Shown: positions 1 to 64,000 of the stretch, piece after piece
Layout: each line of letters opens with the position of its first letter
Numbering within the stretch: the stretch's first letter is position 1
Assembly: GCF_018304825.1 (NCBI RefSeq)
Contig: NZ_CP072648.1
Span: 1,099,501 to 1,163,500, forward strand
DNA length: 64,000 bases
Origin: Chloracidobacterium validum
Lineage (GTDB): Bacteria > Acidobacteriota > Blastocatellia > Chloracidobacteriales > Chloracidobacteriaceae
Direction: 5' to 3'
Translations under genes and position numbers: made by a program
The notes under the pieces: model-generated
What the model was told of the DNA's origin: nothing
Seen by the model: only the letters and a program-made list of their open reading frames with translations
Databases searched by the model: none

Positions 1-93
1 TTGACCAAACCTATGATGCGTTGGCGGGTCAGCTATTCGGGAACGCCTGATGGCGATCAGCACGAACTACGTTTAGCGACAAAGGATGCGTGA
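1..93 (+). CDS. C-terminal tail of an unidentified gene (5' partial)
   Basis: An open frame runs from the first base of the window to a TGA at 91-93, giving about 30 residues ending in ATKDA. The fragment is too short to identify. It is probably real coding sequence, because its stop overlaps the GTG at 90 of the next gene in a GTGA arrangement, a junction also seen at 10784 in this window. That would place the lipoprotein gene downstream in the same operon. The upstream part lies outside the window. Confidence 0.45.
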   Translation: MTKPMMRWRVSYSGTPDGDQHELRLATKDA

Positions 94-1121
94 CTGAGGG
101 AATGATGTGGCGCACGAGGCTGGGTGTTGTTCTGTCCATCGTTTTGGCCTGGTTCGTCTCCATCGGCTGTGGCAGCCGGGTTCCACGCGATGAGTCTGGA
201 AAGCTGCGGGTCGGATTGGTTTTTGATATTGGCGGAAAGGATGACAAGTCGTTCAATGCCGCCGCTTGGGAAGGCGCTAAACGCGCGAAACAGACCTTGC
301 CTATCGTGCTGCGCCATGCCGAACCTGGCGAGCCAAACAACCTCGAACCGTGCATGCGGGCCTTTGCCGAGCGCGGCTACGACCTCATCATTGGGATTGG
401 TTTTGCGCAGGGGCCGGTACTGGCGGCCGTTGCCAAGGAATATCCAAACATCCACTTCGCCATCGTGGACTCGGTCGTGGATTTGCCCAACGTCGCGTCG
501 CTGGTATTCAAGGAACACGAAGGCAGCTTCCTGGTGGGCATGATGGCGGCCCGGGCCAGCCAAACCGGCAAAATCGGCTTTGTTGGTGGCATGGACATTC
601 CTCTCATTCGTAAGTTTGCGACCGGTTACGAGGAAGGCGCACGTTACGTCAATCCGAATATCACAATCCTGAAGAACTTTGTCGGGATCACCGATGCCGC
701 ATGGAACAATCCGGGGAAGGGCAAGGAGCTGGCCACGGCCCAGTACGAAGCCGGCGCCGATGTCGTTTTTCAAGCGGCTGGCAACTCCGGCATTGGCGTG
801 TTTGACGCAGCCGAGGAAAACCGGAAGCTGGCAATTGGCGTTGACGCCAATCAGAACTGGGTCAAGCCCGGTTTTGTGCTGACCAGCATGGTCAAGCGGG
901 TGGATGTGGCCGTGTACACCATCATCCAGGAAGCGCTGGAGAAACGGTTTCGCGGTGGTCTGCACGCCTACGGGTTGGAAAACGACGGCATCGCGTACGC
1001 GCTCGACGACTACAACCGCCCACTCGTGTCGGACGAGGTCCTGCGCGAAGTTGAAGCCGCGCGGCAAAAAATCATGACCGGTGAAATCAAGGTCACTGAC
1101 TACATGGCGAACCTGAAATGA
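90..1121 (+). CDS. BMP/PnrA-family nucleoside-binding lipoprotein
   Basis: Predicted substrate-binding lipoprotein of an ABC importer in the Bmp/Med/PnrA (TmpC) family, whose studied members bind purine nucleosides. The 343-residue product has a basic N-terminus, a hydrophobic stretch and a lipobox-like IGC with Cys at about residue 27, so it should be lipid-anchored in the periplasm. Family motifs follow: a GLVFDIGGKDDKSFN strand near residues 42-56 and a GFVGGMDIPLI segment near 155-165. I chose the GTG at 90 because it overlaps the upstream TGA (GTGA); ATGs at 102 and 105 are alternatives. The gene overlaps thiO by ATGA, and a purine nucleoside phosphorylase follows, which fits nucleoside scavenging. 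No permease or ATPase gene is visible here. Confidence 0.82.
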   Translation: MTEGMMWRTRLGVVLSIVLAWFVSIGCGSRVPRDESGKLRVGLVFDIGGKDDKSFNAAAWEGAKRAKQTLPIVLRHAEPGEPNNLEPCMRAFAERGYDLIIGIGFAQGPVLAAVAKEYPNIHFAIVDSVVDLPNVASLVFKEHEGSFLVGMMAARASQTGKIGFVGGMDIPLIRKFATGYEEGARYVNPNITILKNFVGITDAAWNNPGKGKELATAQYEAGADVVFQAAGNSGIGVFDAAEENRKLAIGVDANQNWVKPGFVLTSMVKRVDVAVYTIIQEALEKRFRGGLHAYGLENDGIAYALDDYNRPLVSDEVLREVEAARQKIMTGEIKVTDYMANLK

Positions 1122-2281
1122 CCGCAACCAGTGATGCCGTTGTGATTGGCGGCGGGGTGATCGGGCTGGCCATTGCGCGGGCGCTGGCGCGGGATGGCTT
1201 GCGCGTGACTGTTTTTGAACGAAATGCGCAACCTGGTGGGGAGGCGTCCTGGGCCGCAGCCGGGATGCTGGCCCCACAATCTGAGGCCGACGCGCCCGGA
1301 CCACTGTTTGACCTCTGCCTCGCCAGCCGGTCGCTCTATGCCGACTTTGTGGCCGCGCTCTGGGAGGAAACCAGGATAGACGCCGAGCTGTGCCCGGCTG
1401 GAACGCTCCTTCTGGCTGAACAAGAAACGGACGTGGCGGCCTTGCAGTCCAAGTTGGCTTGGCAAACGGCGGCCGGTTGTCATGCCGAGTGGCTGTCTCC
1501 GTCCGACATCCGAACGGTTGAGCCGCTGCTGGCCGGTTGTGCCGGGGGACTCTACCTACCGGATGACTGGCAAGTTGAGAACCGCCGTCTGACGCAGGCG
1601 TTGGTTGCGGCCGTGACGGCGGCCGGAGTGAACATCGTGTGCCATTGCGAAAACCTCGAACTGGTGGTTGCGGATGGACGGGTTGTTGGGGTTGAAGCCC
1701 ACGGTGAGCGTTGGTCGTCTCCGGTGGTGATCAACGCTGCCGGGAGTTGGGCGGCGCGGATGTCCCCCACGCTGTTACGGCTGCCAGCGGGTGCTGTCCG
1801 TCCGATTCGCGGCCAAATGGTAGCGCTCCAGATGCCAATCCAGGCCAAGGTGCGGCATGTCATTCGGACGCCGCGGGTGTATCTGGTACCGCGCCGGGAT
1901 GGCCGGCTTGTCATCGGCGCAACTGTCGAGGATGTCGGTTATGAAAAGCAGGTTACGGCCGGTGGTATAGCGGCTCTGCTCTCCGGTGCGCTTGCTATTG
2001 CGCCGGGTTTGGCGCGTGCGCCGCTGGGCGAAACTTGGGCTGGGCTACGCCCCCTGGCCACCGACGATCTGCCACTCATCGGCGCGACTGATGTCACTGG
2101 GCTGTTTTGCGCAACGGGACACTACCGGAACGGCATTTTGCTGACGCCCATCACCGCCGAGATCATGCGCTGTCTCGTGCAGCGTCTTCCGCTGCCATGT
2201 GATATTGCTCCGTTCTCGCCCAAACGATTTGATTCGTCCGGTGTGCTATGTTCTGAAAGCGTCTCATCCGCACCACTCTGA
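1118..2281 (+). CDS. thiO: Glycine oxidase ThiO / FAD-dependent amino acid oxidase
   Basis: FAD-dependent oxidase of the DAO fold, 387 residues. ThiO oxidises glycine to the imine used for the thiamine thiazole ring. The N-terminus holds a Rossmann FAD motif (VVIGGGVIGLAIARAL, about residues 8-23) ending in an acidic FER. A GGEASWAAAGMLAPQ segment follows, typical of ThiO and related glycine/sarcosine oxidases. Later a PIRGQMV strand and a C-terminal ATGHYRNGILLTP motif close the flavin site. The start overlaps the preceding stop (ATGA), implying coupling. No thiS or thiG is adjacent; thiD lies far away at 56718. Substrate assignment within the DAO family is by similarity only. Confidence 0.82.
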   Translation: MTATSDAVVIGGGVIGLAIARALARDGLRVTVFERNAQPGGEASWAAAGMLAPQSEADAPGPLFDLCLASRSLYADFVAALWEETRIDAELCPAGTLLLAEQETDVAALQSKLAWQTAAGCHAEWLSPSDIRTVEPLLAGCAGGLYLPDDWQVENRRLTQALVAAVTAAGVNIVCHCENLELVVADGRVVGVEAHGERWSSPVVINAAGSWAARMSPTLLRLPAGAVRPIRGQMVALQMPIQAKVRHVIRTPRVYLVPRRDGRLVIGATVEDVGYEKQVTAGGIAALLSGALAIAPGLARAPLGETWAGLRPLATDDLPLIGATDVTGLFCATGHYRNGILLTPITAEIMRCLVQRLPLPCDIAPFSPKRFDSSGVLCSESVSSAPL

Positions 2282-2297
2282 CTGCCAAAAAAATGAC

Positions 2298-3119
2298 ATG
2301 ACGGACAATTACGAAAAAGCTCTGGAAGCCGCCCATTTTCTTCGATCAAAACTGCCGAAAGTACCTGAGATTCTGGTTGTGCTTGGTTCTGGGCTGGGCG
2401 CATTCGCGGATACACTGGAGCAGTCGGTGCGTGTGGACTACCGGTTGATTCCCCATCTTCCAACCTCGACGGTGGTCGGTCACCATGGGCGGCAAGTGTG
2501 TGGCTACACTGGGGGCAAGTGCGTCGCCGCCATGCAGGGGCGGTTTCATTTCTACGAGGGCTACACGCTCCAGCAAGCGACGTTTTACTTGCGCATCGCC
2601 AAATTGCTCGGTATCGAAAAAGTCATCCTCACCAACGCGGCCGGTGGCATTGATCCATCGCTTGCGCCAGGCGACCTGATGCTGATTGATGACCATATCA
2701 ACCTGATGGCTGCCAACCCGCTCCAGGGCCTCAATGACGAACGCTTCGGGCCGCGCTTCCCAGACCTGACCGACGCCTATGACCCGGACTACCGCGCCAT
2801 TGCGCGTGAGGAAGCCGCGCGGCTCGGCATCCCGCTCAAGTCTGGCGTGTATGCCGCGCTGCTGGGTCCGAGCTATGAAACGCCCGCCGAAATACGGATG
2901 ATCCGTTGTTTTGGCGCGCATGCGGTTGGGATGTCCACTGTTCCAGAGACGATTGTGGCGCGGCACATGGGCATGCGTGTCCTGGGCATTTCGTGCATCA
3001 CCAATTTGGCGGCCGGTGTCCTTGACCAACCGATCAATCACGAGGATGTACTGGAAGTCGGTCGGCAAGTTGCTGACCGCTTCATTCCTTTGCTGCATGC
3101 CGTGATTGCGCGGATGTAA
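2298..3119 (+). CDS. Purine nucleoside phosphorylase
   Basis: Trimeric-type purine nucleoside phosphorylase (273 residues), which splits inosine or guanosine with phosphate into base and ribose 1-phosphate in the cytosol. Visible family features are the phosphate-binding LGSGLGAF near residue 30, QGRFHFYEGY, the LTNAAGGI strand, and the base-binding YETPAEIRM followed by GAHAVGMSTVPE and CITNLAAG. The open frame extends upstream to 2199, but that part overlaps thiO and is not family-like, so I place the start at the ATG at 2298, 17 bases after the thiO stop. Its position behind a PnrA-like lipoprotein suggests purine salvage. Confidence 0.9.
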   Translation: MTDNYEKALEAAHFLRSKLPKVPEILVVLGSGLGAFADTLEQSVRVDYRLIPHLPTSTVVGHHGRQVCGYTGGKCVAAMQGRFHFYEGYTLQQATFYLRIAKLLGIEKVILTNAAGGIDPSLAPGDLMLIDDHINLMAANPLQGLNDERFGPRFPDLTDAYDPDYRAIAREEAARLGIPLKSGVYAALLGPSYETPAEIRMIRCFGAHAVGMSTVPETIVARHMGMRVLGISCITNLAAGVLDQPINHEDVLEVGRQVADRFIPLLHAVIARM

Positions 3120-3140
3120 GCCGGTTTGTGGGCGCGTTTT

Positions 3141-3824
3141 TCACCGCTCGCCAAAAATGGCTGTTCCGACGCGGATGTAGGTTGCGCCTTCCTCAATCGC
3201 CACCTCGAAGTCGTGACTCATGCCCATGGACAGCTCCGGCAGTTGGTCACCGGGGAAGTCGGTCAGCAGCGCATCCCGGAGCAGCCGCAGTTGACGAAAG
3301 TAGGGCCGCGCGTCTGTCGGGTCAGGGCAAAACGGCGGGATGGTCATCAGCCCCTGAATGCGGATATGCGGCAGTCCACGCGCCGCCGCGTAAGCGGAGG
3401 GTAGGTCCGTCGGGGACAGTCCAGATTTTGTCGCTTCGTCACCAAGCCTGACCTGGAGCAAGACCGCTTGCGGGCGTCCCCGTTCCTGAGCCAAACGGTT
3501 GAGGCGCTGCGCCAGTGCGAGCGAATCCACGGTATGAATGAGGTAGAAATGCTCGGCAGCCAGCTTGGCCTTGTTGCTTTGGAGGTGTCCGATCAGATGC
3601 CAGCGCAAGTCCGGCGGACTGTGTGGGAGCTTGGTCAAGGCCTCCTGAACGCGGTTTTCACCAATATCCTGAATGCCTGCCGCGGCTGCCGCTTGAATGG
3701 CCGCGACCGGTTTGGTTTTGGACACGGCAATGAGCGTAACGGCGTCGGGGTTGCGGCCGGCGCGGCGGGCGGCCGCAGCGATTCGCTCCCGAATGGCGGC
3801 GATGTTTTCTGCGATGGATGGCAT
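3141..3824 (-). CDS. YggS/PROSC-family pyridoxal phosphate-binding protein
   Basis: Single-domain alanine-racemase-fold protein (227 residues) of the YggS/PLPBP family, which handles vitamin B6 homeostasis rather than a defined catalytic reaction. The PLP lysine is about K36 in AVSKTKP, followed by IGENRVQEA, WHLIGHLQSNK and the C-terminal SMGMSHDFEVAIEEG with a VGTAIFGER end. The open frame extends upstream into the dksA-like gene in another frame, so I use the ATG at 3824. It begins 10 bases after the stop of the DksA-like gene at 3835 and is probably co-transcribed with it. It converges with the purine phosphorylase gene, leaving only 21 bases between the two stops. Confidence 0.9.
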   Translation of the reverse strand: MPSIAENIAAIRERIAAAARRAGRNPDAVTLIAVSKTKPVAAIQAAAAAGIQDIGENRVQEALTKLPHSPPDLRWHLIGHLQSNKAKLAAEHFYLIHTVDSLALAQRLNRLAQERGRPQAVLLQVRLGDEATKSGLSPTDLPSAYAAARGLPHIRIQGLMTIPPFCPDPTDARPYFRQLRLLRDALLTDFPGDQLPELSMGMSHDFEVAIEEGATYIRVGTAIFGER

Positions 3825-3834
3825 GCCCAACGAT

Positions 3835-4185
3835 TTACTCGGTGACGAGGCCACGCTCGATTTTTTCCTGATAAGCTGCTGTGTAACGGGCCCACGGCAC
3901 CGCTTCCAACCGCTTCCGTGGGATTTCCTCGCCCGACCCCTGACAGATGCCATACGTGCCGTCGGCAATCCGCTCGAGGGCTTCTTCAACGTCTTGCAGC
4001 AACTGGCGATATTGTTCGGCCTGGCGCGCGGCAAGTTCGCGGTTGGCGTAGGTCACGGCAGCATCGAGCGGGTCTTTGACTTCCTCGCCGGTTTCCTCTT
4101 GCGTCGTGAGATTGAGGGCTAACCGCAGCTCGCGCCGCTTCTCTAAAAGTTTTTCTCGCTGCTGGGCCAGAAAGGCGTCATCCAT
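3835..4185 (-). CDS. DksA/TraR-family protein lacking most zinc-finger cysteines
   Basis: A 116-residue DksA/TraR-like protein. The N-terminal half is a charged helical coiled coil (residues 1-75), and the C-terminal half keeps the family frame DGTYGICQGSGEEIPRKRLEAVP. Canonical members have four zinc cysteines (CxxC near GE-I and CxxC after the RLEA-P-AR-Y motif). Here only C81 remains; the other positions read G84, T102 and Y105. Zinc binding is therefore unlikely, as in known cysteine-poor DksA variants that still act on RNA polymerase. The acidic coiled-coil tip that defines DksA function cannot be judged securely. It heads a probable operon with the YggS-type gene and is divergent from ruvX. 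Confidence 0.8.
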   Translation of the reverse strand: MDDAFLAQQREKLLEKRRELRLALNLTTQEETGEEVKDPLDAAVTYANRELAARQAEQYRQLLQDVEEALERIADGTYGICQGSGEEIPRKRLEAVPWARYTAAYQEKIERGLVTE

Positions 4186-4322
4186 TGCGCATTCTTTCTC
4201 CTTACAAGCTCAAACTTCTGACAGCTTCAAAGCCGATGTGGCTTTTGGACGCGCAAGCCTAGTGAGGACTTTCACGAGTGTCAATTTGTGTCAGAATCAG
4301 TCGTCTGTGTGAGGTATCCCCG

Positions 4323-4874
4323 ATGCGACAAGCCAGTGTGGTGACGTCAAGCCTGCCTTTTGACCGACAGCCGGTTTCGGGAACACCGGCTGAAGTGGAA
4401 GAACCCAATACCGCCGCGCCTGCGCCACTGCCTTCCCAGCGAACCCTTGCCGTGGACTGGGGGGCAAAGCGCACCGGTTTGGCGATTTGTGATGAGCTGG
4501 GCCTCATTGCGCGTCCGTTGGCGGTCTGGCCGACCGGGTCGCGCAAGTCATTGGTGGCGCGGGTCGTGGCGCTGGTTGCCCAAGAGCAGGTCGTGCGCTG
4601 TGTCGTGGGGTTGGCCTGTCGGTTGGACGGTTCGCCTAACCAGGCCACGGTTCCTACCCTGGCGTTTGTCGAAGCCCTGCGCCGCGCCGCGCCCGTCCCG
4701 GTCGTGACCTGGAATGAGCGATTGACCTCGGTTGCGGCTGAAACGTGGCTACGCGAGCGCCGCATTCCCCGTCAACGGTGGGCGCTTCTGCAAGATGCCG
4801 TTGCCGCGGCGATCCTGCTGGAAGACTTCCTGGCCAATCAAGGCGGTTCATTGACCTTACCGGAAGCGCGTTGA
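4323..4874 (+). CDS. ruvX: Holliday junction resolvase-like protein RuvX/YqgF
   Basis: RNase H-fold protein of the YqgF/RuvX family (183 residues), linked to 16S rRNA 5' end processing and suggested as a Holliday junction resolvase. The fold starts near residue 41 with TLAVDWGAKRTGLAICDE, carrying the first catalytic Asp, followed by VVGLACRLDGS, WNERLTS and the C-terminal LLQDAVAAAILLEDFL with the last acidic residues. The first 40 residues are a low-complexity extension, so the start is uncertain; I prefer the ATG at 4323 over a GTG at 4278. It is divergent from the dksA-like gene. Confidence 0.83.
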   Translation: MRQASVVTSSLPFDRQPVSGTPAEVEEPNTAAPAPLPSQRTLAVDWGAKRTGLAICDELGLIARPLAVWPTGSRKSLVARVVALVAQEQVVRCVVGLACRLDGSPNQATVPTLAFVEALRRAAPVPVVTWNERLTSVAAETWLRERRIPRQRWALLQDAVAAAILLEDFLANQGGSLTLPEAR

Positions 4875-4937
4875 TGGATCGTTGATGTATTTAGTCATGC
4901 CTCGTCAACCAACCCTAGACTGCATTCGGAGACGCTC

Positions 4938-5408
4938 ATGGCAAAGCCCATCGTATTTGTGTGTATTGAAAATTCCTGCCGAAGCCAGTTGGCGGAAGCG
5001 TTCGCCCGGATACATAACCCCGGTGGCTTCGAGATTCATAGCGCTGGTTCACGGCCGTCAGGTAGGGTGAACGAAAAGGCCATTGCCGCCATGGCTGAAC
5101 TGGGCTACGACCTCACGCGGCACACCTCCAAATCGCTCGATGCCTTGCCTTCCGTTGTGTTTGCTGCTGTCATCACCATGGGATGTGGGGATGCTTGTCC
5201 GAGTCTGCGCGGCGAAATTCACGAAGACTGGGGCATTCCTGACCCCAAGCATCTTCCGCCGGCCGCCTTCAACTGCGTTCGAGACGAGATCGAAGCAAAA
5301 GTAAAAGCGCTTTTTGCGCGACTGTCTTCAGAGAACCTAGCTTGCAACGAAACACCTTTTCTCAACAGAGCTTGCGGGACACTTGTCAACGTTGGGCGAG
5401 AACAGTAA
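4938..5408 (+). CDS. ArsC-like low-molecular-weight phosphatase / arsenate reductase
   Basis: A 156-residue protein of the low-molecular-weight tyrosine phosphatase fold. The P-loop CIENSCRS (C-x5-R-S, about residues 9-16) holds the nucleophilic Cys. Downstream ITMGCGDACPS has two cysteines at the place where thioredoxin-coupled ArsC proteins carry their relay pair, and DWGIPDP supplies the general-acid Asp. This favours arsenate reductase over a plain protein phosphatase. The C-terminal 25 residues after LSSEN are not family-like. No ars efflux or regulator gene is adjacent; the only ArsR-type regulator in the window is 31 kb away and sits with an RND pump. Confidence 0.75.
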   Translation: MAKPIVFVCIENSCRSQLAEAFARIHNPGGFEIHSAGSRPSGRVNEKAIAAMAELGYDLTRHTSKSLDALPSVVFAAVITMGCGDACPSLRGEIHEDWGIPDPKHLPPAAFNCVRDEIEAKVKALFARLSSENLACNETPFLNRACGTLVNVGREQ

Positions 5409-5493
5409 GCTCGCGCAACAACTTAGAAGCGCACAGATCTCCGAGTCCAAACGCTGGAATGGAATTTCTCACAAGCCCACGAGGTAATCTCCT

Positions 5494-8280
5494 ATGAAGC
5501 GGTTTTTACACCAGTATCGCCTACGCCGGTGGATAGCTCTGCTGGCCGTTCCACCGGTTGCCCTTGCCTTTGCGCCCTTTATCGCGCAGGCCGACCGTCA
5601 CCTTCCCAAGCCGACGCGGCCGACCCCCCAACCGGCCGTCCGACACGTCCTGAGTACGCCGGCCGAGAACCAAAGCAGCCGTCTGTTATTCGAGGAAAAT
5701 CGCGGGCAGCATGCTGGCCCGGTACGCTACAAAATGTTTGGTGGGTCGGTGTTTCTGACCGACCGGGCGGAAGCCTGCATGCTGGTTGAAGCCGGACGCG
5801 AACCCCTCTGGCGTCCAACCGGCAAAGCTGCCCAGAATCCACTGTGGCGGAAAGTCCCGACCTCGCGTCCGGTGTATCGGGCGCTGCGCATGCAGCCGGT
5901 CGAACGTGAGACCGGGCAACCCATCCCTCCGGCGGCCTCGGAAGGACTGGCCCGTAGTCCGATCAAGCTGGCGTACTGCAAGGGCGAACGCACGCAGTGG
6001 CGTAGCCACGTGCCCCTCTATCGGCAAGTCGTTTACCACAATGTCTATGCTGGCATTGACTTGGTCTATTACCCAAAAGATGAGCGTCTGACCTATGATT
6101 TTCGCGTCTCGCCCGGTGCCGATCCAAACGCCATCTGCCTGAGTTTTGACGGAGCCGACCGACTCGCTCTGGACCGTGAAGGTAACTTACAGTGCCTAGT
6201 CGGTCAGCAAACGGTCGTGATGCAAAAACCAACGCTTTACCAGGAAGTGGCCGGTGAACGACGGATCGTATCCGGGCGGTTTGTTGTGGACGGCAACCGG
6301 GTTGCCTTTGAGGTCGGTGCGTATGACCGGAATCTGGCCTTGGTGATTGATCCAGTGCTGCCGTTTTATTCAACCTTCCTCGGCGGTGACCAGGATGATG
6401 AGGCCGTGGGCGTGGCAGTGGGCCGCATCTTCAATCGCGGCGCAACGACAAGCGGCACTGTGTTCAGTTCGCCAAACACCATCCCTGTTTTTGTGGCGGG
6501 AACTACCTTCAGTCCCTCCTTTCCTGTGCCGGTTGGCTCAGGTCCGAACGCGAATAATCCGCTTTCTACGTCGGATGTGGACATCGTTGTGGCTCGCTTC
6601 GAGTTCCGAGCGGATGGATCGGTTCCAACCAACTTGCCTGACCTTGGGCCTGCGCGGCGTTTCGCGCCGTGGAATAACTTTGCCAACGGCAGTAATTCAA
6701 GTTTCACGTATGATGACCGCGGCGCGGAAAACGGATTGGCGGCGGTCATTATCTACGGTGGAAGCGGCGATGATGTCTGCACCGGTGCCAGCGTCAACGC
6801 ACTGAGTTCTGGCGTAGAACAGGTTGACGGCAGCTACTTTCGCCCGCAGATTGGACCGGTTGTTGTTGGTTACACTACCAGCAGCAATTTCCCCACCGGA
6901 CGCCAAGCGTTGGGGAGTGGAACCCCTACCACCTTTCAAGCGGCGTTTGGCGGGGGCAACGCGGATGCCTTTGCCATGGTGTTTCCATTCTGCCTCGATC
7001 CACTTGCCGACAACATAACTTCGTCACCGAGTTCTCCGGTCGCTTACGCGACCTACATTGGCGGCAGTGGGGATGACGTCGCCTGGGCTTGCGCCGCGGA
7101 GCAGCGCGGTACCGATGATTTCCAATTTGTCGTGGGTGGCGATACAACCGGCAATCTGCCGGTTGGTTCAGCTAGTCCTCCGCTGTTTGATGGCACCTAT
7201 GGTGGCGGCGATGCCGACGGCTTTCTGGGGCGATTCAATCCAGAGATAAATACAAGCAGCGGTCAACGTCGCTATCTGACTTATTTTGGCGGAAATGACT
7301 ATGACACGGTTTCCGGGATTTCGGTTTTTATCAGTAGTGGCCCGCGGGTAGGTGTGACCGGCTTGACCTTTTCTGATCCTGAGACAGACTTTATCAACGG
7401 TTCAAGCAACGCGGTATCGAGTTCGCTAAGCGGAGCCACACGCAATGGGACGAGCGATGCCTTTGTGGCTGTTTTCAGGGAAACCACTGGCCCCATGCGC
7501 GATTTCTCAACCTATTTGGGTGGTGCGGCGGATGACTGGGGAACCGGTATTCAAGTTCGCCGCCGTGTAGTGGACATGGAGACGCGCTATGTCGTGCATG
7601 TCGCCGGGCTGACGACTTCGACGACGACCGGGGTTGGTGTCGCCGGCACAGGGGCGCTCTCCACATCGAACAAGGGCGGGCGGGATGCCTTTGTTGCCCA
7701 AATCCGTTGGGATGGAGGCCCGGTACTTACGACTCGGACACTTCAGTACTTTGGCTATCTTGGCGATGCCGGCGATGACGACGCCTTGACCCTGGCCACC
7801 AGCAACACTGCCGGCCCCGCCAACTCCATAGTTTATGTTGGTGGTATTTCCGAAGGGCCAAGCTTGACGTTGTTTGCGCCGGTCGGCGTTATCCCAGGGT
7901 TGCCAAACTTTGCGGACGACTTGCTATACCCGGCGGGTGGGATGGGAGTTCCAACCAGCCGCGGTTTTCTGGCCCGGATTTCGTCGGTGAATGAAGGCGG
8001 CACCAACTTACCAGCAACCTTGCACAACTTGGTCAACGTGGGCGGACGCGACTTTATTACCGGCGGGCAGCCCATCCAGGTGGTTTACAGCATTGCGCCG
8101 TACTTGGTCGCGCCGGTAAGTGAAAACGGTGGCGTGCTGTTTTTTGCCGGGGCCTCCAACGCAACCAATGTGTTGCCGTCTTCGCCGCCGGCTCCATACG
8201 ACGTCTTCCAACCGGCACGCGCAAATAACACCAGTGACCGTAAGGATGCTTACCTTGGCTCGGTGCGACTGACGCCGTAG
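5494..8280 (+). CDS. Secreted SBBP-repeat protein
   Basis: A 928-residue exported protein. A basic N-terminus and hydrophobic segment (residues 10-33) form a signal peptide ending near AQA. Residues 60-285 resemble the conserved N-terminal domain of SBBP-repeat proteins, starting with LLFEENRGQ and including YHNVYAGIDLVYYP. The rest holds at least five degenerate beta-propeller-type SBBP repeats, each with a core of aromatic-x-T/G-aromatic-x-GG/GD followed by DD or YD: YSTFLGG, YATYIGG, YLTYFGG, FSTYLGG and YFGYLGD. Such proteins are common in Acidobacteriota and related phyla; their role is unknown, perhaps in cell-surface binding. No C-terminal sorting signal is evident. It is monocistronic, bounded by a strong terminator at 8314. 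Confidence 0.78.
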   Translation: MKRFLHQYRLRRWIALLAVPPVALAFAPFIAQADRHLPKPTRPTPQPAVRHVLSTPAENQSSRLLFEENRGQHAGPVRYKMFGGSVFLTDRAEACMLVEAGREPLWRPTGKAAQNPLWRKVPTSRPVYRALRMQPVERETGQPIPPAASEGLARSPIKLAYCKGERTQWRSHVPLYRQVVYHNVYAGIDLVYYPKDERLTYDFRVSPGADPNAICLSFDGADRLALDREGNLQCLVGQQTVVMQKPTLYQEVAGERRIVSGRFVVDGNRVAFEVGAYDRNLALVIDPVLPFYSTFLGGDQDDEAVGVAVGRIFNRGATTSGTVFSSPNTIPVFVAGTTFSPSFPVPVGSGPNANNPLSTSDVDIVVARFEFRADGSVPTNLPDLGPARRFAPWNNFANGSNSSFTYDDRGAENGLAAVIIYGGSGDDVCTGASVNALSSGVEQVDGSYFRPQIGPVVVGYTTSSNFPTGRQALGSGTPTTFQAAFGGGNADAFAMVFPFCLDPLADNITSSPSSPVAYATYIGGSGDDVAWACAAEQRGTDDFQFVVGGDTTGNLPVGSASPPLFDGTYGGGDADGFLGRFNPEINTSSGQRRYLTYFGGNDYDTVSGISVFISSGPRVGVTGLTFSDPETDFINGSSNAVSSSLSGATRNGTSDAFVAVFRETTGPMRDFSTYLGGAADDWGTGIQVRRRVVDMETRYVVHVAGLTTSTTTGVGVAGTGALSTSNKGGRDAFVAQIRWDGGPVLTTRTLQYFGYLGDAGDDDALTLATSNTAGPANSIVYVGGISEGPSLTLFAPVGVIPGLPNFADDLLYPAGGMGVPTSRGFLARISSVNEGGTNLPATLHNLVNVGGRDFITGGQPIQVVYSIAPYLVAPVSENGGVLFFAGASNATNVLPSSPPAPYDVFQPARANNTSDRKDAYLGSVRLTP

Positions 8281-8313
8281 CCGCTGGCCGTCACCGAGCA
8301 TCACTTGGACTAC

Positions 8314-8346
8314 CCGCCGGGCAGTTACAGCCCGGCGGTTTTTTTT
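8314..8346 (+). terminator. Rho-independent terminator after the SBBP-repeat gene
   Basis: A perfect 9-bp GC-rich stem (ccgccgggc at 8314-8322, gcccggcgg at 8330-8338) with a 7-base loop is followed directly by eight T residues (8339-8346). It lies 33 bases after the stop of the SBBP gene and has the classic form of an intrinsic terminator. Confidence 0.93.
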
Positions 8347-8500
8347 CAGGCGCGCACTGAGCCAGTCGCCAGAACGGCAGATGATACGCACCGCGCTTGA
8401 CCGTCCAACGCAAATGCAGGTACTGTTGATTTTCACACGTTTCGTCGCGTACCGTCACGAATTTTCCCCAAAACAAGCCCGTTACGCCCGGAGACGCCCC

Positions 8501-9193
8501 ATGACGCTAGGCAACTGGTTTGGTTTACCCTCGGTGCTTGAGTCGTTGTGCTGGGGCGTAGCGATACTTTCAACGAGTCTCCTGCTGCTCAAGCTCGTGG
8601 TTGGAACGCTGCTCGACGGCCTCGACGGACATCTCGACGGGCATTTCGCTGGAAGCGTCGGGCTACTTGGTGGTGGGGACGGAGAGACCCTCCCAGGTGG
8701 CGGACTCAAGGCAGTTCTGGCCGGGTTGGGCGTCGCGGGCTGGAGCGGCGTGCTGTGCTTTCAACTGACCCGTTTCTCTCCGCTTGTCGTGCTAGGCATG
8801 GCGCTCGGATCCGGTGCCGTCACGTTTCTACTGACAGTCTGGCTTCTCCGGCAGCTCTATCGGATTGAGTCGGATGGTACGCTCCAACCAACCAGCGCGA
8901 TTGGCCGGTTTGGCACCGTGTACTTGACCATACCGGCGCATGGGCAAGGCTGTGGACAGATTCAAATTGAAACCCAAGGGCGGCTTGCCACCCTGGACGC
9001 AATGACCGACGGTCAAGCTATCCCGACTGGGTCGCGGGTGTTTGTCCATAGCGTGAGCAATGGCGTTTTGATGGTTGCGCCGGAGTCGCTACTGAGTCCC
9101 TACGCCGGTCTGGAGGCAGTGTGTCGCTCCAACGAAGCCAAAACTGACGACCGTACGTTAGCCACACCCCACAAGGAGGTTTCTCATGGGTGA
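8501..9193 (+). CDS. NfeD-like membrane protein with C-terminal OB fold
   Basis: A 230-residue membrane protein. Residues about 10-35 and 75-125 hold hydrophobic segments separated by a Gly/Asp-rich loop (GLDGHLDGH, GGGDGETLPGGG). Residues about 145-215 form a small beta-rich module (IGRFGTVYLTIP, GSRVFVHSV, VLMVAPES) resembling the OB fold of NfeD proteins. NfeD proteins pair with SPFH proteins of the flotillin/YqiK type, and the next gene is exactly that, with its start inside the last codons of this gene. The frame is open upstream to 8381, but the ATG at 8501 gives the expected membrane N-terminus. Family assignment is supported more by context than by strong motifs. Confidence 0.72.
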   Translation: MTLGNWFGLPSVLESLCWGVAILSTSLLLLKLVVGTLLDGLDGHLDGHFAGSVGLLGGGDGETLPGGGLKAVLAGLGVAGWSGVLCFQLTRFSPLVVLGMALGSGAVTFLLTVWLLRQLYRIESDGTLQPTSAIGRFGTVYLTIPAHGQGCGQIQIETQGRLATLDAMTDGQAIPTGSRVFVHSVSNGVLMVAPESLLSPYAGLEAVCRSNEAKTDDRTLATPHKEVSHG

Positions 9194-10787
9194 CATCAGT
9201 CTGTTGATGCTGGGCGTGATCGGCATTTCGGTTCTGGCCGTGCTGATTGTGGTGGCCATTATCGTCAATCAATACAAGCGTTGTCCGTCGAACCGCATTC
9301 TGGTGATTTACGGTAAAGTTGGCGGCGGACGGAGCGCCAAGTGTATTCACGGGGGTGGGGCGTTTGTTATTCCTGTCATTCAGGATTACCAGTTTCTAAG
9401 CCTCCAGCCGATGCCAATCGAGATTAATCTGACGGGGGCGCTCTCGAAGCAAAACATCCGCGTCAACGTGCCGAGTACCTTTACGGTAGCTATCTCAACC
9501 GACCCAAATGTCATGGTCAATGCTGCCGAACGGTTGCTGGGCCTTGATGAACGGCAAATCAAAGAGCAGGCCCAAGACATCATCCTGGGCCAACTGCGCC
9601 TGGTCATCGCTACGCTGACCATTGAGGAAATCAACCGTGATCGTGAGGTGTTCCTCAAGTACATCAACACCAATGTGGCTTCCGAGCTACATAAGGTTGG
9701 CTTGCAACTCATCAACGTCAACATCAAGGACATTACCGACGCATCTGGCTACATCGAAGCGATTGGGAAAAAGTCCGCGGCTGAAGCCATCAACAAGGCC
9801 CGTGTTGAAGTCGCCGAACAGGAACGGTTTGGGGCGGTAGGCGAAGCCAAGGCCGTGCGCGAGCGCACGGTGCAGGTTGCCCTTGAAACGACTGAAACTG
9901 AAAAAGGACAAAAAGAAGCCGAACGGACGGTGCGGATCGCCACCGCACAACTCGAAGCCGAGGCGGCTATTTCAGAAGCGCAGACCTCACGTAAGAAAAC
10001 GATTGATATTGCCGCTGAACGGGCCGAGGCCGAAGTTGGTCTCAAGCGCGCGGAAGCCCAGCAGCGTATTTCCATTGCCGAACTCGAAGCTGAAACGGCT
10101 GCCAAGGAAAATAACTCCCGCGCTGCCGTCATCGAGTCAAATGCGATGTTGTCCGAGCGACAGGCCGCGGCCCAGCAGCGAGCCGAAGTGGCCAAAGCCA
10201 ATGCTGAACGAGAAATTCTCATCGCCCAGCGCCAGCGCGAAACGGCCCTGTTGGAAAAAGAGGAACTGGTTCGGCAAGAAATCGAAAAACTCAAGCGGCA
10301 AGTGGATGCCGATGCCGAGGCCGAACGCATCCGGCGGGTCGCCCAAGGCGAAGCTGATGCGCTGTTGCTCAAGTACAAGGCCGATGCCGATGGGATGAAG
10401 CAACTCTTGCTGGCCAAGGCCGAGGGTTACCACAACATCATCCGCGCCTGCGGCAATGATCCGGACACGGCCGCCAAGCTCATCTTGCTTGAAAAGCTTG
10501 AAGCGGTGGTCGAGAAGCAAGTTGAAGCCATTGCCAATCTCAAGATTGACAAGATCACCGTCTGGGACGGCGGCGGCAACGGTGAAGGCAGTTCGACATC
10601 ACAGTTCATTCGGAACTTCGTTTCAGCCTTGCCACCGCTCCAGGAGATTGCCCGGCAGGCGGGGATTGAGCTGCCGGCTTACCTTGGCTCGTTGGCCGAA
10701 TCTGGAACGAACGGCAAAACGGACAAGGCGCTTCCGCGTTCGGCGACACCCGTTGCTGCCAAGCCGACGCCAGCAAAAGAAGGGTGA
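9186..10787 (+). CDS. Flotillin-like SPFH domain protein (FloT/YqiK family)
   Basis: A 533-residue flotillin-family scaffold thought to organise membrane microdomains. One N-terminal membrane helix (about residues 5-27) precedes CPSNRILVIYGKVGGG and the SPFH domain (about 30-190). A long Glu/Ala-rich coiled coil (about 200-410) with many EAE-type heptads follows, then a C-terminal region with IIRACGNDP and KIDKITVWDGG, which is characteristic of flotillins. A strong Shine-Dalgarno (aaggagg, just upstream of 9186) sits inside the end of the NfeD-like gene, and the two frames overlap by 8 bases. The stop overlaps the next GTG start. These overlaps imply a co-translated membrane-organising unit. 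Confidence 0.93.
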   Translation: MGDISLLMLGVIGISVLAVLIVVAIIVNQYKRCPSNRILVIYGKVGGGRSAKCIHGGGAFVIPVIQDYQFLSLQPMPIEINLTGALSKQNIRVNVPSTFTVAISTDPNVMVNAAERLLGLDERQIKEQAQDIILGQLRLVIATLTIEEINRDREVFLKYINTNVASELHKVGLQLINVNIKDITDASGYIEAIGKKSAAEAINKARVEVAEQERFGAVGEAKAVRERTVQVALETTETEKGQKEAERTVRIATAQLEAEAAISEAQTSRKKTIDIAAERAEAEVGLKRAEAQQRISIAELEAETAAKENNSRAAVIESNAMLSERQAAAQQRAEVAKANAEREILIAQRQRETALLEKEELVRQEIEKLKRQVDADAEAERIRRVAQGEADALLLKYKADADGMKQLLLAKAEGYHNIIRACGNDPDTAAKLILLEKLEAVVEKQVEAIANLKIDKITVWDGGGNGEGSSTSQFIRNFVSALPPLQEIARQAGIELPAYLGSLAESGTNGKTDKALPRSATPVAAKPTPAKEG

Positions 10788-11473
10788 CACCCGCCGAGAT
10801 TTTGAGCCAACTCGATGCTTGTGCTGAAAGCCTGGCGTTCCCAATGCTGGATGCGCCGGGCTTTCGCTTGGCCGCCGCGCGCCTGCACGCTTACCGGGAT
10901 GCTGAACGGTGGGCGTTGGTGATTGAGACGCTTGGCTGTCATGAGTTTGGCATTGGTCATGCAGCAATTGACAACTGCCTGCACGTCTATGGCAACTGTC
11001 TGGAGCGACCGCCGGGCACGCGCCCGGAGGATTACCTGCACCCCACTTCAGATGGCGACGAGTGTCCAACGTTTGACGAGCGCCAGTACGTCCGGCGGGA
11101 AGCCCGCACCGTGCGTATTCGCGGCCGACTCGTATTACTCCCAGACCGGTCACCGCTCTTGGATTCGGAAGGACGCCCGCTGGCGCTTGGGCGCCGGTGG
11201 CGTGACGACGAGCTGCTGCGCTGGTTGGCAGCCCGATACCGCCATGACTTGCTGGCGACCGAAGCCGAGTTGCGGGGACGGATTCCACCAGACCTGCCCG
11301 AGTTGCTCACCCTGGATGCCTGGCATCATCCTGACCTGGGCAGTGAAGTCGTCCCCAGCGCCTCCGAAACCTTTCGGCAACTGGCAGAGGTTTTGGCAAC
11401 TGGCGACGTAACGCGCTATCGTCCGAGCCATCCATCCAATACCTGCCGACCTGATTGGACGGTTGGAGCCTAG
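10784..11473 (+). CDS. DUF7003-like protein of unknown function
   Basis: A 229-residue soluble protein without signal peptide or membrane helix. It resembles the family I know as DUF7003: FPMLDAPGFRLAAARLHAYRD, then WALVIETLGCHEFG, then DNCLHVYGNCLE, a central VRIRGRLVLLP, and a C-terminal RIPPDLPELLTLDAWHHPDLG followed by SETFRQLAEVLATGD. The function is unknown. The GTG start at 10784 overlaps the flotillin TGA (GTGA), and its stop lies 2 bases before the pgpA GTG, so it is embedded in a coupled flotillin/PgpA unit. The family name is from memory and should be checked by profile search. Confidence 0.68.
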   Translation: MTPAEILSQLDACAESLAFPMLDAPGFRLAAARLHAYRDAERWALVIETLGCHEFGIGHAAIDNCLHVYGNCLERPPGTRPEDYLHPTSDGDECPTFDERQYVRREARTVRIRGRLVLLPDRSPLLDSEGRPLALGRRWRDDELLRWLAARYRHDLLATEAELRGRIPPDLPELLTLDAWHHPDLGSEVVPSASETFRQLAEVLATGDVTRYRPSHPSNTCRPDWTVGA

Positions 11474-11475
11474 CC

Positions 11476-12060
11476 GTGCGTTTGACCAAAGCGGTTGTCT
11501 ATGACCGCCCGCGAGTGCCACCGAAAACCTTTGGCGACTACATCGCGCTGGTCTGGGCAACGGGCTTTTTTTCCGGCTTTTCGCCAATTGCACCTGGAAC
11601 GGCCGGCTCGGCTGTGATGGCCGGGCTGTACTATGCCGGTGGCAAGCTAGGTTTTTTTCAGCCGTTTGCGCTCGATACGCTGATTTGGGGACTGGTCGTC
11701 TGTGCCGCCGTGAGTTACTCAGGTATATGGGCTGCCGAACGCGCCGAGCGCTTCTTTGGAGCTAAAGACCCTAAAGAAGTCGTTGTGGATGAGTTTGCCG
11801 GACAACTGATCGCGTATTTGTTCCTACCACTGCTGCCGATGCTTGCCCATATCCCGTGGGCTTTTGAGGCATGGGTTATCGGTGGTTTTGGGCTGTTTCG
11901 GCTTTGCGATGTTATCAAGCCCTACCCGGCCCAGCACTTTGAGGCCCTGCGTGGCGGGCTTGGAACTGTGGCCGATGACATTGTGGCAGGGGTGCAGGCC
12001 AGTCTGCTGCTCCTGTTCTTTGCCAAGGGACTGGTGTTGTGGTTTGGCTTAGCTGTCTAA
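11476..12060 (+). CDS. pgpA: Phosphatidylglycerophosphatase A
   Basis: A 194-residue integral membrane phosphatase that removes phosphate from phosphatidylglycerol phosphate to give phosphatidylglycerol. The family signature GFSPIAPGTAGS lies near residues 28-39 and the catalytic acidic motif VVDEFAGQLIAYLFLP near 95-110; four hydrophobic helices are visible. The GTG at 11476 follows the preceding stop by 2 bases; an in-frame TTG at 11455 would add seven residues inside the upstream gene and is less likely. It ends a tightly packed unit with the NfeD/flotillin genes, tying phospholipid synthesis to a membrane-domain scaffold. Confidence 0.9.
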   Translation: MRLTKAVVYDRPRVPPKTFGDYIALVWATGFFSGFSPIAPGTAGSAVMAGLYYAGGKLGFFQPFALDTLIWGLVVCAAVSYSGIWAAERAERFFGAKDPKEVVVDEFAGQLIAYLFLPLLPMLAHIPWAFEAWVIGGFGLFRLCDVIKPYPAQHFEALRGGLGTVADDIVAGVQASLLLLFFAKGLVLWFGLAV

Positions 12061-12066
12061 CACTGG

Positions 12067-12094
12067 CTGGCTAAAAGCCACTGGCTAAAAGCCA
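12067..12094. repeat. 14-bp perfect tandem duplication between pgpA and the K+ channel gene
   Basis: The 14-bp unit ctggctaaaagcca occurs twice in direct contact (12067-12080 and 12081-12094). Each unit contains a small inverted repeat, ggct-aaa-agcc. It fills most of the short gap between pgpA and the channel gene. It may be a slippage product; a weak stem-loop is possible, but there is no T run. Confidence 0.85.
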
Positions 12095-12112
12095 AAGGTT
12101 GGTACGTACGCC

Positions 12113-12841
12113 ATGGCCCACGATGCAGATGGACAACTCAATCTCGGTCGCTGGGAGCTGTTCATCCAAGCCATGATCTTTCTGTCGCTGGTTGACTTCG
12201 CCCTTGAAACGCTCCCCAATCTGACACCGATGCAGCGAGCTTGGCTCGAAAGCTTTGAGCTGTTTTCAGTTGGCCTGTTTACGGTGGAGTACCTCGTCCG
12301 GGTCATTGGGTCGCGGTCGCGCGCCAGATACCTGTTCAGTTTCTACGGCATCGTGGACTTACTGGCCATTTTGCCTTTTTATCTGGGCCTGGTCATTGAT
12401 CTGCGCTCACTCCGGTCACTGCGGTTTCTCCGCTTGCTGCGCATTCTCAAGCTGACGCGCTACAGCCGCGCCATGAGACGCTTCCACCGGGCGCTGATCA
12501 TTTCTAAGGAAGAGTTGCTCCTGTTTGCGGCAACGGCATTGATTTTGCTCTATCTGGCGGCCGTTGGCATCTATTACTTTGAACACGAAGCCCAACCGGA
12601 AGTCTTCACATCCATGTTTGACGGTCTGTGGTGGGCAGTTGCCACGCTGACCACCGTAGGGTATGGGGACAGTTACCCGATTACGGCCGGCGGACGATTT
12701 TTTACCTTCGTCGTGCTCGTTCTCGGACTGGGGATTGTCGCGCTGCCTTCCGGGATCATTGCCTCCGCGCTGGCCAAAGCCCGGCAGGAAGAAGATAGCG
12801 CCGCAGAACGGAAGGTCTCGGATACCACCGACGAAGCCTAG
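12113..12841 (+). CDS. Voltage-gated-type potassium channel (six-helix ion transport protein)
   Basis: A 242-residue inner-membrane channel with the Kv plan of six transmembrane helices. S1 is near 18-36, S2 near 48-65 and S3 near 78-95. S4 spans about 98-122 with Arg at roughly every third position (RSLRSLRFLRLLRILKL). S5 is near 135-155, the pore helix and selectivity filter TTVGYGD are near 180-186, and S6 is near 196-218. It resembles KvAP-like bacterial K+ channels and has no cytosolic RCK domain. Voltage gating is inferred from the S4 charges. It follows pgpA by 52 bases containing the tandem duplication, and faces the TPR protein tail to tail. Confidence 0.9.
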   Translation: MAHDADGQLNLGRWELFIQAMIFLSLVDFALETLPNLTPMQRAWLESFELFSVGLFTVEYLVRVIGSRSRARYLFSFYGIVDLLAILPFYLGLVIDLRSLRSLRFLRLLRILKLTRYSRAMRRFHRALIISKEELLLFAATALILLYLAAVGIYYFEHEAQPEVFTSMFDGLWWAVATLTTVGYGDSYPITAGGRFFTFVVLVLGLGIVALPSGIIASALAKARQEEDSAAERKVSDTTDEA

Positions 12842-12884
12842 TTGGCGCGCAAACCAACCGCCGGACCCACGCCAAGGCATCTGA

Positions 12885-15056
12885 CTACCGAGATGGTGCC
12901 GGTTTCCAGGCACGCGCCCGGTCAAGTGTTTCGGCCAACTGGGCACGGATGTGGGCCGCCTGGGTTCCAACCGCATCTTCGGCCGCCTGACGATGCGACT
13001 GGATGGTTGAAACGGCTGCCTGGCTCATCCCCTGGTTTCGGAAGCAGGTTTCGGCTTGCAGGCAGGCGGCAAAAACCAATTCAGGTGATGCGCCATGGCG
13101 TGCCATGAACAGCGCGTATTCGTACCAAGCCGCGCCCTGGGTTGTCAGGGATTGGCTTTCCTGGGCAAGCCGGATGGCGAGATGGTGATGCTCGGCTGCA
13201 CGGTCGAGCCGGGCGTGCTGAGCATGCAGGTCCGCCTGGCGCGTGGCTGTCACGCTGGCCAAGTCAAGCGCCGGCAACGTGGAAGCCGCTTCAAAAACTG
13301 TGGCGTAGCAGCGTTCGGCTGCATCCGCTTTGCCGATGGCCGCATAGCTGTCACCAAGCTTGAGCGTCCATTCAAGCGACTGGCGCTGTGCCTCCGGCCC
13401 GCTCGGCAGTGCTTGAAGCCCCTTCTCATAGGCTTTGGCCGCGTCCTGATGGCGATTGGCGCGCATGTAGGCATCGCCCAGGTTAGCCCAGGCAATGGGT
13501 TGTCCATCCGGGTCAAGCTGCACGGCGCGTTCCCAGGCCGCCATGGCATCGGTTTCGGCCCCCTGCCGCGCGGCCAGCGTCCCCAAGTTGACGAGGGCCG
13601 CAACGTTATTGGGCAAATGGTGGTGAAAATTTTGGTAGTGACGGTAGGCCGCGTCATATTCGCCCTGCTCGATCAGGATTTGTCCGAGCATGGCCTGATG
13701 TTCCGCATCGTAAGGATTGACGGCGACAACTTTTTCAAGGGCTTCGCGGGCACGTAACCGGTCGCCTTCTGCCAGCGCCAGCCGCGCCAGACGGGCTGCC
13801 ACTAGGGCGTCGTTCGGATTGAGTTGGATGGCTTGCGTCAGAGCGGCAACATCCGTGGTGCGCCCACCTAGCATGAACTTGATGAGGTCAACCCCCGCCA
13901 GGACGGCCAATCCAACCACCGCCGCCGATAAACCAAGCCGTCGCAGCCAGGGCGTCCGGGCCGCCACCGCTTTGGGAGTATCTGCCATCTGATCCCGAAC
14001 CAGCACCGCCGCGACGTGGGGTTCGCGCAGCTTCCACACGGCGCCGTCCAGGATGAAATGGTGGATGTTGACCAGGGCCGTGAAAGCCAGAAAGCTCGTT
14101 GTGAAGTCGAGACCGAACACCAGGCTGGCGACCCACGGCCCAGGGATGAAAAGCAGTACCCCGACCGCAAAAAGGAAAACGACGTAAGACCACGGCCGCC
14201 ACTGCGCGCCCTGTTCGCGCCGCGCATAGTGGGATGTCACCCAGAGGTACTGCGCCGAATGGAGTACCGCCAGCATCCCAGACGTGTACCGAACCTGAAA
14301 CACGGCTTCACCGGCCAGGACGATGCCGGCCGCGGGAATAAACCACAGGGCCTGGGTTGCCAGGAGCGCCAGGGTCGGCCCGCTGGCTTGCCAGTCGTGG
14401 CGCTGGCGCAACTTTCGTCCGATAATGAAAGTTATGAGGAAAAAGGCCGCGCCAAAGACGCCGATCAGGGTTTTCGCTACCGGTGGCGGCAACTCGACCG
14501 AGTACAGCAGCGGATCGGCCGAAGCTCCGCTGTTGAATGCCGTCAGCAGCATGGCGTAGGGCAAGGCAAACGCCCCCCACAGCCAACGCTGCATGTGGCG
14601 ATCAAGTGCGCCAAGCCCGTTACGACGCGCAAACATCAGGGCAATGCCGTAGTTCTGTCCGGTGTAGTGCCACGGACTCCAGAAGACGTAAAGCGTAAAG
14701 GCCCAAACCAGCAACGGTGGATGGGCATGAACTAACAGAAGCCCGGCCGCTGTCGCCAGCGATGACCACATGAGGACCGTCCCGTAGCGTGTTCGAGCCG
14801 CCGGGGTGGCGCACGCTCGATGCCAGGTCGCGGCATAGTGCGGGTAGTTGCACACCAGCGCCAAGGCGTAAAAGGCAAGGGCAAAACTTCCGGCAAAGTG
14901 CGGCTCGACGGTGTAGCTCACGAGCAGCAGGGGCAGCGACCACAACCCGCAACCGATGGTGAGGTCGGTCAGCCTGCCATAGAGCCAGCGTGGTGGGTGG
15001 TCGGTGGGTTGGGATGCTTCCGGTAACGTCGTTTCAGTGATCGAGCGGTTGTCCAT
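12885..15056 (-). CDS. Polytopic His-rich membrane protein with C-terminal TPR domain
   Basis: A 723-residue protein in two parts. Residues 1-375 hold about nine hydrophobic helices with paired His/aromatic motifs: NYPHYAATWHR (70-80), SPWHYTGQNYG (127-137), HSAQYLWVTSHYARRE near 265-280 and NIHHFILDGAVWK near 335-347. Residues about 390-700 are TPR repeats, seen as NPNDALVAARLARLALAEGD, NPYDAEHQAMLGQILIEQGE and DPDGQPIAWANLGDAYMR. The regular placement of His residues at helix ends suggests bound heme or metal, but I recognise no characterised family. The TPR part should be soluble and recruit partners. The gene stands alone, divergent from egtB. Confidence 0.75.
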   Translation of the reverse strand: MDNRSITETTLPEASQPTDHPPRWLYGRLTDLTIGCGLWSLPLLLVSYTVEPHFAGSFALAFYALALVCNYPHYAATWHRACATPAARTRYGTVLMWSSLATAAGLLLVHAHPPLLVWAFTLYVFWSPWHYTGQNYGIALMFARRNGLGALDRHMQRWLWGAFALPYAMLLTAFNSGASADPLLYSVELPPPVAKTLIGVFGAAFFLITFIIGRKLRQRHDWQASGPTLALLATQALWFIPAAGIVLAGEAVFQVRYTSGMLAVLHSAQYLWVTSHYARREQGAQWRPWSYVVFLFAVGVLLFIPGPWVASLVFGLDFTTSFLAFTALVNIHHFILDGAVWKLREPHVAAVLVRDQMADTPKAVAARTPWLRRLGLSAAVVGLAVLAGVDLIKFMLGGRTTDVAALTQAIQLNPNDALVAARLARLALAEGDRLRAREALEKVVAVNPYDAEHQAMLGQILIEQGEYDAAYRHYQNFHHHLPNNVAALVNLGTLAARQGAETDAMAAWERAVQLDPDGQPIAWANLGDAYMRANRHQDAAKAYEKGLQALPSGPEAQRQSLEWTLKLGDSYAAIGKADAAERCYATVFEAASTLPALDLASVTATRQADLHAQHARLDRAAEHHHLAIRLAQESQSLTTQGAAWYEYALFMARHGASPELVFAACLQAETCFRNQGMSQAAVSTIQSHRQAAEDAVGTQAAHIRAQLAETLDRARAWKPAPSR

Positions 15057-15291
15057 AAGCAGTCACCGGCTCAAAAACGGATGCAAGGAGGTTTGCGCAA
15101 GCTTGCCATGCAAAAAGTAGTATGCGAAAAGCTTAAACCCAGCGAGGCCAGCCTCGTCAAGGACGGTAGGTTTCGCTTTGCTCCGTATGGTATGGTGACC
15201 CGAACGGCGCATGTAATCCGCGTCACTTGCCGCGTCAGGCCACATTCCACCTAGCGTAGGTTGTCTGCTGCGCATCGCGTTACGCACGCCC

Positions 15292-16584
15292 ATGGAAGCT
15301 ACTCGAACCCAACTCGAACTGATGGACGACCGCGAGCCGTGGGCAGCACGTTATCGTGCAGTGCGCACCGTTTCAGAACAGATTTGCCGTCCCTTGGAAA
15401 TCGAGGACTATGTGGTGCAGCCGATGCCGGAGGTCAGCCCCCCGAAGTGGCATCTGGCGCACACGAGCTGGTTTTTTGAGGCCTTCATCCTCAAGCCATA
15501 CGTTACCGGCTATCGGCCCTTTCATCCGCGCTATGACTATGTCTTCAACTCGTACTACGAAGCCGTTGGCGAACGTCATCCACGTGCCCAACGCGGACTG
15601 GTCACGCGCCCAACCGTCCGTGAAGTCTATGCCTACCGCGCCTATGTGGATGCTGCCACCGAACGTTTCATCCGGCACTGTGACAGCGCCACTTGGGCCA
15701 CGGCTCAGCCTGTCCTGACCCTGGGCGTGCATCACGAGCAGCAGCATCAAGAGCTGCTCCTGACCGACATCAAAGCCATTATGGCGACCAATCCGCTCGA
15801 CCCGGCCTGTGCGCCGCTGCCCGACCCCTTGCCCGTGTCGCCGGTCTTGTCCACTTGCCCGGCGGATGGGTGGTACACAGTTGATGGCGGCAGATACGCC
15901 ATCGGTCACACTGGCGACGGATTTGCCTTTGACAATGAAGGTCCACGCCACGAAGTCTTGTTGCGCCCCTTTCGACTGGCGGCGCAATCGGTGACGAACC
16001 GCGACTTTTTGGCCTTCATGGCTGATGGTGGTTATACTCGGCCGGAGCTGTGGCTCTCAGACGGATGGGCAACGGTGACGGCGCGCGGGTGGCAGTCACC
16101 GGCCTACTGGCGGCCGGGAGCAGGCGGCACGTGGCAGGTGATGACGCTGCATGGTTTACGTCCGTTAGGCCTCGATGAGCCGGTTTGCCACCTCAGCTTT
16201 TATGAGGCCGATGCCTACGCCCGCTGGGCCGGAAAGCGGTTACCGACCGAAGCCGAGTGGGAGGTGGTCGCCAACCGTGTGCCGATGGTTGGGAACTTCT
16301 ATGAGTCTGGCGCATGGCATCCGTTGCCGCTGCCGGCGGCCGCGCCATTGTTTGGCGATGTCTGGGTATGGACGGCTAGCCCCTACACGGCTTATCCGGG
16401 GTTTCGCCCAGCAAATGGGGCGCTCGGCGAATACAACGGCAAGTTCATGTGCAACCAGATGGTATTGCGGGGCGGCTCATGCGCGACCTCCGTGACGCAC
16501 ATCCGTCCCACGTACCGCAACTTTTTCCCGCCCGATGCGCGGTGGCAGTTTACCGGTGTCCGGCTGGCAGAGGATATGTCATGA
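15292..16584 (+). CDS. egtB: Ergothioneine biosynthesis sulfoxide synthase EgtB
   Basis: Non-heme iron enzyme (430 residues) that joins a thiol donor to trimethylhistidine (hercynine) with O2, forming the sulfoxide precursor of ergothioneine. The N-terminal DinB-like domain carries the iron ligands: H57 in WHLAHTSWFFE and the H-x3-H-x-E motif at H148, H152 and E154. The C-terminal half is an FGE-sulfatase/C-type lectin-like domain with FDNEGPRHEV, NRDFLAFMADGGY, RLPTEAEWE and a terminal RGGSCAT plus R-TYRNFFPPDARWQF-GVRLA. A type II EgtB from Chloracidobacterium thermophilum has been studied structurally and uses cysteine as donor. That matches the lack of egtA and egtC here. The stop overlaps egtD (ATGA). 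Confidence 0.93.
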   Translation: MEATRTQLELMDDREPWAARYRAVRTVSEQICRPLEIEDYVVQPMPEVSPPKWHLAHTSWFFEAFILKPYVTGYRPFHPRYDYVFNSYYEAVGERHPRAQRGLVTRPTVREVYAYRAYVDAATERFIRHCDSATWATAQPVLTLGVHHEQQHQELLLTDIKAIMATNPLDPACAPLPDPLPVSPVLSTCPADGWYTVDGGRYAIGHTGDGFAFDNEGPRHEVLLRPFRLAAQSVTNRDFLAFMADGGYTRPELWLSDGWATVTARGWQSPAYWRPGAGGTWQVMTLHGLRPLGLDEPVCHLSFYEADAYARWAGKRLPTEAEWEVVANRVPMVGNFYESGAWHPLPLPAAAPLFGDVWVWTASPYTAYPGFRPANGALGEYNGKFMCNQMVLRGGSCATSVTHIRPTYRNFFPPDARWQFTGVRLAEDMS

Positions 16585-17600
16585 GTCATCCCCAACTGGT
16601 TTCGGCAGCTCGCCCGTCCTACGGGTACATTGTGTCGTTTCACGACCTCCATCCGACGCCGGCGGCATTTCGGGAGGAAGTCGTGGCCGGGCTGCGTCGT
16701 CCGCGCAAGGCGATTCCGGCGAAGTTTTTTTACGACCAGCGTGGTTCAGCACTCTTTGACGAAATTTGCCAACTGGAAGAGTACTATCTGACCCGCACCG
16801 AAACAGCCTTGCTCGAAAACCATGTGCCCGAAATTGCCACGCTTCTTGGCGAAGATGTCTTGCTGATCGAGTATGGCAGCGGCAATGGACGTAAAACCCG
16901 GATTTTACTGGACTGTTTGCCCAATCTGGCCGCCTATGTGCCGGTGGACATTTCAAAAGATCATTTGTTGGCCGCGGCAACGGACATTGCCCAAGCGTAT
17001 CCCTACTTGCGGGTGACGCCGGTGTGCGCGGATTACACCCGCGAAATGGCGTTCCCGGACTTTGAAGAGTTTCCTTATCGGCGACGGGTCGTGTTTTTCC
17101 CCGGCTCGACCATCGGTAACTTCACGCCGGACGAGGCCGAAGATTTTCTCCGCCATGCGGCCGACGTGGCCGGGCCACCTGGCGCCCTGCTCATTGGCGT
17201 GGACCTGAAAAAAGACCCGACGGTGATTGATGCAGCCTACAATGACAAGCGCGGCGTAACGGCTGCCTTCAACCTGAACCTCCTCCACCGGATCAATACC
17301 GAACTCGATGCCGATTTCGACCTGCGCGCGTTCGAGCACCGGGCTCTGTATGATCCGGTCCAGGGACGGGTGGAGATGCACCTAGTCAGCACACAGCCCC
17401 AGACCGTTCGCATCGGAGACGAAGTCTTCACCTTCGCCGAGGGGGAAACCATCCATACGGAAGACTCGCACAAGTACGACCTCGCCGCCTTTCAAGCCAT
17501 GGCCGGCCGGGCCGGATGGACGGTCAAAAGGGTTTGGCAGGACAGTTTGCAGTACTTTGCGGTGTGCTTGTTTACCCTCGCGCCCCAGTCGGTTGCGTAG
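16581..17600 (+). CDS. egtD: L-histidine N-alpha-methyltransferase EgtD
   Basis: SAM-dependent enzyme (339 residues) that trimethylates the alpha-amino group of histidine to hercynine, the first step of ergothioneine synthesis. Family features: RKAIPAKFFYDQRGSALFDEI near residues 40-60, EEYYLTRTE, the SAM motif LIEYGSGNGRKTR near 97-109, the AYVPVDIS strand, FFPGSTIGNFTP near 175-187, and the C-terminal IHTEDSHKY. The frame is open upstream to 16449 inside egtB, but the ATG at 16581 overlaps the egtB TGA and matches the expected N-terminus. Product of EgtD feeds EgtB directly, so the pair forms a minimal pathway. Confidence 0.95.
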   Translation: MSHPQLVSAARPSYGYIVSFHDLHPTPAAFREEVVAGLRRPRKAIPAKFFYDQRGSALFDEICQLEEYYLTRTETALLENHVPEIATLLGEDVLLIEYGSGNGRKTRILLDCLPNLAAYVPVDISKDHLLAAATDIAQAYPYLRVTPVCADYTREMAFPDFEEFPYRRRVVFFPGSTIGNFTPDEAEDFLRHAADVAGPPGALLIGVDLKKDPTVIDAAYNDKRGVTAAFNLNLLHRINTELDADFDLRAFEHRALYDPVQGRVEMHLVSTQPQTVRIGDEVFTFAEGETIHTEDSHKYDLAAFQAMAGRAGWTVKRVWQDSLQYFAVCLFTLAPQSVA

Positions 17601-17818
17601 GTTGCCAACGTCAAGCGCTATTCATCATGCTTTCCAGCATTGAGCCGGCCCTTGCCAGAAGAGCCGGTTGCTGGAAAACCGCCAAGCAAGACCGGGAAGC
17701 CGCTCTCCCCAGGGGCTTCTAGAAGCTTTTCACCACGTGGACGTGGTTATCGCCAGTCGTGTTGCCGATCTCCCGCGAGAGGCGGCGTGGACCCTTTCCC
17801 AATGGAAGGTGCTTTCCC
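17601..17818. other. Intergenic region before gltB
   Basis: Between the egtD stop and the gltB start lie 218 bases. I see no supported open frame. A gene-proximal Shine-Dalgarno-like ggaagg lies at 17804-17809, about 10 bases before the gltB ATG. No clear promoter, riboswitch or terminator stands out. Confidence 0.4.
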
Positions 17819-20800
17819 ATGCGGGTTGAAAAGTCGAGTTGTGGCGTCGGTTTCGTGGCTTCGCGGCGAGGTGCGTCTGATCGCGCGGTGATCGAAGCTG
17901 CGCTCCAGGCGCTTCGCCGCGTCGAGCATCGGGGTGCTTGCGCGGCGGATGGCCGCACCAGCGATGGGGCTGGGTTGATGGTTGATCTGCCGCACGCTTT
18001 GTTTGGTTACTTGCCGGAAAGCATTGCCGTAGCTTTTCTTTTTTTGCCAGGCGATCCCGCGCGCAGCGCCCAGGCCTTCGATATTTTTGCCGATACCTTT
18101 GAATTTTATGACTTGCACGTTCTGGAGAGCCGGGACGTACCCACCAATCCGACCGTGCTCGGCCCACTTGCCCGGCAGACGCTCCCGACGCTCAAACAGG
18201 CGGTCATCAAGCGTCCGTCACCGGCGCGAACGCTGGCGGCCTTTGAGCGCCTACTCTATGCGGCCAAGCAGATGACACGCCAACGCTGGCGCAAGCAGGG
18301 GCTGGACACGAGTTGCTTTTTTGTGTCGCTTTCCGCGACCACGATTGTCTATAAGGCGCTGGTGCGGGCTGCCGACCTCGACCGGTTTTATCTGGATTTG
18401 CACCATCCGGCCTTTGTCTCGCGGTTTGCGCTCTTTCACCGGCGCTTCAGCACGAATACCCGCACGGCCTGGGACCGGGCGCAACCTTTCCGCCTGATCG
18501 CCCACAACGGCGAAATCAACACGATTGCCGGGAATCGCGCCTGGGCCTATTCGCGGGAGCGGTTGTTGGGTTTGCAGGCCGGGGAACTCCTTACCCATGA
18601 CGGCATCAGCGACACCGGCAGCCTCAATGAAATGATCGAGGCGCTCCGCTGCCGAAGCGGCCTGTTCAGTCTGGCCGAGGCGCTGGCCATCGTCATGCCG
18701 CCGGCCGAGACTGATCCTTACCATGTTTTTTGGGGAAGGGCGCTCGAACCATGGGACGGACCGGCAATTGTAGCCTTTGCCGATGGTCAGGTCGTCGGCG
18801 CGCGGCTTGACCGGAACGGGTTTCGACCGGGCCGCTGGGTCGAGACCAATGACGTTTTCTACTTGGCTTCCGAAGCTGGGGCCTTTGCCGTGGATGAATC
18901 ACTGGTCTGCGCCAAAGGAGCGCTCCATGCCGGAACCGGTGTCGTCGTGGATTTGCGCTCCGGCTCGGTGAGCTTTACCGAGCCACGCTCGCAAGCGGCG
19001 AGTGCCGTTTTCGATGCGCGCGTGTGCCGGTTGCCGTCGGTGGCTTCACCTGCCGAACCAACGGCCATGCATTTGGTTCGGGCATTTGGCTATACCCATG
19101 ACGACATCCAGGCGTTGCTCGTCCCGATGATCCTGACGGGCAAGGAACCCATCGGTTCGATGGGGGACACCGCACGACTGGCGGTGTTATCTGACCTGCC
19201 ACGCCCACTCTTTGATTTTTTCTATCAGGACTTTGCGCAGGTGACGAATCCGCCAGTGGATTACCTGCGCGAAGCGCTGGTCATGAACACCACGGTGCAC
19301 CTAGGCGCCAAACCCAATATCTTTGCGCCCAAAACACTGGTGCCCCTGCCGCCTGCCATCGAGCTGGACGGCCCAGTGCTATCGCTGGCGCACAGGACGG
19401 CTCTGCGCGCCGCGTCTGGAACGACTCGCCTGGGAGTCCATGTCGCCGAACTCGACGCAACGTTTACGGCGGCCGATGGCGTGGATGGGCTGCGGCTGGC
19501 GCTGGCCGAACTCCAGCGGCAAGCCCTGAACTTGACCGAACATGGGGCATCGGTGCTGATTGTCAGTGATCGCGCCGTTGGCCCACACCGAGCGCCGATT
19601 CCCAGTCTGCTGGCGCTTCGGGCTATCGTCAACGGCCTCAACGAAGCGGGCATGCTGCTCGATGCGGCGATTGTTTCGGACACCGGGGAAGCGCGTACTG
19701 CCCACCACGTCGCGGCGCTCGTCGGTTTTGGCGCGGCTGCCGTGTGCCCCTACCTAGCGCTGGAGTGCGCCCGATTTGGTCAGCATCCAAAGCTGACCGA
19801 ACTGACGCCCGACCGGCGTGAAGCCAATCTCATCCAGGCGCTCACGAGTGGCGTCATGAAAATCATGGCAAAGATGGGCATTTCAGTTTTGGCCAGCTAC
19901 CAGAATGCCCAGCTTTTCACGCCCATCGGACTTGGCGCGAAACTCCTGAGTGAGTTTTTTCCCGGCAAGGAAAGCCGCTTGGGTGGGTTGGAGCTGGCCG
20001 ACTTGGCGCATCGCCAACTCCACAGCCATGCGGCTTGGTGCGCTCACGCTGCCAGCGGAAGCCATGACCTTGATTTACGGTCGCTTGCGCGTCACTACCG
20101 CTTCAAGGAAGACACCCAGGGCCAGTATGGCGAGCGGCACTCGATGACGACGGCCCGGGCGCGGGTCGTTCATGCTTTCGTTCGCGCGGCAACGCCAGCG
20201 CCGGAGCACTACGCCGAATACCTGGCGCTCGGCGCCGCGAGTGAGCCAGTGAGTCCGCGCCATTTGCTCATGATTCGTCCTGACGTGTCACCGCTCCCAC
20301 TGGACCAAGTCGAATCACCGGAAGCGATTGCGCAAACCTTCGGCACGGGTGGCATGTCATTTGGCGCGATCAGCGCCGAGTCGCAGCGCGACCTCTTTCT
20401 GGCGATGCAGCACTTGAACGGGCGAAGCAACAGCGGCGAAGGCGGGGAAAATCCCTACTACTTCAGCACCGGCATCACGGCCAGCACGAAGCAAATTGGC
20501 TCAGCCCGATTTGGCGTCACGGCACGCTATCTCGTCACGGGCCGGGAAATCCAGATCAAGATTGCCCAGGGAGCCAAGCCCGGTGAAGGCGGTCAGCTCA
20601 TGCGTCATAAAGTGACGCCGGAGATTGCGCTGGCGCGTCATGCCACAGCCGGCATGGATTTGATTTCTCCGCCACCAATGCATGACATCTACAGCATCGA
20701 AGACCTCAAGCAACTTATCGAGGAACTCAAAAACCTCCATCCGGGCGTACGGGTCAGCGTGAAGCTGGTGTCCGGGTCGAATGTCGGCACGATTGCCGTT

Positions 20801-22177
20801 GGGGTGGCTAAAGCGGGGGCCGACACCATTCACATTGCCGGCGGCGACGGCGGAACGGGGGCGGCCGGTCTGGGTTCGATGGCGCATGCCGGGCTGCCGT
20901 GGGAAATCGGTCTGGTCGAGGTTCACCGCGCTCTGGTGGAAGAGGGACTCCGCAGCGCCGTAACCCTGCGGGTGGATGGTGGACTCGCCACCGGTTTGGA
21001 TGTCGTTCTGGCTGCCATCCTGGGCGCTGAGTCGTTTGACTTTGGGAAGCTCGCGCTGGTGGCGCAAGGCTGCATCATGGCCCGGATTTGTGAGACCAAT
21101 CAGTGTCCGGCGGGCATTGCCACCCATGACCCACGCCGCAAAGCGAAATACACTGGGCAGCCTGAGCATGTTGTGCGTTTATTTGAAGCGCTCGCCGATG
21201 ACGCGCGTCGGTGGTTGGCCACGGCCGGGTTGCCTACCTTGGCGTCGGCCGTCGGACGGACCGACCTGCTCGCGCCGAACAGCCGACATACGGACTGTCT
21301 CACCCAATGCCGCATTGATTTATCATACTTTCTGGCGCCACCGGTTCCCCTGCCGCCACCCATGCCGCGAGCACTGCGGTGGGTTGGTGATCTCAACCAG
21401 CGCATTCTGCGCGATGTTCAGGCAAAGTGGGCCGCCGGTGAGCCGGACATTTGCCTGGACTATGCGATTACGACCGGCGACCGGGCCGTACCGGCCACCC
21501 TGTCTGGTTGGCTGGCGAAAGCTGCGCACCAGCGTGAGTTCTCAGGCAGTGGCGGCGCGAACCCGGAACCGGTTGATACACCGATAACGCTCCGGTTTAC
21601 GGGGAGCGCCGGGCAGGGATTTGGGGTTTTTCTCACCGAAGGATTGCAGCTCGGTTTGCAAGGGGAGGCAAATGACTCGGTTGGGAAGGGAATGAGCGGC
21701 GGAAAGATTGTGATCCGTCCCCATCCGGGGCTGCGGAGTGGCGCTGAGACCAGCGCCATCATTGGCAATGCCGCACTCTACGGCGCGACCGGTGGAACAC
21801 TGTACGTCGGTGGCTTTGCCGGCGACCGTTTCGCCGTCCGCAATAGTGGCGCGACTGCCGTCGTTCACGGCGTCGGCCTCCATGCTTGTGAATACATGAC
21901 CGGCGGTCGGGTGGTTATTCTTGGACCGACCTCAAAAAATCTGGGAGCTGGTATGACCGGTGGCGTGGTGTATATCTACGGTGGCGCGCCGGCAGACCAT
22001 ATCAACCGGGACTTTCTGACGGAGCGAGTTCCAACCCCGGATGAGCTAAGCGCCTTACACGCCCTGCTGATGGATTTTGTGCTAGAAACGAACGGCCAGG
22101 CAGCGCGTCAGCTTGTGGATACCTGGGCAACAAGCGCCGCCCGCTTCGTCTCCTATGTTCCGCGTTGGGTAGAATGA
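17819..22177 (+). CDS. gltB: Glutamate synthase large subunit (GOGAT)
   Basis: A 1452-residue glutamate synthase. It hydrolyses glutamine in an N-terminal Ntn amidotransferase domain and channels ammonia to 2-oxoglutarate at an FMN site. The mature N-terminal Cys lies in the segment SSCGVGF at about residue 8, implying removal of a short propeptide. Residues about 800-1190 form the FMN domain with GGMSFGAISAES, SGEGGEN and KIAQGAKPGEGG. A 3Fe-4S signature C-x5-C-x4-C is seen in CIMARICETNQCPAG. The C-terminal beta-helix (about 1240-1430) has repeated GG-I/V-turns such as GKGMSGGKIVIRP and GAGMTGGVVYIYGG. The ATG at 17819 with its upstream ggaagg is chosen. No gltD is adjacent, so the electron donor is not shown. 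Confidence 0.96.
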   Translation: MRVEKSSCGVGFVASRRGASDRAVIEAALQALRRVEHRGACAADGRTSDGAGLMVDLPHALFGYLPESIAVAFLFLPGDPARSAQAFDIFADTFEFYDLHVLESRDVPTNPTVLGPLARQTLPTLKQAVIKRPSPARTLAAFERLLYAAKQMTRQRWRKQGLDTSCFFVSLSATTIVYKALVRAADLDRFYLDLHHPAFVSRFALFHRRFSTNTRTAWDRAQPFRLIAHNGEINTIAGNRAWAYSRERLLGLQAGELLTHDGISDTGSLNEMIEALRCRSGLFSLAEALAIVMPPAETDPYHVFWGRALEPWDGPAIVAFADGQVVGARLDRNGFRPGRWVETNDVFYLASEAGAFAVDESLVCAKGALHAGTGVVVDLRSGSVSFTEPRSQAASAVFDARVCRLPSVASPAEPTAMHLVRAFGYTHDDIQALLVPMILTGKEPIGSMGDTARLAVLSDLPRPLFDFFYQDFAQVTNPPVDYLREALVMNTTVHLGAKPNIFAPKTLVPLPPAIELDGPVLSLAHRTALRAASGTTRLGVHVAELDATFTAADGVDGLRLALAELQRQALNLTEHGASVLIVSDRAVGPHRAPIPSLLALRAIVNGLNEAGMLLDAAIVSDTGEARTAHHVAALVGFGAAAVCPYLALECARFGQHPKLTELTPDRREANLIQALTSGVMKIMAKMGISVLASYQNAQLFTPIGLGAKLLSEFFPGKESRLGGLELADLAHRQLHSHAAWCAHAASGSHDLDLRSLARHYRFKEDTQGQYGERHSMTTARARVVHAFVRAATPAPEHYAEYLALGAASEPVSPRHLLMIRPDVSPLPLDQVESPEAIAQTFGTGGMSFGAISAESQRDLFLAMQHLNGRSNSGEGGENPYYFSTGITASTKQIGSARFGVTARYLVTGREIQIKIAQGAKPGEGGQLMRHKVTPEIALARHATAGMDLISPPPMHDIYSIEDLKQLIEELKNLHPGVRVSVKLVSGSNVGTIAVGVAKAGADTIHIAGGDGGTGAAGLGSMAHAGLPWEIGLVEVHRALVEEGLRSAVTLRVDGGLATGLDVVLAAILGAESFDFGKLALVAQGCIMARICETNQCPAGIATHDPRRKAKYTGQPEHVVRLFEALADDARRWLATAGLPTLASAVGRTDLLAPNSRHTDCLTQCRIDLSYFLAPPVPLPPPMPRALRWVGDLNQRILRDVQAKWAAGEPDICLDYAITTGDRAVPATLSGWLAKAAHQREFSGSGGANPEPVDTPITLRFTGSAGQGFGVFLTEGLQLGLQGEANDSVGKGMSGGKIVIRPHPGLRSGAETSAIIGNAALYGATGGTLYVGGFAGDRFAVRNSGATAVVHGVGLHACEYMTGGRVVILGPTSKNLGAGMTGGVVYIYGGAPADHINRDFLTERVPTPDELSALHALLMDFVLETNGQAARQLVDTWATSAARFVSYVPRWVE

Positions 22178-22243
22178 TTTCAGCCTCGAGGTCGCCTTAC
22201 ACTTCACGACTACTTTTGGTGGATACCGGGCCACGATATAGCT

Positions 22244-22741
22244 ATGGCAAAGGACAACTCATTCGACATCGTTTCACAGGTTGACATGGCGGAGGTCGTC
22301 AACGCCATCAATCAAGCTACGAAAGAAATCGGCCAGCGCTTTGACTTCAAAGGGAGCCAGAGCCGCATTGAGCTAGAAGACCACGACATCGTGTTGGTGT
22401 CGGACGATGAATATAAACTCAAGAGCGTGATTGACATCCTTGAATCAAAGCTCATCAAGCGGAACGTGCCGCTCAAGGCGCTCGACTATGGCAAGATCGA
22501 GCCGGCTGCCGGTGGCACGGTTCGGCAGCGGGTGACGCTGCAACAGGGCATTCCGACGGAAAAAGCCCGCGAGATTGTCAAATTCATCAAGGACACCAAA
22601 GCCAAGGTGCAAGCCTCGATCAACGGCGACATGGTGCGTGTCAGCGGCAAAGACCGCGATGTATTGCAGGAAGTGATTGCCAAGCTGCGCGCGCACGACT
22701 TTGGGATCGACATGCAGTTTACCAACTACCGCTCAAACTGA
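22244..22741 (+). CDS. YajQ-family nucleotide-binding protein
   Basis: A 165-residue YajQ/UPF0234 protein, full length for the family. It shows the conserved N-terminal [27 protein letters not shown] and the C-terminal ISGD-like segment [19 protein letters not shown] ending in FTNYRSN. Members bind nucleic acid or nucleotides, and some act as cyclic di-GMP receptors that affect transcription. Which role applies here cannot be told from sequence. It lies 66 bases after gltB in the same direction, and an RqcH-like gene follows. Confidence 0.93.
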
Positions 22742-22819
22742 CTGCTGTCTGAACCGGGCTGCTGAGCCAGACCAGGACTAGGTGGCAAGGTAGCGTCGTT
22801 CGGCCTCTGAGCTGTTCCC

Positions 22820-24529
22820 ATGGACGCCTTTTTATTGTCTGCGCTCGTCACAGAGCTGAATGATGCCGTGGCGCGGCACGACCAGGGCCTACTGGTGGGC
22901 AAAATTGCCGTCGTGGGCCAGGCGGCCATTGGGCTTGATATGCGGCGGCGCGACGGACGTTGGCTGGTGCTAGTGGCGCGTCCGCACGACAGTGCTTTCT
23001 ACTCGATGAGTCGTCACCCCGGCGCGGCTGATGCCGTGGGTGAGCCACCCTTTGTTGCGCGGTTGCGCAAAGCCCTGCGTGGCGCGCGCTTGGTCGGGGC
23101 CACGAAAACCCAGACCGAACGTTCGGTGACACTGACCTTCCATGGTTTTGACGATGCCGAGCAGCCAACCCGGTGGCTGCTGCGCCATGATCTAACGGGT
23201 CATTCCGCCAACCTTTGGCTACTGACGGCCGATGAGTGCATCGTGGATGCGCTTCGTCCGTGGGACGGTCGTCCTGGAGAGCGGTACCAAATGCCGCGCC
23301 AGGCACGCCACACCCTGACTTGGTCTGATGTGACCCCGGAACGGCTGCCGGGTACGTCCGACGCGCTGGAGACGTTTCTGCGTGATGTTGTGTGTGGTTG
23401 TCACCCACGGCTGGCACGTGAGGTGGCTTTTCGAGCGCGCAGCCGCCCGCCCTGGACGGCTTTCTCGGAAGTGTATCAATCACTGGTCAGCCCACAGGCC
23501 TTTTTCCTGTATGCGTTGCCAGAGGGGCTGGAGGTCTTCCCACTTCGGTTGACCCACGTGCCGGAGTTGGTGCCCACGCCTTTTGTTTCGGCACATGAGG
23601 CCGTGGAGGCTCGCTTTGAGCGGCGGGCAGCGCAGGCCGCGCTTGCGGCGCGTCGCCGGCGCTGGCAGCAGGCCCTTGGGACGTGGCGCAGGCGAATCGA
23701 ACGTGCCCTGGATAGGCTGGATGCCACCACGCGCCAGGCCCAGGACGCCGACCGGTGGCGGCGCTGGGGCGAGTTGCTGTACGCGAACATGGCGACGGCC
23801 AAACGAACAGGCCCTGGGGTCGAGGTCATGGACTACTACGCCGACGAGCCGACGCCACTCACTATCCCTTTGGAATCTGAGTCAGAAGACTTGGCGGCGG
23901 CGGCCCAGCGTTACTTTCGGCGTTACCAGCGGGCGCAGCGTGCCCTGACGGCGAATGCTGAACGGCGGACCGAGCTTGAGGCTGTCCAGGCGACTGTGAT
24001 GCGACTTGACACTGAACTGGCGCAGGCCACGCAAGTCGGCGAGCTAGACGCCTGTATCGTGAAGCTACGGGAGCAGATGCCTTTTGAGCTTCAACCCCAG
24101 GAAGAGCCACTGGAAAACCGGACTGACCGAGCACGAACCGGGGAGAAGGGAGGTTGGGCCGGTCTGCGGCGTTATCGCGGACCGGAAGGGTATGAAATTG
24201 TCGTGGGACGCACTTCACGTGATAACGACCGGCTGACGTTTGAGTTAGCGCGGTCGCATGACCTCTGGTTACATGCGGCAGATTATCCGGGGGCGCATGT
24301 CGTCATTCGGAATCCGCAGCGCAAGGTTGTGCCACCACAGGTCGTAATGGCGGCGGCTGAGCTGGCCGCGTACTTTTCCCAAGCCAAGCAGGCTGACCGA
24401 GTGGAGGTGCGCGTCGCCGAGCGACGGCATGTATCCCGTCCGCGCAAGGGCGCGCCGGGGCAGGCGCTGGTGCGTGAAAGTCGAACGGTTACAGCGCTAC
24501 CGCGTGAGGTCCTGCCCCGCATTGCCTGA
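22820..24529 (+). CDS. RqcH-like NFACT protein (ribosome-associated quality control)
   Basis: A 569-residue NFACT-family protein (bacterial Rqc2/RqcH or FbpA-like). In studied bacteria it binds peptidyl-tRNA-obstructed 50S subunits and recruits tRNA-Ala to add alanine tails. Layout: NFACT-N domain about 1-200, a helical coiled-coil middle about 255-415 rich in Arg, Gln and Glu, and the NFACT-R domain about 430-560 with EIVVGRTSRDNDRLTFELAR, DLWLHAADYPGAHVVI and a basic VSRPRKGAPGQA. The catalytic-region DR pair known in RqcH (about residue 97) appears here as E100-R101, a conservative change. It is convergent with the M50-like gene, 29 bases away. Confidence 0.87.
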   Translation: MDAFLLSALVTELNDAVARHDQGLLVGKIAVVGQAAIGLDMRRRDGRWLVLVARPHDSAFYSMSRHPGAADAVGEPPFVARLRKALRGARLVGATKTQTERSVTLTFHGFDDAEQPTRWLLRHDLTGHSANLWLLTADECIVDALRPWDGRPGERYQMPRQARHTLTWSDVTPERLPGTSDALETFLRDVVCGCHPRLAREVAFRARSRPPWTAFSEVYQSLVSPQAFFLYALPEGLEVFPLRLTHVPELVPTPFVSAHEAVEARFERRAAQAALAARRRRWQQALGTWRRRIERALDRLDATTRQAQDADRWRRWGELLYANMATAKRTGPGVEVMDYYADEPTPLTIPLESESEDLAAAAQRYFRRYQRAQRALTANAERRTELEAVQATVMRLDTELAQATQVGELDACIVKLREQMPFELQPQEEPLENRTDRARTGEKGGWAGLRRYRGPEGYEIVVGRTSRDNDRLTFELARSHDLWLHAADYPGAHVVIRNPQRKVVPPQVVMAAAELAAYFSQAKQADRVEVRVAERRHVSRPRKGAPGQALVRESRTVTALPREVLPRIA

Positions 24530-24540
24530 TGTGTGTCTGA

Positions 24541-24574
24541 TCTAGCGCGCGGCACTCTCTAGCGCGCGGCACTC
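24541..24574. repeat. 17-bp perfect tandem duplication at the 3' end of the M50-like gene
   Basis: The unit tctagcgcgcggcactc is present twice with no spacer (24541-24557 and 24558-24574). The second copy contains the stop codon and last codons of the minus-strand M50-like gene, so the first copy is a duplicate of its 3' end lying in the gap to the convergent RqcH-like gene. It does not change the reading frame. Confidence 0.9.
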
Positions 24575-25488
24575 GCCACGTTGCGGTTGGGAACACGCCA
24601 GAAAATCATCCACAGGGTTACGCCCAGCAAGAGCACCCCGGAAACCAGCCAGAGGATGGCCCAAATGGTTGCCGGAATGCCGGTCATCCGCGCCATATTG
24701 GCGGCGTCGCTCTGTACGTTGGTAAAAGCCGATAGGAAAAACAGGGTTTTGAGATCGGATAAAGCGTCCAAACAGCACTGCACCGCCAGGAAGTTGACGA
24801 TGAACTGTCCAATCGCCGGCTTGGTCAACACGCCGAGAGCAATCAAGCTGACACCAATGCTGAGTCCGGCCACCCAACTGTAGAGCGTCCCGGTAGCAAT
24901 GCACAGCACCGATAGCAGGAGGATGAGTACCCCTCCCGCGCCGAGCATGCCCCACCGCGCCATCATCGGAAGGTTCATCCGTAAGCCCCCAAGCAGCAGC
25001 ATGCTGGCGAGCGCAAGCGGCAGGACCATCAGCCAGGATGCCTGACCATTGACAAACAAAATGGTCAGCAGCAATACCAGCACCCCTGAGCCAACCAACA
25101 GTAAGCTAACCCGGTCGCGGCGTTGGGCATGGTAAAGCAGGAGCACGCCGAACAGCATCGTTCCCAGGTATCCGGCGCTCGCAACAAACCAGTTCTGTCC
25201 AGCCGTGAGCGTCAAACCGCTCCCGTCCCAGTGAATCGTCATGCGGATGACGTGGTAGCCACTGAGGAGCGCCGCCAAGGCATGGCTACCTTCATGAATG
25301 AAGGTGACAAACATGCGAATGGGGAAGGTGATAACCGAGGCAAAGGGGACAACCATGAGCATCAGTGTGGCGACGGTTGCCAGGATGAGCCACATCAAAG
25401 ACGAGTTGCGGTTGTTTTCGACCGGGATGACAGCCGACTGGGCAGCGCGAAATGGTTGGCGGTTTGGAAAGTCATCGGTATGGCGCAT
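24559..25488 (-). CDS. M50-type membrane metallopeptidase-like protein
   Basis: A 309-residue membrane protein. A soluble N-terminal stretch of about 30 residues is followed by a helix (31-57) and then FIHEGSHALAALLSG, giving an HExxH zinc motif at H65, E66 and H69 near the membrane, typical of M50B-like peptidases. Six or seven further hydrophobic helices follow. The usual second zinc-ligand motif (an Asp in N/L-DG) is not obvious; the nearest candidate is the HWDGSG segment just after the HExxH helix. It may therefore be an atypical or inactive family member. The ATG at 25488 is preferred to an upstream frame opening at 25527. Its substrate is unknown. Confidence 0.72.
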   Translation of the reverse strand: MRHTDDFPNRQPFRAAQSAVIPVENNRNSSLMWLILATVATLMLMVVPFASVITFPIRMFVTFIHEGSHALAALLSGYHVIRMTIHWDGSGLTLTAGQNWFVASAGYLGTMLFGVLLLYHAQRRDRVSLLLVGSGVLVLLLTILFVNGQASWLMVLPLALASMLLLGGLRMNLPMMARWGMLGAGGVLILLLSVLCIATGTLYSWVAGLSIGVSLIALGVLTKPAIGQFIVNFLAVQCCLDALSDLKTLFFLSAFTNVQSDAANMARMTGIPATIWAILWLVSGVLLLGVTLWMIFWRVPNRNVASAAR

Positions 25489-25560
25489 GGTGTAACTCCC
25501 GAAGTATGGCGTTGGCCTCACAACCAAGTATGACTATCGTCTTCGGTTGTGGAAAGTGCG

Positions 25561-26229
25561 TCAATAACATACGACGCCTTCGCGCTGACTGGCCACGCAT
25601 CCCCCCGGGTCAGTGACAAACGTATCCCACTGGGTGTCAAACGTTTCCAGAATGTGCTGGAGGACGGTTTCCCGCGTTGGCGCGGCATCCCCCAGAGCCA
25701 GTCGCAGCGAGGTGGCCGGGTAACGCAGTCCGTCCGGAAAGGACAGATGATTGACGTTGATGCCAATACCAATGATCAGGAAGTTGAGTGTGTTTTCTTG
25801 CCAGTCGGCTTCAACCAAGATGCCTGCCACTTTGCGTCCGTCAAGCAAGACATCATTCGGTGCCTTGATGGCGAGCCGGGACTGATCGCCAACGAAGAGG
25901 CTCAAGACCTGGTGAATCACCAGTCCGGCGAAGGTGGTAACGTGGATGAGCTGGCCGGACGTCAGGGACGGCCGAAACAGCAGAGATAGATACAGTCCAG
26001 CCCCGGCCGGTGAGTGCCAAGTACGTCCGTACTGCCCACGCCCAGCCGTTTGCTCGTCAGCGCACAGCCCCGTCCACTCGGTCGCGCCGGACCGGGCCAG
26101 GGTCTTCAGGGCAGTGTTGGTCGAATCTACCTGTGATAGCCACCGAAGGGTGGCGCGCCCAGTCCGCACTACCGCCGCCGGAAAGTGATCATCATGGAGT
26201 CGGGTCAGATTGCTTGACTTCGATGCCAT
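25561..26229 (-). CDS. birA: Biotin--[acetyl-CoA-carboxylase] ligase (catalytic-only BirA)
   Basis: A 222-residue biotin protein ligase that attaches biotin to carboxylase carrier domains. The core has VDSTNTALKTLA, the biotinyl-AMP loop GRGQYGRTW near residues 65-73, AGLYLSLLFRP, and KVAGILVEADW followed by IIGIGINVN. There is no N-terminal helix-turn-helix, so it should not be a repressor. One oddity: the usual KWPND motif reads KAPND, losing a highly conserved Trp. The start lies 38 bases inside the upstream tolC gene, so the two are probably co-transcribed. The C-terminal regulatory domain found in longer BirA proteins is short or missing. Confidence 0.88.
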   Translation of the reverse strand: MASKSSNLTRLHDDHFPAAVVRTGRATLRWLSQVDSTNTALKTLARSGATEWTGLCADEQTAGRGQYGRTWHSPAGAGLYLSLLFRPSLTSGQLIHVTTFAGLVIHQVLSLFVGDQSRLAIKAPNDVLLDGRKVAGILVEADWQENTLNFLIIGIGINVNHLSFPDGLRYPATSLRLALGDAAPTRETVLQHILETFDTQWDTFVTDPGGCVASQREGVVCY

Positions 26230-27940
26230 TCGCCGTAAGTGACGTGCCGAGCGTACGTTGAAGCTGGGCGACGGCCTTGTTGTAATCCGTCAGGGCTTGA
26301 ATCTCATTCCCACGCGCAATCGAGAGCCGGTTTTGGCGATCAAGGATCAAGAACGTGGTGGATAGCCCAGCCGCATAGCGCTGTTGCTCGCCACGTAACT
26401 GAGTTTCAGCCGCAATCCGGGCGGCCCGCGTCGCTTCAACCCGCTGCCGGGCTGACGCCACCGCTTGCAGACCATTGCGAACTTCAACCTGAATACCTTG
26501 TTGGAGGTTACGCTCCTGCGCCTTGAGTTGCCGTCCGGTAGCCAACGCGCGTCCAACGGCAGCGTTGGCGGTGCGGTTGCGGAAGGTGAAGGAAATGTTG
26601 GCGCCGATAGTGTAGGTTGGGAAATCCAGCGAAAAGAGGTTGTTGAGCGCTGTTCCGTAGCCGCCAAGGAAGCGCTCGTTGATCAGGACTGGGCTGCCTG
26701 GCGGTAGTTGAATCCGAGACGTGCCGCTCAGACCAGCAAACGTCAGGGCCGCGAAGGCATCCACTTGGGGCTTGCGCTGATTTTCAGCAAAGCCCCGCTC
26801 GATGTCGTTGAGTTCTTGCTGTAAATGAATTTGTTCGAGTTCCGGGCGATTGCGGAGTGCGCTGGCGAGAGCTTGTTCGACATCCAGCTCGACAGGCGTG
26901 AAGTCCACATCGTCGGCTGGCTCGATGGCGGCTTGCCATTCGCTGGCTTGGGGGTCGCCCAAGATAAGCTGCTTGAGCTGATTTTCAGCAGTCGTAATTT
27001 GCTGGAGCGCCGTAATGGCTGCATTCTTGCGATTTTCGAGTTCTGACTCATTCTCGACGACATTGATCGGAGCGCTTGTGCCGACCTCAACTTGGCGGCG
27101 CGTAACCGCCATGGAGATGTCCGCCAGCTCGACGGCATCGCGTTGAATCTGGAGGTTGCGGATGGCAAAGACCAAGTCCCAGTAGGCGGATTGCACGGAA
27201 GCAATCGTCGTCAACACGCGCTGCCGAAACTGGGCGTCGCTGAGGGTCAACTGCTTGCGGCTGATCTTGACCGACCGCTCATTTGCGCTCGACCGAAAGT
27301 TCCGAAACAGGGGCTGCGTGAAGCGAAAATCGAGTGTCGTAAAGTACTGCGGACTCAACCCGGCCGAACCGGCGTTGTTCGTCTCCCGGCTGTTTGAGAA
27401 GGTGATCGCGTAGTTCCCACCGGTGGGCAAATTCTGAACGAGTGTTGGCGTAAACTGGAGCTGCTTCCGTTTGAAAGCCCCGCCTTCCGCCCCGATGAAG
27501 GTCTGGGCCGTCGGTGAGGTGGACGACTGGAACTGCACCGTCGCCTGGAGGATGGGGTCATAACTACCCAGTGAGCCGCGCTCGTTGTACTGGGCAATCT
27601 GGACATTAGCCCGCTCGACTTCGATATCTTGGTTATTGCGCAGCGCCATGAGGATCGCTTCCCGGAGGGTGAGACGCAGGAAGCGGCCGGGCGTAACCCC
27701 AATCCGGGTGGTCGGAAGCTCATCCAGGGCGCGCTTCACGCGCTGGTCGGCAACGGGAAGCGAAGGTGTTTGTCCGCTTCCACCTTGTCCGTGACCGGGT
27801 AGCGGAGCCGGGTTTTGAGCAACCACGCCGTCAGGCCGCATATCAGGCGCACCGCTTTGCGCCAGGGCCGAGGCCGAGACCAGCCCCAAGAGTGTCATCA
27901 ACCCAAGGCTGAGATGAAAGAGCCGATAATACGACGACAT
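26192..27940 (-). CDS. TolC-family outer membrane protein
   Basis: A 582-residue outer membrane efflux protein. A signal peptide ends near ASALAQS (about residue 28). Two OEP repeats follow: the first with LTLREAILMALRNNQDIEVERANVQIAQ and YDPILQATVQF, the second with VEQALASALRNRPELEQIHLQ and NISFTFRNRTANAAVGRA. Each provides paired strands and long coiled-coil helices of the trimeric TolC tunnel. It ends in ALTDYNKAVAQLQRTLGTSL, the conserved final helix. No fusion protein or pump is adjacent; the nearest RND system starts at 31039 and has no TolC gene of its own, so partnership is possible but unproven. ATG at 27940 gives the best signal peptide. Confidence 0.92.
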   Translation of the reverse strand: MSSYYRLFHLSLGLMTLLGLVSASALAQSGAPDMRPDGVVAQNPAPLPGHGQGGSGQTPSLPVADQRVKRALDELPTTRIGVTPGRFLRLTLREAILMALRNNQDIEVERANVQIAQYNERGSLGSYDPILQATVQFQSSTSPTAQTFIGAEGGAFKRKQLQFTPTLVQNLPTGGNYAITFSNSRETNNAGSAGLSPQYFTTLDFRFTQPLFRNFRSSANERSVKISRKQLTLSDAQFRQRVLTTIASVQSAYWDLVFAIRNLQIQRDAVELADISMAVTRRQVEVGTSAPINVVENESELENRKNAAITALQQITTAENQLKQLILGDPQASEWQAAIEPADDVDFTPVELDVEQALASALRNRPELEQIHLQQELNDIERGFAENQRKPQVDAFAALTFAGLSGTSRIQLPPGSPVLINERFLGGYGTALNNLFSLDFPTYTIGANISFTFRNRTANAAVGRALATGRQLKAQERNLQQGIQVEVRNGLQAVASARQRVEATRAARIAAETQLRGEQQRYAAGLSTTFLILDRQNRLSIARGNEIQALTDYNKAVAQLQRTLGTSLTANGIEVKQSDPTP

Positions 27941-28198
27941 AGCGATTCGTAGTGTCCCGTGGGCGACAAGAAGTGAAAACCGTGGCGGCAATCGTGGCGC
28001 TTTACGAAAGCGACGCTAGACAAGTTCCAAGAGTTTAACGCCAGACTTCTACCCCCCACGACGGTGCTTTTCCGCACGGAAAGCCACACAAAGAGGCACC
28101 CGCAAGGTTTGACCCAGGCGCGCCACACAGTCAGCCGTGAACATCAGCGGAGAACTGAAGACCGACCCAGCTCGGTCAGTCTCTGAGCTTGTGGAACT
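27941..28198. other. Intergenic region between tolC and the tRNA-Ala gene
   Basis: These 258 bases contain no convincing open frame. They should hold the tolC promoter on the minus strand and the 3' flank of the tRNA. I found no clear intrinsic terminator for the tRNA. Confidence 0.3.
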
Positions 28199-28274
28199 TG
28201 GTGGAGATGAGGGGGGTCGAACCCCTGGCCTCTGCATTGCGAACGCAGCGCTCTACCAACTGAGCTACATCCCC
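28199..28274 (-). tRNA. tRNA-Ala (anticodon CGC)
   Basis: Read on the minus strand, the gene folds as a full cloverleaf of 76 bases with an encoded 3' CCA. The acceptor stem GGGGATG pairs with CATCTCC and includes the G3:U70 wobble that marks alanine tRNAs. The D arm is GCTC-AGTTGGTA-GAGC, the anticodon arm CTGCG-TTCGCAA-TGCAG with anticodon CGC at 34-36, and the T arm AGGGG-TTCGACC-CCCCT. The discriminator base is A. The anticodon reads GCG codons, which suits this GC-rich genome. Confidence 0.97.
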
Positions 28275-28576
28275 ACAGCATTGACGAACCGGCAAGATAG
28301 AGCTGCCAAAGAGAAGCTGTCAAGCCGCATCTTCAGGCTCAACGCCAACGTCACTGAATCTGCCTCGCAAACTGAAGTGTGGCCGGCCAAGGCGGCGGGA
28401 TAGAAACCACTGATTGAGAATCCCCGCTGCTCATTGCCTTTGTTTCGTGGTAGGTGCTCGTTATCGCACCCGGCGTGGGGCTTGGCGTGGTTTCGGCAGG
28501 CGAGACCGTTCGATGTGTTCCCCTTCGACAAAGGCGCAAGCCACCCTCGCTTGCGCCTTTCCAGACGGCCTGTCGC
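28275..28576. other. Intergenic region between tRNA-Ala and the TonB receptor gene
   Basis: A 302-base stretch with no supported gene; short open frames here lack homology-like features. It holds the tRNA promoter region (minus strand) and, at 28530-28560, a perfect 12-bp hairpin that probably ends transcription of the TonB receptor gene. Confidence 0.45.
28530..28560 (-). terminator. Terminator-like hairpin after the TonB receptor gene
   Basis: A perfect 12-bp inverted repeat (aaaggcgcaagc at 28530-28541 and gcttgcgccttt at 28549-28560) with a 7-base loop lies 17 bases beyond the stop of the minus-strand TonB receptor gene. The stem ends in three T on the transcript, but no longer T run follows, so efficiency is uncertain. 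Confidence 0.65.
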
Positions 28577-30853
28577 CTAGAAGAACCGCATCGTGTAGGC
28601 AAACCGCACCCCACGTCCGATTTCGGGCGCAAAGGCCTTGATGAATGACAAATGGTTGCGGTAGAGCCGGTCGCCTAAATTGAAGCCCGTTACGGAGAAC
28701 ACATGCGCCGTATGGGATGTCGTCACCGTGTAAGACCCCACCAGATTGACCACCGTGTAGCCGGCCGTGGGTTCTTCAAGGGTAAAGACCCGCTCCTGCC
28801 GATTGGCCATCAACAGCTCTGGCATCAGCCGTAAGCCTTTGAACGTGCCTTCCACGGCGACGCGCGCCCGCAAAGGTGGAATGCGGGGCAGGGGAAGACC
28901 GGTTTTCAGTTCGGCATTGGTGTAATCGAGTTGGCTGTAAAACCACACGTTCGGATGCAGGTTGATGTCGAGTTGGGCTTCCGTGCCGACAAAGCGAGCG
29001 TTCCCCTGGGTGAAGACCCCAACCGGTAACCCATCATCAAACTCGCCCGTCAGCGCCGGAAAGACGAAGTTTCGGATGTCGTAGTAGTAAAAACCGGCGC
29101 TCGCGCGAAGCCGCCGCGCTTGGTGACGGACATTGACTTCAATGCCGTTGGTCAGCTCACGGGACAGGTCTGGGTCGCCGATTTCAAACAGAAACGTGCC
29201 AGGGTGCGGCCCGAAGTTGTATAGCTCTTCGAGCGCCGGGGCGCGGTAGGCATGGCTGTAATTGGCCGTCAAGGCGGCGTTTTCCCAGAGTCCGACGCGC
29301 AGCCCGACGCCACCTGAAAATCCCGTGAAACTGCGCGACCGGGCATTGGTTGGGGCATAGGCGTTGCGCTCCACCCGTCCGCCAAACTGAAGCGTCGCCC
29401 GCTCAAAGGTCAACTTTTCAAGCCCAAAAAAGGCAACGTTCGTGTGCGTCGTGGCCGGCGTCAGTTGTTCTTCACCGCGTGTCGAATAGTCCCGATAAAG
29501 GCCTGACAGTCCCCAGGTGCCCTGCAGCCGGCCGATCCGCCGATGGTCGGCCAGAACGCGGTAAGCAAAGGTATCGTTCCGAAATGCCGTTTCGATTTCG
29601 TTTTCCTCGATTTTGATTTCATCGTGCCGGTAGCGATTGTACTGAACCTGGACCTGCGCATCGGTGAAAAACGTATCGAGGTTGCGAACGCCGGTCGTGA
29701 ACCGAAACCCATGGCGACGTGGATTGAGCCGGACCAACTCACCGGGTTCACCGCCTTCAGGACGCAAGTCCGAACGTTTGCGCCGGGTCTGAGAAGCGCG
29801 CTCGTCCTCGTCATCATCGTCAGGAAGTGGCGGCACACCGTAATTTTGACTGTTGTAGGTGTATGTGAAATTGAAAAAGCCACGCGCGCCATAGTATCCC
29901 AGCCCCCCGGAGGCGTTGCCGCTCCGCGCAAATGAATTCTCTATGACGCCCACGGGCGTCCGATAATCGCCGGCGCGTTGGCCGCCACCGTTTCCAAACA
30001 ACATCCAGGCGCCGCGCCCGTACTTGATACCGCCACTGCCACCGCCAAGCGCGTTGCCCGTGCCACCAAAGGCCGTGGCATAGCCCTGTAGCCCAGGATG
30101 GGATTCTTCAGTCCCGGTTACGGCGTTGACGACGCCACCTACCGCCGTGCTGCCATAGAGCAGGGTAGCCGGCCCCTTGACGACCTCGATGCGTTCAACG
30201 CCCTGGAGGTCCACAATTTCGGCATGGTCGCCGGATTGAAAGCCAATCGAGCCAGTGGTCAGTCCGTCCTGCGTGACCAAAACCCGGTCGCCATCAAAGC
30301 CGCGGATGACCGGGCGACCGGTGCCCGGCCCGAATGAGCGTTTAGCCACCCCGACTTCGCGTTCAAGCGCGTCGCCCAGTGATACCGGCGCGCGCTCGGC
30401 CAGGTCAAAGCTGTTGACTGTTGTGACCGATTGAATGGCATCACGGGTCGTTTCTTCCCGAAGCGTTGCCGTGACGTTGACTTGCTCGGTTTCGGCACGA
30501 AGTTTGAGGACGAAGTCCAGGGTGGTTGGTCCCGCGACGGTGACACGCTGGACAGTGTCCGGGATGCGGTCGAGGTGGGCAAAGACTTGGTAACTCCCTG
30601 GCGGCACATTCTCGAAACGGTAGCGACCTTGGTTGTCTGTGACCGTGGAGCGCCGCAGCTCCAAGATGGTCACGATGGCTTCGGAAACCGGGTTGCGTTC
30701 CTGTTCAAGGCTGACACGTCCTTCGAGGGTGGCGCCGGATTGCGCGAACACGCCGGCCGACCAGAGCCAAAAGCAACCGCCGAGCCAGAGAATCTGCCAC
30801 CAGCTCGGCATCCGCCACCAACTTGGGCGGCTGGCCGTTGTGTAAGTCTGCAT
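28577..30853 (-). CDS. TonB-dependent outer membrane receptor (ZnuD-like)
   Basis: A 758-residue TonB-dependent receptor. Signal peptide to about residue 37 (GVFAQSGA), then a carboxypeptidase-like regulatory domain (about 40-125: LEGRVS, VSEAIVTI, DNQGRYRFENVPPGSY). The plug domain (about 135-255) has RPVIRGFDGDRVLV, GDHAEIVDLQGVERIEVVKGPATLLYGS and GGVVNAVTG. A 22-strand barrel follows, ending in an aromatic F-F. The sequence looks most like the ZnuD subgroup of metal receptors, in which a loop after YGVP is His-rich; here that loop is a run of Asp and Glu (PDDDDEDE). A metal substrate is inferred, not shown. It is divergent from a fusion protein/RND operon. Confidence 0.87.
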   Translation of the reverse strand: MQTYTTASRPSWWRMPSWWQILWLGGCFWLWSAGVFAQSGATLEGRVSLEQERNPVSEAIVTILELRRSTVTDNQGRYRFENVPPGSYQVFAHLDRIPDTVQRVTVAGPTTLDFVLKLRAETEQVNVTATLREETTRDAIQSVTTVNSFDLAERAPVSLGDALEREVGVAKRSFGPGTGRPVIRGFDGDRVLVTQDGLTTGSIGFQSGDHAEIVDLQGVERIEVVKGPATLLYGSTAVGGVVNAVTGTEESHPGLQGYATAFGGTGNALGGGSGGIKYGRGAWMLFGNGGGQRAGDYRTPVGVIENSFARSGNASGGLGYYGARGFFNFTYTYNSQNYGVPPLPDDDDEDERASQTRRKRSDLRPEGGEPGELVRLNPRRHGFRFTTGVRNLDTFFTDAQVQVQYNRYRHDEIKIEENEIETAFRNDTFAYRVLADHRRIGRLQGTWGLSGLYRDYSTRGEEQLTPATTHTNVAFFGLEKLTFERATLQFGGRVERNAYAPTNARSRSFTGFSGGVGLRVGLWENAALTANYSHAYRAPALEELYNFGPHPGTFLFEIGDPDLSRELTNGIEVNVRHQARRLRASAGFYYYDIRNFVFPALTGEFDDGLPVGVFTQGNARFVGTEAQLDINLHPNVWFYSQLDYTNAELKTGLPLPRIPPLRARVAVEGTFKGLRLMPELLMANRQERVFTLEEPTAGYTVVNLVGSYTVTTSHTAHVFSVTGFNLGDRLYRNHLSFIKAFAPEIGRGVRFAYTMRFF

Positions 30854-30974
30854 AAAAGTTCCTCTCCCCAAATGTCTGTGTTTCTGGGTTTATCACTTAA
30901 GGAATTTTCCTAACTACTGACTTTGGCGATGAAATGCAACCCCTGCTTGCTGGCGTGGCGGTGGGAGATAATGC

Positions 30975-31004
30975 TTGACTTTATTACTTTATAGTTATAA
31001 AAGT
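30975..31004 (+). promoter_or_regulatory. Probable promoter and operator of the fusion protein/RND/ArsR operon
   Basis: TTGACT (30975-30980) is followed after 15 bases by TATAAA (30996-31001), a reasonable -35/-10 pair with a short spacer. Overlapping the -10 is an AT-rich imperfect palindrome: actttata (30986-30993), gt, tataaaagt (30996-31004). ArsR-family repressors bind AT-rich palindromes that overlap promoters, and this operon ends with an arsR-type gene. Autoregulation through this site is therefore my inference. The transcript would start shortly before the ATG at 31039. Confidence 0.55.
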
Positions 31005-31038
31005 TGGATTAGCTTGCAAAGCGAGGTACGTCAACGCG

Positions 31039-32256
31039 ATGTCCGTATGGGTAAAACGAATGGCAATTGTCGGCAGCCTGGCCCTGGGGCTGGTTGGGCT
31101 GTTTTGGCTCGTCGGGCAGTGGCGCTCCCATCCAACACCGGCCAAGGCTGAAACGGTTCCAACCGTGACCGGGGCCGTTGACCGGGAAACGGTGAAGCGG
31201 CACCCGCTGCCGCGTGTCTGGCGCGTGGCCGGCACCCTCCGCGCGCGTGAAACGGCCACCTTGACGGCCGAAGTGACCGCGCGGGTGGCATCGGTTCTCG
31301 TCAAGTTGGGTGATGAGGTTCGAGCTGGCCAACCGCTGGTCATCCTTGACGCCGACGTGCCGACGGCGGCACTGGCAACGAGCCAAGCTGAAGTCGAAGC
31401 CCTGAAGCGCGCTACGGAGGCCATTCGCCGCCGGATTGAAGCTGCCGAAGCCGGCGTACGTGGGGCGCGTGCCGAGCGCGATCTGGCGCGAACGCTTTAT
31501 GAGCGGCAGGAAAAGCTCTTTGCGACCGGTGACGTGCCGCGTCAGAACCGCGATCTCGCCGAAGGACGGCTCGCCGCGGCCGAAGCCGCCCTCGAAGCTG
31601 CTGAACGGCGACTGGAAGCTGAACGGGCAGAGCTTGACCGCGCCCAATCCCAGGTTGCCGTCGGACAGCAAGCGCGGCGCGAAGCCGAAACGCGCGTGGC
31701 GCAAACCCGGATTGTCGCGCCGTTTGCCGGACGGGTTGCCGCCCGATTGGCTGACCCCGGCTCACTGGCCGCGCCTGGCATCCCGCTGCTGGTGATTGAG
31801 GCGGCCGGGCCACTGCGGGCCACGGCTGAAGTTGAAAGTGACTTGGCTGCGACGTTGCGTCTGGGGCAATCCCTCCGGGTTGTGCTTCCTGATGGGACGG
31901 CTGTCGAAGGCACCCTGGTTGAGCGTAGCCCCGCGGCTGACCCAGCCACACGCACAGTCACCATCAAAGCCGAAATTCCAACGACCGCCGGCATCCAGAG
32001 CGGCACGTTTGTTCAAGTACTCATTCCTCGGGATGTCGTGGAGGTATTGACCGTCCCAATGGCTGCCGTGACCGAACAAGGTGGCTTGCAGAGTGTATTG
32101 GTCGTGGACACCGCCGGCGTCGTCCGCCGCCGAATCATCACCTTGGGCGAACGCTTTGACAACCAAGTAGAGGTTCTGACTGGACTGCGCGATGGCGAAA
32201 CAGTTGTGTTTGGTCATCCCGAGCTACGGGATGGCGTCGTCCTGACTACCAAGTAA
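31039..32256 (+). CDS. RND efflux membrane fusion protein (HlyD/AcrA family)
   Basis: A 405-residue periplasmic adaptor. One N-terminal membrane anchor (about 8-28). The lipoyl half-motifs lie at WRVAGTLRARETATLTAEVTARVASVLVKLGDEVRAGQPL (first half) and at QTRIVAPFAGRVAARLADPGSLAAPG (second half). Between them, residues about 115-215 form a long Ala/Glu/Arg-rich coiled-coil hairpin. A beta-barrel and membrane-proximal domain follow (VVLPDGTAVEGTLVERSP, VPMAAVTEQGG). It heads an operon: 16 bases separate it from the DUF2892 gene, and the RND pump and ArsR regulator follow. It would link the pump to an outer membrane channel, for which no gene is present in the operon. Confidence 0.92.
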   Translation: MSVWVKRMAIVGSLALGLVGLFWLVGQWRSHPTPAKAETVPTVTGAVDRETVKRHPLPRVWRVAGTLRARETATLTAEVTARVASVLVKLGDEVRAGQPLVILDADVPTAALATSQAEVEALKRATEAIRRRIEAAEAGVRGARAERDLARTLYERQEKLFATGDVPRQNRDLAEGRLAAAEAALEAAERRLEAERAELDRAQSQVAVGQQARREAETRVAQTRIVAPFAGRVAARLADPGSLAAPGIPLLVIEAAGPLRATAEVESDLAATLRLGQSLRVVLPDGTAVEGTLVERSPAADPATRTVTIKAEIPTTAGIQSGTFVQVLIPRDVVEVLTVPMAAVTEQGGLQSVLVVDTAGVVRRRIITLGERFDNQVEVLTGLRDGETVVFGHPELRDGVVLTTK

Positions 32257-32272
32257 ACGGAGGGAAAACCCG

Positions 32273-32485
32273 ATGCCGATGGAGCGTGTGTTGTTTGTGA
32301 TTGCGGGCGTTGTCGTCCTGGCCAGCCTGGCCGCCAGTGTGTGGTGGACACCCCATGCCCTATGGCTGACCGCCTTTGTTGGACTCAACCTGATTCTGGG
32401 CGGCGTCGCCGACTGGTGTCCGATGATGGCGATCTTGCGTCGGTTGGGCGTCAAACGCGCTGCCGAACTGGCCGCCGAACGCTAG
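32273..32485 (+). CDS. Small DUF2892-type (YgaP-like) membrane protein
   Basis: A 70-residue protein with two hydrophobic helices (about 5-22 and 28-45) joined by a WTPHALWL turn and followed by GGVADWCPMMAILRRLGV. This pattern, a two-helix hairpin ending in a CPM motif, matches the DUF2892 family, which also forms the membrane part of the rhodanese YgaP. Its role is unknown. DUF2892 genes occur beside sulfur-related and efflux genes, which may hint at a thiol or sulfur link for this pump. It lies between the fusion protein and pump genes in the same operon. Confidence 0.82.
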   Translation: MPMERVLFVIAGVVVLASLAASVWWTPHALWLTAFVGLNLILGGVADWCPMMAILRRLGVKRAAELAAER

Positions 32486-32509
32486 TGTCAGCCCTTGGGT
32501 GAGGTGGTT

Positions 32510-35500
32510 ATGTCAGCCGAAACAGACAATCTCATGGCGCGCCTCGTGCGCTTTTTCATTCAATCGAAGCTGACGCCGCTGGTGATTCTGGTTGCCGTCC
32601 TGGTCGGACTCGGTGCCGTGGTGGCTTTGCCCCGCGAGGAAGAGCCACAGATCAGCGTCCCGATGATTGATGTGATGAGCCGTCTGCCGGGGGCATCGGC
32701 CAAGGAAACCGAGCAGCGGCTGACAACGCCACTGGAGCGTTTGGCCTGGGCAATTCCGGGCGTTGAATACGTGTATTCCACGACAACGCCGGGCGAAACG
32801 CTGGTGGTGGTCCGGTTTTTGGTTGGCGTGCAGGAGGAAGAGGCTCTGGTTCGGCTACGTCGCCAGCTCGATGCCCATGCTGCTGAACTACCGCCAGGCG
32901 CCACGCCACCCCAGGTCGTGCTGCGCTCGATTGACGATGTTCCGATCCTATCCCTCACCTTTTGGAGCGCCACCCAGGATGATCTGGCGCTGCGCCGAAT
33001 TGCAGCCGAGGTCGAAACCATCGTCAAACAAACCCCAGATGTTTCTGAAACCCAGATCATCGGCGGGGCGCGGCGGCAGTTTCGGGTCATCCTCGATCCG
33101 GCTCGGATGGAAGCCTATGGATTGACCGCCGACACCTTGGCGGCGCGCCTGACGGCGGCAAACCAAGCGCTTCCGCCGGCCGAAGCGGCACGGCATGACG
33201 CAGCCCATGTCATTGTGGCAACCGCTGCCGTCGAAAGCGTCAACGACCTGGGAACCATCGTTGTCGGGGGCACGCCGGAGCGGCCGGTTCGCCTGCGGGA
33301 TGTTGCCGAGATACGCGACGGACACGAAGAAGTAACGCAGTTGGTCCGCCATGCGACGCGGAGCGCGGCCGACAAGCTGCCCAGTGCCGAATATCCAGCC
33401 GTGACGCTCAGCATTTCCAAGCGCCGGGGCGTCAATGCTACCCGGTTGGCAGATGAGATTCTTGACCGAGTTTCGGCCCGTGTGGGTGATGTCATTCCGT
33501 CTGACGTGCAGATGACGGTAACGCGCAACTACGGGGTGACGGCGGCCGAAAAATCCAACGAGCTGCTCTTTCACATGCTCATTGCCGTCGTCTCGGTGAT
33601 GGCCTTGATTGGCTTGATGCTCGGTTGGCGTGAGTCGCTGATTGTGGGGGTTGCCATTCCGGTGACGCTGGCGCTGACGCTGGCAACATTTTACTGGCTT
33701 GGCTTTACGCTCAACCGCATCACGCTCTTTGCCCTGATTTTCTCAATCGGCATCTTGGTGGATGACCCGATTGTGGATGTCGAAAACATCGTGCGTCATG
33801 CACGCATGGCCAAGAATCGCCTCCGTTCGGCGCTCGATGTCACCGTCGAAGCAGTCAACGAAGTCCGGTCGCCGTTGATTCTGGCCACGTTGGCCGTCAT
33901 GGCCGCCATCTTGCCCATGGCCTTTGTTGGTGGTCTGATGGGTCCCTACATGCGTCCGATTCCGATTGGCGCGTCGGCAGCCATGGCTTTTTCCATGTTA
34001 GTGGCTTTTGTGGTGACGCCCTGGGCGGCCTACCGCATTCTTTCGCGCCAACCAAGCCACGCCTCTGGTCATGGGGAAGGGGAGCCGGAAGGGCTGTTGA
34101 CACGACTCTACCGGCGCGTCATGAACCGCATCATCCGCGAAGTGACTTGGCGGCGGTGGTTTCTGATCGGAATCATCGGACTCTTGCTGGCGGCTTTTTC
34201 GCTCGTTCCCCTCAAGGCAGTCATCGTCAAGATGCTCCCCTTTGATGACAAGTCAGAATTCCAAGTCATCGTGGACATGCCCGAAGGGACGCCCCTGGAA
34301 CGCACCGGCGCGCTGGCGCGCGAGTTGGCTGATTACTTGCTGACGCAGCCGGATGTGCGTGATGTCCAGTCATATGTTGGGACGGCCGCGCCCTACAACT
34401 TCAACGGTTTGGTTCGACACTACTTCCTGCGGCGAGGCCCGCTGGTCGCCGATTTGCAGGTGAACCTGACCGACCGGCATGACCGTCGCACAAAGTCACA
34501 CGATATTGCCAAGCGGGTACGGCCTGAGCTGACGGCAATTGCTGAGCGGTATGGTGCGCGGCTCAAGGTGGCCGAAGTGCCACCCGGCCCGCCGGTGCTT
34601 TCAACGCTCGTTGCCGAGATCTATGGACCCGACGACGCCGAACGCGAGCGGGTTGCGCGTGAGGTGCGAACCATCTTTGAGCAGACCGAGGGAGTCGTGG
34701 ATGTGGATTGGTATGGTGTCGAGCCACAGCCACAGACAACCTTCCGCCTGGACCGCGAGCGCCTGGCCTGGCACGGCCTGGCAGAGACGTCCGTTTTGGA
34801 TACGCTGGACTGGGCGCTCAACAAGCGTGTCGTCGGACTGGCCCATCTACCCACCGAGCGCGAGCCGACCCCGATTGTCCTCGAGACCCCGCGGGCGTTC
34901 CGGTCGGATGCCAGCGCGCTTGGACGGTTGCGGCTTGCGAATCGTCAGGGAAGCGCCGTGGCAATTGACGAAGTGGCGCGGCTGGAAGCCGGGACGGCTG
35001 AACGTCCGCTCTATCACAAGAACCTGATGCCGGTGGTCTATGTCACGGGCGACACTGGCGGTCGGACGGAAAGCCCAGTCTATGCCATCTTGAAGCTCAA
35101 TGCGGCGCTGGATCAGCTCAAGCTCCCGGATGGCACGACGATGGCCCGCTACGTTGCCCAGCAACCGGAAAGCGACGCCCGCTATGCCATGAAGTGGGAT
35201 GGCGAATGGCACATTACCTATGAGGTCTTTCGTGACTTAGGCTTGGCGTTTGTGGTGGTGCTGGCGCTGATTTACGTCCTCACCGTCGGCTGGTTCGAGT
35301 CATTCACGACGCCGTTGATCATCATGGCTGCCATTCCGTTTTCACTGGTCGGTATTTTGCCCGCCCATGCGGCATTTGGCGTCTTTTTCACGGCAACCTC
35401 GATGATCGGCTTCATTGCCGGGGCCGGGATTGTGGTGCGCAACTCGATTATCCTGGTGGATTTTATCGAGCTACGGCTGGCCGAAGGCATGCCGCTCGAA

Positions 35501-35788
35501 GAGGCCGTCGTGGATGCCGGCGCGGTGCGCTTTCGTCCAATGGTGTTGACGGCTGCGGCCGTGATCGTTGGGGCCGGTATCATTTTGCTGGACCCAATTT
35601 TTCAAGGCCTGGCACTGGCGTTGATTTCGGGCGAAGTCGCCAGTCTATTCCTCTCGCGTCTGGCTGTTCCGACGTTGTATTACATTGTGCACCGTCCACG
35701 GGTGGAAACAGAACCCCCACCCGCTAGTCCGGTTGAGGAATCATCTGCGTCTGAGGTGATAGATACTGAACCAGCTTTGAAATCCTAG
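32510..35788 (+). CDS. RND efflux pump permease (AcrB/HAE-like)
   Basis: A 1092-residue inner membrane pump. The first helix (about 20-40) ends in VALPREEEPQI, and twelve helices occur in two groups (about 350-530 and 880-1050) with two large periplasmic porter/docking regions. Helix 4 carries the acidic proton-relay pair at D418-D419 in GILVDDPIVDVEN, as in HAE-type drug/lipid pumps; heavy-metal HME pumps have a different pattern. A second-half GIVVRNSIILVDF is also typical. The ATG at 32510 with gaggtgg upstream is preferred over a TTG at 32495. Driven by the proton gradient, it would work with the preceding adaptor. Substrate is unknown. Confidence 0.93.
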   Translation: MSAETDNLMARLVRFFIQSKLTPLVILVAVLVGLGAVVALPREEEPQISVPMIDVMSRLPGASAKETEQRLTTPLERLAWAIPGVEYVYSTTTPGETLVVVRFLVGVQEEEALVRLRRQLDAHAAELPPGATPPQVVLRSIDDVPILSLTFWSATQDDLALRRIAAEVETIVKQTPDVSETQIIGGARRQFRVILDPARMEAYGLTADTLAARLTAANQALPPAEAARHDAAHVIVATAAVESVNDLGTIVVGGTPERPVRLRDVAEIRDGHEEVTQLVRHATRSAADKLPSAEYPAVTLSISKRRGVNATRLADEILDRVSARVGDVIPSDVQMTVTRNYGVTAAEKSNELLFHMLIAVVSVMALIGLMLGWRESLIVGVAIPVTLALTLATFYWLGFTLNRITLFALIFSIGILVDDPIVDVENIVRHARMAKNRLRSALDVTVEAVNEVRSPLILATLAVMAAILPMAFVGGLMGPYMRPIPIGASAAMAFSMLVAFVVTPWAAYRILSRQPSHASGHGEGEPEGLLTRLYRRVMNRIIREVTWRRWFLIGIIGLLLAAFSLVPLKAVIVKMLPFDDKSEFQVIVDMPEGTPLERTGALARELADYLLTQPDVRDVQSYVGTAAPYNFNGLVRHYFLRRGPLVADLQVNLTDRHDRRTKSHDIAKRVRPELTAIAERYGARLKVAEVPPGPPVLSTLVAEIYGPDDAERERVAREVRTIFEQTEGVVDVDWYGVEPQPQTTFRLDRERLAWHGLAETSVLDTLDWALNKRVVGLAHLPTEREPTPIVLETPRAFRSDASALGRLRLANRQGSAVAIDEVARLEAGTAERPLYHKNLMPVVYVTGDTGGRTESPVYAILKLNAALDQLKLPDGTTMARYVAQQPESDARYAMKWDGEWHITYEVFRDLGLAFVVVLALIYVLTVGWFESFTTPLIIMAAIPFSLVGILPAHAAFGVFFTATSMIGFIAGAGIVVRNSIILVDFIELRLAEGMPLEEAVVDAGAVRFRPMVLTAAAVIVGAGIILLDPIFQGLALALISGEVASLFLSRLAVPTLYYIVHRPRVETEPPPASPVEESSASEVIDTEPALKS

Positions 35789-35803
35789 TCAGGTTATCAA
35801 GCC

Positions 35804-36142
35804 ATGCCGAATGCGCCACACCGCCTAAGCGATGAAGCCCTGGAGCTGATAGCTGCCCGTTTTCGGGTCTTGGCCGAGCCGACGCGCCTCAAGCTCCTCA
35901 ACTTGTTGCGTGAGCGTGGTGAAATGAGCGTTGGCGAAATTGTCGCCGAAACGGGCTACGGTCAGGCCAACGTGTCAAAGCATCTCATCGTTTTGCTCGA
36001 AGCCGGGATGGTGGCACGGCGGCGGGAAGGAACAAGCGTCTATTACCGGATCGCCGACCACAGCATTTTCGCGTTGTGCGAACTGATTTGTGCCGGCCTC
36101 GAGGCCCAGTTACAAGCGCGTCAAGCCGCGCTGCTCGGATGA
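35804..36142 (+). CDS. ArsR-family transcriptional regulator
   Basis: A 112-residue winged-helix repressor of the ArsR/SmtB type. The HTH runs through ERGEMSVGEIVAETGYGQANVSKHLIVLLEAGMV and the wing through REGTSVYYRI. The only cysteines are C92 and C96 in the last helix (FALCELICAG), so the classic helix-3 CVC site of ArsR and the C41-type cysteine of BigR/SqrR are both missing. The pair could be an alpha-5 metal or thiol switch. The gene closes the RND operon, 15 bases after the pump, and probably acts on the palindrome at 30986-31004. Confidence 0.9.
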   Translation: MPNAPHRLSDEALELIAARFRVLAEPTRLKLLNLLRERGEMSVGEIVAETGYGQANVSKHLIVLLEAGMVARRREGTSVYYRIADHSIFALCELICAGLEAQLQARQAALLG

Positions 36143-36176
36143 ACCAGCGTGCGCGATGAGCATCCGGCTGGCGGAA

Positions 36177-36210
36177 CCAGACGTGTCGTCGGTCGGAACG
36201 ACACGTCTGG
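36177..36210. terminator. Strong hairpin between the convergent arsR and DUF4139-type genes
   Basis: A perfect 13-bp inverted repeat, arms 36177-36189 and 36198-36210, with an 8-base loop. It lies 34 bases past the arsR stop and 25 bases before the end of the converging minus-strand gene. There is no T run on either side, so it may be a transcript-stabilising or bidirectional stop rather than a classical intrinsic terminator. Confidence 0.6.
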
Positions 36211-36234
36211 TGTCTGGGGCGCTTTCCAAGCCGC

Positions 36235-37875
36235 CTAGTTGACCAAAACCTTGTAGCGATAGCTCAACGTCACTTCTTCACCGGCTTTCATGGGAAACTC
36301 CCACATGACCCTGGAAGCCGGGTTGACGCTTTGAATTGCTTGGGCCGGACGCTCAACCTTGCCGTTTGGGGAAACGGACAGCACTTCGCCCGCAATGTTT
36401 TTGCGCACCAGCATTCGCACGTCGGTTGATTTGTAGTTCTTGAGTTTCAACGTTCCGGCAATGGTCACGATACTGTAGGTCGTGCGGTTGATGGTGATGG
36501 CGTCGTTTTCGCGCTTGACCTCTTGCTCGGCACGACTCACGCGAATATCCGTGGCCAGGGTCAGGCGCAGACTAGTGGTTGCTCCGTCCGGCGTGTAGTT
36601 CAATACTTCCTGGGCAAGCGGTTGATTGCCTCTGACAACCAGCGCTGGGGCTGTTGTCCAGGGTAGCTTGAGCGTGTTGGTCAGGCGCAGCATGTGCCAG
36701 ACCTTCTCCGCGGTCGTTTCCGGTGGCGAGTCTGGGCGCGTGTCGTAGGGCCGAATCGGCAAGGTGTCAGCCACGTCCCACTCATAGACGTTTTCGTAGC
36801 TCACTCGACCTGAAAAGACACCGTAGGCCGCGCGTTCGCCTTTGGCCAAGGTGACATTCTGGCGACCGTAAAGGAATAGGTCTTCCTCGGATTGCGCGGC
36901 GCCTTCAATGGCGCCGCCAATCGCAAGGTCCTCATCGGTCATGGCTGGTCCAGGACGGTATGCCGCCGGCCGCTGCGCCATGATGGCGTTCGACATGACG
37001 TTTTCGTTTTCACCGGTTGAGCGTCGCTGGACGCTTGACAGAAAACCGGCCAGCGATTGCTGGAGCGCGAGAGGCGAAATGACGCGGGCAAAGGCGAAGT
37101 TGGGAAACCCAACCACAAAGAAAACTTCAGCGTTGTCAATGTCTTCGGCGTCGTTGATGACGACCGCCTGCATCGCCATGGTCGCCGTTTTGTCATCTTC
37201 GAGGACAATCCGGTACGCCGGCGTCCACCCCAACCCACCCCGCAGGTAGCCCATCGCCAGGTTGACCGGCCCCGTCGCGCCTTTGAAGCGGAACCGCAGC
37301 GCCGCCTGCCGATTGCCCTCGGTCCCCTCCGGCGTTCGGGCGACTTCCAGTTGTGCGACCGGCCGCTCATAAAAGACGGCTTGCTTGACATCACCGGGCT
37401 GAAAGGGGGCATAGGTTTTTTCGTTGCCGGCGCCGACTTCGAGGTACAGCAAGGCATCCGTTGTCGGCGACCCAAATGCGCGGATGGTGCCGGATACCTC
37501 TTTGCCGTTGGTTAGCGTCAGTGTGACGCGCTTGCCCACGTTTGCCCGCAGGAGGTCGGCGGTGGACGCTGCCGATTTCATTTCCAGGATTGGCGGCACC
37601 GGAATGGTTGCGGCGATGAGTTCGTCGAGCGCAACGTTGGCGTCGGTTGGGGATACCCAAAGCGTGCCCAGCGCCGCCGGTGGAATGTGGGTTAGGTAGC
37701 CTTCGCCTTGTCTGGTTTCGACTTGTCCCTTCCGAATAAAGAAGGCCAGTCCATTTTTGAATGCGGCCACCGACGTTGGTTTGAGCCGTGTGGTCGGCAG
37801 AGGCGGCAGCGTGGTCTGGGCGGTAGCGAGTGTGGCAAGGAGCGAAGCGGTCACAAGTGTGCTGAGAAACCGCAT
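36235..37875 (-). CDS. Secreted DUF4139-type protein
   Basis: A 546-residue protein with an N-terminal signal peptide (RFLSTLVTASLLATLATAQ). The remainder is beta-rich: VAAFKNGLAFFIRKGQV near residues 35-51, LTNGKEVSGTIRAFG near 125, GGLGWTPAYRIVLED near 210-225, then a long C-terminal domain with RLTNTLKLPWTTAPALVV and a closing FPMKAGEEVTLSYRYKVLV. This layout fits DUF4139/mucoidy-inhibitor-like proteins, which are predicted cell-envelope proteins of unknown role. It is transcribed alone towards arsR, from which it is separated by a hairpin. The call rests on overall pattern. Confidence 0.7.
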   Translation of the reverse strand: MRFLSTLVTASLLATLATAQTTLPPLPTTRLKPTSVAAFKNGLAFFIRKGQVETRQGEGYLTHIPPAALGTLWVSPTDANVALDELIAATIPVPPILEMKSAASTADLLRANVGKRVTLTLTNGKEVSGTIRAFGSPTTDALLYLEVGAGNEKTYAPFQPGDVKQAVFYERPVAQLEVARTPEGTEGNRQAALRFRFKGATGPVNLAMGYLRGGLGWTPAYRIVLEDDKTATMAMQAVVINDAEDIDNAEVFFVVGFPNFAFARVISPLALQQSLAGFLSSVQRRSTGENENVMSNAIMAQRPAAYRPGPAMTDEDLAIGGAIEGAAQSEEDLFLYGRQNVTLAKGERAAYGVFSGRVSYENVYEWDVADTLPIRPYDTRPDSPPETTAEKVWHMLRLTNTLKLPWTTAPALVVRGNQPLAQEVLNYTPDGATTSLRLTLATDIRVSRAEQEVKRENDAITINRTTYSIVTIAGTLKLKNYKSTDVRMLVRKNIAGEVLSVSPNGKVERPAQAIQSVNPASRVMWEFPMKAGEEVTLSYRYKVLVN

Positions 37876-37997
37876 AAGGTGGGGCCCTTTTCATTTGATT
37901 TGGTACAGCGTTGTGTGGCGCTTTGCGACGGCATTTCATTGGGCGCGAGATGTGAAGTCAATCAAAAGCGTTGCTAGATGCTGAGAAAAGCAAGCAA

Positions 37998-38032
37998 CAA
38001 AAAAGAAAGCCTGTTGGGTATCCCCACAGGCT
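37998..38032 (-). terminator. Rho-independent terminator of the respiratory gene cluster
   Basis: On the minus strand a hairpin formed by AGCCTGTGGGG and CCCAACAGGCT (38008-38032; one mismatch) is followed by TTTCTTTTTTGTT. It lies 44 bases after the stop of the CydA-like/cytochrome c gene and suits termination of the whole four-gene minus-strand operon. Confidence 0.85.
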
Positions 38033-38076
38033 CATGCGTAGTCAGTTCCAAGGTTTGTCGTCCGGGCGAAAAATGC

Positions 38077-39528
38077 TCAGAAACTTGGCTTCCCAGCCTG
38101 AGCAAGCTGGCTGGGCCGTGATTTGACGTTGTGATTGATGAGGGCGTCCAGGTAGTCGGTCAGTGCCTCGACTTCGTCCGGCGTTCCCACCAGCGGCGGC
38201 ATGTAGCTGCGATAGGGTGAGTCTGGTTTGTTCTCGTGCAGTGTTTTCAAGAACGACCCGATGGACTGGCGGTCACGTCCCTGGAGCAAGCGCGCGATGG
38301 GGCGGTAGCCGTCCACCGTATGGCAGGCCAGGCACTGCCCGCGGAACATCAACTCGCCACGCGCCAAGTTGGCCGTGACATCCGGTTCAACCCGTTCACT
38401 AAGGGCAACCCGGCGGAGCGAAACTGGCGGCGTGTCTGTCTGCAACCACATCGAGTTGGCCAGGTAGCCCTCACGATTGAACTTTTCGACCTCCTGCTTG
38501 CGAATGCCGTTGGAGTACATGTGCTCGCCGACAACGAACGGCTTCCGCAGCATTTCACGTGAATGTTCCGCCGAAGCGGTAGCGGCAAAGGCTAGAAACA
38601 ACACGCACAGCGCCCGTCCAAGGTTGAAATGCCGCGAGTTGCGCCAGGCCGAGAAATAAACAAAAGCCAAAATCGTGGCTGAGGTCATGACCACGACCGT
38701 GGCCGCGCGGGTAACCTGCGTGAATGTCCCCTGCCCAATCGTTGAGATACCTAAATTGAGCAGCGCGCGCTGTGATTCGGGAACGCTCGCCAAGTACCAG
38801 AAAAAGCCAATCGGGACGAGGATGAACGACGGCAGCAACCACTTTGCCGACCAGCGGATGAGTTCGTCCTTGAGCTGTGGCTCGGCGAGCGGATCAATCC
38901 GACTGGCGGTGATGAGGGCATAGACGCCGGCCATCGAAATGCACACCAGCGTCCGCAAGACCAGGCTAGGGAAGTAGGTCGGATTGAAGAATGCCTGCCA
39001 GAAGTAGGTGGCTTCCTGTCCTGTCCCGGCCGCGCCAAGCCAGCTTGCGCCCGGCGTGAGCATGAAGGTCAGAATGCCGTTGATGATGACCAGGCTCATC
39101 CACGCGCAGAAAGCATAAATCCATCCAACGATAAGGTGGATCCGCCGGGGCAGCACGTCCCAGCCATAGTAATACACGGCCGCTGCCGTGAGTTCGACGA
39201 TAAAGAACACCCACTCAATGGCCCATCCAAAGACAAAGTTGTGGATGAGCGTACTGGTGGATTCCGGGTGCGCCAGCCCGATGGCAAACCAGATGCCAAC
39301 GCCTGACACTGCGCCAAAGACACCGGTCAGAATGATGAAGAAGCGAGCATGGCCACGGATGGCCCGCAGCCAGTCTTCCCGACCTTCCCGGATTGCTTTG
39401 GCTTCAGCCATCGGCAGGTAAAACCCACCGCCGACGGCAAAGTGCGAAATCATGACGTGGAAAATCGCAATCAACCCGATGATCCAGCCACTACCGAGCA
39501 GCGGCACATCCCAAAATGGATAGTTCAT
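38077..39528 (-). CDS. CydA-like (cytochrome bd superfamily) protein fused to cytochrome c
   Basis: A 483-residue membrane protein. Residues about 10-330 resemble cytochrome bd subunit I: H24 in AIFHVMISHFAVGG (position of the high-spin heme ligand), E105 and E112 in WAIEWVFFIVELT, and YYGWDVLPRRIHLIVGW. In quinol oxidases a helix near residue 190 carries the heme b558 histidine; the matching segment here, VLRTLVCISMAGVY, has none, and no Q-loop is visible. The C-terminal domain (about 385-470) is a monoheme cytochrome c with CLACH at 399-403 and a likely Met ligand at M443 (YMPPL). Quinol oxidase activity is therefore unlikely. ATG 39528 follows ggggag on the minus strand. It is last in the operon after cytochrome b. 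Confidence 0.85.
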   Translation of the reverse strand: MNYPFWDVPLLGSGWIIGLIAIFHVMISHFAVGGGFYLPMAEAKAIREGREDWLRAIRGHARFFIILTGVFGAVSGVGIWFAIGLAHPESTSTLIHNFVFGWAIEWVFFIVELTAAAVYYYGWDVLPRRIHLIVGWIYAFCAWMSLVIINGILTFMLTPGASWLGAAGTGQEATYFWQAFFNPTYFPSLVLRTLVCISMAGVYALITASRIDPLAEPQLKDELIRWSAKWLLPSFILVPIGFFWYLASVPESQRALLNLGISTIGQGTFTQVTRAATVVVMTSATILAFVYFSAWRNSRHFNLGRALCVLFLAFAATASAEHSREMLRKPFVVGEHMYSNGIRKQEVEKFNREGYLANSMWLQTDTPPVSLRRVALSERVEPDVTANLARGELMFRGQCLACHTVDGYRPIARLLQGRDRQSIGSFLKTLHENKPDSPYRSYMPPLVGTPDEVEALTDYLDALINHNVKSRPSQLAQAGKPSF

Positions 39529-39546
39529 GACCAAACTCCCCAGTCG

Positions 39547-40668
39547 CTATTTGAGGTCGAAGTAACCCCAAATGCTGAACACAATCATCCCAAGCAGGGC
39601 GAAATAGCCAAAGTAAGTCGCGATTTGGGCGCGCCGTCCGCCGGCTGTGCGCGTGTCAAACAGCGGAATGGCCGCCCAGATGACAATGGCCAGTGTGAAG
39701 AGCGAGATACCGAGGGCTTCGCCGGCTGCGCCTGGAAACCACCGCCCAAAGACTTTGAGCACCTGAAACTGGCTCATGAAGTACCATTCTGGATGGATCC
39801 CGACCGGTGCCGGGGCCAGTGGGTCAGCCTGTGGGCCAAGCTGCCACGGGTACAACGACGCCAAAATTGAAAGCACGTTGAGGGCAATCAGCCACATGCC
39901 CAGATCGAGCGAGAAGAAATCCGGAAAGAAGGGAATGCTGCGGCGTTCGCTTTCCGGTTTGGCTTCTTCGCTTGGCGGGAGCGCATTGCCGTGCTTTTGG
40001 ACCAGCCACAGGTGAAAGGCCAGGATGGGAATGTAAACCAGGGGGAGAATGACGACGTGCAGGGCAAAAAAGCGCTGAATCGTGGTTTCGGTGACTTCTG
40101 GCCCGCCCCGCACGATGTCGGTCATCAGCGTTCCAACAATCGGGAGCGCCGCCGGAATTTCCAGACCAACCTTGGTGGCAAAGTAGGCCAGGTCGTCCAT
40201 CGGCAACAGATAGCCGCTAAAACCAAACAGCAGGGTCAGCGCCAGCAGCGCCATGCCGCTCCACCAGCCAAATTCACGCGGCTTGCGGTAGGCCTTCATG
40301 AAATAGACCGAAAACATATGGACAAAAACGGCTAGAACCATCAGGTTCGCCGACCACGAGTGCGCCGAGCGAATGAGCCAGCCAAACCGCACGTCATACG
40401 TGATTTGGCGAACGGATTCATAGGCTTCTGCGCCGGGACGGTAATACACCAGCAACAACACGCCGCTGAAAACCTGCACGAAGAAGAAAAACAGCGAAAT
40501 CCCACCCCAGTAGTACCAGAACGAATGCTTGTGGTCGGGAACCGTTTTCTTCCGGGCAAGCGCTAGAATTTCTTCCAGACCAAGCCGCTCATCCACCCAC
40601 TCATAAACGGCAGTGGCGAGCGAGCGTGGGCGCGTCGCGTCAGGCTTTCGTGACCAGGATGCGTCCAT
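39547..40668 (-). CDS. Cytochrome b subunit of a bc/b6f-type complex
   Basis: A 373-residue cytochrome b fused to subunit IV-like helices. Two heme pairs are seen: H103 and H117 in helix B (13 residues between) and H204 and H219 in helix D (14 between). The 14-residue spacing in helix D is typical of the b6f-type branch. The quinol-site motif PEWY is at about 293-296 (GIHPEWYFMSQFQVLK). After it only three helices remain, shorter than in proteobacterial bc1. It oxidises quinol and passes electrons to the Rieske protein encoded immediately upstream, whose frame it overlaps by 29 bases. No cytochrome c1 or f follows; a CydA-like/cytochrome c fusion comes next. Confidence 0.93.
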   Translation of the reverse strand: MDASWSRKPDATRPRSLATAVYEWVDERLGLEEILALARKKTVPDHKHSFWYYWGGISLFFFFVQVFSGVLLLVYYRPGAEAYESVRQITYDVRFGWLIRSAHSWSANLMVLAVFVHMFSVYFMKAYRKPREFGWWSGMALLALTLLFGFSGYLLPMDDLAYFATKVGLEIPAALPIVGTLMTDIVRGGPEVTETTIQRFFALHVVILPLVYIPILAFHLWLVQKHGNALPPSEEAKPESERRSIPFFPDFFSLDLGMWLIALNVLSILASLYPWQLGPQADPLAPAPVGIHPEWYFMSQFQVLKVFGRWFPGAAGEALGISLFTLAIVIWAAIPLFDTRTAGGRRAQIATYFGYFALLGMIVFSIWGYFDLK

Positions 40669-41131
40669 CTTGCACCTCCACGTTGTAGCGGGTCAGGGGT
40701 TTGGGGGGCGGGCCGGCAACGTTGTTCCCAGTTTTGGGATCGTAAACGCCGCCGTGACAGGCGCAGTAAATGCGCGATTGTTCTGGTTCGTAACTGACCG
40801 TGCAGGCCAGGTGCGTACACACGGCTCCAAGTGCCACCCAAGTCCCATCGGTGTGGTGGATGAGCATGGCGGGCGTCGTGCCAAACTTGAACATCAGCGA
40901 CGAACCTGGCGGGAGCTGATCGGCCCCGTCCAGAACGGCCTGCGTCACCATGCCCTGGGCTGCCGCTTTGCGGGCGGGCGTAGCAAGATATTGATAGACC
41001 GGATAGCCAATCAGTCCGGCATAGCACGCGCCGAGCGCGCCAATCCCAAGGGCAACGAAGGTTCGGCGGCCGGTGTCGGCCAGGACCGGATCGTGTTCGG
41101 CAGGATGGGAAGTGGCTTGAGCATCAGGCAT
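40640..41131 (-). CDS. Rieske iron-sulfur protein of a bc/b6f-type complex
   Basis: A 163-residue Rieske protein. The N-terminus has a Tat-like GRRTFVALGIGALG (twin Arg at 22-23) leading into one membrane helix (about 25-45). The cluster-binding boxes are CTHLAC at 105-110 and CACHGG at 123-128: C105, H107, C123 and H126 as 2Fe-2S ligands, C110 and C125 as the disulfide. A PPPKPLTRYNVEV segment follows, as usual. The frame is open far upstream into the preceding gene; the ATG at 41131 gives a normal length and overlaps that gene's end by 8 bases. Confidence 0.94.
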   Translation of the reverse strand: MPDAQATSHPAEHDPVLADTGRRTFVALGIGALGACYAGLIGYPVYQYLATPARKAAAQGMVTQAVLDGADQLPPGSSLMFKFGTTPAMLIHHTDGTWVALGAVCTHLACTVSYEPEQSRIYCACHGGVYDPKTGNNVAGPPPKPLTRYNVEVQDGRILVTKA

Positions 41132-42224
41132 GGCGGGCAACTCCTTTGGCTTTGGCCAGCACGTACGCCATCCAGCCGATGACGCCAAGGCCGGCGACAA
41201 ACAAAACAAGAAAGATGACAACAACCTGCCAGTTAGAGACGACCGGCTGCTGCCAGACATCAAATCCTTTCGCCAGCAACGTGAGGTCGCGGATGCCATC
41301 GCGGGCAATCACCGCCATCGTGGTGGCCAGGAATGCCGCGCCGGCCGCGCCAATAGCCGGTATCCAACCCTTCATCTTCAGCGCCAAAAAACCAAAGGCG
41401 GAGAGTAACGCCGCGCAAAGCAGAAAGCCGGGCAAGCTCCAGGCATAAAGGTGATGATTGGCCAGGGCAGTCTTGACAATTTCCGGCTGGACGCTATGCG
41501 CCCAAACGCCCACCGCTATGGAAAGCAGCCCGCCAAGTCCAGCCAGCCAGCTTCCCCAGCGTCCCATCAGCGAGCGAACCGCGGCATCCGCGTGACTGTA
41601 GTGCGCCACCAGCAACAGTCCCGCGCCCGTCACCGCAAATGAGGTCAGCATCATGAAGAAAAAGCGGGGCAGGGTGGTCGGGTCGTCCGTCGGAAGTTGC
41701 GCCCCCAAGGCACTGGCTCGATAGAGGTCAAGCCAGACTTCAGGGCGCAGCATGAGCGTCAGGTTAGTGGCGTAAATCCGCCCAATGTAGGCGACACCAA
41801 CCAACGAGAGCAGGCTCAAGTACCAGAAAGCACGGCGCTGGTCAGCTCGGCGGGCAGCGACATACAGTAGATAGTAGGCACCGCTCAACAAGAAAATGAC
41901 CGCTAACCAGTAAGCGCCAATCAGAATGCTGCTCGTGTACAAGGCGCGTCCGTAAAGCACCTGAGCGAAGAGGAGTGGCGGAATCCCCAGGTTGACCAAG
42001 TAGGTCATCACTACCGGCAACCGATGGGCAATATCGGCGGAGGCCCCGTAGAGCGGTGTGTCGGCGTCGTTGCGGGTGCGAAAATTCCACAGTGCCGCCA
42101 GCGTCAAGCCGCCGACCATGAGGTAAATCGTCAGGAAGTGCAGCGCGAGCGTGATAATGTGGAGAACTTTGAATAACCAGACGGGGGCCGGAAGGGGAAT
42201 CGGATCGAGCGTCGGAAACGGCAT
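41124..42224 (-). CDS. Polytopic membrane protein resembling cytochrome bd subunit I
   Basis: First gene of the respiratory operon, 366 residues with about nine hydrophobic helices. H22 and H29 in VLHIITLALHFLTIYLMVGG echo the first helix of the CydA-like protein encoded last in the operon. PRFFFMMLTSFAVTGAGLL resembles the CydA helix that normally carries the heme b558 His (pattern RF-H-M), but Phe is present instead. I infer a degenerate bd-superfamily subunit, perhaps binding one heme; this is a motif-level judgement. The start ATG at 42224 has a good Shine-Dalgarno (gaggaga on the minus strand). It overlaps the Rieske gene by 8 bases. Confidence 0.65.
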   Translation of the reverse strand: MPFPTLDPIPLPAPVWLFKVLHIITLALHFLTIYLMVGGLTLAALWNFRTRNDADTPLYGASADIAHRLPVVMTYLVNLGIPPLLFAQVLYGRALYTSSILIGAYWLAVIFLLSGAYYLLYVAARRADQRRAFWYLSLLSLVGVAYIGRIYATNLTLMLRPEVWLDLYRASALGAQLPTDDPTTLPRFFFMMLTSFAVTGAGLLLVAHYSHADAAVRSLMGRWGSWLAGLGGLLSIAVGVWAHSVQPEIVKTALANHHLYAWSLPGFLLCAALLSAFGFLALKMKGWIPAIGAAGAAFLATTMAVIARDGIRDLTLLAKGFDVWQQPVVSNWQVVVIFLVLFVAGLGVIGWMAYVLAKAKGVARHA

Positions 42225-42449
42225 GCAGTGTCTCCTCGGAAGGCAGACGGAGAACGCTTGGGGACGTTCACCTGCAAAACTTTTGGTGAATGGCAGCCGG
42301 AGCGTCGGGGGGCGCTCAGCTTGAATGTAACCTTCCGTACATCAAGCTATATTGTCCACTCCAACGAGGCAAAAATTTTTTGTATGGCCTGTCACAAAAG
42401 CCCGGCACAGGGTTCACCTGACACGCTAGGCTGCTGATCGAAGGGCGAC
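42225..42449. other. Intergenic region upstream of the respiratory operon
   Basis: These 225 bases between maf and the respiratory operon (both minus strand) should contain the operon promoter. An AT-rich patch around 42345-42382 on the minus strand offers weak -10-like ATATAG/AATATA elements, without a convincing -35. No gene is supported here. Confidence 0.3.
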
Positions 42450-43028
42450 TCAGCTACGAGGCTCGTCAAGCAGACGAAGCTCGTCGAGCAGGCGGATGAC
42501 GCTCGCCATCGGCAAACCGACGACGTTGTGGTAGTTGCCCTCGATGCGCGTGATGCGCGTTCCGGCCCGCCCCTGGATGGCGTAAGCTCCGGCTTTGCCG
42601 AATGGCTCGCCGGAGGCGACGTAGTCCGCGATCCAGGCTGCTGGTAGGTCGTCAAAGGTCACCAGCGTTCGCTCGTGCGTCACCCGGCACACAGCGTCCG
42701 TGGAGCGACGAATGGCCACGCCGGTCAATACCTCATGGGAGCGACCGCTAAGGCGGTGGAGCATGTGGGTGGCGGCTTCAGCGTCGCCCGGTTTGCCAAG
42801 GCACTCGCCGTCGAGCACCACCGTGGTGTCTGCGCCGAGAATGAGGGCCGGTTCGCAGGTGACGACTGACTGGGCCTTGGCCAGCGCAACGCGCCGGACG
42901 TACGCCTCCGGCGCTTCCTGGGGAAGTTGGGTCTCGTCAGTATCGGTCGCTTGAACGTCAAAGGCGTAACCGGCCAGGGTCAGGAGTTCGATGCGGCGCG
43001 GCGAAGCCGAGGCGAGAATGAGTTTCAT
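42450..43028 (-). CDS. maf: Maf-family nucleotide pyrophosphatase
   Basis: A 192-residue Maf protein, a house-cleaning pyrophosphatase acting on dTTP/UTP or modified nucleotides. It begins with the conserved LILASASPRRIELL, continues with the catalytic region LGADTTVVLDGECLGKP near residues 65-82, SGRSHEVLTGVA, and ends with EPFGKAGAYAIQGRAGTRITRIEGNYHNVVGLP, all typical. Cytosolic and monodomain. It lies 24 bases downstream of the NosL-like gene in the same direction, so the two may be co-transcribed. Confidence 0.94.
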   Translation of the reverse strand: MKLILASASPRRIELLTLAGYAFDVQATDTDETQLPQEAPEAYVRRVALAKAQSVVTCEPALILGADTTVVLDGECLGKPGDAEAATHMLHRLSGRSHEVLTGVAIRRSTDAVCRVTHERTLVTFDDLPAAWIADYVASGEPFGKAGAYAIQGRAGTRITRIEGNYHNVVGLPMASVIRLLDELRLLDEPRS

Positions 43029-43052
43029 GTCTGGCGGGTTTGGGGCAAGTCG

Positions 43053-43586
43053 CTAGGGAGAGGTTTTGTAGTTGTCCGTTTGACGAATCGCGCGGCGAAG
43101 TTCATCCCACGTCAGGATTCTTCCACCATGTCTTTTGTAGATTGCTTCCGCATCAGCGCGCACGGCGAAAGCGGCTGTGAGGGGGGGCATGGCGGCGCGT
43201 ACGTCGAGTTTCGATGCATACAGGTGAAAGGCCGTCATTGCTGGCACAAGCGTCCGGTGCTGGTAGTCAACCACATCCAGCCGGGTGACTTCGGGGCGGC
43301 GGTCGGTGTACACCACGGCGCACAGAGCAGAACAAAGCTGCACCGGCGGCTGGTTAGGAACGGTCGCTTCAAAGCGATTTTCACTTTCTTCCGCCAGAAC
43401 CGGCATGCCGCAAATCGGACACGAGGGAACTTCGGGTGGTTGAGAAGTCTTTGGTGGTCGTTGTTCTACCGCGGCGGGCGCGGATTGCGGGCGGTTCTGG
43501 CAGCCCACGCCGGCAATGCCTACCAATCCCAGTAAGCTTTGTAAGACTTGGCGGCGGGTTTTGGCTTCCACAGCGTGGTGCGTCAT
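43053..43586 (-). CDS. NosL-like lipoprotein
   Basis: A 177-residue predicted lipoprotein: basic start, hydrophobic segment and lipobox GVGC with Cys at 29. After a Pro-rich linker comes CPICGMPVLAEE (C56 and C59, plus Met), then PVQLCSALCAVVY and a C-terminal LDVRAAMPPLTAAFAVRADAEAIYKRHGG. The CxxCGM motif and later Cys pair match NosL-type proteins, which bind copper(I) for nitrous oxide reductase. No nos genes are nearby, so the metal and client are unknown; delivery to a respiratory enzyme is possible given the adjacent operon. Confidence 0.75.
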   Translation of the reverse strand: MTHHAVEAKTRRQVLQSLLGLVGIAGVGCQNRPQSAPAAVEQRPPKTSQPPEVPSCPICGMPVLAEESENRFEATVPNQPPVQLCSALCAVVYTDRRPEVTRLDVVDYQHRTLVPAMTAFHLYASKLDVRAAMPPLTAAFAVRADAEAIYKRHGGRILTWDELRRAIRQTDNYKTSP

Positions 43587-43784
43587 GCCCTAAGATCCTT
43601 GATTGATGTGGTTTGAGCCATTGAATCAGCTTTAGTATCACCGATTTGACAGTCAAGGAAGCGGATGACTACCATCTTTCCGAGCCGGCGTTGAAGGACC
43701 TGCTGCAACGCCAGACGTGGTGTAAGCCGCGACTGACTAGCTCATCGGAGTATGTAAGCTGGAGTGTGAAGCAGGAGACAAGCC

Positions 43785-44576
43785 ATGGCAACGCTGGGAC
43801 AGGAACTCAAGCAGCAGCGAGAGGCGCGTGGCAAGTCGCTTGAGGAAATATCACGGACGACAAACATCGCGGTTCGACTTTTGCACGCCATCGAACGTGA
43901 TGACTACCGGGAACTGCCGGGCGAACTTTACAACCGCTCGTTCATTCGGCAGTTGGCGCAAGCCGTGGGCTACGATGAGGCGCGCGCGCTTCAGCTCTAC
44001 GAACGGCAGTCAGGAAGCCCGCACATTCCCACCGATGAAGAAGTCAGTCGCGCGCCGGAGATACTCCCGCCGCCCAAGACCGGCAACGCCCTTCTGTTGA
44101 CACTGAGCCTAGCCGTCGTGGTGGTCGTGGCGGCCGGCACGTCCTATGCCTTCCCCGGTTGGTGGCAGGTCTTTGGCGGTTGGTTTGTTTCGTTGAAATC
44201 CGCCCCGTCACCGCAAGCGCCGCCGGCGGTAGAGCCAACCCCCCCACCGACTGCGCCGACGGAGGCCCCGCCGCCGCCGATGGAAGGGTTGACCTTAGAA
44301 CTACGCGCAACGGGCAAGTGCTGGACGCGCCTTCAGCTTGACGACAGCCGGCCGGAGGAGTTCGTGTTGCTGCCGGATGATGTTCGGCTTTACCGCGCAA
44401 AAGAGAAAATCGTCCTCTCCCTTGGCGCGCTTCAAGCCGTCTCGGTAACCGTCAACGGGCGCGCGCTCCAGTTGCCTTCGCGCGATGGCATCACGGTCAA
44501 GCGGGCCGTGATTACCCCTGATACGCTTGAAACCGGTGTGGTGAGCGGACTAACCCGGGCCAGTAACCTTCAATGA
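43785..44576 (+). CDS. rodZ: RodZ-like cytoskeletal/HTH membrane protein
   Basis: A 263-residue RodZ-type protein that links MreB to cell-wall synthesis. Layout: an N-terminal Xre-like helix-turn-helix domain (about 3-75) with LGQELKQQREARGKSLEEISRTTNI and LPGELYNRSFIRQLAQAVGYD; one membrane helix (about 101-122); a Pro/Thr-rich periplasmic linker (about 138-172); and a C-terminal DUF4115 beta domain (about 173-260) with LELRATGKCWTRLQLDD and VSVTVNGRALQLP. The stop overlaps the next gene's ATG (ATGA), suggesting coupling to the hydrolase. Confidence 0.88.
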   Translation: MATLGQELKQQREARGKSLEEISRTTNIAVRLLHAIERDDYRELPGELYNRSFIRQLAQAVGYDEARALQLYERQSGSPHIPTDEEVSRAPEILPPPKTGNALLLTLSLAVVVVVAAGTSYAFPGWWQVFGGWFVSLKSAPSPQAPPAVEPTPPPTAPTEAPPPPMEGLTLELRATGKCWTRLQLDDSRPEEFVLLPDDVRLYRAKEKIVLSLGALQAVSVTVNGRALQLPSRDGITVKRAVITPDTLETGVVSGLTRASNLQ

Positions 44577-45703
44577 CCGGCCTGTGGGGTAGGGGACGCC
44601 AACTTGCGACGGTCTGCCATCGGGTGGTCGCTTTTTGGCTTTTGGGTTGGCTGTGGAGCTACGGACTGCCGACCGCAGGTGGGGCGACATCGGGTGTTTG
44701 TCACCAGGATTTGTCTTGGCTGGCGCGCTATCCCGTGCGGTACGCCGCCGCGCCGCTCCAAACTCCACAGGGCACGGTCAACGCCTGGCTATATCAGCCG
44801 GAGGGACTTACCGACGCGCCGGCGTTGGTGATGGTGCATGGCGTTCACAAGGACGGCGGGCAGGAAGCGCGCCTGAAGAATTTTGCCCAGGCGCTGGCGG
44901 CTGCCGGTTTTACGGTTTTGACGCCCCATGTGCAGTCGCTTGCCGACTATCGGATTGAAAAAAGCGCGATTGAGGTGATTGGCTGGTCGGCCCAGGCGCT
45001 CCAGCGCCGAACAGGGCGACGGGTTGGCGTCATGGGGTTGTCCTTTGCCGGTGGCTTGTGTCTGATGGCGGCGGCTGACAAACGTTTTGCCCCTGCGATT
45101 GGCTACATTTTGGCGGTTGGGGCGCACGCTGACCTTGGGCGGGTGACGCGCTTTTTGCTCACTGGTGAGATTGCCACGCCGAATGGCGAGACGTTGAAGT
45201 TACAGGCCGACCCCTACGGCGCTTTGCTGCTGGCCCACACCCATGCCGCAGTCTTGTTTGCCCCATCAGATGTTGAGCCGGCCCGCGCGGCCCTGCGGTC
45301 TTGGCTGTGGGGTGAGCCTGACCGGGCGCGCCGGCAAGCCGCGAAGCTGTCTCCGGCCGGTCAGAGGTTGGCGCAGGCGTTGTTCGATGGCGATTATGCG
45401 GCGGCAACCCCAAGCTTGCTGCGCCAACTCGAGCGGCGACGGAGTGCGCTCCGCGAGGTTTCGCCGCAGGATGCGCTGGCGCGGATTCGCTGCCCAGTGT
45501 TCCTCGTCCATGGGGCGCGGGATGCCGTTGTGCCGCCATCCGAGACGCAGTGGCTAGCCCAGGGGCTTGGCGGCCGCTGCCGCGTCCTGATCAGCCGGGC
45601 GGTTGGTCACGTCGAAGTCAACGACAGCGCGACGCCCTTGGAAAAGCTAGAGGTCGCGCAGTTCCTGAATGATTTTTTGGCGACGGCGCGCGCCATTCGC
45701 TAG
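44573..45703 (+). CDS. Exported alpha/beta hydrolase (dienelactone hydrolase-like)
   Basis: A 376-residue hydrolase with an N-terminal hydrophobic export segment (about 17-40). The fold starts near residue 60; PALVMVHGVHKDGG supplies the oxyanion region, GLSFAGGLCL the nucleophile Ser (about 158), VFLVHGARDAVVPPSE the acid Asp, and VGHVEVND the catalytic His. Substrate is unknown. The start overlaps the rodZ stop (ATGA). It converges with lptE, with only 17 bases between the stops. Confidence 0.82.
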   Translation: MTGLWGRGRQLATVCHRVVAFWLLGWLWSYGLPTAGGATSGVCHQDLSWLARYPVRYAAAPLQTPQGTVNAWLYQPEGLTDAPALVMVHGVHKDGGQEARLKNFAQALAAAGFTVLTPHVQSLADYRIEKSAIEVIGWSAQALQRRTGRRVGVMGLSFAGGLCLMAAADKRFAPAIGYILAVGAHADLGRVTRFLLTGEIATPNGETLKLQADPYGALLLAHTHAAVLFAPSDVEPARAALRSWLWGEPDRARRQAAKLSPAGQRLAQALFDGDYAAATPSLLRQLERRRSALREVSPQDALARIRCPVFLVHGARDAVVPPSETQWLAQGLGGRCRVLISRAVGHVEVNDSATPLEKLEVAQFLNDFLATARAIR

Positions 45704-45720
45704 GTGACCTCAGCGAAACC

Positions 45721-46311
45721 TCAAAACCGTTCAAGCATCGTCGTCACGACGCTCCGGGCAAAGTCGCGGGCAAGACGGTCAACGGCCGGATCTTCTTCGT
45801 TGAAGAAGGAGCGCGGGTCGGATGAAAACTCGTATTCACCACGAAATTCAAGGTTAGGGTTGTCAAACAACACGCGGTTGCGGGTTTGGTCGCGCAGCGT
45901 GACGCCGGAGCGAATGGCAATCTGAAACAGTCGCACCGTGCCGCGATTATCAACGAGTGCCTGCCCCGTGGTCACGGCTTTGATGTCGCCGGAGAGCACG
46001 GCATCCGCCCGTGCCGGATCGTTGACCAGGGCGACCGGCAGCCGGCGGCGCAGGATTTCTTCAGCCACAGCTTGAGTAAATCGCTGCTCGATTCGGTAGC
46101 GCAGGGTTTGATTGGTGAAGGGCTGGATCGCCAGTGTTCTGACGTCTGGCGGGAATGCTCCGCTGGTGTCGAGCCGACGGTATCCGCACGGCCCGGCGCC
46201 AAGGCAAGCCACGAGCGAAAACCAGAACAACAGAGCCGCGCGCCGTCGGACGCCGGGGCGCGCCAGACTGGACGCGCAACCAGTCAGCTTTGGCATGGTA
46301 GGTTTCATCAT
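45721..46311 (-). CDS. lptE: LptE-like LPS-assembly lipoprotein
   Basis: A 196-residue outer membrane lipoprotein that should plug LptD for lipopolysaccharide insertion. A basic N-terminus and hydrophobic stretch lead to GPCGYRRL, giving a lipidated Cys. Downstream, VRTLAIQPFTNQTLRYRIEQRFTQAVAEEILRR is the typical LptE/lipopolysaccharide-assembly start, followed by ADAVLSGDIKAV and a C-terminal FARSVVTTMLERF helix. The ATG at 46311 shares its A with the last base of the TAA of the large ATPase (TAATG), so it is translationally coupled. Other ATGs at 46308 and 46296 are possible. Confidence 0.78.
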   Translation of the reverse strand: MMKPTMPKLTGCASSLARPGVRRRAALLFWFSLVACLGAGPCGYRRLDTSGAFPPDVRTLAIQPFTNQTLRYRIEQRFTQAVAEEILRRRLPVALVNDPARADAVLSGDIKAVTTGQALVDNRGTVRLFQIAIRSGVTLRDQTRNRVLFDNPNLEFRGEYEFSSDPRSFFNEEDPAVDRLARDFARSVVTTMLERF

Positions 46312-49300
46312 TAGCTTCGTTTCTGAACGTCAAAGGTGATGGGCGACTCATCTGGCAGCCCGGCCATCCATTCGGCAATCCGCGCGGCCAGGTCAGCCTT
46401 GGTGGTGGACTCACCAGGTGAGAGTGGCAGGGTCGTTGTCACTGGCGTCACCGGGGTGCCAGCTAGGAGGGCGGCGTTGATGTGGTCCATCGCTTCCGGC
46501 GCAACCACGAAATCCGTGGATGGCGTTGGAGAAGCCACCGCCGTGAGGGTGGCGGTCACGAGTCGCTCATCGGCTTCAGGGAGTCCGAGCGTCCGCAAGT
46601 TTTGGCTGATGAGGTTGCGGTTTTGCGTAATGCACTGCCGGAAGTGCCGAATTCCCTGGTGAACGATGGCTTTGAGTTGGTCAATTTGCTTGGGCAACGG
46701 CGGGAGTGCGCGCCGCCGTATCAAGCCACCGACGAGCGGTTGATGTTCGAGGAACTCACGCAGATGAAGCGCTCGCCGCCGGGTTTCAATGTCGGCGAGA
46801 ATTTGCCTGGCGTGGCGGGCATACTGCTCGTCGGCGATCACCAGTCGGGATAGCGTTTCAAAGAGTCGCCACACCGGACTGGCCAGGAAGTTCGTGAGCA
46901 ACGATAGGTCAATGTTTTTCGTCGCTTGTTCGTCCTGCATAATGCAATCTTCGATGTAGTGCTTTTTGAAGCGTTCAAAGACTTGCTCGAAGCGGATGCG
47001 CTTGTCTTCATCGAGCAGGCGGTGCGGGTGCTCAAAGAAGTTTCCGAGTTCCCGGCGCGCGTTGCGGGCATCGGCGTCGGCAACGGGCAGCGCGCTCAAC
47101 GTGTAGGATTTCGCCTTGACATAGAACGGCAGCCAGTCGAGAAACTCGACCAGAACCCGCAAGTCAATGACTGCGCGCTGGTAAATGGTCGGGTTGGCGG
47201 CAAAAATATCCACGATGCGGGCCAGACCCATTTCAAGGGAAATGCGCTCAAACAGGACGGCTTCAACGGCGGCGGCAGTGGTTTCAAAGTAGCGCTTGCA
47301 GGTGATGATGAGCTGCCAGGTGCGAGTCGTCAGCATCTCCATCGGCAACGACTCGAAGCGTTCGGCAAGGCGGTAACTCAACCATTTCTGATGCCACTGG
47401 GCCAGGCTCTCACGCACCTGCTTCCGGTCGGTGGCCAGGTCAGGAAGGTCAAAACGCTCCGTCAGCAACCGACACCATTCGGAAAGTGTTTCCGAAGCAT
47501 AGGTAATGGCGGCCGTGCGCCGGACCGAACCATACTGCCGAAAGCTCACATCCTGGGTCAGTTCGGCGGCGGTGAAAATACGCAGCCCCGACACATCCAT
47601 CAACTCGATGCGCCAACCGGCAACCAGAGCCATCATGACGATTTGCTGCGCCGGTTCGAGGAGTCCATACGGCTCGCGGCGCAGCGTCTGGTAAACAACT
47701 TGAACCGGCACCGGTTCTGACCCGGCTGCTTCGACCAAGCGCAGCACCTCGCTGATGCAGGGTTCGCCCAGCGCCTCGTCGCGGTCCATGGCCAGTTGGT
47801 ACAGTCCATCCCGCTCGACGACGATATGGAACGGAGCCGCGAAGCGCTGTGCGATTTCCTGCACCGTCGCGTCGGTTGGATTGAGGCCGCCAAGCAAGCC
47901 AAGCACCAGGCGCTTGGTTTCCCGCTCGGTCAGCGGCGCCGGGAAGATGGGGTGCGCCGGAAACCTGAGGTCGAGCGGCTTGCGAATCACAGTACTCAGA
48001 AAGTCATGCAGGGTGCGCGGTAGTCCGTCTGGAAACAGTTCGGTGAGCTTGTGGCGCTCACCGTTAGCGGCGACCAGTTCGCCAGCTTCGACATACAGTT
48101 TCAAGAAAATGGCACGGTTGAGCGTTTCGAGCGCAGCGACCCGGTCTGAGATTTCATCCCCAAACACGTCTTCCCCGCGGGTGTAAGCAATCCAGAGCGA
48201 CTTGAGGGTTTCGGTGTCCTCGGCGCTGAGGGGTGCCGGACACCAGTAAAGCAAGCTCGGCGTCGTGGTGCTTGTGTTGGGAGGCAGGGGCGACTGACTG
48301 CTGCCAATGCAGAGCTGCCAGTCGTATTCACAAAGGTCTTCAGCCCAGTGGTAGGTCACGGATGGCTTGGCGTCTGTCTCGGCTTCGTCACCCGTTGGAA
48401 TAATGACCGTTGCCGGCGTGAAAGGGTCGCCGCTGCGTTCAATACCGACCGGTGGATTGGTAAAGATTTCTGGGGGTGCGCCAAAGCTGACGATGCCCCG
48501 CCGTCCGGTATTTCGCCAAAGGATAGTCATTTCATCCCGGTAGGTTTTCGCGCCGCTGAGGAGCAGGGCGTCGAGCGTAAAGGGAAAGTCGTGAAAGAGG
48601 GCGCTGCCGCCCAGTGTAACCAGGAGCGCGTCAAGCGTATCGTCATTGGGTGTTTCGGCCAGCGCGACCTTGAGGCGGGCTTCTGGGTCAAACTGCTCTA
48701 GCACCGTGAGACTGTAGCGGCAAATAGCTGTGCTCGTGTCTTTGATGATTTGTCCTTCGCTGTGGGCGTGCAGGTCGTCAAGCAACAACGCTGCCTGGTT
48801 ATAGCCAATATCGCCCAGCATCATGGCGTTGGTAAGCTCATCGGCGCTGACTGACCGCCCAATCAGCGAGTACAGAAACAGCCCCTTGAGGAGCAGCTTG
48901 GCCGGGATGCGCTGCTCGAAGCTCAGTGCCGGAAGCCGCATCGTTGAAAGATAGTCATACATCGCAACGGCGCGGGCCAGGGTCGGGTGGCGTTTCAGTT
49001 CAAAGTCATACTTGTCAAACAGGTCATCCAGCGAGATGAGCTGCATGGGGCGGCGGCGCAGCGCACCCCCGATAATGCCGTTGATGAAGCTGAAGAGTGA
49101 AAAGCTGTCACAGTAGGTTGAGAGTCCCGGCGCGACTTCCAGGACGGCAGGATGAATCGGGTAGAGGCTGCAAAACTCTTCTTCGCTCCAGTGAAAGCGC
49201 GGGAGTGACTTGAGCGTTTCCTGGTAAAGCGCCGTCAGTTCGGCCCGTTGCTGTGGGGTTTTGCGAAAGACGGCCTGGTCGGTTATCCGGCGCAGATTGT

Positions 49301-50021
49301 CAAGGGTGAGGGCGTCAGTTTGATAGTCCGCCGTCAACCGCGCGGCCATGCCTGTATGGGGCGCAGTAACGTCGCTATCCAGCGCCAGGAGCAGGGCAAA
49401 CGGCAGACTCCGCGATTTCTCCGCCAGCTTCGTCAACCAATCGAGCGTATCTTGCACCAGGGCGCGCCGTGGCATGCGCAGCGCATCTGAGATTTCATCA
49501 ATGACAAACAAGAAGGCCATGCCCGGAAATAACCGACTGGCCAGTAGCTCGCAGATTTGGTTGCCCTCGATGGCTGAAAACCATTGCGTGTCGTCAAAGG
49601 CGATGGGCGATTCCGGGATGTTGGCCAGGGCGTCGCGCAGCAGTGTGGCGAAATCCGTGAGTTCCTCGGTCAGTGGCTTTCCAGAGATATACACCGGAAG
49701 AAACGTGACACCTTCGAGCCGCTTGACGGCATTGGCCAGCGGTGGATTGTTAGCCACCGTGTGGCGGGTCTTCGGCGTGCAGGCCAGCGCCCGCACCACG
49801 GCCAGGGTATGGCTCTTGCCGGTGCCCCGCGCCCCGGCAATCAACCGCGCCGCCGCCGGGCTTTTGAGCGAAGCAACCCCCTCAATCAACCGCGCCGTCA
49901 GCCGTGAGAGTTCCGATGTGAAGTGATATGACCGGATGATGCGCTCGGCATTGGCATCCAGAAAATTCACCAGGGGATCAATCGGCTGATAGTCAAAATA
50001 GGCGCGGATACTTTGCAACAT
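46311..50021 (-). CDS. Large P-loop ATPase of unknown function
   Basis: A 1236-residue protein without signal peptide or membrane helix. The Walker A motif is GARGTGKSH at 63-71 and the Walker B is FLFVIDE at about 170-176, followed by SDALRMPRRALVQDTLDWL and, near 240, a RITDQAVF sensor-like region. The remaining ~900 residues are mainly helical, with no zinc, nuclease or methylase motif that I can see. The arrangement recalls the very large ATPases of BREX-type (BrxC/PglY) or DUF6079 proteins, but no defence partner gene is present. It sits 195 bases after lpxA and is coupled to lptE by TAATG. ATG 50021 is preferred over a TTG at 50039. Function is unassigned. Confidence 0.8.
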   Translation of the reverse strand: MLQSIRAYFDYQPIDPLVNFLDANAERIIRSYHFTSELSRLTARLIEGVASLKSPAAARLIAGARGTGKSHTLAVVRALACTPKTRHTVANNPPLANAVKRLEGVTFLPVYISGKPLTEELTDFATLLRDALANIPESPIAFDDTQWFSAIEGNQICELLASRLFPGMAFLFVIDEISDALRMPRRALVQDTLDWLTKLAEKSRSLPFALLLALDSDVTAPHTGMAARLTADYQTDALTLDNLRRITDQAVFRKTPQQRAELTALYQETLKSLPRFHWSEEEFCSLYPIHPAVLEVAPGLSTYCDSFSLFSFINGIIGGALRRRPMQLISLDDLFDKYDFELKRHPTLARAVAMYDYLSTMRLPALSFEQRIPAKLLLKGLFLYSLIGRSVSADELTNAMMLGDIGYNQAALLLDDLHAHSEGQIIKDTSTAICRYSLTVLEQFDPEARLKVALAETPNDDTLDALLVTLGGSALFHDFPFTLDALLLSGAKTYRDEMTILWRNTGRRGIVSFGAPPEIFTNPPVGIERSGDPFTPATVIIPTGDEAETDAKPSVTYHWAEDLCEYDWQLCIGSSQSPLPPNTSTTTPSLLYWCPAPLSAEDTETLKSLWIAYTRGEDVFGDEISDRVAALETLNRAIFLKLYVEAGELVAANGERHKLTELFPDGLPRTLHDFLSTVIRKPLDLRFPAHPIFPAPLTERETKRLVLGLLGGLNPTDATVQEIAQRFAAPFHIVVERDGLYQLAMDRDEALGEPCISEVLRLVEAAGSEPVPVQVVYQTLRREPYGLLEPAQQIVMMALVAGWRIELMDVSGLRIFTAAELTQDVSFRQYGSVRRTAAITYASETLSEWCRLLTERFDLPDLATDRKQVRESLAQWHQKWLSYRLAERFESLPMEMLTTRTWQLIITCKRYFETTAAAVEAVLFERISLEMGLARIVDIFAANPTIYQRAVIDLRVLVEFLDWLPFYVKAKSYTLSALPVADADARNARRELGNFFEHPHRLLDEDKRIRFEQVFERFKKHYIEDCIMQDEQATKNIDLSLLTNFLASPVWRLFETLSRLVIADEQYARHARQILADIETRRRALHLREFLEHQPLVGGLIRRRALPPLPKQIDQLKAIVHQGIRHFRQCITQNRNLISQNLRTLGLPEADERLVTATLTAVASPTPSTDFVVAPEAMDHINAALLAGTPVTPVTTTLPLSPGESTTKADLAARIAEWMAGLPDESPITFDVQKRS

Positions 50022-50216
50022 AAACTGTGGACGGACCAAACGTGAACGATGACTGGGCGTGCGCTAAGGATTGGCTTTCAGAAACAAAGAGAGTGAACAG
50101 GCCTGCGCCACCTCGCTTTTTGAGCGTGCCTCCTGTTCGGTATGTCCTGAAGCTTCGGTATATCCTGAGCGTGCGCCTGTCTTGGGCGTTGGTGGTTGGT
50201 GTTCGAGAAACCGCGC

Positions 50217-50990
50217 TCATTTAATAACACCGCGCTGGGAGGTGGCAATAAAGTCGAGCAAGATGTGGATGCGTGGATGGTTGCCAAACGTTTCCGTCAT
50301 GGCCGCCACGGCCTGGGAGGTGTTGAGTTTCGAGTTGAGCAGCAGCCGGAAGGCTTGCTCGATGGCCCGCAGGTCTTCGCTGGAAAACCCCGCACGCCGT
50401 AGCCCAAGGCTGTTTGGCCCGTAACATTTGGCGTGGTTGCCGACACTGCGCGCATAGGGTAGGGCATCTTTGACCACGACGGAATAGGCGCCGATGAAGG
50501 CATGCGTCCCGACCCGACAAAATTGGTGGACGCCAACGTATGCGCCAAGTGTGGCGTGATCATGAACCTCGACGTGACCGGCCAGCGACGCGCCATTGGC
50601 CATGATGATGTGATTGCCAACGATGCAGTCGTGGGCGACGTGGCACTGCGCCATGAGCAAGTTATCGTTGCCGACGCGCGTCACCCCGCCGCCGGCGCCG
50701 GTGCCACGGTGCAGCGTGGCAAACTCACGGATGACGTTGCGCTCACCGATGATGAGTTCGGTTCGCTCGCCGGCATATTTCAAATCCTGTGGGTCCTGAC
50801 CAACCGAGGCAAACGGAAACAAGCGGGTCCCGCGTCCGATCCGGGTTGGGCCGTCAATCACACAGTGCGCCCCAACCGTCACGTCGTCTTCGAGCACGAC
50901 GTCCGCGCCGATGACGGCATAGGGACCAATCGCAACGTTTTCACCAAGTCGAGTTTGGGGGTTGATGATGGCGGTTGGGTGAATGGGCAT
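50217..50990 (-). CDS. lpxA: UDP-N-acetylglucosamine O-acyltransferase
   Basis: A 257-residue LpxA, first enzyme of lipid A synthesis, transferring a hydroxyacyl chain from ACP to UDP-GlcNAc. It starts with IHPTAIINPQTRLGENVAIGPYAVIG and shows left-handed beta-helix hexapeptides over about 1-185. The catalytic His lies in NNLLMAQCHVAHDCIVGN (about H120). Other hallmarks are HHRGTG-like LHRGTGAGGG and the C-terminal GLRRAGFSSEDLRAIEQAFR. It starts 3 bases after the upstream hydrolase stop. The other lpx genes seen here (lpxD with fabZ) are 10 kb away. Confidence 0.95.
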   Translation of the reverse strand: MPIHPTAIINPQTRLGENVAIGPYAVIGADVVLEDDVTVGAHCVIDGPTRIGRGTRLFPFASVGQDPQDLKYAGERTELIIGERNVIREFATLHRGTGAGGGVTRVGNDNLLMAQCHVAHDCIVGNHIIMANGASLAGHVEVHDHATLGAYVGVHQFCRVGTHAFIGAYSVVVKDALPYARSVGNHAKCYGPNSLGLRRAGFSSEDLRAIEQAFRLLLNSKLNTSQAVAAMTETFGNHPRIHILLDFIATSQRGVIK

Positions 50991-50993
50991 AAC

Positions 50994-51968
50994 CTACGGA
51001 ATCAGCGTGTATTCATGTTCGGCCGGTGGCGAGGCGCGTAAAAATCGCTCCACCTCCCGCCGGAAAGCGTCTGGGCGCTCGATGGGCGGCATGTGACCGC
51101 ACCGGTCAAGGACGACAACGTTGGCCGTCGGCAGCCCGCTTTTGATGATCTCGCCGGAGTGCAGCGGCAGCAGCGCATCCTGCTTGCCCCAGATAATCAG
51201 GGTCGGGGCGGTGATGGTTGGCAGGCGTGGCTCAAGGGCATCGTCACCGGTCATCATGGCCGCCAGCGCCCGGTCAATCACCCACGCCTGCTGGCGAGCC
51301 TGCGCCTGGAAATCTCGAATCAGGGGCGCGGGCAACTGCGGTGGATTGAAAAAGAGCACCTTGAGAAAATTTGAAAAGTCTTCAGGGGTCGTTCCCGGGT
51401 CCAGCAGGGCGCGGTCTGGCGCCGGCTCGAAGCGCACCCCGGCGCTATCCACCAGGATCAACCGCATGACGCGGTCGGGATACTCGCTCGCCGTGTAAGC
51501 CGCAATCCAGCCGCCCATCGAAAGCCCGCACAGATGGGCCCGCCGGACGCCAACCGTATCGAGAAACTTGACCAGCGTCGCCGCTTGCGACCGGATGGCA
51601 TAACTGGCTTGGGGCGGCTTGTCAGACTGCCCAAATCCGGGCAGGTCGAGCGCATAGACGTGAAACTGCTTGGAAAGGGGCGCAAGTGTCTGTCCCCAAT
51701 CGGCGTCGGAACTCCCGCCCAGCCCGTGGATGAGCACCAGCGGTTCGCCCGTGCCGGCTTCCTTGTAGTGAAGCCGTATGCCATCAATCACGACCTCACG
51801 CGACGCCACCCCAGCCCACCACAGCCGCCACCGGTCATACCAGCCAACCACCGTCAACGGCCGCTGATAGGCAAAAGTCCCGGCGCAGCCCAGGGCCGCG
51901 GTCGCCACGAGTAGCACCAGGAGGCTGCGCCCAAACCGGCGTGAAAGGGAGTGAAGCAAGGCCGACAT
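50994..51968 (-). CDS. Alpha/beta hydrolase, probably membrane-anchored
   Basis: A 324-residue hydrolase. An N-terminal hydrophobic stretch ends in a lipobox-like LGCAG (Cys about 28), suggesting a lipoprotein or signal anchor. The fold is typical of the epoxide hydrolase/lipase group: LVLIHGLGGSSDADW (oxyanion), LDLPGFGQSDKP, the nucleophile Ser in LCGLSMGGWIAAY (about 150), Asp in IIWGKQDALLPLH, and His in DRCGHMPPIERP. Substrate unknown; its place between a VWA protein and lpxA suggests an envelope role. Confidence 0.85.
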   Translation of the reverse strand: MSALLHSLSRRFGRSLLVLLVATAALGCAGTFAYQRPLTVVGWYDRWRLWWAGVASREVVIDGIRLHYKEAGTGEPLVLIHGLGGSSDADWGQTLAPLSKQFHVYALDLPGFGQSDKPPQASYAIRSQAATLVKFLDTVGVRRAHLCGLSMGGWIAAYTASEYPDRVMRLILVDSAGVRFEPAPDRALLDPGTTPEDFSNFLKVLFFNPPQLPAPLIRDFQAQARQQAWVIDRALAAMMTGDDALEPRLPTITAPTLIIWGKQDALLPLHSGEIIKSGLPTANVVVLDRCGHMPPIERPDAFRREVERFLRASPPAEHEYTLIP

Positions 51969-51990
51969 GGTTTTCAGCTCACCAAGGCGG

Positions 51991-53244
51991 TTACCGGACT
52001 CTCTTCCGTTTGCGTCGCAGGAAGTCCATCATAATGTACTCGCCAAGGGTCATAACGGTCGTGAAGTAGGCTTTCCCCTGGGCAATGCTGGTGACTTGCT
52101 TGATGAAGTTCACCAGATAGGGGTCGTCGGCCAGCATGAAGGTATTGATGGCAATGTTGCTGCGGCGACACTGGGCCACTTCCTTGTAGGTGGCGTCCAT
52201 GATCATGGGATCGAGACCCATGGAGTTTTTGTAAATCCGCCCATCTTCCAGCGTAAGCGCCGAGGGCTTGCCGTCCGTGATCATGATGATTTGCCGCATG
52301 TCCACCCGTTGGGCCAGCAGCAGGCGCCGCGCCAGCTTGAGTCCTTCGGCCGTGTTGGTGTGGTACGGGCCAACGGTGAGTTGCGCCAGCTTGCCAAGCG
52401 GCACTTCCTCGGCTGAGTCGTGAAAGAGCACCAACTTGAGCGTGTCGCCGGGATACTGCGTGCGGATGAGATGCGTCAGCGCCAACGTCACCCGCTTGGC
52501 CGGCGTGAAGCGGTCTTCACCATAGAGAATCATGCTGTGGCTGCAATCCAGCATCAGCACCGTTGCGCACGAGCTGGCGTACTCCGACTGGTGAACCATC
52601 AGGTCACCATACTCGACGTCGAGCGGTACACCCAGCCCGCTGCGCCGAATGGCCGACAGCAGCGTGGCGTTGACATCCAGGTTGAGGGCGTCGCCGAACT
52701 CGTAGGGCTTACTCGATTGAAACGCCTCGATGCCGGTCGAAAGGTGTTGGGTGTCGTGGCGTCCGGCGTAGCTCTTGCCCAGCGAGCCGAGCAGTTGGCT
52801 CAGGGCCTTGTAGCCGAGAAAGTCGGTGCCCTTTTCGGTCAGCTCAAACTTGACCCGCGCCCCGCTGTCACGCTCGATGCGTCCTTCTCCGGGCTTGGGC
52901 GGCGCGCCCCCGCGTTCATCCCGCGTGGCGCGCAAGTAACCCTGTTCGAGCAGCCGCTGGATGAGCGCGTCCACCAGTTCATCGAGCTTTTTCTCATCCA
53001 GGCCGCCAGACTCATCCTGGAGCGCCTGCATTTCAGCTTCACTCAATAGCTGGCCAGAACGAATGAGCTGCCGAATCGCTTCGCGGAGGGCTTCCAGGGA
53101 TTGGTCCGGGTCCTGAATCCGCCGCGACCAACCCCCGTTGGAAAAGCCGCTTTGCAGGAAAAAGTCGGAGAGCTTTTCGAGCAGGTTTTCAAGATTGAAG
53201 TGGTCAAGGTCAAGCCCATCCCATTTTCCGTAGCGCGTAAGCAT
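51991..53244 (-). CDS. VWA-domain protein
   Basis: A 417-residue cytosolic protein. Residues 1-150 are helical and charged; the von Willebrand A domain spans about 225-400, with an intact metal site DCSHS (D233, S235, S237), a conserved Thr in [12 protein letters not shown] and ITDGKPSAL. Such proteins often work with MoxR-type AAA+ ATPases, but none is encoded next to it; the only large ATPase in this gene set is the unusual one at 46311. The gene is the first of a minus-strand run (VWA, hydrolase, lpxA) and is divergent from nuoA. Confidence 0.85.
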
Positions 53245-53375
53245 AGGCGCGTCCTCAAAAAGCTGGTACGTAAGACATAGGGCAGCGGCCGGCCGCCGGT
53301 GGAGGTGACACCAAGGAGAACTGACCGCTAGACGCTACCCAACGACCGACGCAAACGCAACCACGCTTGCCTTGC

Positions 53376-53414
53376 TTGACCTTGAAGCAGTGGCTTTTTA
53401 CCATCGCTTTGGTA
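53376..53414 (+). promoter_or_regulatory. Probable nuoA promoter with overlapping inverted repeat
   Basis: TTGACC (53376-53381), a 17-base spacer and TACCAT (53399-53404) give a sigma70-like promoter about 80 bases before the nuoA ATG. The -10 is part of a short inverted repeat, tacca-tcgctt-tggta (53399-53414), which could be a regulator site. The same TACCAT -10 form occurs at 63888. Confidence 0.5.
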
Positions 53415-53484
53415 TGCCCTCTCACAAAGCCGGTTCGGCGCGCTTGTTTTCCGGCATCCTGTTACCCAGTGGAGCGTCCGCCTA

Positions 53485-53871
53485 ATGTCGAGTGATTTGC
53501 AAAACTACTTTCCGCTCCTGATGGTGTTTGGGTTGGCGTCTTTCGTGGCCACGATGATCCTCAACACGTCGCGGCTGCTCGGACCAAGCATCAAAACCCG
53601 CGAGAAACTCATGCCCTATGAGTGCGGAAACGACCCCGTTGGCAGCGCCCGCGAACGCTTTTCGGTCAAGTTCTATCTGGTCTGCCTGCTGTTCATTTTG
53701 TTTGACATCGAAGCCATCGTGCTTATTCCGTGGGCGGTCGTCTATAAGGCCCTCGCCGAAGAACTCGGCAATAAGCTGTTTGTCTATGGCGAGATGATGC
53801 TGTTTGTGGCAACGCTTTTCGTTGGCTACATTTACGTTTGGAAGAAAGGCGTTTTCGACTGGAGCAAGTAA
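53485..53871 (+). CDS. nuoA: NADH-quinone oxidoreductase subunit A
   Basis: A 128-residue membrane subunit of complex I with three helices (about 9-30, 65-85 and 92-112). The conserved loop [36 protein letters not shown] carries the family Cys and acidic residues that line the quinone tunnel. It is the first of a nuoABCDE set with normal order. The intergenic gap to nuoB is 29 bases. Confidence 0.96.
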
Positions 53872-53900
53872 CGCTTGAGTCGGACGAAGGAGAATGCGCC

Positions 53901-54422
53901 ATGGGACTCGAAACGACAATCGGTGCGGCACTGCCTGAAATCCTGACCGCGCGCCTGGAAGACCTCATCAACTGGTCGCGCAAGTCATCGCTCTGGCCGG
54001 CGACGTTTGGCTTGGCCTGCTGCGCCATCGAGATGATGAATGCCACCTCGGCCCGCAACGATATGGCGCGGTTTGGCTCGGAAGTCTTCCGCGCCAGTCC
54101 GCGGCAAGCCGATGTCATGATTGTCGCCGGTCGTGTCTCGCGCAAAATGGCGCCGGTGCTGCGGCGCATCTACGATCAGATGCCCGACCCGAAGTGGGTA
54201 ATTTCGATGGGGGCGTGCGCCACAGCGGGTGGAATCTTCAACAACTATGCCATCGTGCAGGGCGTTCACCAGGTGGTGCCGGTGGATGTGTATGTGCCCG
54301 GCTGTCCACCCCGGCCGGAGACGCTGATGTATGCCCTGATGAAGCTCCAGGAAAAGATCATGACCGAGCGTTTGACCGACCGCCGCGACCGCAACCTATT
54401 GTCCGAGGGAGCCGCGGCATGA
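53901..54422 (+). CDS. nuoB: NADH-quinone oxidoreductase subunit B
   Basis: A 173-residue subunit that holds the N2 4Fe-4S cluster next to the quinone site. Cluster ligands are visible as the double Cys in [15 protein letters not shown] and [34 protein letters not shown] is typical. The frame is open upstream to 53838 inside nuoA; the ATG at 53901 with aaggaga upstream is chosen. Its stop overlaps the nuoC start. Confidence 0.96.
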
Positions 54423-54937
54423 GCAACTCGTCGGCCACGCCCGTTGTGGTTTCGCCCGACGATCTAGAACTGGTCAAGGGCGCGACTGACACCTTGGCCC
54501 AGTTGCGCCAGCGTTTCCAGACGGCCATCGAGGAGGTCGTCGTCCACAACGGGGAAGTCACGGTGTATATTTCCCGCGCCGCCATTGTGGACGTGGCGCG
54601 CTATGTGCGCGATGAACCAAAGCTGTTGTTCAACCTGCTCTCTGACCTGTGCGGCGTGGATCGCGGCCCCGAAGCCGATCCACGCTTTGAAGTGGTCTAT
54701 CACCTGTTTTCCATTCCCCATGGCTATCGCCTCCGGCTGAAGGTGCGCGTCCCCGAAAGCGACTGTGAGGTACCCACGCTCGTTGGCGTTTATCCGACAG
54801 CCGAATGGCATGAGCGCGAAACCTTCGACCTGCTGGGCATTCGCTTTACCAATCACCCGGACTTGCGCAAGATTCTCACCCCCGACGATTTGGAAGGCCA
54901 TCCCTTACGAAAGGATTTTCCGCTCCAGGGTTATTGA
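54419..54937 (+). CDS. nuoC: NADH-quinone oxidoreductase subunit C
   Basis: A 172-residue 30-kDa-type subunit of the complex I peripheral arm. The conserved core reads [37 protein letters not shown] and the signature [45 protein letters not shown]. It is a separate gene, not fused to nuoD as in enterobacteria. The ATG at 54419 overlaps the nuoB TGA (ATGA). Confidence 0.95.
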
Positions 54938-54973
54938 AGGACCGCCCTGTGCGCCGCGCTGGAGCCACCGGCC

Positions 54974-56233
54974 ATGTCATCACTTCGTCATTCAAATGTC
55001 ATCGAACTCGATTACGCGCCGCAGCAAAAGATTCGGGAGATGCTGCGCGAGCAGTCAGCCCTCGACAACGCCATCACGGTGAGCATGGGTCCGCAACACC
55101 CTTCGACGCACGGCGTGTTGCGGCTTGAACTCATCCTGGACGGCGAGACCGTCGTCAGCGTCAAGCCCGACATCGGCTATCTCCACACGGGCATGGAGAA
55201 GCAGATGGAGACCAAGAAGTATCAGCAAAACATCGTCATCACCGACCGGATGGACTACCTCAACCCGATGGGCAACAACCTTGGGTATGTGATGACGGTC
55301 GAGAAGCTCCTTGGGTTGGCCAACGACATTCCACCGCGCGCCCAGACCCTACGGGTGTTGCTGACCGAGCTGCAACGGATTGCTTCACACTTGGTGTGGT
55401 TGGGGACGCATGCGCTCGACTTGGGCGCGATGTCGCTCTTTTTCTACTGCTTCCGCGAGCGCGAAAAAATTCTCAACCTTTACGAAGCCGTCTGCGGCGG
55501 ACGCATGACGGTCAGTTATTTTCGCGTTGGCGGGCTGCCGTACGATGTGCCACCAAACTTTGGTCGGCTGGTTCGGGAGTTTCTGGATGAGTTTCCGGCG
55601 GCGCTCAAGGAGTACCACACGCTGCTGACGAACAACCCGATTTTCCAGAAGCGGACGCGCGGCGTGGGCATCTTGTCGGGTGAGGATGCCATTGCTTTGG
55701 GCGTGACGGGTCCGACGTTGCGCGGTTCCGGGGTAGCCCATGACGTGCGCCGCGCTGAACCTTACTGCGGCTACGAAACCTATGACTTTGAGATTCCGGT
55801 TGAACGCGACGGCGATGTGTATGCCCGTTACCTCGTGCGCATGCGCGAGATGGAAGAAAGCTGGAAAATCTGCCGCCAGGCGCTCGACCGCCTCAAACCA
55901 GGTCCCATCAAGGCCGACTCGCCAAAGATCGTCCTGCCTGATCGTGAGGACATGAAGCACCACATGGATGCGCTCATCCATCACTTCCTGCTGGCAGCCT
56001 ATGGGTTCAGTGTTCCACCCGGCGAGGCCTATCACGCCATCGAAGGCTCCAAGGGCGAACTCGGCTTCTATATCATCAGCGATGGTACTGAGCGACCTTT
56101 CCGCTGCCACGTGCGCGGGCCGTCGTTTGTCAACCTCCAGGCGATTCCCAAGCTCTGCCAAGGCGCACTGCTGGCCGATGTGGTGGCAATTATTGGAAGC
56201 CTCGACATCGTGCTGGGCGAAATTGACCGGTAA
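54974..56233 (+). CDS. nuoD: NADH-quinone oxidoreductase subunit D
   Basis: A 419-residue 49-kDa-type subunit that forms much of the quinone-binding site. Signatures: MGPQHPSTHGVLRLELILDGE, DIGYLHTGMEKQ, DRMDYLNPMGNN and the C-terminal SKGELGFYIISDGTERPFRCHVRGPSF, then DVVAIIGSLDIVLGEIDR. It keeps the expected His in HPSTHG. It lies 36 bases after nuoC. Confidence 0.97.
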   Translation: MSSLRHSNVIELDYAPQQKIREMLREQSALDNAITVSMGPQHPSTHGVLRLELILDGETVVSVKPDIGYLHTGMEKQMETKKYQQNIVITDRMDYLNPMGNNLGYVMTVEKLLGLANDIPPRAQTLRVLLTELQRIASHLVWLGTHALDLGAMSLFFYCFREREKILNLYEAVCGGRMTVSYFRVGGLPYDVPPNFGRLVREFLDEFPAALKEYHTLLTNNPIFQKRTRGVGILSGEDAIALGVTGPTLRGSGVAHDVRRAEPYCGYETYDFEIPVERDGDVYARYLVRMREMEESWKICRQALDRLKPGPIKADSPKIVLPDREDMKHHMDALIHHFLLAAYGFSVPPGEAYHAIEGSKGELGFYIISDGTERPFRCHVRGPSFVNLQAIPKLCQGALLADVVAIIGSLDIVLGEIDR

Positions 56234-56238
56234 CGACT

Positions 56239-56721
56239 ATGCCAACCTTTGCCGACGTCCTGACCCAAGACTTTGAACGCCAGGCGGATGCCATCATTGC
56301 CCGCTACCCACAGAAGCGGTCGGCCATTCTGCCCCTGCTCCATCTGGTGCAAAACGCCTGTAACTACATCCCGGAAGATGGCATGCGCTTCATTGCCAAA
56401 AAGCTGGGGCTGAACATGAACGACGTGTACGAGACGTTGACGTTCTACTCGATGCTCTTTACCGAGCCGATTGGCGCCTACCATCTCCAGCTCTGCCGGA
56501 CGATTAGCTGTTACTTGTGTGGGGCGGCGCAGCTCCGCGAACATCTCGAAAAGCGGCTTGGCATTCGGCCGGGACAGAAAACCCCGGACGGGCGCTTTCG
56601 ATTGAGCGAAGTTGAGTGCATCGGCGCGTGCTCGGCGGCCCCGGCCATGCAGATCAACTTCGATTTTCACGAAAACCTGACACCTGAGAAGGTGGACGCC
56701 ATTCTCGACGCCCTGCCATGA
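56239..56721 (+). CDS. nuoE: NADH-quinone oxidoreductase subunit E
   Basis: A 160-residue 24-kDa-type subunit carrying a 2Fe-2S cluster. Ligands appear as C-x4-C in LCRTISC and C-x3-C in CIGACSAAP. ALLP-like helical start (RSAILPLLHLVQNACNYIP) and YETLTFYSMLFTEPIG are family-typical. It ends the nuo run in this window: thiD follows with an ATGA overlap instead of nuoF, so the remaining complex I genes must be elsewhere. Confidence 0.94.
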   Translation: MPTFADVLTQDFERQADAIIARYPQKRSAILPLLHLVQNACNYIPEDGMRFIAKKLGLNMNDVYETLTFYSMLFTEPIGAYHLQLCRTISCYLCGAAQLREHLEKRLGIRPGQKTPDGRFRLSEVECIGACSAAPAMQINFDFHENLTPEKVDAILDALP

Positions 56722-57497
56722 CAACGGTCGTTCTCTCGATTGCCGGGCTTGACCCGGCAGGCGGCGCGGGTTTGCTGGCAGATTTGAAGACGGTCGCAGC
56801 CTGTGGGGCGCATGGCGTCGGCGCGCTGACCGCCACGACGGCGCAAAACACGGTCGGCGTCAAAAGTTTCCATCCGCTGCCGCCGGACGTGGTGGTTGCC
56901 CAACTGGCTGCCTTGCGCGAAGACCTGCCGATAGCCGCTGCCAAAACCGGCATGCTGGCCACGGCGGGCGTGGTCGAAGCCGTTGCCGACTGGCTGGCGG
57001 CGAACTGGCGCGGGCCGCTGGTGGTGGACCCGGTGCTCGTGTCCAGCAGTGGCCACCTTCTGCTCGAACCCGATGCCATTGCCATACTCAAGAACAAACT
57101 GCTGCCGCTGGCGACGGTCGTGACACCGAATCTCCCGGAAGCCAGAGAACTCACCGGCTTACCCGTCGAGACGGTGGCCGATATGGAACGCGCGGCCCGG
57201 GCGCTTCAGGCCATGGGCGCGCGGTACGCCCTGGTCAAAGGTGGCCATTTGACCGGCGACGCTACCGATGTGCTGTTTGATGGACGTGACCTGCGCTACT
57301 TTTCCGGCGAGCGCATCGTGATTGAAACGCATGGCACCGGCTGTACGCTGTCGGCCGCCCTGGCCACGCACCTTGGGCAGGGCCAGCCAGTGACCGAAGC
57401 CGTTGCGCGGGCTAAAGCCTACGTCCGGGAAGCCATGGCGCGTGCCGTCCAACTTGGAAAGGGGAAGCGGCTGCTAGGCCACTTGCCGCTGGCATGA
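56718..57497 (+). CDS. thiD: Hydroxymethylpyrimidine/phosphomethylpyrimidine kinase
   Basis: A 259-residue ThiD, a ribokinase-fold enzyme that phosphorylates the thiamine pyrimidine twice. Motifs: IAGLDPAGGAGLLADLKT at the start, VVDPVLVSSSGHLLLEPDA, TPNLPEARELTG, and the C-terminal ETHGTGCTLSAALATHL with the anion-hole GTGC. It overlaps nuoE by ATGA, so it is probably on the nuo transcript. Its stop lies in an 11-bp duplicated segment shared with the pgeF start. Confidence 0.95.
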   Translation: MTTVVLSIAGLDPAGGAGLLADLKTVAACGAHGVGALTATTAQNTVGVKSFHPLPPDVVVAQLAALREDLPIAAAKTGMLATAGVVEAVADWLAANWRGPLVVDPVLVSSSGHLLLEPDAIAILKNKLLPLATVVTPNLPEARELTGLPVETVADMERAARALQAMGARYALVKGGHLTGDATDVLFDGRDLRYFSGERIVIETHGTGCTLSAALATHLGQGQPVTEAVARAKAYVREAMARAVQLGKGKRLLGHLPLA

Positions 57498-57511
57498 GCA
57501 TGGCATGAGCA
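57491..57511. repeat. Short tandem duplication at the thiD/pgeF junction
   Basis: ggcatgagca occurs at 57491-57500 and again at 57502-57511, separated by one t (an 11-bp tandem unit). The first copy contains the thiD stop and an ATG that overlaps it as ATGA; the second supplies the actual pgeF start. Translation from the first ATG would stop after four codons. Removing one unit would restore a normal ATGA overlap, so this looks like a recent duplication. Confidence 0.8.
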
Positions 57512-58335
57512 ACCAAGCTTTTAGTTTTCGACGCCAGGGCGAAGTCGCGGTTCTGGTGTGTCTGCCGCTCGAAGCGGCTGGATTCCGCCATGGCTTCAGC
57601 ACGCGCTTGGGTGGCGTGAGTCCACTCCCGTCCAACGCGCTCAACCTTGGCTACTTTGCCGGTGATGCGCCGGAACATGTCACCGAGAATCGGCGACGAT
57701 TTTTAGCCGTGCTGGATGAAACAGAAGACCGTTTGCAGACGCTCCGCCAAGTTCATGGTCACACCGTGCACACGCTGGATGCCGTAACCGAAAACGAAGC
57801 CGAACCGAGAAGCGGGGACGCCTGGGTTGGACAAGACCCGGCGCGGTGGGCAGCCGTCTATACGGCAGATTGTCAAGCCGTGCTCATCGGTTGCTCACGG
57901 ACGGGCGCGTTCGCCGCAGTGCACGCCGGATGGCGGGGAACGCTGGCCCGCATTGTCGAACACACCGTGGCCCGGCTGCGCGCCGACTTCGGAGCGCGGC
58001 CGGAGGACTTGCAGGCCGCACTCGGTCCGGCGGCGAGCGTTGACCACTACGAAGTTGGGGATGAGGTCGTCGAAGCGTTTCACCAAGCTTTTCCGACCAA
58101 GGCGGCGCAGTGGTTCAAGCGACCGCCAGGCGCCAGCAAGTTCCATCTGGACATTCCAAAAGCCAATCAGCAGCAGTTGGTGGAAGCCGGACTGCGCCCG
58201 GAGCGAATTTACGCTTCGGGTTGGTGCACGATGGCCCGGACCGACCTGTTTTTTTCTTACCGACGCGAGCGTGGACGCCATCCGGTCGGGCGGTTGGTGG
58301 CCGCGATTGGTCGGCCGACACCCGCGACCCCGTAA
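57505..58335 (+). CDS. pgeF: Peptidoglycan editing factor PgeF (YfiH family)
   Basis: A 276-residue DUF152/laccase-fold protein. Members remove mis-inserted L-Ser from peptidoglycan precursors or act as purine nucleoside enzymes. GFRHGFSTRLGGVS opens the domain; zinc-site residues are seen in LRQVHGHTVHTLD, YTADCQAVLIG and FAAVHAGWRGTLARIVEH. A later ALGPAASVDHYEVGDEV and DIPKANQQQLVEAGL are typical. The glycosyltransferase gene follows after 7 bases. Confidence 0.9.
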   Translation: MSNQAFSFRRQGEVAVLVCLPLEAAGFRHGFSTRLGGVSPLPSNALNLGYFAGDAPEHVTENRRRFLAVLDETEDRLQTLRQVHGHTVHTLDAVTENEAEPRSGDAWVGQDPARWAAVYTADCQAVLIGCSRTGAFAAVHAGWRGTLARIVEHTVARLRADFGARPEDLQAALGPAASVDHYEVGDEVVEAFHQAFPTKAAQWFKRPPGASKFHLDIPKANQQQLVEAGLRPERIYASGWCTMARTDLFFSYRRERGRHPVGRLVAAIGRPTPATP

Positions 58336-58342
58336 GGCGGAG

Positions 58343-59506
58343 ATGGCGGAAACGGCGCAACGACTTCTGTACTTCTTGGAAGAAAGCTACGGTGGCACGG
58401 CCGACTATGCCCACGAGCAATGCAATGCGTTGGCGGCGCTGGGGATGACCGTGACACTTCTGACGACGCCCAAGTACCCGTGCCATCCAGAGGCCGGCTA
58501 TGCCAGGCAGCCGGAGCTGCTCGAGCCAAAGCCAGAGCGTCCGATTGCCAATCGGTGGCGACGTGGTGGGCGCTACGCCTGGATCAAGCTGGAAAACTAT
58601 CGCCGGTTGGCGCGGATCATTGATGAAACTGGCGTCCGGCAGGTCTTGATTGGTTCCTTTGGCGAATACCTGGCTCCGCTCTGGGCCGGACGGTTACGCC
58701 GGTTGGCGCGGGAAGGGGTCGTTTTTGGGGCGGTCATTCATGACCCGGTGCGCGATTACGTGGTTGGGCCGCGCTGGTGGCACCGGTGGTCAATCGGCGC
58801 GGCCTATGGGCCCTTGCGGGAGGCCTTTGTTCACGAAGCGATTGCGCTGGACACCGCGCGCCCGAACCCGGCGCTGCGGGTGACGGTCATTCCGCACGGT
58901 CCCTACACCTATCCGCCCCCGACGCGCACTCGTCTGGACACGCGCCAACAGTTGGCGCTTCCACCGGATGCGCCGGTCTTGCTGGCGTTCGGCCATATCC
59001 GCGACGCCAAAAACCTGGACTTGGTCATTGAAAGTCTCGTTCACTGCCCGACGCCATACCTCATTGTCGCCGGCCGGGTACAGTCCGCCGGGCAGCGCCC
59101 GGTGGACTTTTACCGCGCTCTGGCCGAGCAACGCGGGGTGGCGCATCGGTGTCGGTGGATTGAACGCTATGTGCCAAACGACGAGGCGGCCGATCTCTTC
59201 GCGGCAGTGGACGCGGTTCTGCTGACCTACAGTGGCGCGTTTCGCTCGGCCAGCGGCGTGCTGGCGCTGGCGGCCCATTATCGCGTGCCTTGTTTGGCTT
59301 CGAGCGGTCCTGGACCGCTCAAAACCCTGGTGCAGCGCTACCAACTCGGCGTATGGGTTGAGCCGGATGATGTTGCGGCGCTGGTCGGCGGGTTGCAGGA
59401 CTTGCTAACGTCCCCGCCACAGCCGTCGTGGGCGCGTTTTCAAGCTGACAACTCGTGGCGTGTCAATGCGCAACGGGTGGCTGAACGAATGTTTGACCGG
59501 AGGTAG
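58343..59506 (+). CDS. Glycosyltransferase (GT4-like)
   Basis: A 387-residue protein with a GT-B layout. The N-terminal half has a DYAHEQCNALAALGMTVTLLTTP Rossmann-type start; the C-terminal half has LLAFGHIRDAKNLDLVIESL, a CRWIERYVPNDEAADLFAAVDAVLLTYSGAFRSASGVLALA acceptor region, and VPCLASSGPGPLKTLV. This fits GT4-like enzymes, although the usual E-x7-E pair is degenerate. The frame is open from 57827 within pgeF; the ATG at 58343 is chosen. Followed by an FkbM-type methyltransferase, it may modify a surface glycan. Sugar and acceptor are unknown. Confidence 0.8.
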   Translation: MAETAQRLLYFLEESYGGTADYAHEQCNALAALGMTVTLLTTPKYPCHPEAGYARQPELLEPKPERPIANRWRRGGRYAWIKLENYRRLARIIDETGVRQVLIGSFGEYLAPLWAGRLRRLAREGVVFGAVIHDPVRDYVVGPRWWHRWSIGAAYGPLREAFVHEAIALDTARPNPALRVTVIPHGPYTYPPPTRTRLDTRQQLALPPDAPVLLAFGHIRDAKNLDLVIESLVHCPTPYLIVAGRVQSAGQRPVDFYRALAEQRGVAHRCRWIERYVPNDEAADLFAAVDAVLLTYSGAFRSASGVLALAAHYRVPCLASSGPGPLKTLVQRYQLGVWVEPDDVAALVGGLQDLLTSPPQPSWARFQADNSWRVNAQRVAERMFDRR

Positions 59507-59515
59507 CTTCACCTG

Positions 59516-60353
59516 GTGAAGTCGTGGCGGACACTGCGCACCATCTGGACGTTGGCGACGCATGCCCGAAGCGGGCTGACTTGGCGTGACCGATGGTTGG
59601 CTTTTTTACTGGCTGGGCTGGTGTCGCTCGGAGAACGACGCGCGCGGGCGCGCGCCTGGTTTCTCGAGCGGATCAATGCCCATGCGCAGAACGGACAAGT
59701 GACGCTCCGGCTGCGAATCGGAACGCGGGCCTGTAGCTTTGCAATGCGGCAGGGCGACCGCGAAGACTTTCTCATCGGAGGGGAGCTGGTCAAAGGCGCT
59801 TATCCGGCCCCCCCCCTTCACGCCACGCCAGATTGTGGATGGCGGCGCGAACATCGGCATGTTTGGCGTGCTTGCCAAGGCATTGTTCCCGGATGCCAGG
59901 CTCGTTTGCTTCGAGCCGGATGAAAAGAATCTGGCCCAGCTCCGCCACAACTTCGCCGCCAATGGCATTGTGGCCGACATTCACCCGGTTGGCTTGTGGT
60001 CGCGTGAAACCACGCTCTACTACCACCCCGGAACGTCCTACGGCGGCTACATTGACGAACAGCCGCCCGGCATTCCGATTCCCTGCGTCGTGCCACGGAT
60101 TGACGCCGATTGTTGGCTCAAGCTGGACATCGAGGGCAGCGAGTACGAAGTGTTGCCACGACTGCTGGCCGATGGAGCTTATCCACGGTGGATTTCCATG
60201 GAAATTCATGACTTCAACCGGCGCGGATCGGCGCTGCTCGCGCTTTTGCGGCAACACGGTTACGAGATCAGCGGCGATGTGTCGCCGGGTTTGTCCTGTA
60301 CGACGGTCGAGGCGTGGCGAAACGCGGCTGACAGCGCGGGCGAAACCCATTGA
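59516..60353 (+). pseudogene. FkbM-family methyltransferase, frameshifted at a C9 tract
   Basis: Two frames together encode one protein. The first (59516 on) starts LKSWRTLRTIW and runs to about KGAYPAPP; the second continues FTPRQIVDGGANIGMFGVLAK, the SAM-binding motif I, then LVCFEPDEKNLAQLRHNF, LKLDIEGSEYEVLPRL and a C-terminal ISMEIHDF. The switch lies at nine consecutive C residues, 59808-59816; eight would keep the frame and give about 278 residues. FkbM-type enzymes methylate sugar hydroxyls or similar groups. The cause may be a sequencing error, a true mutation, or a phase-variable tract. It follows the glycosyltransferase by 9 bases. The start codon at 59516 is GTG. Confidence 0.82.
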
Positions 60354-60366
60354 ATCGGGCGCGCCA

Positions 60367-60828
60367 TCATCCACCCAGGGAAAGGCTTTCCCGATCAACC
60401 AGCACCGAGGTGATGATGGCTTCTGAAATGGCCTGGTGGTCAACGGTGATTTCGCCGCGCAAGCGCGCCACCTTGCCTTTGAAGCGCAGCAGCGTCATGG
60501 TGATGTGGAGCGTGTCGCCCGGCACAACCGGACGCCGAAACTTCACTTCGTCAATGCCGGCAAAGAGCAGCAGCTTTTTTTCGGGTTCGGCAATTTGATT
60601 GAGCAGCAGCAGCCCACCGGTTTGGGCCATGGCTTCGATTTGCAAGACGCCGGGCATGACCGGCATGCCGGGGAAGTGACCTTGGAAGAACGGTTCGTTG
60701 ATGGTGATGTTTTTGAGTCCGACAATCTGTTGCCCGGGCGTGAGCGCAATGACCCGATCCACCAGCAGGAAGGGATAGCGATGTGGAAGGAAGGCTTGAA
60801 TTTGGGCAATGTTCAGCACGGTTTCCAT
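60367..60828 (-). CDS. fabZ: 3-hydroxyacyl-[acyl-carrier-protein] dehydratase FabZ
   Basis: A 153-residue hot-dog-fold dehydratase of fatty acid elongation. Motifs: IQAFLPHRYPFLLVDRVI at the start with the catalytic His, then VGLKNITINEPFFQGHFPGMPVMPGVLQIEAMAQTGG with the catalytic Glu in its central helix. It follows lpxD by 2 bases on the minus strand; this pairing ties hydroxyacyl-ACP supply to lipid A acylation. Confidence 0.96.
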   Translation of the reverse strand: METVLNIAQIQAFLPHRYPFLLVDRVIALTPGQQIVGLKNITINEPFFQGHFPGMPVMPGVLQIEAMAQTGGLLLLNQIAEPEKKLLLFAGIDEVKFRRPVVPGDTLHITMTLLRFKGKVARLRGEITVDHQAISEAIITSVLVDRESLSLGG

Positions 60829-60830
60829 GG

Positions 60831-61907
60831 TCAGTCTTCACTTTCAACGGGTTGGCGGAGCTGCATTGGCTGGCTTGCGTCGAGTCGCGCTTCAACTGCG
60901 GCCAGGCGGGTCTCGATGTCTGGGAGGCGGTACGGAATACGCGCCGCGTAAATCCGCTCGCGCTTCCACTCGCGCAGGGTCGTGATCGGTACGCCGGCAT
61001 AGGTTTCGCCACCCGCAACCGACTTGGTGATCCCAGCTTTGCCCGCGATGATGGCGCCATCACCGATTTCAACCTGTGGGTTCGCCCCGACTTGTCCGGC
61101 CAGGGTGACGCGCCGCCCAACCTTGACGCCACCGGAAAGCCCGACCAGCGCCGCCAGCAAACTTTCTTCGCCAATGACACAGTTGTGGGCGATATGAACG
61201 AGATTGTCAATCTTGGTGCCGCGTCCAATGCGCGTTTCGCCGAGCGTCGCCCGGTCAATCGTCGAGTTGGCTCCAATTTCGACATCATCCTCGATGATGA
61301 CTGTCCCGACTTGCGGAATTTTGACATGTGCGCCGGTGGCGTCGCGGGCGTAGCCATAGCCGTCCGCGCCGATGACGACGCCGGCATGCAGGATGCAGCG
61401 CGCGCCGATGCGCGCGTCGTCGTAAACGGTCACATTGGGGAAAATCGTGGTGTCATCCCCAATCTCGACGCGGCATCCAATCACCACGCCTGGATGGATG
61501 GTGACCCGCGCGCCAAGCCGTGACCCGGCCCCGATAACGGCCCGCGGCCCGACGGTTGAACCCTCGCCAATGACGACATCCGGGGCAAGCAGGGCTTCCG
61601 GGGCAATTCCCAGGGCTTGACGTGGCGGAACGTGTAAAAGCTCAATCGCCTTGGCAAACGTGACTTTGGGATAGTCCGCCGGCAGGAGGTCGTAACGAGT
61701 CAGCTCGGCATCTGTCACCGTGTCGGCAGCAACGATGAAAGCGGCAGCCCGGGATGACGCGAGTTGTTTGCGCCGTGTGCCGATGGCCAGCGTCAGGTGG
61801 GTGGGCGAGGCTGTTTCAAACTCGGCGACGCCCAAAATCAAACGGTCGGGATTGCCAAGGCAGGGAACGCCAAGCGCAGCAGCCAGGTCGCCTAGCTTCA
61901 TAGCCAT
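60831..61907 (-). CDS. lpxD: UDP-3-O-acylglucosamine N-acyltransferase
   Basis: A 358-residue LpxD that adds the second hydroxyacyl chain in lipid A synthesis. The N-terminal uridine-binding domain (about 1-100) has [15 protein letters not shown] and LAFV-like KAIELLH; hexapeptide repeats form a left-handed beta-helix over about 110-330. The catalytic His is in [21 protein letters not shown] (about H248). [20 protein letters not shown] is characteristic. It is 9 bases downstream of skp. Confidence 0.96.
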
Positions 61908-61916
61908 GCCGGAAGC

Positions 61917-62540
61917 TCAGGGCTTGGCGCTGGCAGCCGGTGCCGCTGCCACCGGGTTGGCGCGATTGTATTCCTTGATGAAGTCCTCGGTAATGTCAGC
62001 CGCATTGTCCACGTAGGGAAGCATGCCCAGATTGTTGTTGGCGGCCAGCGCACCCACGTCAATGATCATGATGATGCCCCGCGCTGCCGCGTAGCTTTCC
62101 ATGAACTTGAACACCTTTTCACGCAGTGGGTTGAGGATCGTTTGCTGCTCGCGCTCGATGTCGGCACGGAGGTCTTCATCCTTGCGCTTGTATTCCTTTT
62201 CAAGCGCCAGTCCTTGCTCCTGAGCCTGCCGGCGAACTTCAACCGAAAGTTTTTCGTCCTGCACCTTCTGGCTCAACTCCTGCAACCGCTTACTGAGTGT
62301 CTCTAGTTCAGTCGTGCGGGGCTTGAACTTGTCTTCCAACTTCTGCGCCTGCCGCCGGAACTCATCAATCTTTTCGCCAAACGCTAGGGTGTTGACGATG
62401 ACAACCCGTCCCGTTGGAATGGATGTGGCCTTGGGTGGGGCAGCCGGTTGGGCAGTCCCCGTCGGGAGCGCTTGCGCCGAGGCTGTCGTAAAGCCTGCCG
62501 CGACGACGGCAAGCGCCCAGAGCGGAAAAGAAAACTTCAT
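61917..62540 (-). CDS. skp: OmpH/Skp-family periplasmic chaperone
   Basis: A 207-residue periplasmic chaperone for outer membrane proteins. A signal peptide ends near TASAQALP (about residue 25). GRVVIVNTLAFGEKIDEFRRQAQKLEDKFKPR starts the mature fold; residues about 75-150 form the long Lys/Glu/Gln-rich coiled-coil tentacles, and the C-terminal strand IIMIIDVGALAANNN closes the trimer body. The gene precedes lpxD and fabZ in the usual order; bamA is not within the window. Confidence 0.9.
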   Translation of the reverse strand: MKFSFPLWALAVVAAGFTTASAQALPTGTAQPAAPPKATSIPTGRVVIVNTLAFGEKIDEFRRQAQKLEDKFKPRTTELETLSKRLQELSQKVQDEKLSVEVRRQAQEQGLALEKEYKRKDEDLRADIEREQQTILNPLREKVFKFMESYAAARGIIMIIDVGALAANNNLGMLPYVDNAADITEDFIKEYNRANPVAAAPAASAKP

Positions 62541-62725
62541 GATCTGTAGCAGTCCTTAGAAAGTTTGGCTGTGGTTGGTCGTGTCTTGCGCAAAACAGAG
62601 CCGACTACGCCGCGTAGTGGCAGATGCGTCTCCCACCAGGGAAGTTTGCCATTATACGGATGCCCGGTCAGAACGCAATCCGATGGTTTGTTCCGTCAAT
62701 CTGGCGCCATCTCAAACGTATATCG

Positions 62726-62753
62726 TTGACAGGGCAACTTAGTGCGTTACGAT
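62726..62753 (+). promoter_or_regulatory. Promoter of the first GYF/RDD gene
   Basis: A perfect -35 TTGACA (62726-62731), a 16-base spacer and TACGAT (62748-62753) lie 85 bases before the ATG at 62838. The -35 and first spacer bases (gttgacagggca) are identical to those before the paralogous gene at 63986. The surrounding 297 bases (62541-62837) contain no gene. Confidence 0.65.
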
Positions 62754-62837
62754 AGCCGCCTGTATCCGTAGATGAGGCCTTCCTCGCTCTGAATTGGGTA
62801 TCGCGCGACCACTCTCCCAGAAAGGCATTTTTCCATC

Positions 62838-63614
62838 ATGACCTGGCGTGTCGTCGTTCAAGGGCAGACCTATGAAACAAGCCTTGAAGAACTCAGGCAG
62901 TGGGTTCAAGAGGGTCGGGTACTACCTACTGACCAGATTTTTCAGCCTGGCGTGGGCTGGGTTGCGGCTGGTCAGGTTGCCGACCTCCAGGCGTGGTTTC
63001 CACCTGGAGCGGCGACGCTCCCGCCTCCCGCCGGCTTTTCTGGAAGCACGCCAGGCGGTGGTGACCTGGCTTCGTCCCCCTATGCATCGTCTTACGCGCC
63101 TCATACGCCGCCCCTTGACCCTTACACCCCGGCTTACGGACAAGTTGGGGGGTACGGGCCGCCAATGGCAATCTCCTTTGGCAGCCCCGCCAGCCTTGGC
63201 AAGCGTTTCTTGGGTGCTTTCGTGGACGGATGCCTAACGATGCTTTGTAGCTTGCCCGGTATAATTCTTTACATGACCGCCATCGCCGCTGGGGTCCAGG
63301 ATGGCGGGAGCGTGCCGGCTGGTCGAGCCGCCGGAGGATACCTTCTCATCTACCTTGGCGCGATTGCTTACGGGCTGTTGTGCGCCTACATGCTCAGCAA
63401 GAGTGGCGCATCGCCGGGCAAAAAACTCGCCGGGACAGTGGTTCTGCGTGAAGATGGTCAGTATCTCACATTTGGCATGGCCATTCTGCGTGAGTTCCTC
63501 AAAAACGTTTTCAGCAACATTTGCTTCCTGCTCATTTTGTGGTTGCTGTTCGACTCAGAGCGCCAGCAACTCTATGACAAGGTGGTGCGGGCGAACGTGT
63601 ATGAAGCTTCCTGA
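62838..63614 (+). CDS. GYF_2-like/RDD-family membrane protein
   Basis: A 258-residue protein. Residues 1-55 form a GYF_2-like module (TWRVVVQGQTYETSLEELRQWVQEGRV, then QIFQPGVGWVAAGQV), followed by a Pro/Tyr/Gly-rich linker (about 58-115). The C-terminal RDD domain (about 120-250) has LGKRFLGAFVDGCL, helices near 130-150 and 165-185, SKSGASPGKKLAGTVV and a last hydrophobic helix ending before DSERQQLYDKVV. RDD proteins are poorly understood membrane proteins, sometimes linked to ion transport. A paralog starts 371 bases downstream. Confidence 0.85.
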   Translation: MTWRVVVQGQTYETSLEELRQWVQEGRVLPTDQIFQPGVGWVAAGQVADLQAWFPPGAATLPPPAGFSGSTPGGGDLASSPYASSYAPHTPPLDPYTPAYGQVGGYGPPMAISFGSPASLGKRFLGAFVDGCLTMLCSLPGIILYMTAIAAGVQDGGSVPAGRAAGGYLLIYLGAIAYGLLCAYMLSKSGASPGKKLAGTVVLREDGQYLTFGMAILREFLKNVFSNICFLLILWLLFDSERQQLYDKVVRANVYEAS

Positions 63615-63985
63615 ATTTTGCCTATTTGCCTTGTTCACCGTCGGACCGCGCTACCCACGCTAGCAGGAGCGCCTGGTAATGCCATTTTGGTTCGATTTGT
63701 CGGTGGCTGAGCGCCGGCCGGCTCGAACGCCTCTGCGCTTTACCCAAGCGTTTTTGCGCCCTTCTGACTCGACCCTCTCAAACGCTTCCCAGCGTCTCCA
63801 GTCAGGACTCCAGCGCGCAATTGGATGGTTGTCCCCCGGCCCGGCGCGGGTTGGCAAGCGTGCTGTTGACAGGGCAGAGCAACGCACTACCATGACCGCA
63901 TCTGTGCATCGAGTCGTTTTCATCACCTTCAGCCTGGCGGCCGGCAAGCTTTGGGCACGGCATCCCTTTGAAAGGTTTTCCCGTC
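63615..63985. other. Intergenic region between the two GYF/RDD-type genes
   Basis: No supported gene lies in these 371 bases. They contain the promoter at 63866-63893. The final bases before the next ATG (gaaaggttttcccgtc) resemble those before the first paralog (gaaaggcatttttccatc), showing that leader as well as coding start was copied. Confidence 0.5.
63866..63893 (+). promoter_or_regulatory. Promoter of the second GYF/RDD-type gene
   Basis: TTGACA (63866-63871), a 16-base spacer and TACCAT (63888-63893), 92 bases before the ATG at 63986. Spacing and -35 context match the promoter at 62726-62753. Confidence 0.6.
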
Positions 63986-64000
63986 ATGACGTGGCGTGTC
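63986..64000 (+). CDS. Start of a second GYF_2-type gene (3' partial)
   Basis: The last 15 bases encode MTWRV, identical to the first five residues of the GYF_2/RDD gene at 62838, after a similar leader and a matching promoter. It is almost certainly the start of a tandem paralog cut off by the window edge. Nothing further can be said of its product. Confidence 0.6.

Follow-up and report, generated by a model that had tools for sequence, protein, structure and literature searches.

A BrxC-like AAA+ ATPase conserved outside BREX in Chloracidobacterium and its possible connection with envelope synthesis

The large ATPase gene that lies between lpxA and lptE in Chloracidobacterium validum very probably encodes a BrxC-like scaffold standing outside BREX. 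The fuller statement, that it is a housekeeping scaffold of this kind, switched by ATP and working on envelope synthesis, is the explanation we favour, tentatively and at somewhat less than an even chance. The window referred to below is the whole stretch of DNA analysed, 64,000 nucleotides of contig NZ_CP072648.1. The literature on DUF6079, DUF2520, BREX with Acidobacteriota or penicillin-binding proteins (PBP), and Chloracidobacterium holds, at the level of listings and without supplements, no description of the gene or of its branch, and the string "acidobacter" is absent from the main text of PMC12839542.

The gene and the parts of its product

The predicted gene is a real one: its reading frame lies on the minus strand, is open throughout from an ATG at 50021 to a stop at 46311, and encodes 1236 residues; a TTG at 50039 is an alternative start that would give 1242 residues. 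The features are as follows.

46311-50021, minus strand: BrxC/DUF6079-type AAA+ protein, 1236 residues (reading frame, PF19557 at 53.4 bits, BrxC fold, orthologues)
48987-50021, minus strand: ORC/Cdc6-like AAA+ module, residues ~1-345 (AlphaFold model and VIA)
49809-49835, minus strand: Walker A GARGTGKSH, residues 63-71 (sequence)
49494-49514, minus strand: Walker B FLFVIDE, residues 170-176 (sequence)
48687-48986, minus strand: first winged-helix region, residues ~346-445 (secondary structure of the model; BrxC 1-551 aligns to residues 3-439)
47787-48686, minus strand: alpha+beta region, residues ~446-745, with an unordered linker at 534-550 (model; position as in BrxC, PMC12839542)
47508-47786, minus strand: second winged-helix region, residues ~746-838 (NCBIfam BrxC at 746-884, below cut-off; hhalign at 767-885)
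46314-47507, minus strand: all-helical C-terminal domain, residues 839-1236 (model pLDDT 89; family f32 retains this part next to PBP genes; the window protein has lost the Cys motif)
46311-46313, minus strand: stop codon of the ATPase
45721-46311, minus strand: lptE (PF04390, 52.1 bits against a cut-off of 23)
50217-50990, minus strand: lpxA (TIGR01852, 331 bits against a cut-off of 231)

The initial annotation had reported the frame and the motifs GARGTGKSH and FLFVIDE, and all of these are confirmed in the sequence, as are the position between lpxA and lptE and the coupling to the latter: the TAA of the ATPase and the ATG of lptE share one base (TAATG), and 195 bases separate the end of lpxA from the ATPase start. 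A scan for promoters and terminators found one promoter-like site against 1.5 in shuffled sequence and three terminator-like sites against 6.5, counts that are not above the shuffles and make the scan uninformative. The protein is acidic (pI 5.5), and BrxC is likewise acidic. Some 900 further residues had been described as free of motifs; two winged helices with an alpha+beta region between them lie there, matching the architecture of BrxC.

Relationship to BrxC, DUF6079 and ORC/Cdc6 proteins

Judged by profile matches and by the predicted model, the protein is a member of the BrxC/DUF6079 branch of the ORC/Cdc6-type AAA+ proteins, built of an AAA+ module, two winged helices and a separate helical C-terminal domain. 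Pfam DUF6079 (PF19557) matches residues 8-296 of the window protein (E 1.1e-14, gathering cut-off 23 bits), and the best match in the PADLOC library is a BrxC-PglY model at 41.7 bits; the NCBIfam model BREX_BrxC remains below threshold, with 23.4 bits against a cut-off of 400. One family member, L040, matches DUF6079 in the C-terminal part (669-1214), the whole protein scoring 82.7 bits. With the A2 profile, an alignment of 64 relatives, a DUF6079 protein from a Klebsiella plasmid aligns across residues 25-1200 at probability 98.6 (E 5e-16). With BrxC of E. fergusonii pEFER the alignment is local only (hhalign, 767-885 to 802-923, probability 47), in a region that overlaps the Pfam BREX_BrxC_wHTH domain at 749-865 of that protein. 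Against the PDB, the window protein had no match by sequence, and the A2 and A3 profiles had none of significance (lowest E 0.45 for A2 and 0.019, to a PilT, for A3).

The AlphaFold model of residues 1-1200 (mean pLDDT 87.3, pTM 0.50) places an AAA+ module, a winged helix, an alpha+beta region, a second winged helix and a helical C-terminus in this order, with domain boundaries set by eye; the published order in BrxC (PMC12839542, PMC13326643) is ORC/Cdc6 AAA+, wHTH, alpha+beta, wHTH and coiled coil. The top Foldseek match is Acinetobacter BrxC 9zll (E 8e-8), with which VIA aligned 412 residues, within 3-439, at Z 19.6, rmsd 6.7 and 12% identity; BrxC 9zdx followed at Z 19.4, and the best entry other than BrxC was ORC2 at Z 13.6. 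Structure prediction, proposed earlier as a check, thus returned BrxC as the best fold. The BrxC fold, an AAA+ module plus wHTH1, is present in the model, and BrxC 1-551 includes wHTH1 (PMC13326643). The C-terminal domain, modelled alone (838-1236, pLDDT 89.3), has no PDB fold match at E <= 0.001, and its best VIA Z of 6.5 among 281 chains is within the range of unrelated helical models, so that a new fold is not demonstrated.

The likeness to BREX/DUF6079 proteins, earlier taken to be one of general layout only, is therefore one of homology and fold. As to a full-length match to a characterised family, the match exists (in Pfam and, nearly end to end, by profile), but the family is uncharacterised outside BREX. 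Like DUF6079 proteins (PADLOC BrxC/PglY-type), the ATPase has an N-terminal AAA+ module and about 1240 residues; unlike them, it scores 53 bits to the Pfam model where a true member, the Klebsiella comparator, reaches 1312, its locus has no methylase or PglZ neighbours, most of its relatives carry a C-terminal Cys motif that six DUF6079/BrxC-type comparators lack, and the catalytic Glu is usually lost in those relatives. With BREX type I BrxC (Acinetobacter 9ZLL/9ZDX; E. fergusonii pEFER) it shares the best solved fold and the weak second winged-helix match, but at 12-13% identity, below the NCBIfam cut-off and with no BREX locus; its C-terminal domain also differs in having no match among solved structures, BrxC itself being solved for the N-terminal part only (PMC13326643). 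ORC/Cdc6 initiators belong to the same AAA+ clade, whereas the ATPase is longer, has the alpha+beta and helical C-terminal regions, and gives no significant sequence match to them. Separately, a conjugative IncN plasmid encodes a DUF6079 protein (L215:11974-15699) close to arsenic genes; the gene table, which is incomplete, names no BREX gene around it.

Active site and Cys motif

The Walker A lysine (K69) is kept in all 63 A2 rows that have a residue there, one row being gapped; D175 and K254 are each present in 64/64 rows, and position 371 is Arg in 62 and Lys in two. The residue after the Walker B Asp is Thr in 56 rows, Asp in four, Gly in three and Glu in one, and that one row is the window protein (E176), the catalytic Glu being absent in 63/64. 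Rows from families f22 and f38, read separately from A2, carry Asp there, and comparators keep the Glu (LFLVDEVG in BrxC, LLICDEIL in DUF6079). In BrxC, the substitution E269Q lowers ATPase activity and the protein dimerises with ATP (PMC13326643). Most relatives probably bind ATP and act as scaffolds more than as motors, hydrolysing little of it; having the Glu, the window protein may still be able to hydrolyse ATP, and the Asp of the four A2 rows and of f22 and f38 may also work as a catalytic residue. The AAA+ module would bind ATP and assemble protomers as in BrxC, and, given that the catalytic Glu is missing from almost every aligned relative, ATP would serve less as fuel than as a switch for assembly.

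The C-terminal half of most relatives bears a motif of the form C-x(11-16)-C-x-C-x-F, found in 57/64 rows of group A, 3/3 of f22/f38, 7/7 of paralogue B and 9/9 of f32. It is found in none of the five paralogues of the receiver group, in two of eight comparators (L178 and L179) and in none of the six of DUF6079/BrxC type. The seven A rows without it are the window protein, L050 and L051 (both Chloracidobacterium), L054 (an N-terminal fragment), L079, L086 and L105; it is absent from all six congener loci as well. Such a motif, as C-x13-C-x-C, could bind zinc or an iron-sulphur cluster and gate the AAA+ scaffold, which would make the family a redox- or metal-responsive regulator. Its distribution among relatives and comparators agrees with this, and so does a FUR gene that follows downstream in 34 of the 84 loci described below, with Fer2 genes in many of them. 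But two comparators carry the motif, the receiver group does not, and the window protein and its six congeners have lost it, so that such a regulator cannot explain the window gene; we regard this reading as improbable.

Conservation, selection and the question of phage defence

"Orphan", the term first applied to the gene, does not describe it, for an acidobacterial family exists. A search of 39 genomes, its own and relatives, gave a match in 21; the gene is in 7/7 Chloracidobacterium genomes, 3/3 others of the family and 4/4 of the order. The other six Chloracidobacterium homologues are 82-87% identical to the window protein, and five are full length and stop-free; in the sixth genome (G002) the gene is broken by contig ends, with one internal TAG reported in its second half. 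Across the phylum, 50/297 genomes had a match; among the matches listed, 26 of 37 same-class genomes had one (one of them weak, E 2.6e-6) and 11 had none, and the gene is in 6/6 genomes of another class. A scan of named genomes found 91 stretches, of which 80 loci were kept, all labelled as Acidobacteriota, chiefly Blastocatellia and Pyrinomonadaceae, except one labelled Actinomycetota and one labelled only "bacterium". Against five congeners the NG86 dN/dS of the ATPase is 0.059-0.087, compared with 0.067-0.123 for lptE and 0.076 for the membrane gene at 41124-42224; the RodZ-like gene gives 0.098-0.106 and the gene of the S15-type hydrolase 0.11-0.19. Because of saturation in dS (1.3-2.0 for the ATPase, 1.2-2.2 overall), only the rough ranking counts. 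On these comparisons of sequence, the ATPase is under purifying selection and is a core gene inherited with the chromosome.

In an unrooted tree of 39 chosen rows over the first 560 residues, with L216 and L169 on long branches, a 99/99 split separates the eight BrxC/DUF6079 comparators from the chromosomal family (A, B, C, f22, f32). Group A does not form a single clade: the receiver group falls within it, so that two changes are needed. Two odd relatives, L178:125-5434 (1769 aa) and L179:3165-7502 (1445 aa), carry the Cys motif and group with the comparators in this N-terminal tree. Paralogues with a receiver domain (PF00072) in the C-terminal half are found at L049:7346-11062, L131:6040-10242 and L132:4477-8244, and proteins combining DUF4388 with DnaJ or TPR occur after the L131 paralogue and beside the related L133. 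The C. validum genome itself holds a 1011-aa paralogue with the Cys motif (L031:6005-9040; contig 1, 250004-253039), upstream of P-II-like and ammonium-transporter-like genes (named by eye), to which all ten genus and family genomes searched have a match.

A lone defence gene derived from BREX was among the possibilities raised at the outset. The fold and the best library matches, BrxC-PglY models at 42 bits, would fit such an origin. The absence of defence neighbours holds good: no PglX or other BREX gene is among the seven flanking genes scanned (lptE, lpxA, two hydrolases, VWA, RodZ-like, NosL). Against a lone defence gene, every congener searched has the ATPase, its dN/dS is low, and most rows have lost the catalytic Glu. 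PglZ (PF08665) was found in 0/7 Chloracidobacterium and in 3/20 genomes at E <= 0.001, two of them over the cut-off and one of these two in the same family (G007), in a search whose control was positive in 2/14 genomes. Viral contigs gave 233 pattern matches but no relative, phages gave none either, and plasmids gave two records, which match residues 11-291 at 20-21% identity. The phylum does have BrxC proteins of BREX type (L175 and L176), which reach 1819 and 2095 bits in that PADLOC library, the gene of the latter adjoining PglX (1289 bits), and which lie across the tree from the chromosomal family. We therefore reject defence as the function of this core gene and consider it very improbable.

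Gene order in Chloracidobacterium and other Blastocatellia

The gene had been described as lying inside a lipid A gene run whose order might recur in relatives. The lptE side of this stands: lptE is downstream on the same strand in 7/7 Chloracidobacterium, adjacent in six and separated by about 1.7 kb in G001 (L035). The lpxA side does not, since lpxA flanks the ATPase in the window genome but is upstream in 0/6 congeners with the upstream flank read, and a meaningful linkage to lpxA was rejected; a DUF512/radical-SAM gene is upstream in five of those six (not in L044). Beside lptE, and convergent with it, the window carries RodZ-like and S15-type hydrolase genes (43785-45703), which recur at L045 and at all but one of the five congener loci L032-L036. 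A 417-aa VWA_2 protein encoded at 51991-53244 was not found in the congener flanks read, so that the upstream side has been rearranged in the window genome.

Outside the family of Chloracidobacterium, the next gene is usually DUF2520. Neighbours were counted over 84 loci with at least 500 bits to the A1 profile, Chloracidobacterium included, drawn from the named loci, the window, and L033, L034, L035, L038, L041 and L043; 114 proteins were found overall, the same gene appearing twice in several cases. The 84 loci come mostly from one family and are not independent, and Pfam identities of neighbours were taken from representatives. A DUF2520 gene is downstream in 60/84 (59/74 where 600 bases or more of flank are available), and upstream, in 62/84, there is a divergent gene for an M48 protease (79 loci having 900 bases or more on that side). 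PF10728 was absent from 10/10 genomes of the Chloracidobacterium family searched, its control search being positive in 2/14 genomes, and literature naming DUF2520, as far as accessible, gives it no role. The position of the ATPase gene thus varies outside the genus, which makes the lptE link local to Chloracidobacterium; the variable position named at the outset as evidence against the link is present in part, beyond the genus, and lptE is kept in 7/7 genomes within it.

Linkage to class A PBP genes in other families

Three further acidobacterial families, f22, f32 and f38, belong to classes other than Blastocatellia. The ATPase gene directly follows a class A PBP gene in 4/4 f22 genomes. Of 15 f32 genomes searched, six have no match at all and nine have a match to the C-terminal part; in all nine a PBP gene is upstream on the same strand, adjacent in eight and about 2.3 kb away in G241. 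A PBP gene is thus upstream in 13/13 f22 and f32 genomes that have the gene or its derivative; there is no adjoining PBP gene in f38 (0/2 genomes). The Pfam check covered two PBP genes from f22 and two from f32: PF00912 and PF00905 are above cut-off in both f22 genes, and UB2H (PF14814) exceeds its cut-off in L167 and falls short of it in the remaining three. Since the tree joins f22 to f32 (85/85, a support under the starred level), the PBP link may be a single event.

Seven of the eight f32 derivatives tested have no P-loop pattern and measure 366-815 aa; the eighth, of G173 (1040 aa), keeps Walker A and has LDN at Walker B. The f32 loci (L169-L173, L192, L194, L195, L217) form a decay series in which the AAA+ module is lost and the helical Cys-motif domain is kept beside the PBP gene. 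In f22 and f38 (L165, L166, L167, L180, L168) the ATPase is followed by a small protein of ~186-202 aa with an export-like N-terminus by eye, which overlaps the ATPase stop by four bases in 4/4 f22 genomes; in f38 it follows in G085, and the contig of G313 ends inside the ATPase gene. In Pfam the small protein has no match at E <= 0.01, and a search as loose as E <= 10 gave nothing above a cut-off.

Proposed role

The earlier suggestion of an envelope ATPase is kept as a possibility, and we propose a role in the envelope, for which the evidence is gene order: PBP in f22 and f32, lptE in Chloracidobacterium. Because the gene for the C-terminal domain adjoins PBP1b-like genes in two families and lptE in Chloracidobacterium, this domain would be the output part, acting from the cytoplasm on envelope synthesis. 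Counting against an envelope role, Blastocatellia loci, the window included, have no PBP match at E <= 1e-5 and are linked instead to DUF2520 and the M48 protease, f38 has no adjoining PBP gene, and six f32 genomes have no match.

The winged helices hint rather at DNA binding, although the protein is acidic. The ATPase might be a chromosome-acting, DNA-binding protein of ORC/BrxC type, concerned with replication, the nucleoid or transcription, with its envelope neighbours accidental. ORC/Cdc6 folds are among the next best after BrxC, two winged-helix regions are present, BrxC binds DNA (PMC13326643), the receiver-domain fusions in paralogues resemble signalling or regulation, and neighbours differ between families. 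On the other side, the winged helix at 746-838 is not basic (median net charge -1 over A2), though comparator BrxC is acidic there too, and most f32 derivatives keep the C-terminal part beside PBP with the P-loop gone. We consider this alternative rather unlikely.

Going further than the envelope role we favour, one may picture BREX BrxC and a housekeeping sister lineage as two uses of one ancient scaffold, the lineage being an ORC-like scaffold, switched by ATP, that controls envelope synthesis and partners a class A PBP from the cytoplasm, with the helical C-terminal domain as an effector able to outlive the ATPase; this is conceivable but doubtful. BrxC-like ATPases are taken as marks of phage defence, and the defence library matches this one weakly. 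A branch of core genes outside defence, with a catalytic site altered in nature, would offer an outside comparison for the way BrxC uses ATP. Should the PBP link be functional, it would be a new way of controlling peptidoglycan synthesis from the cytoplasm.
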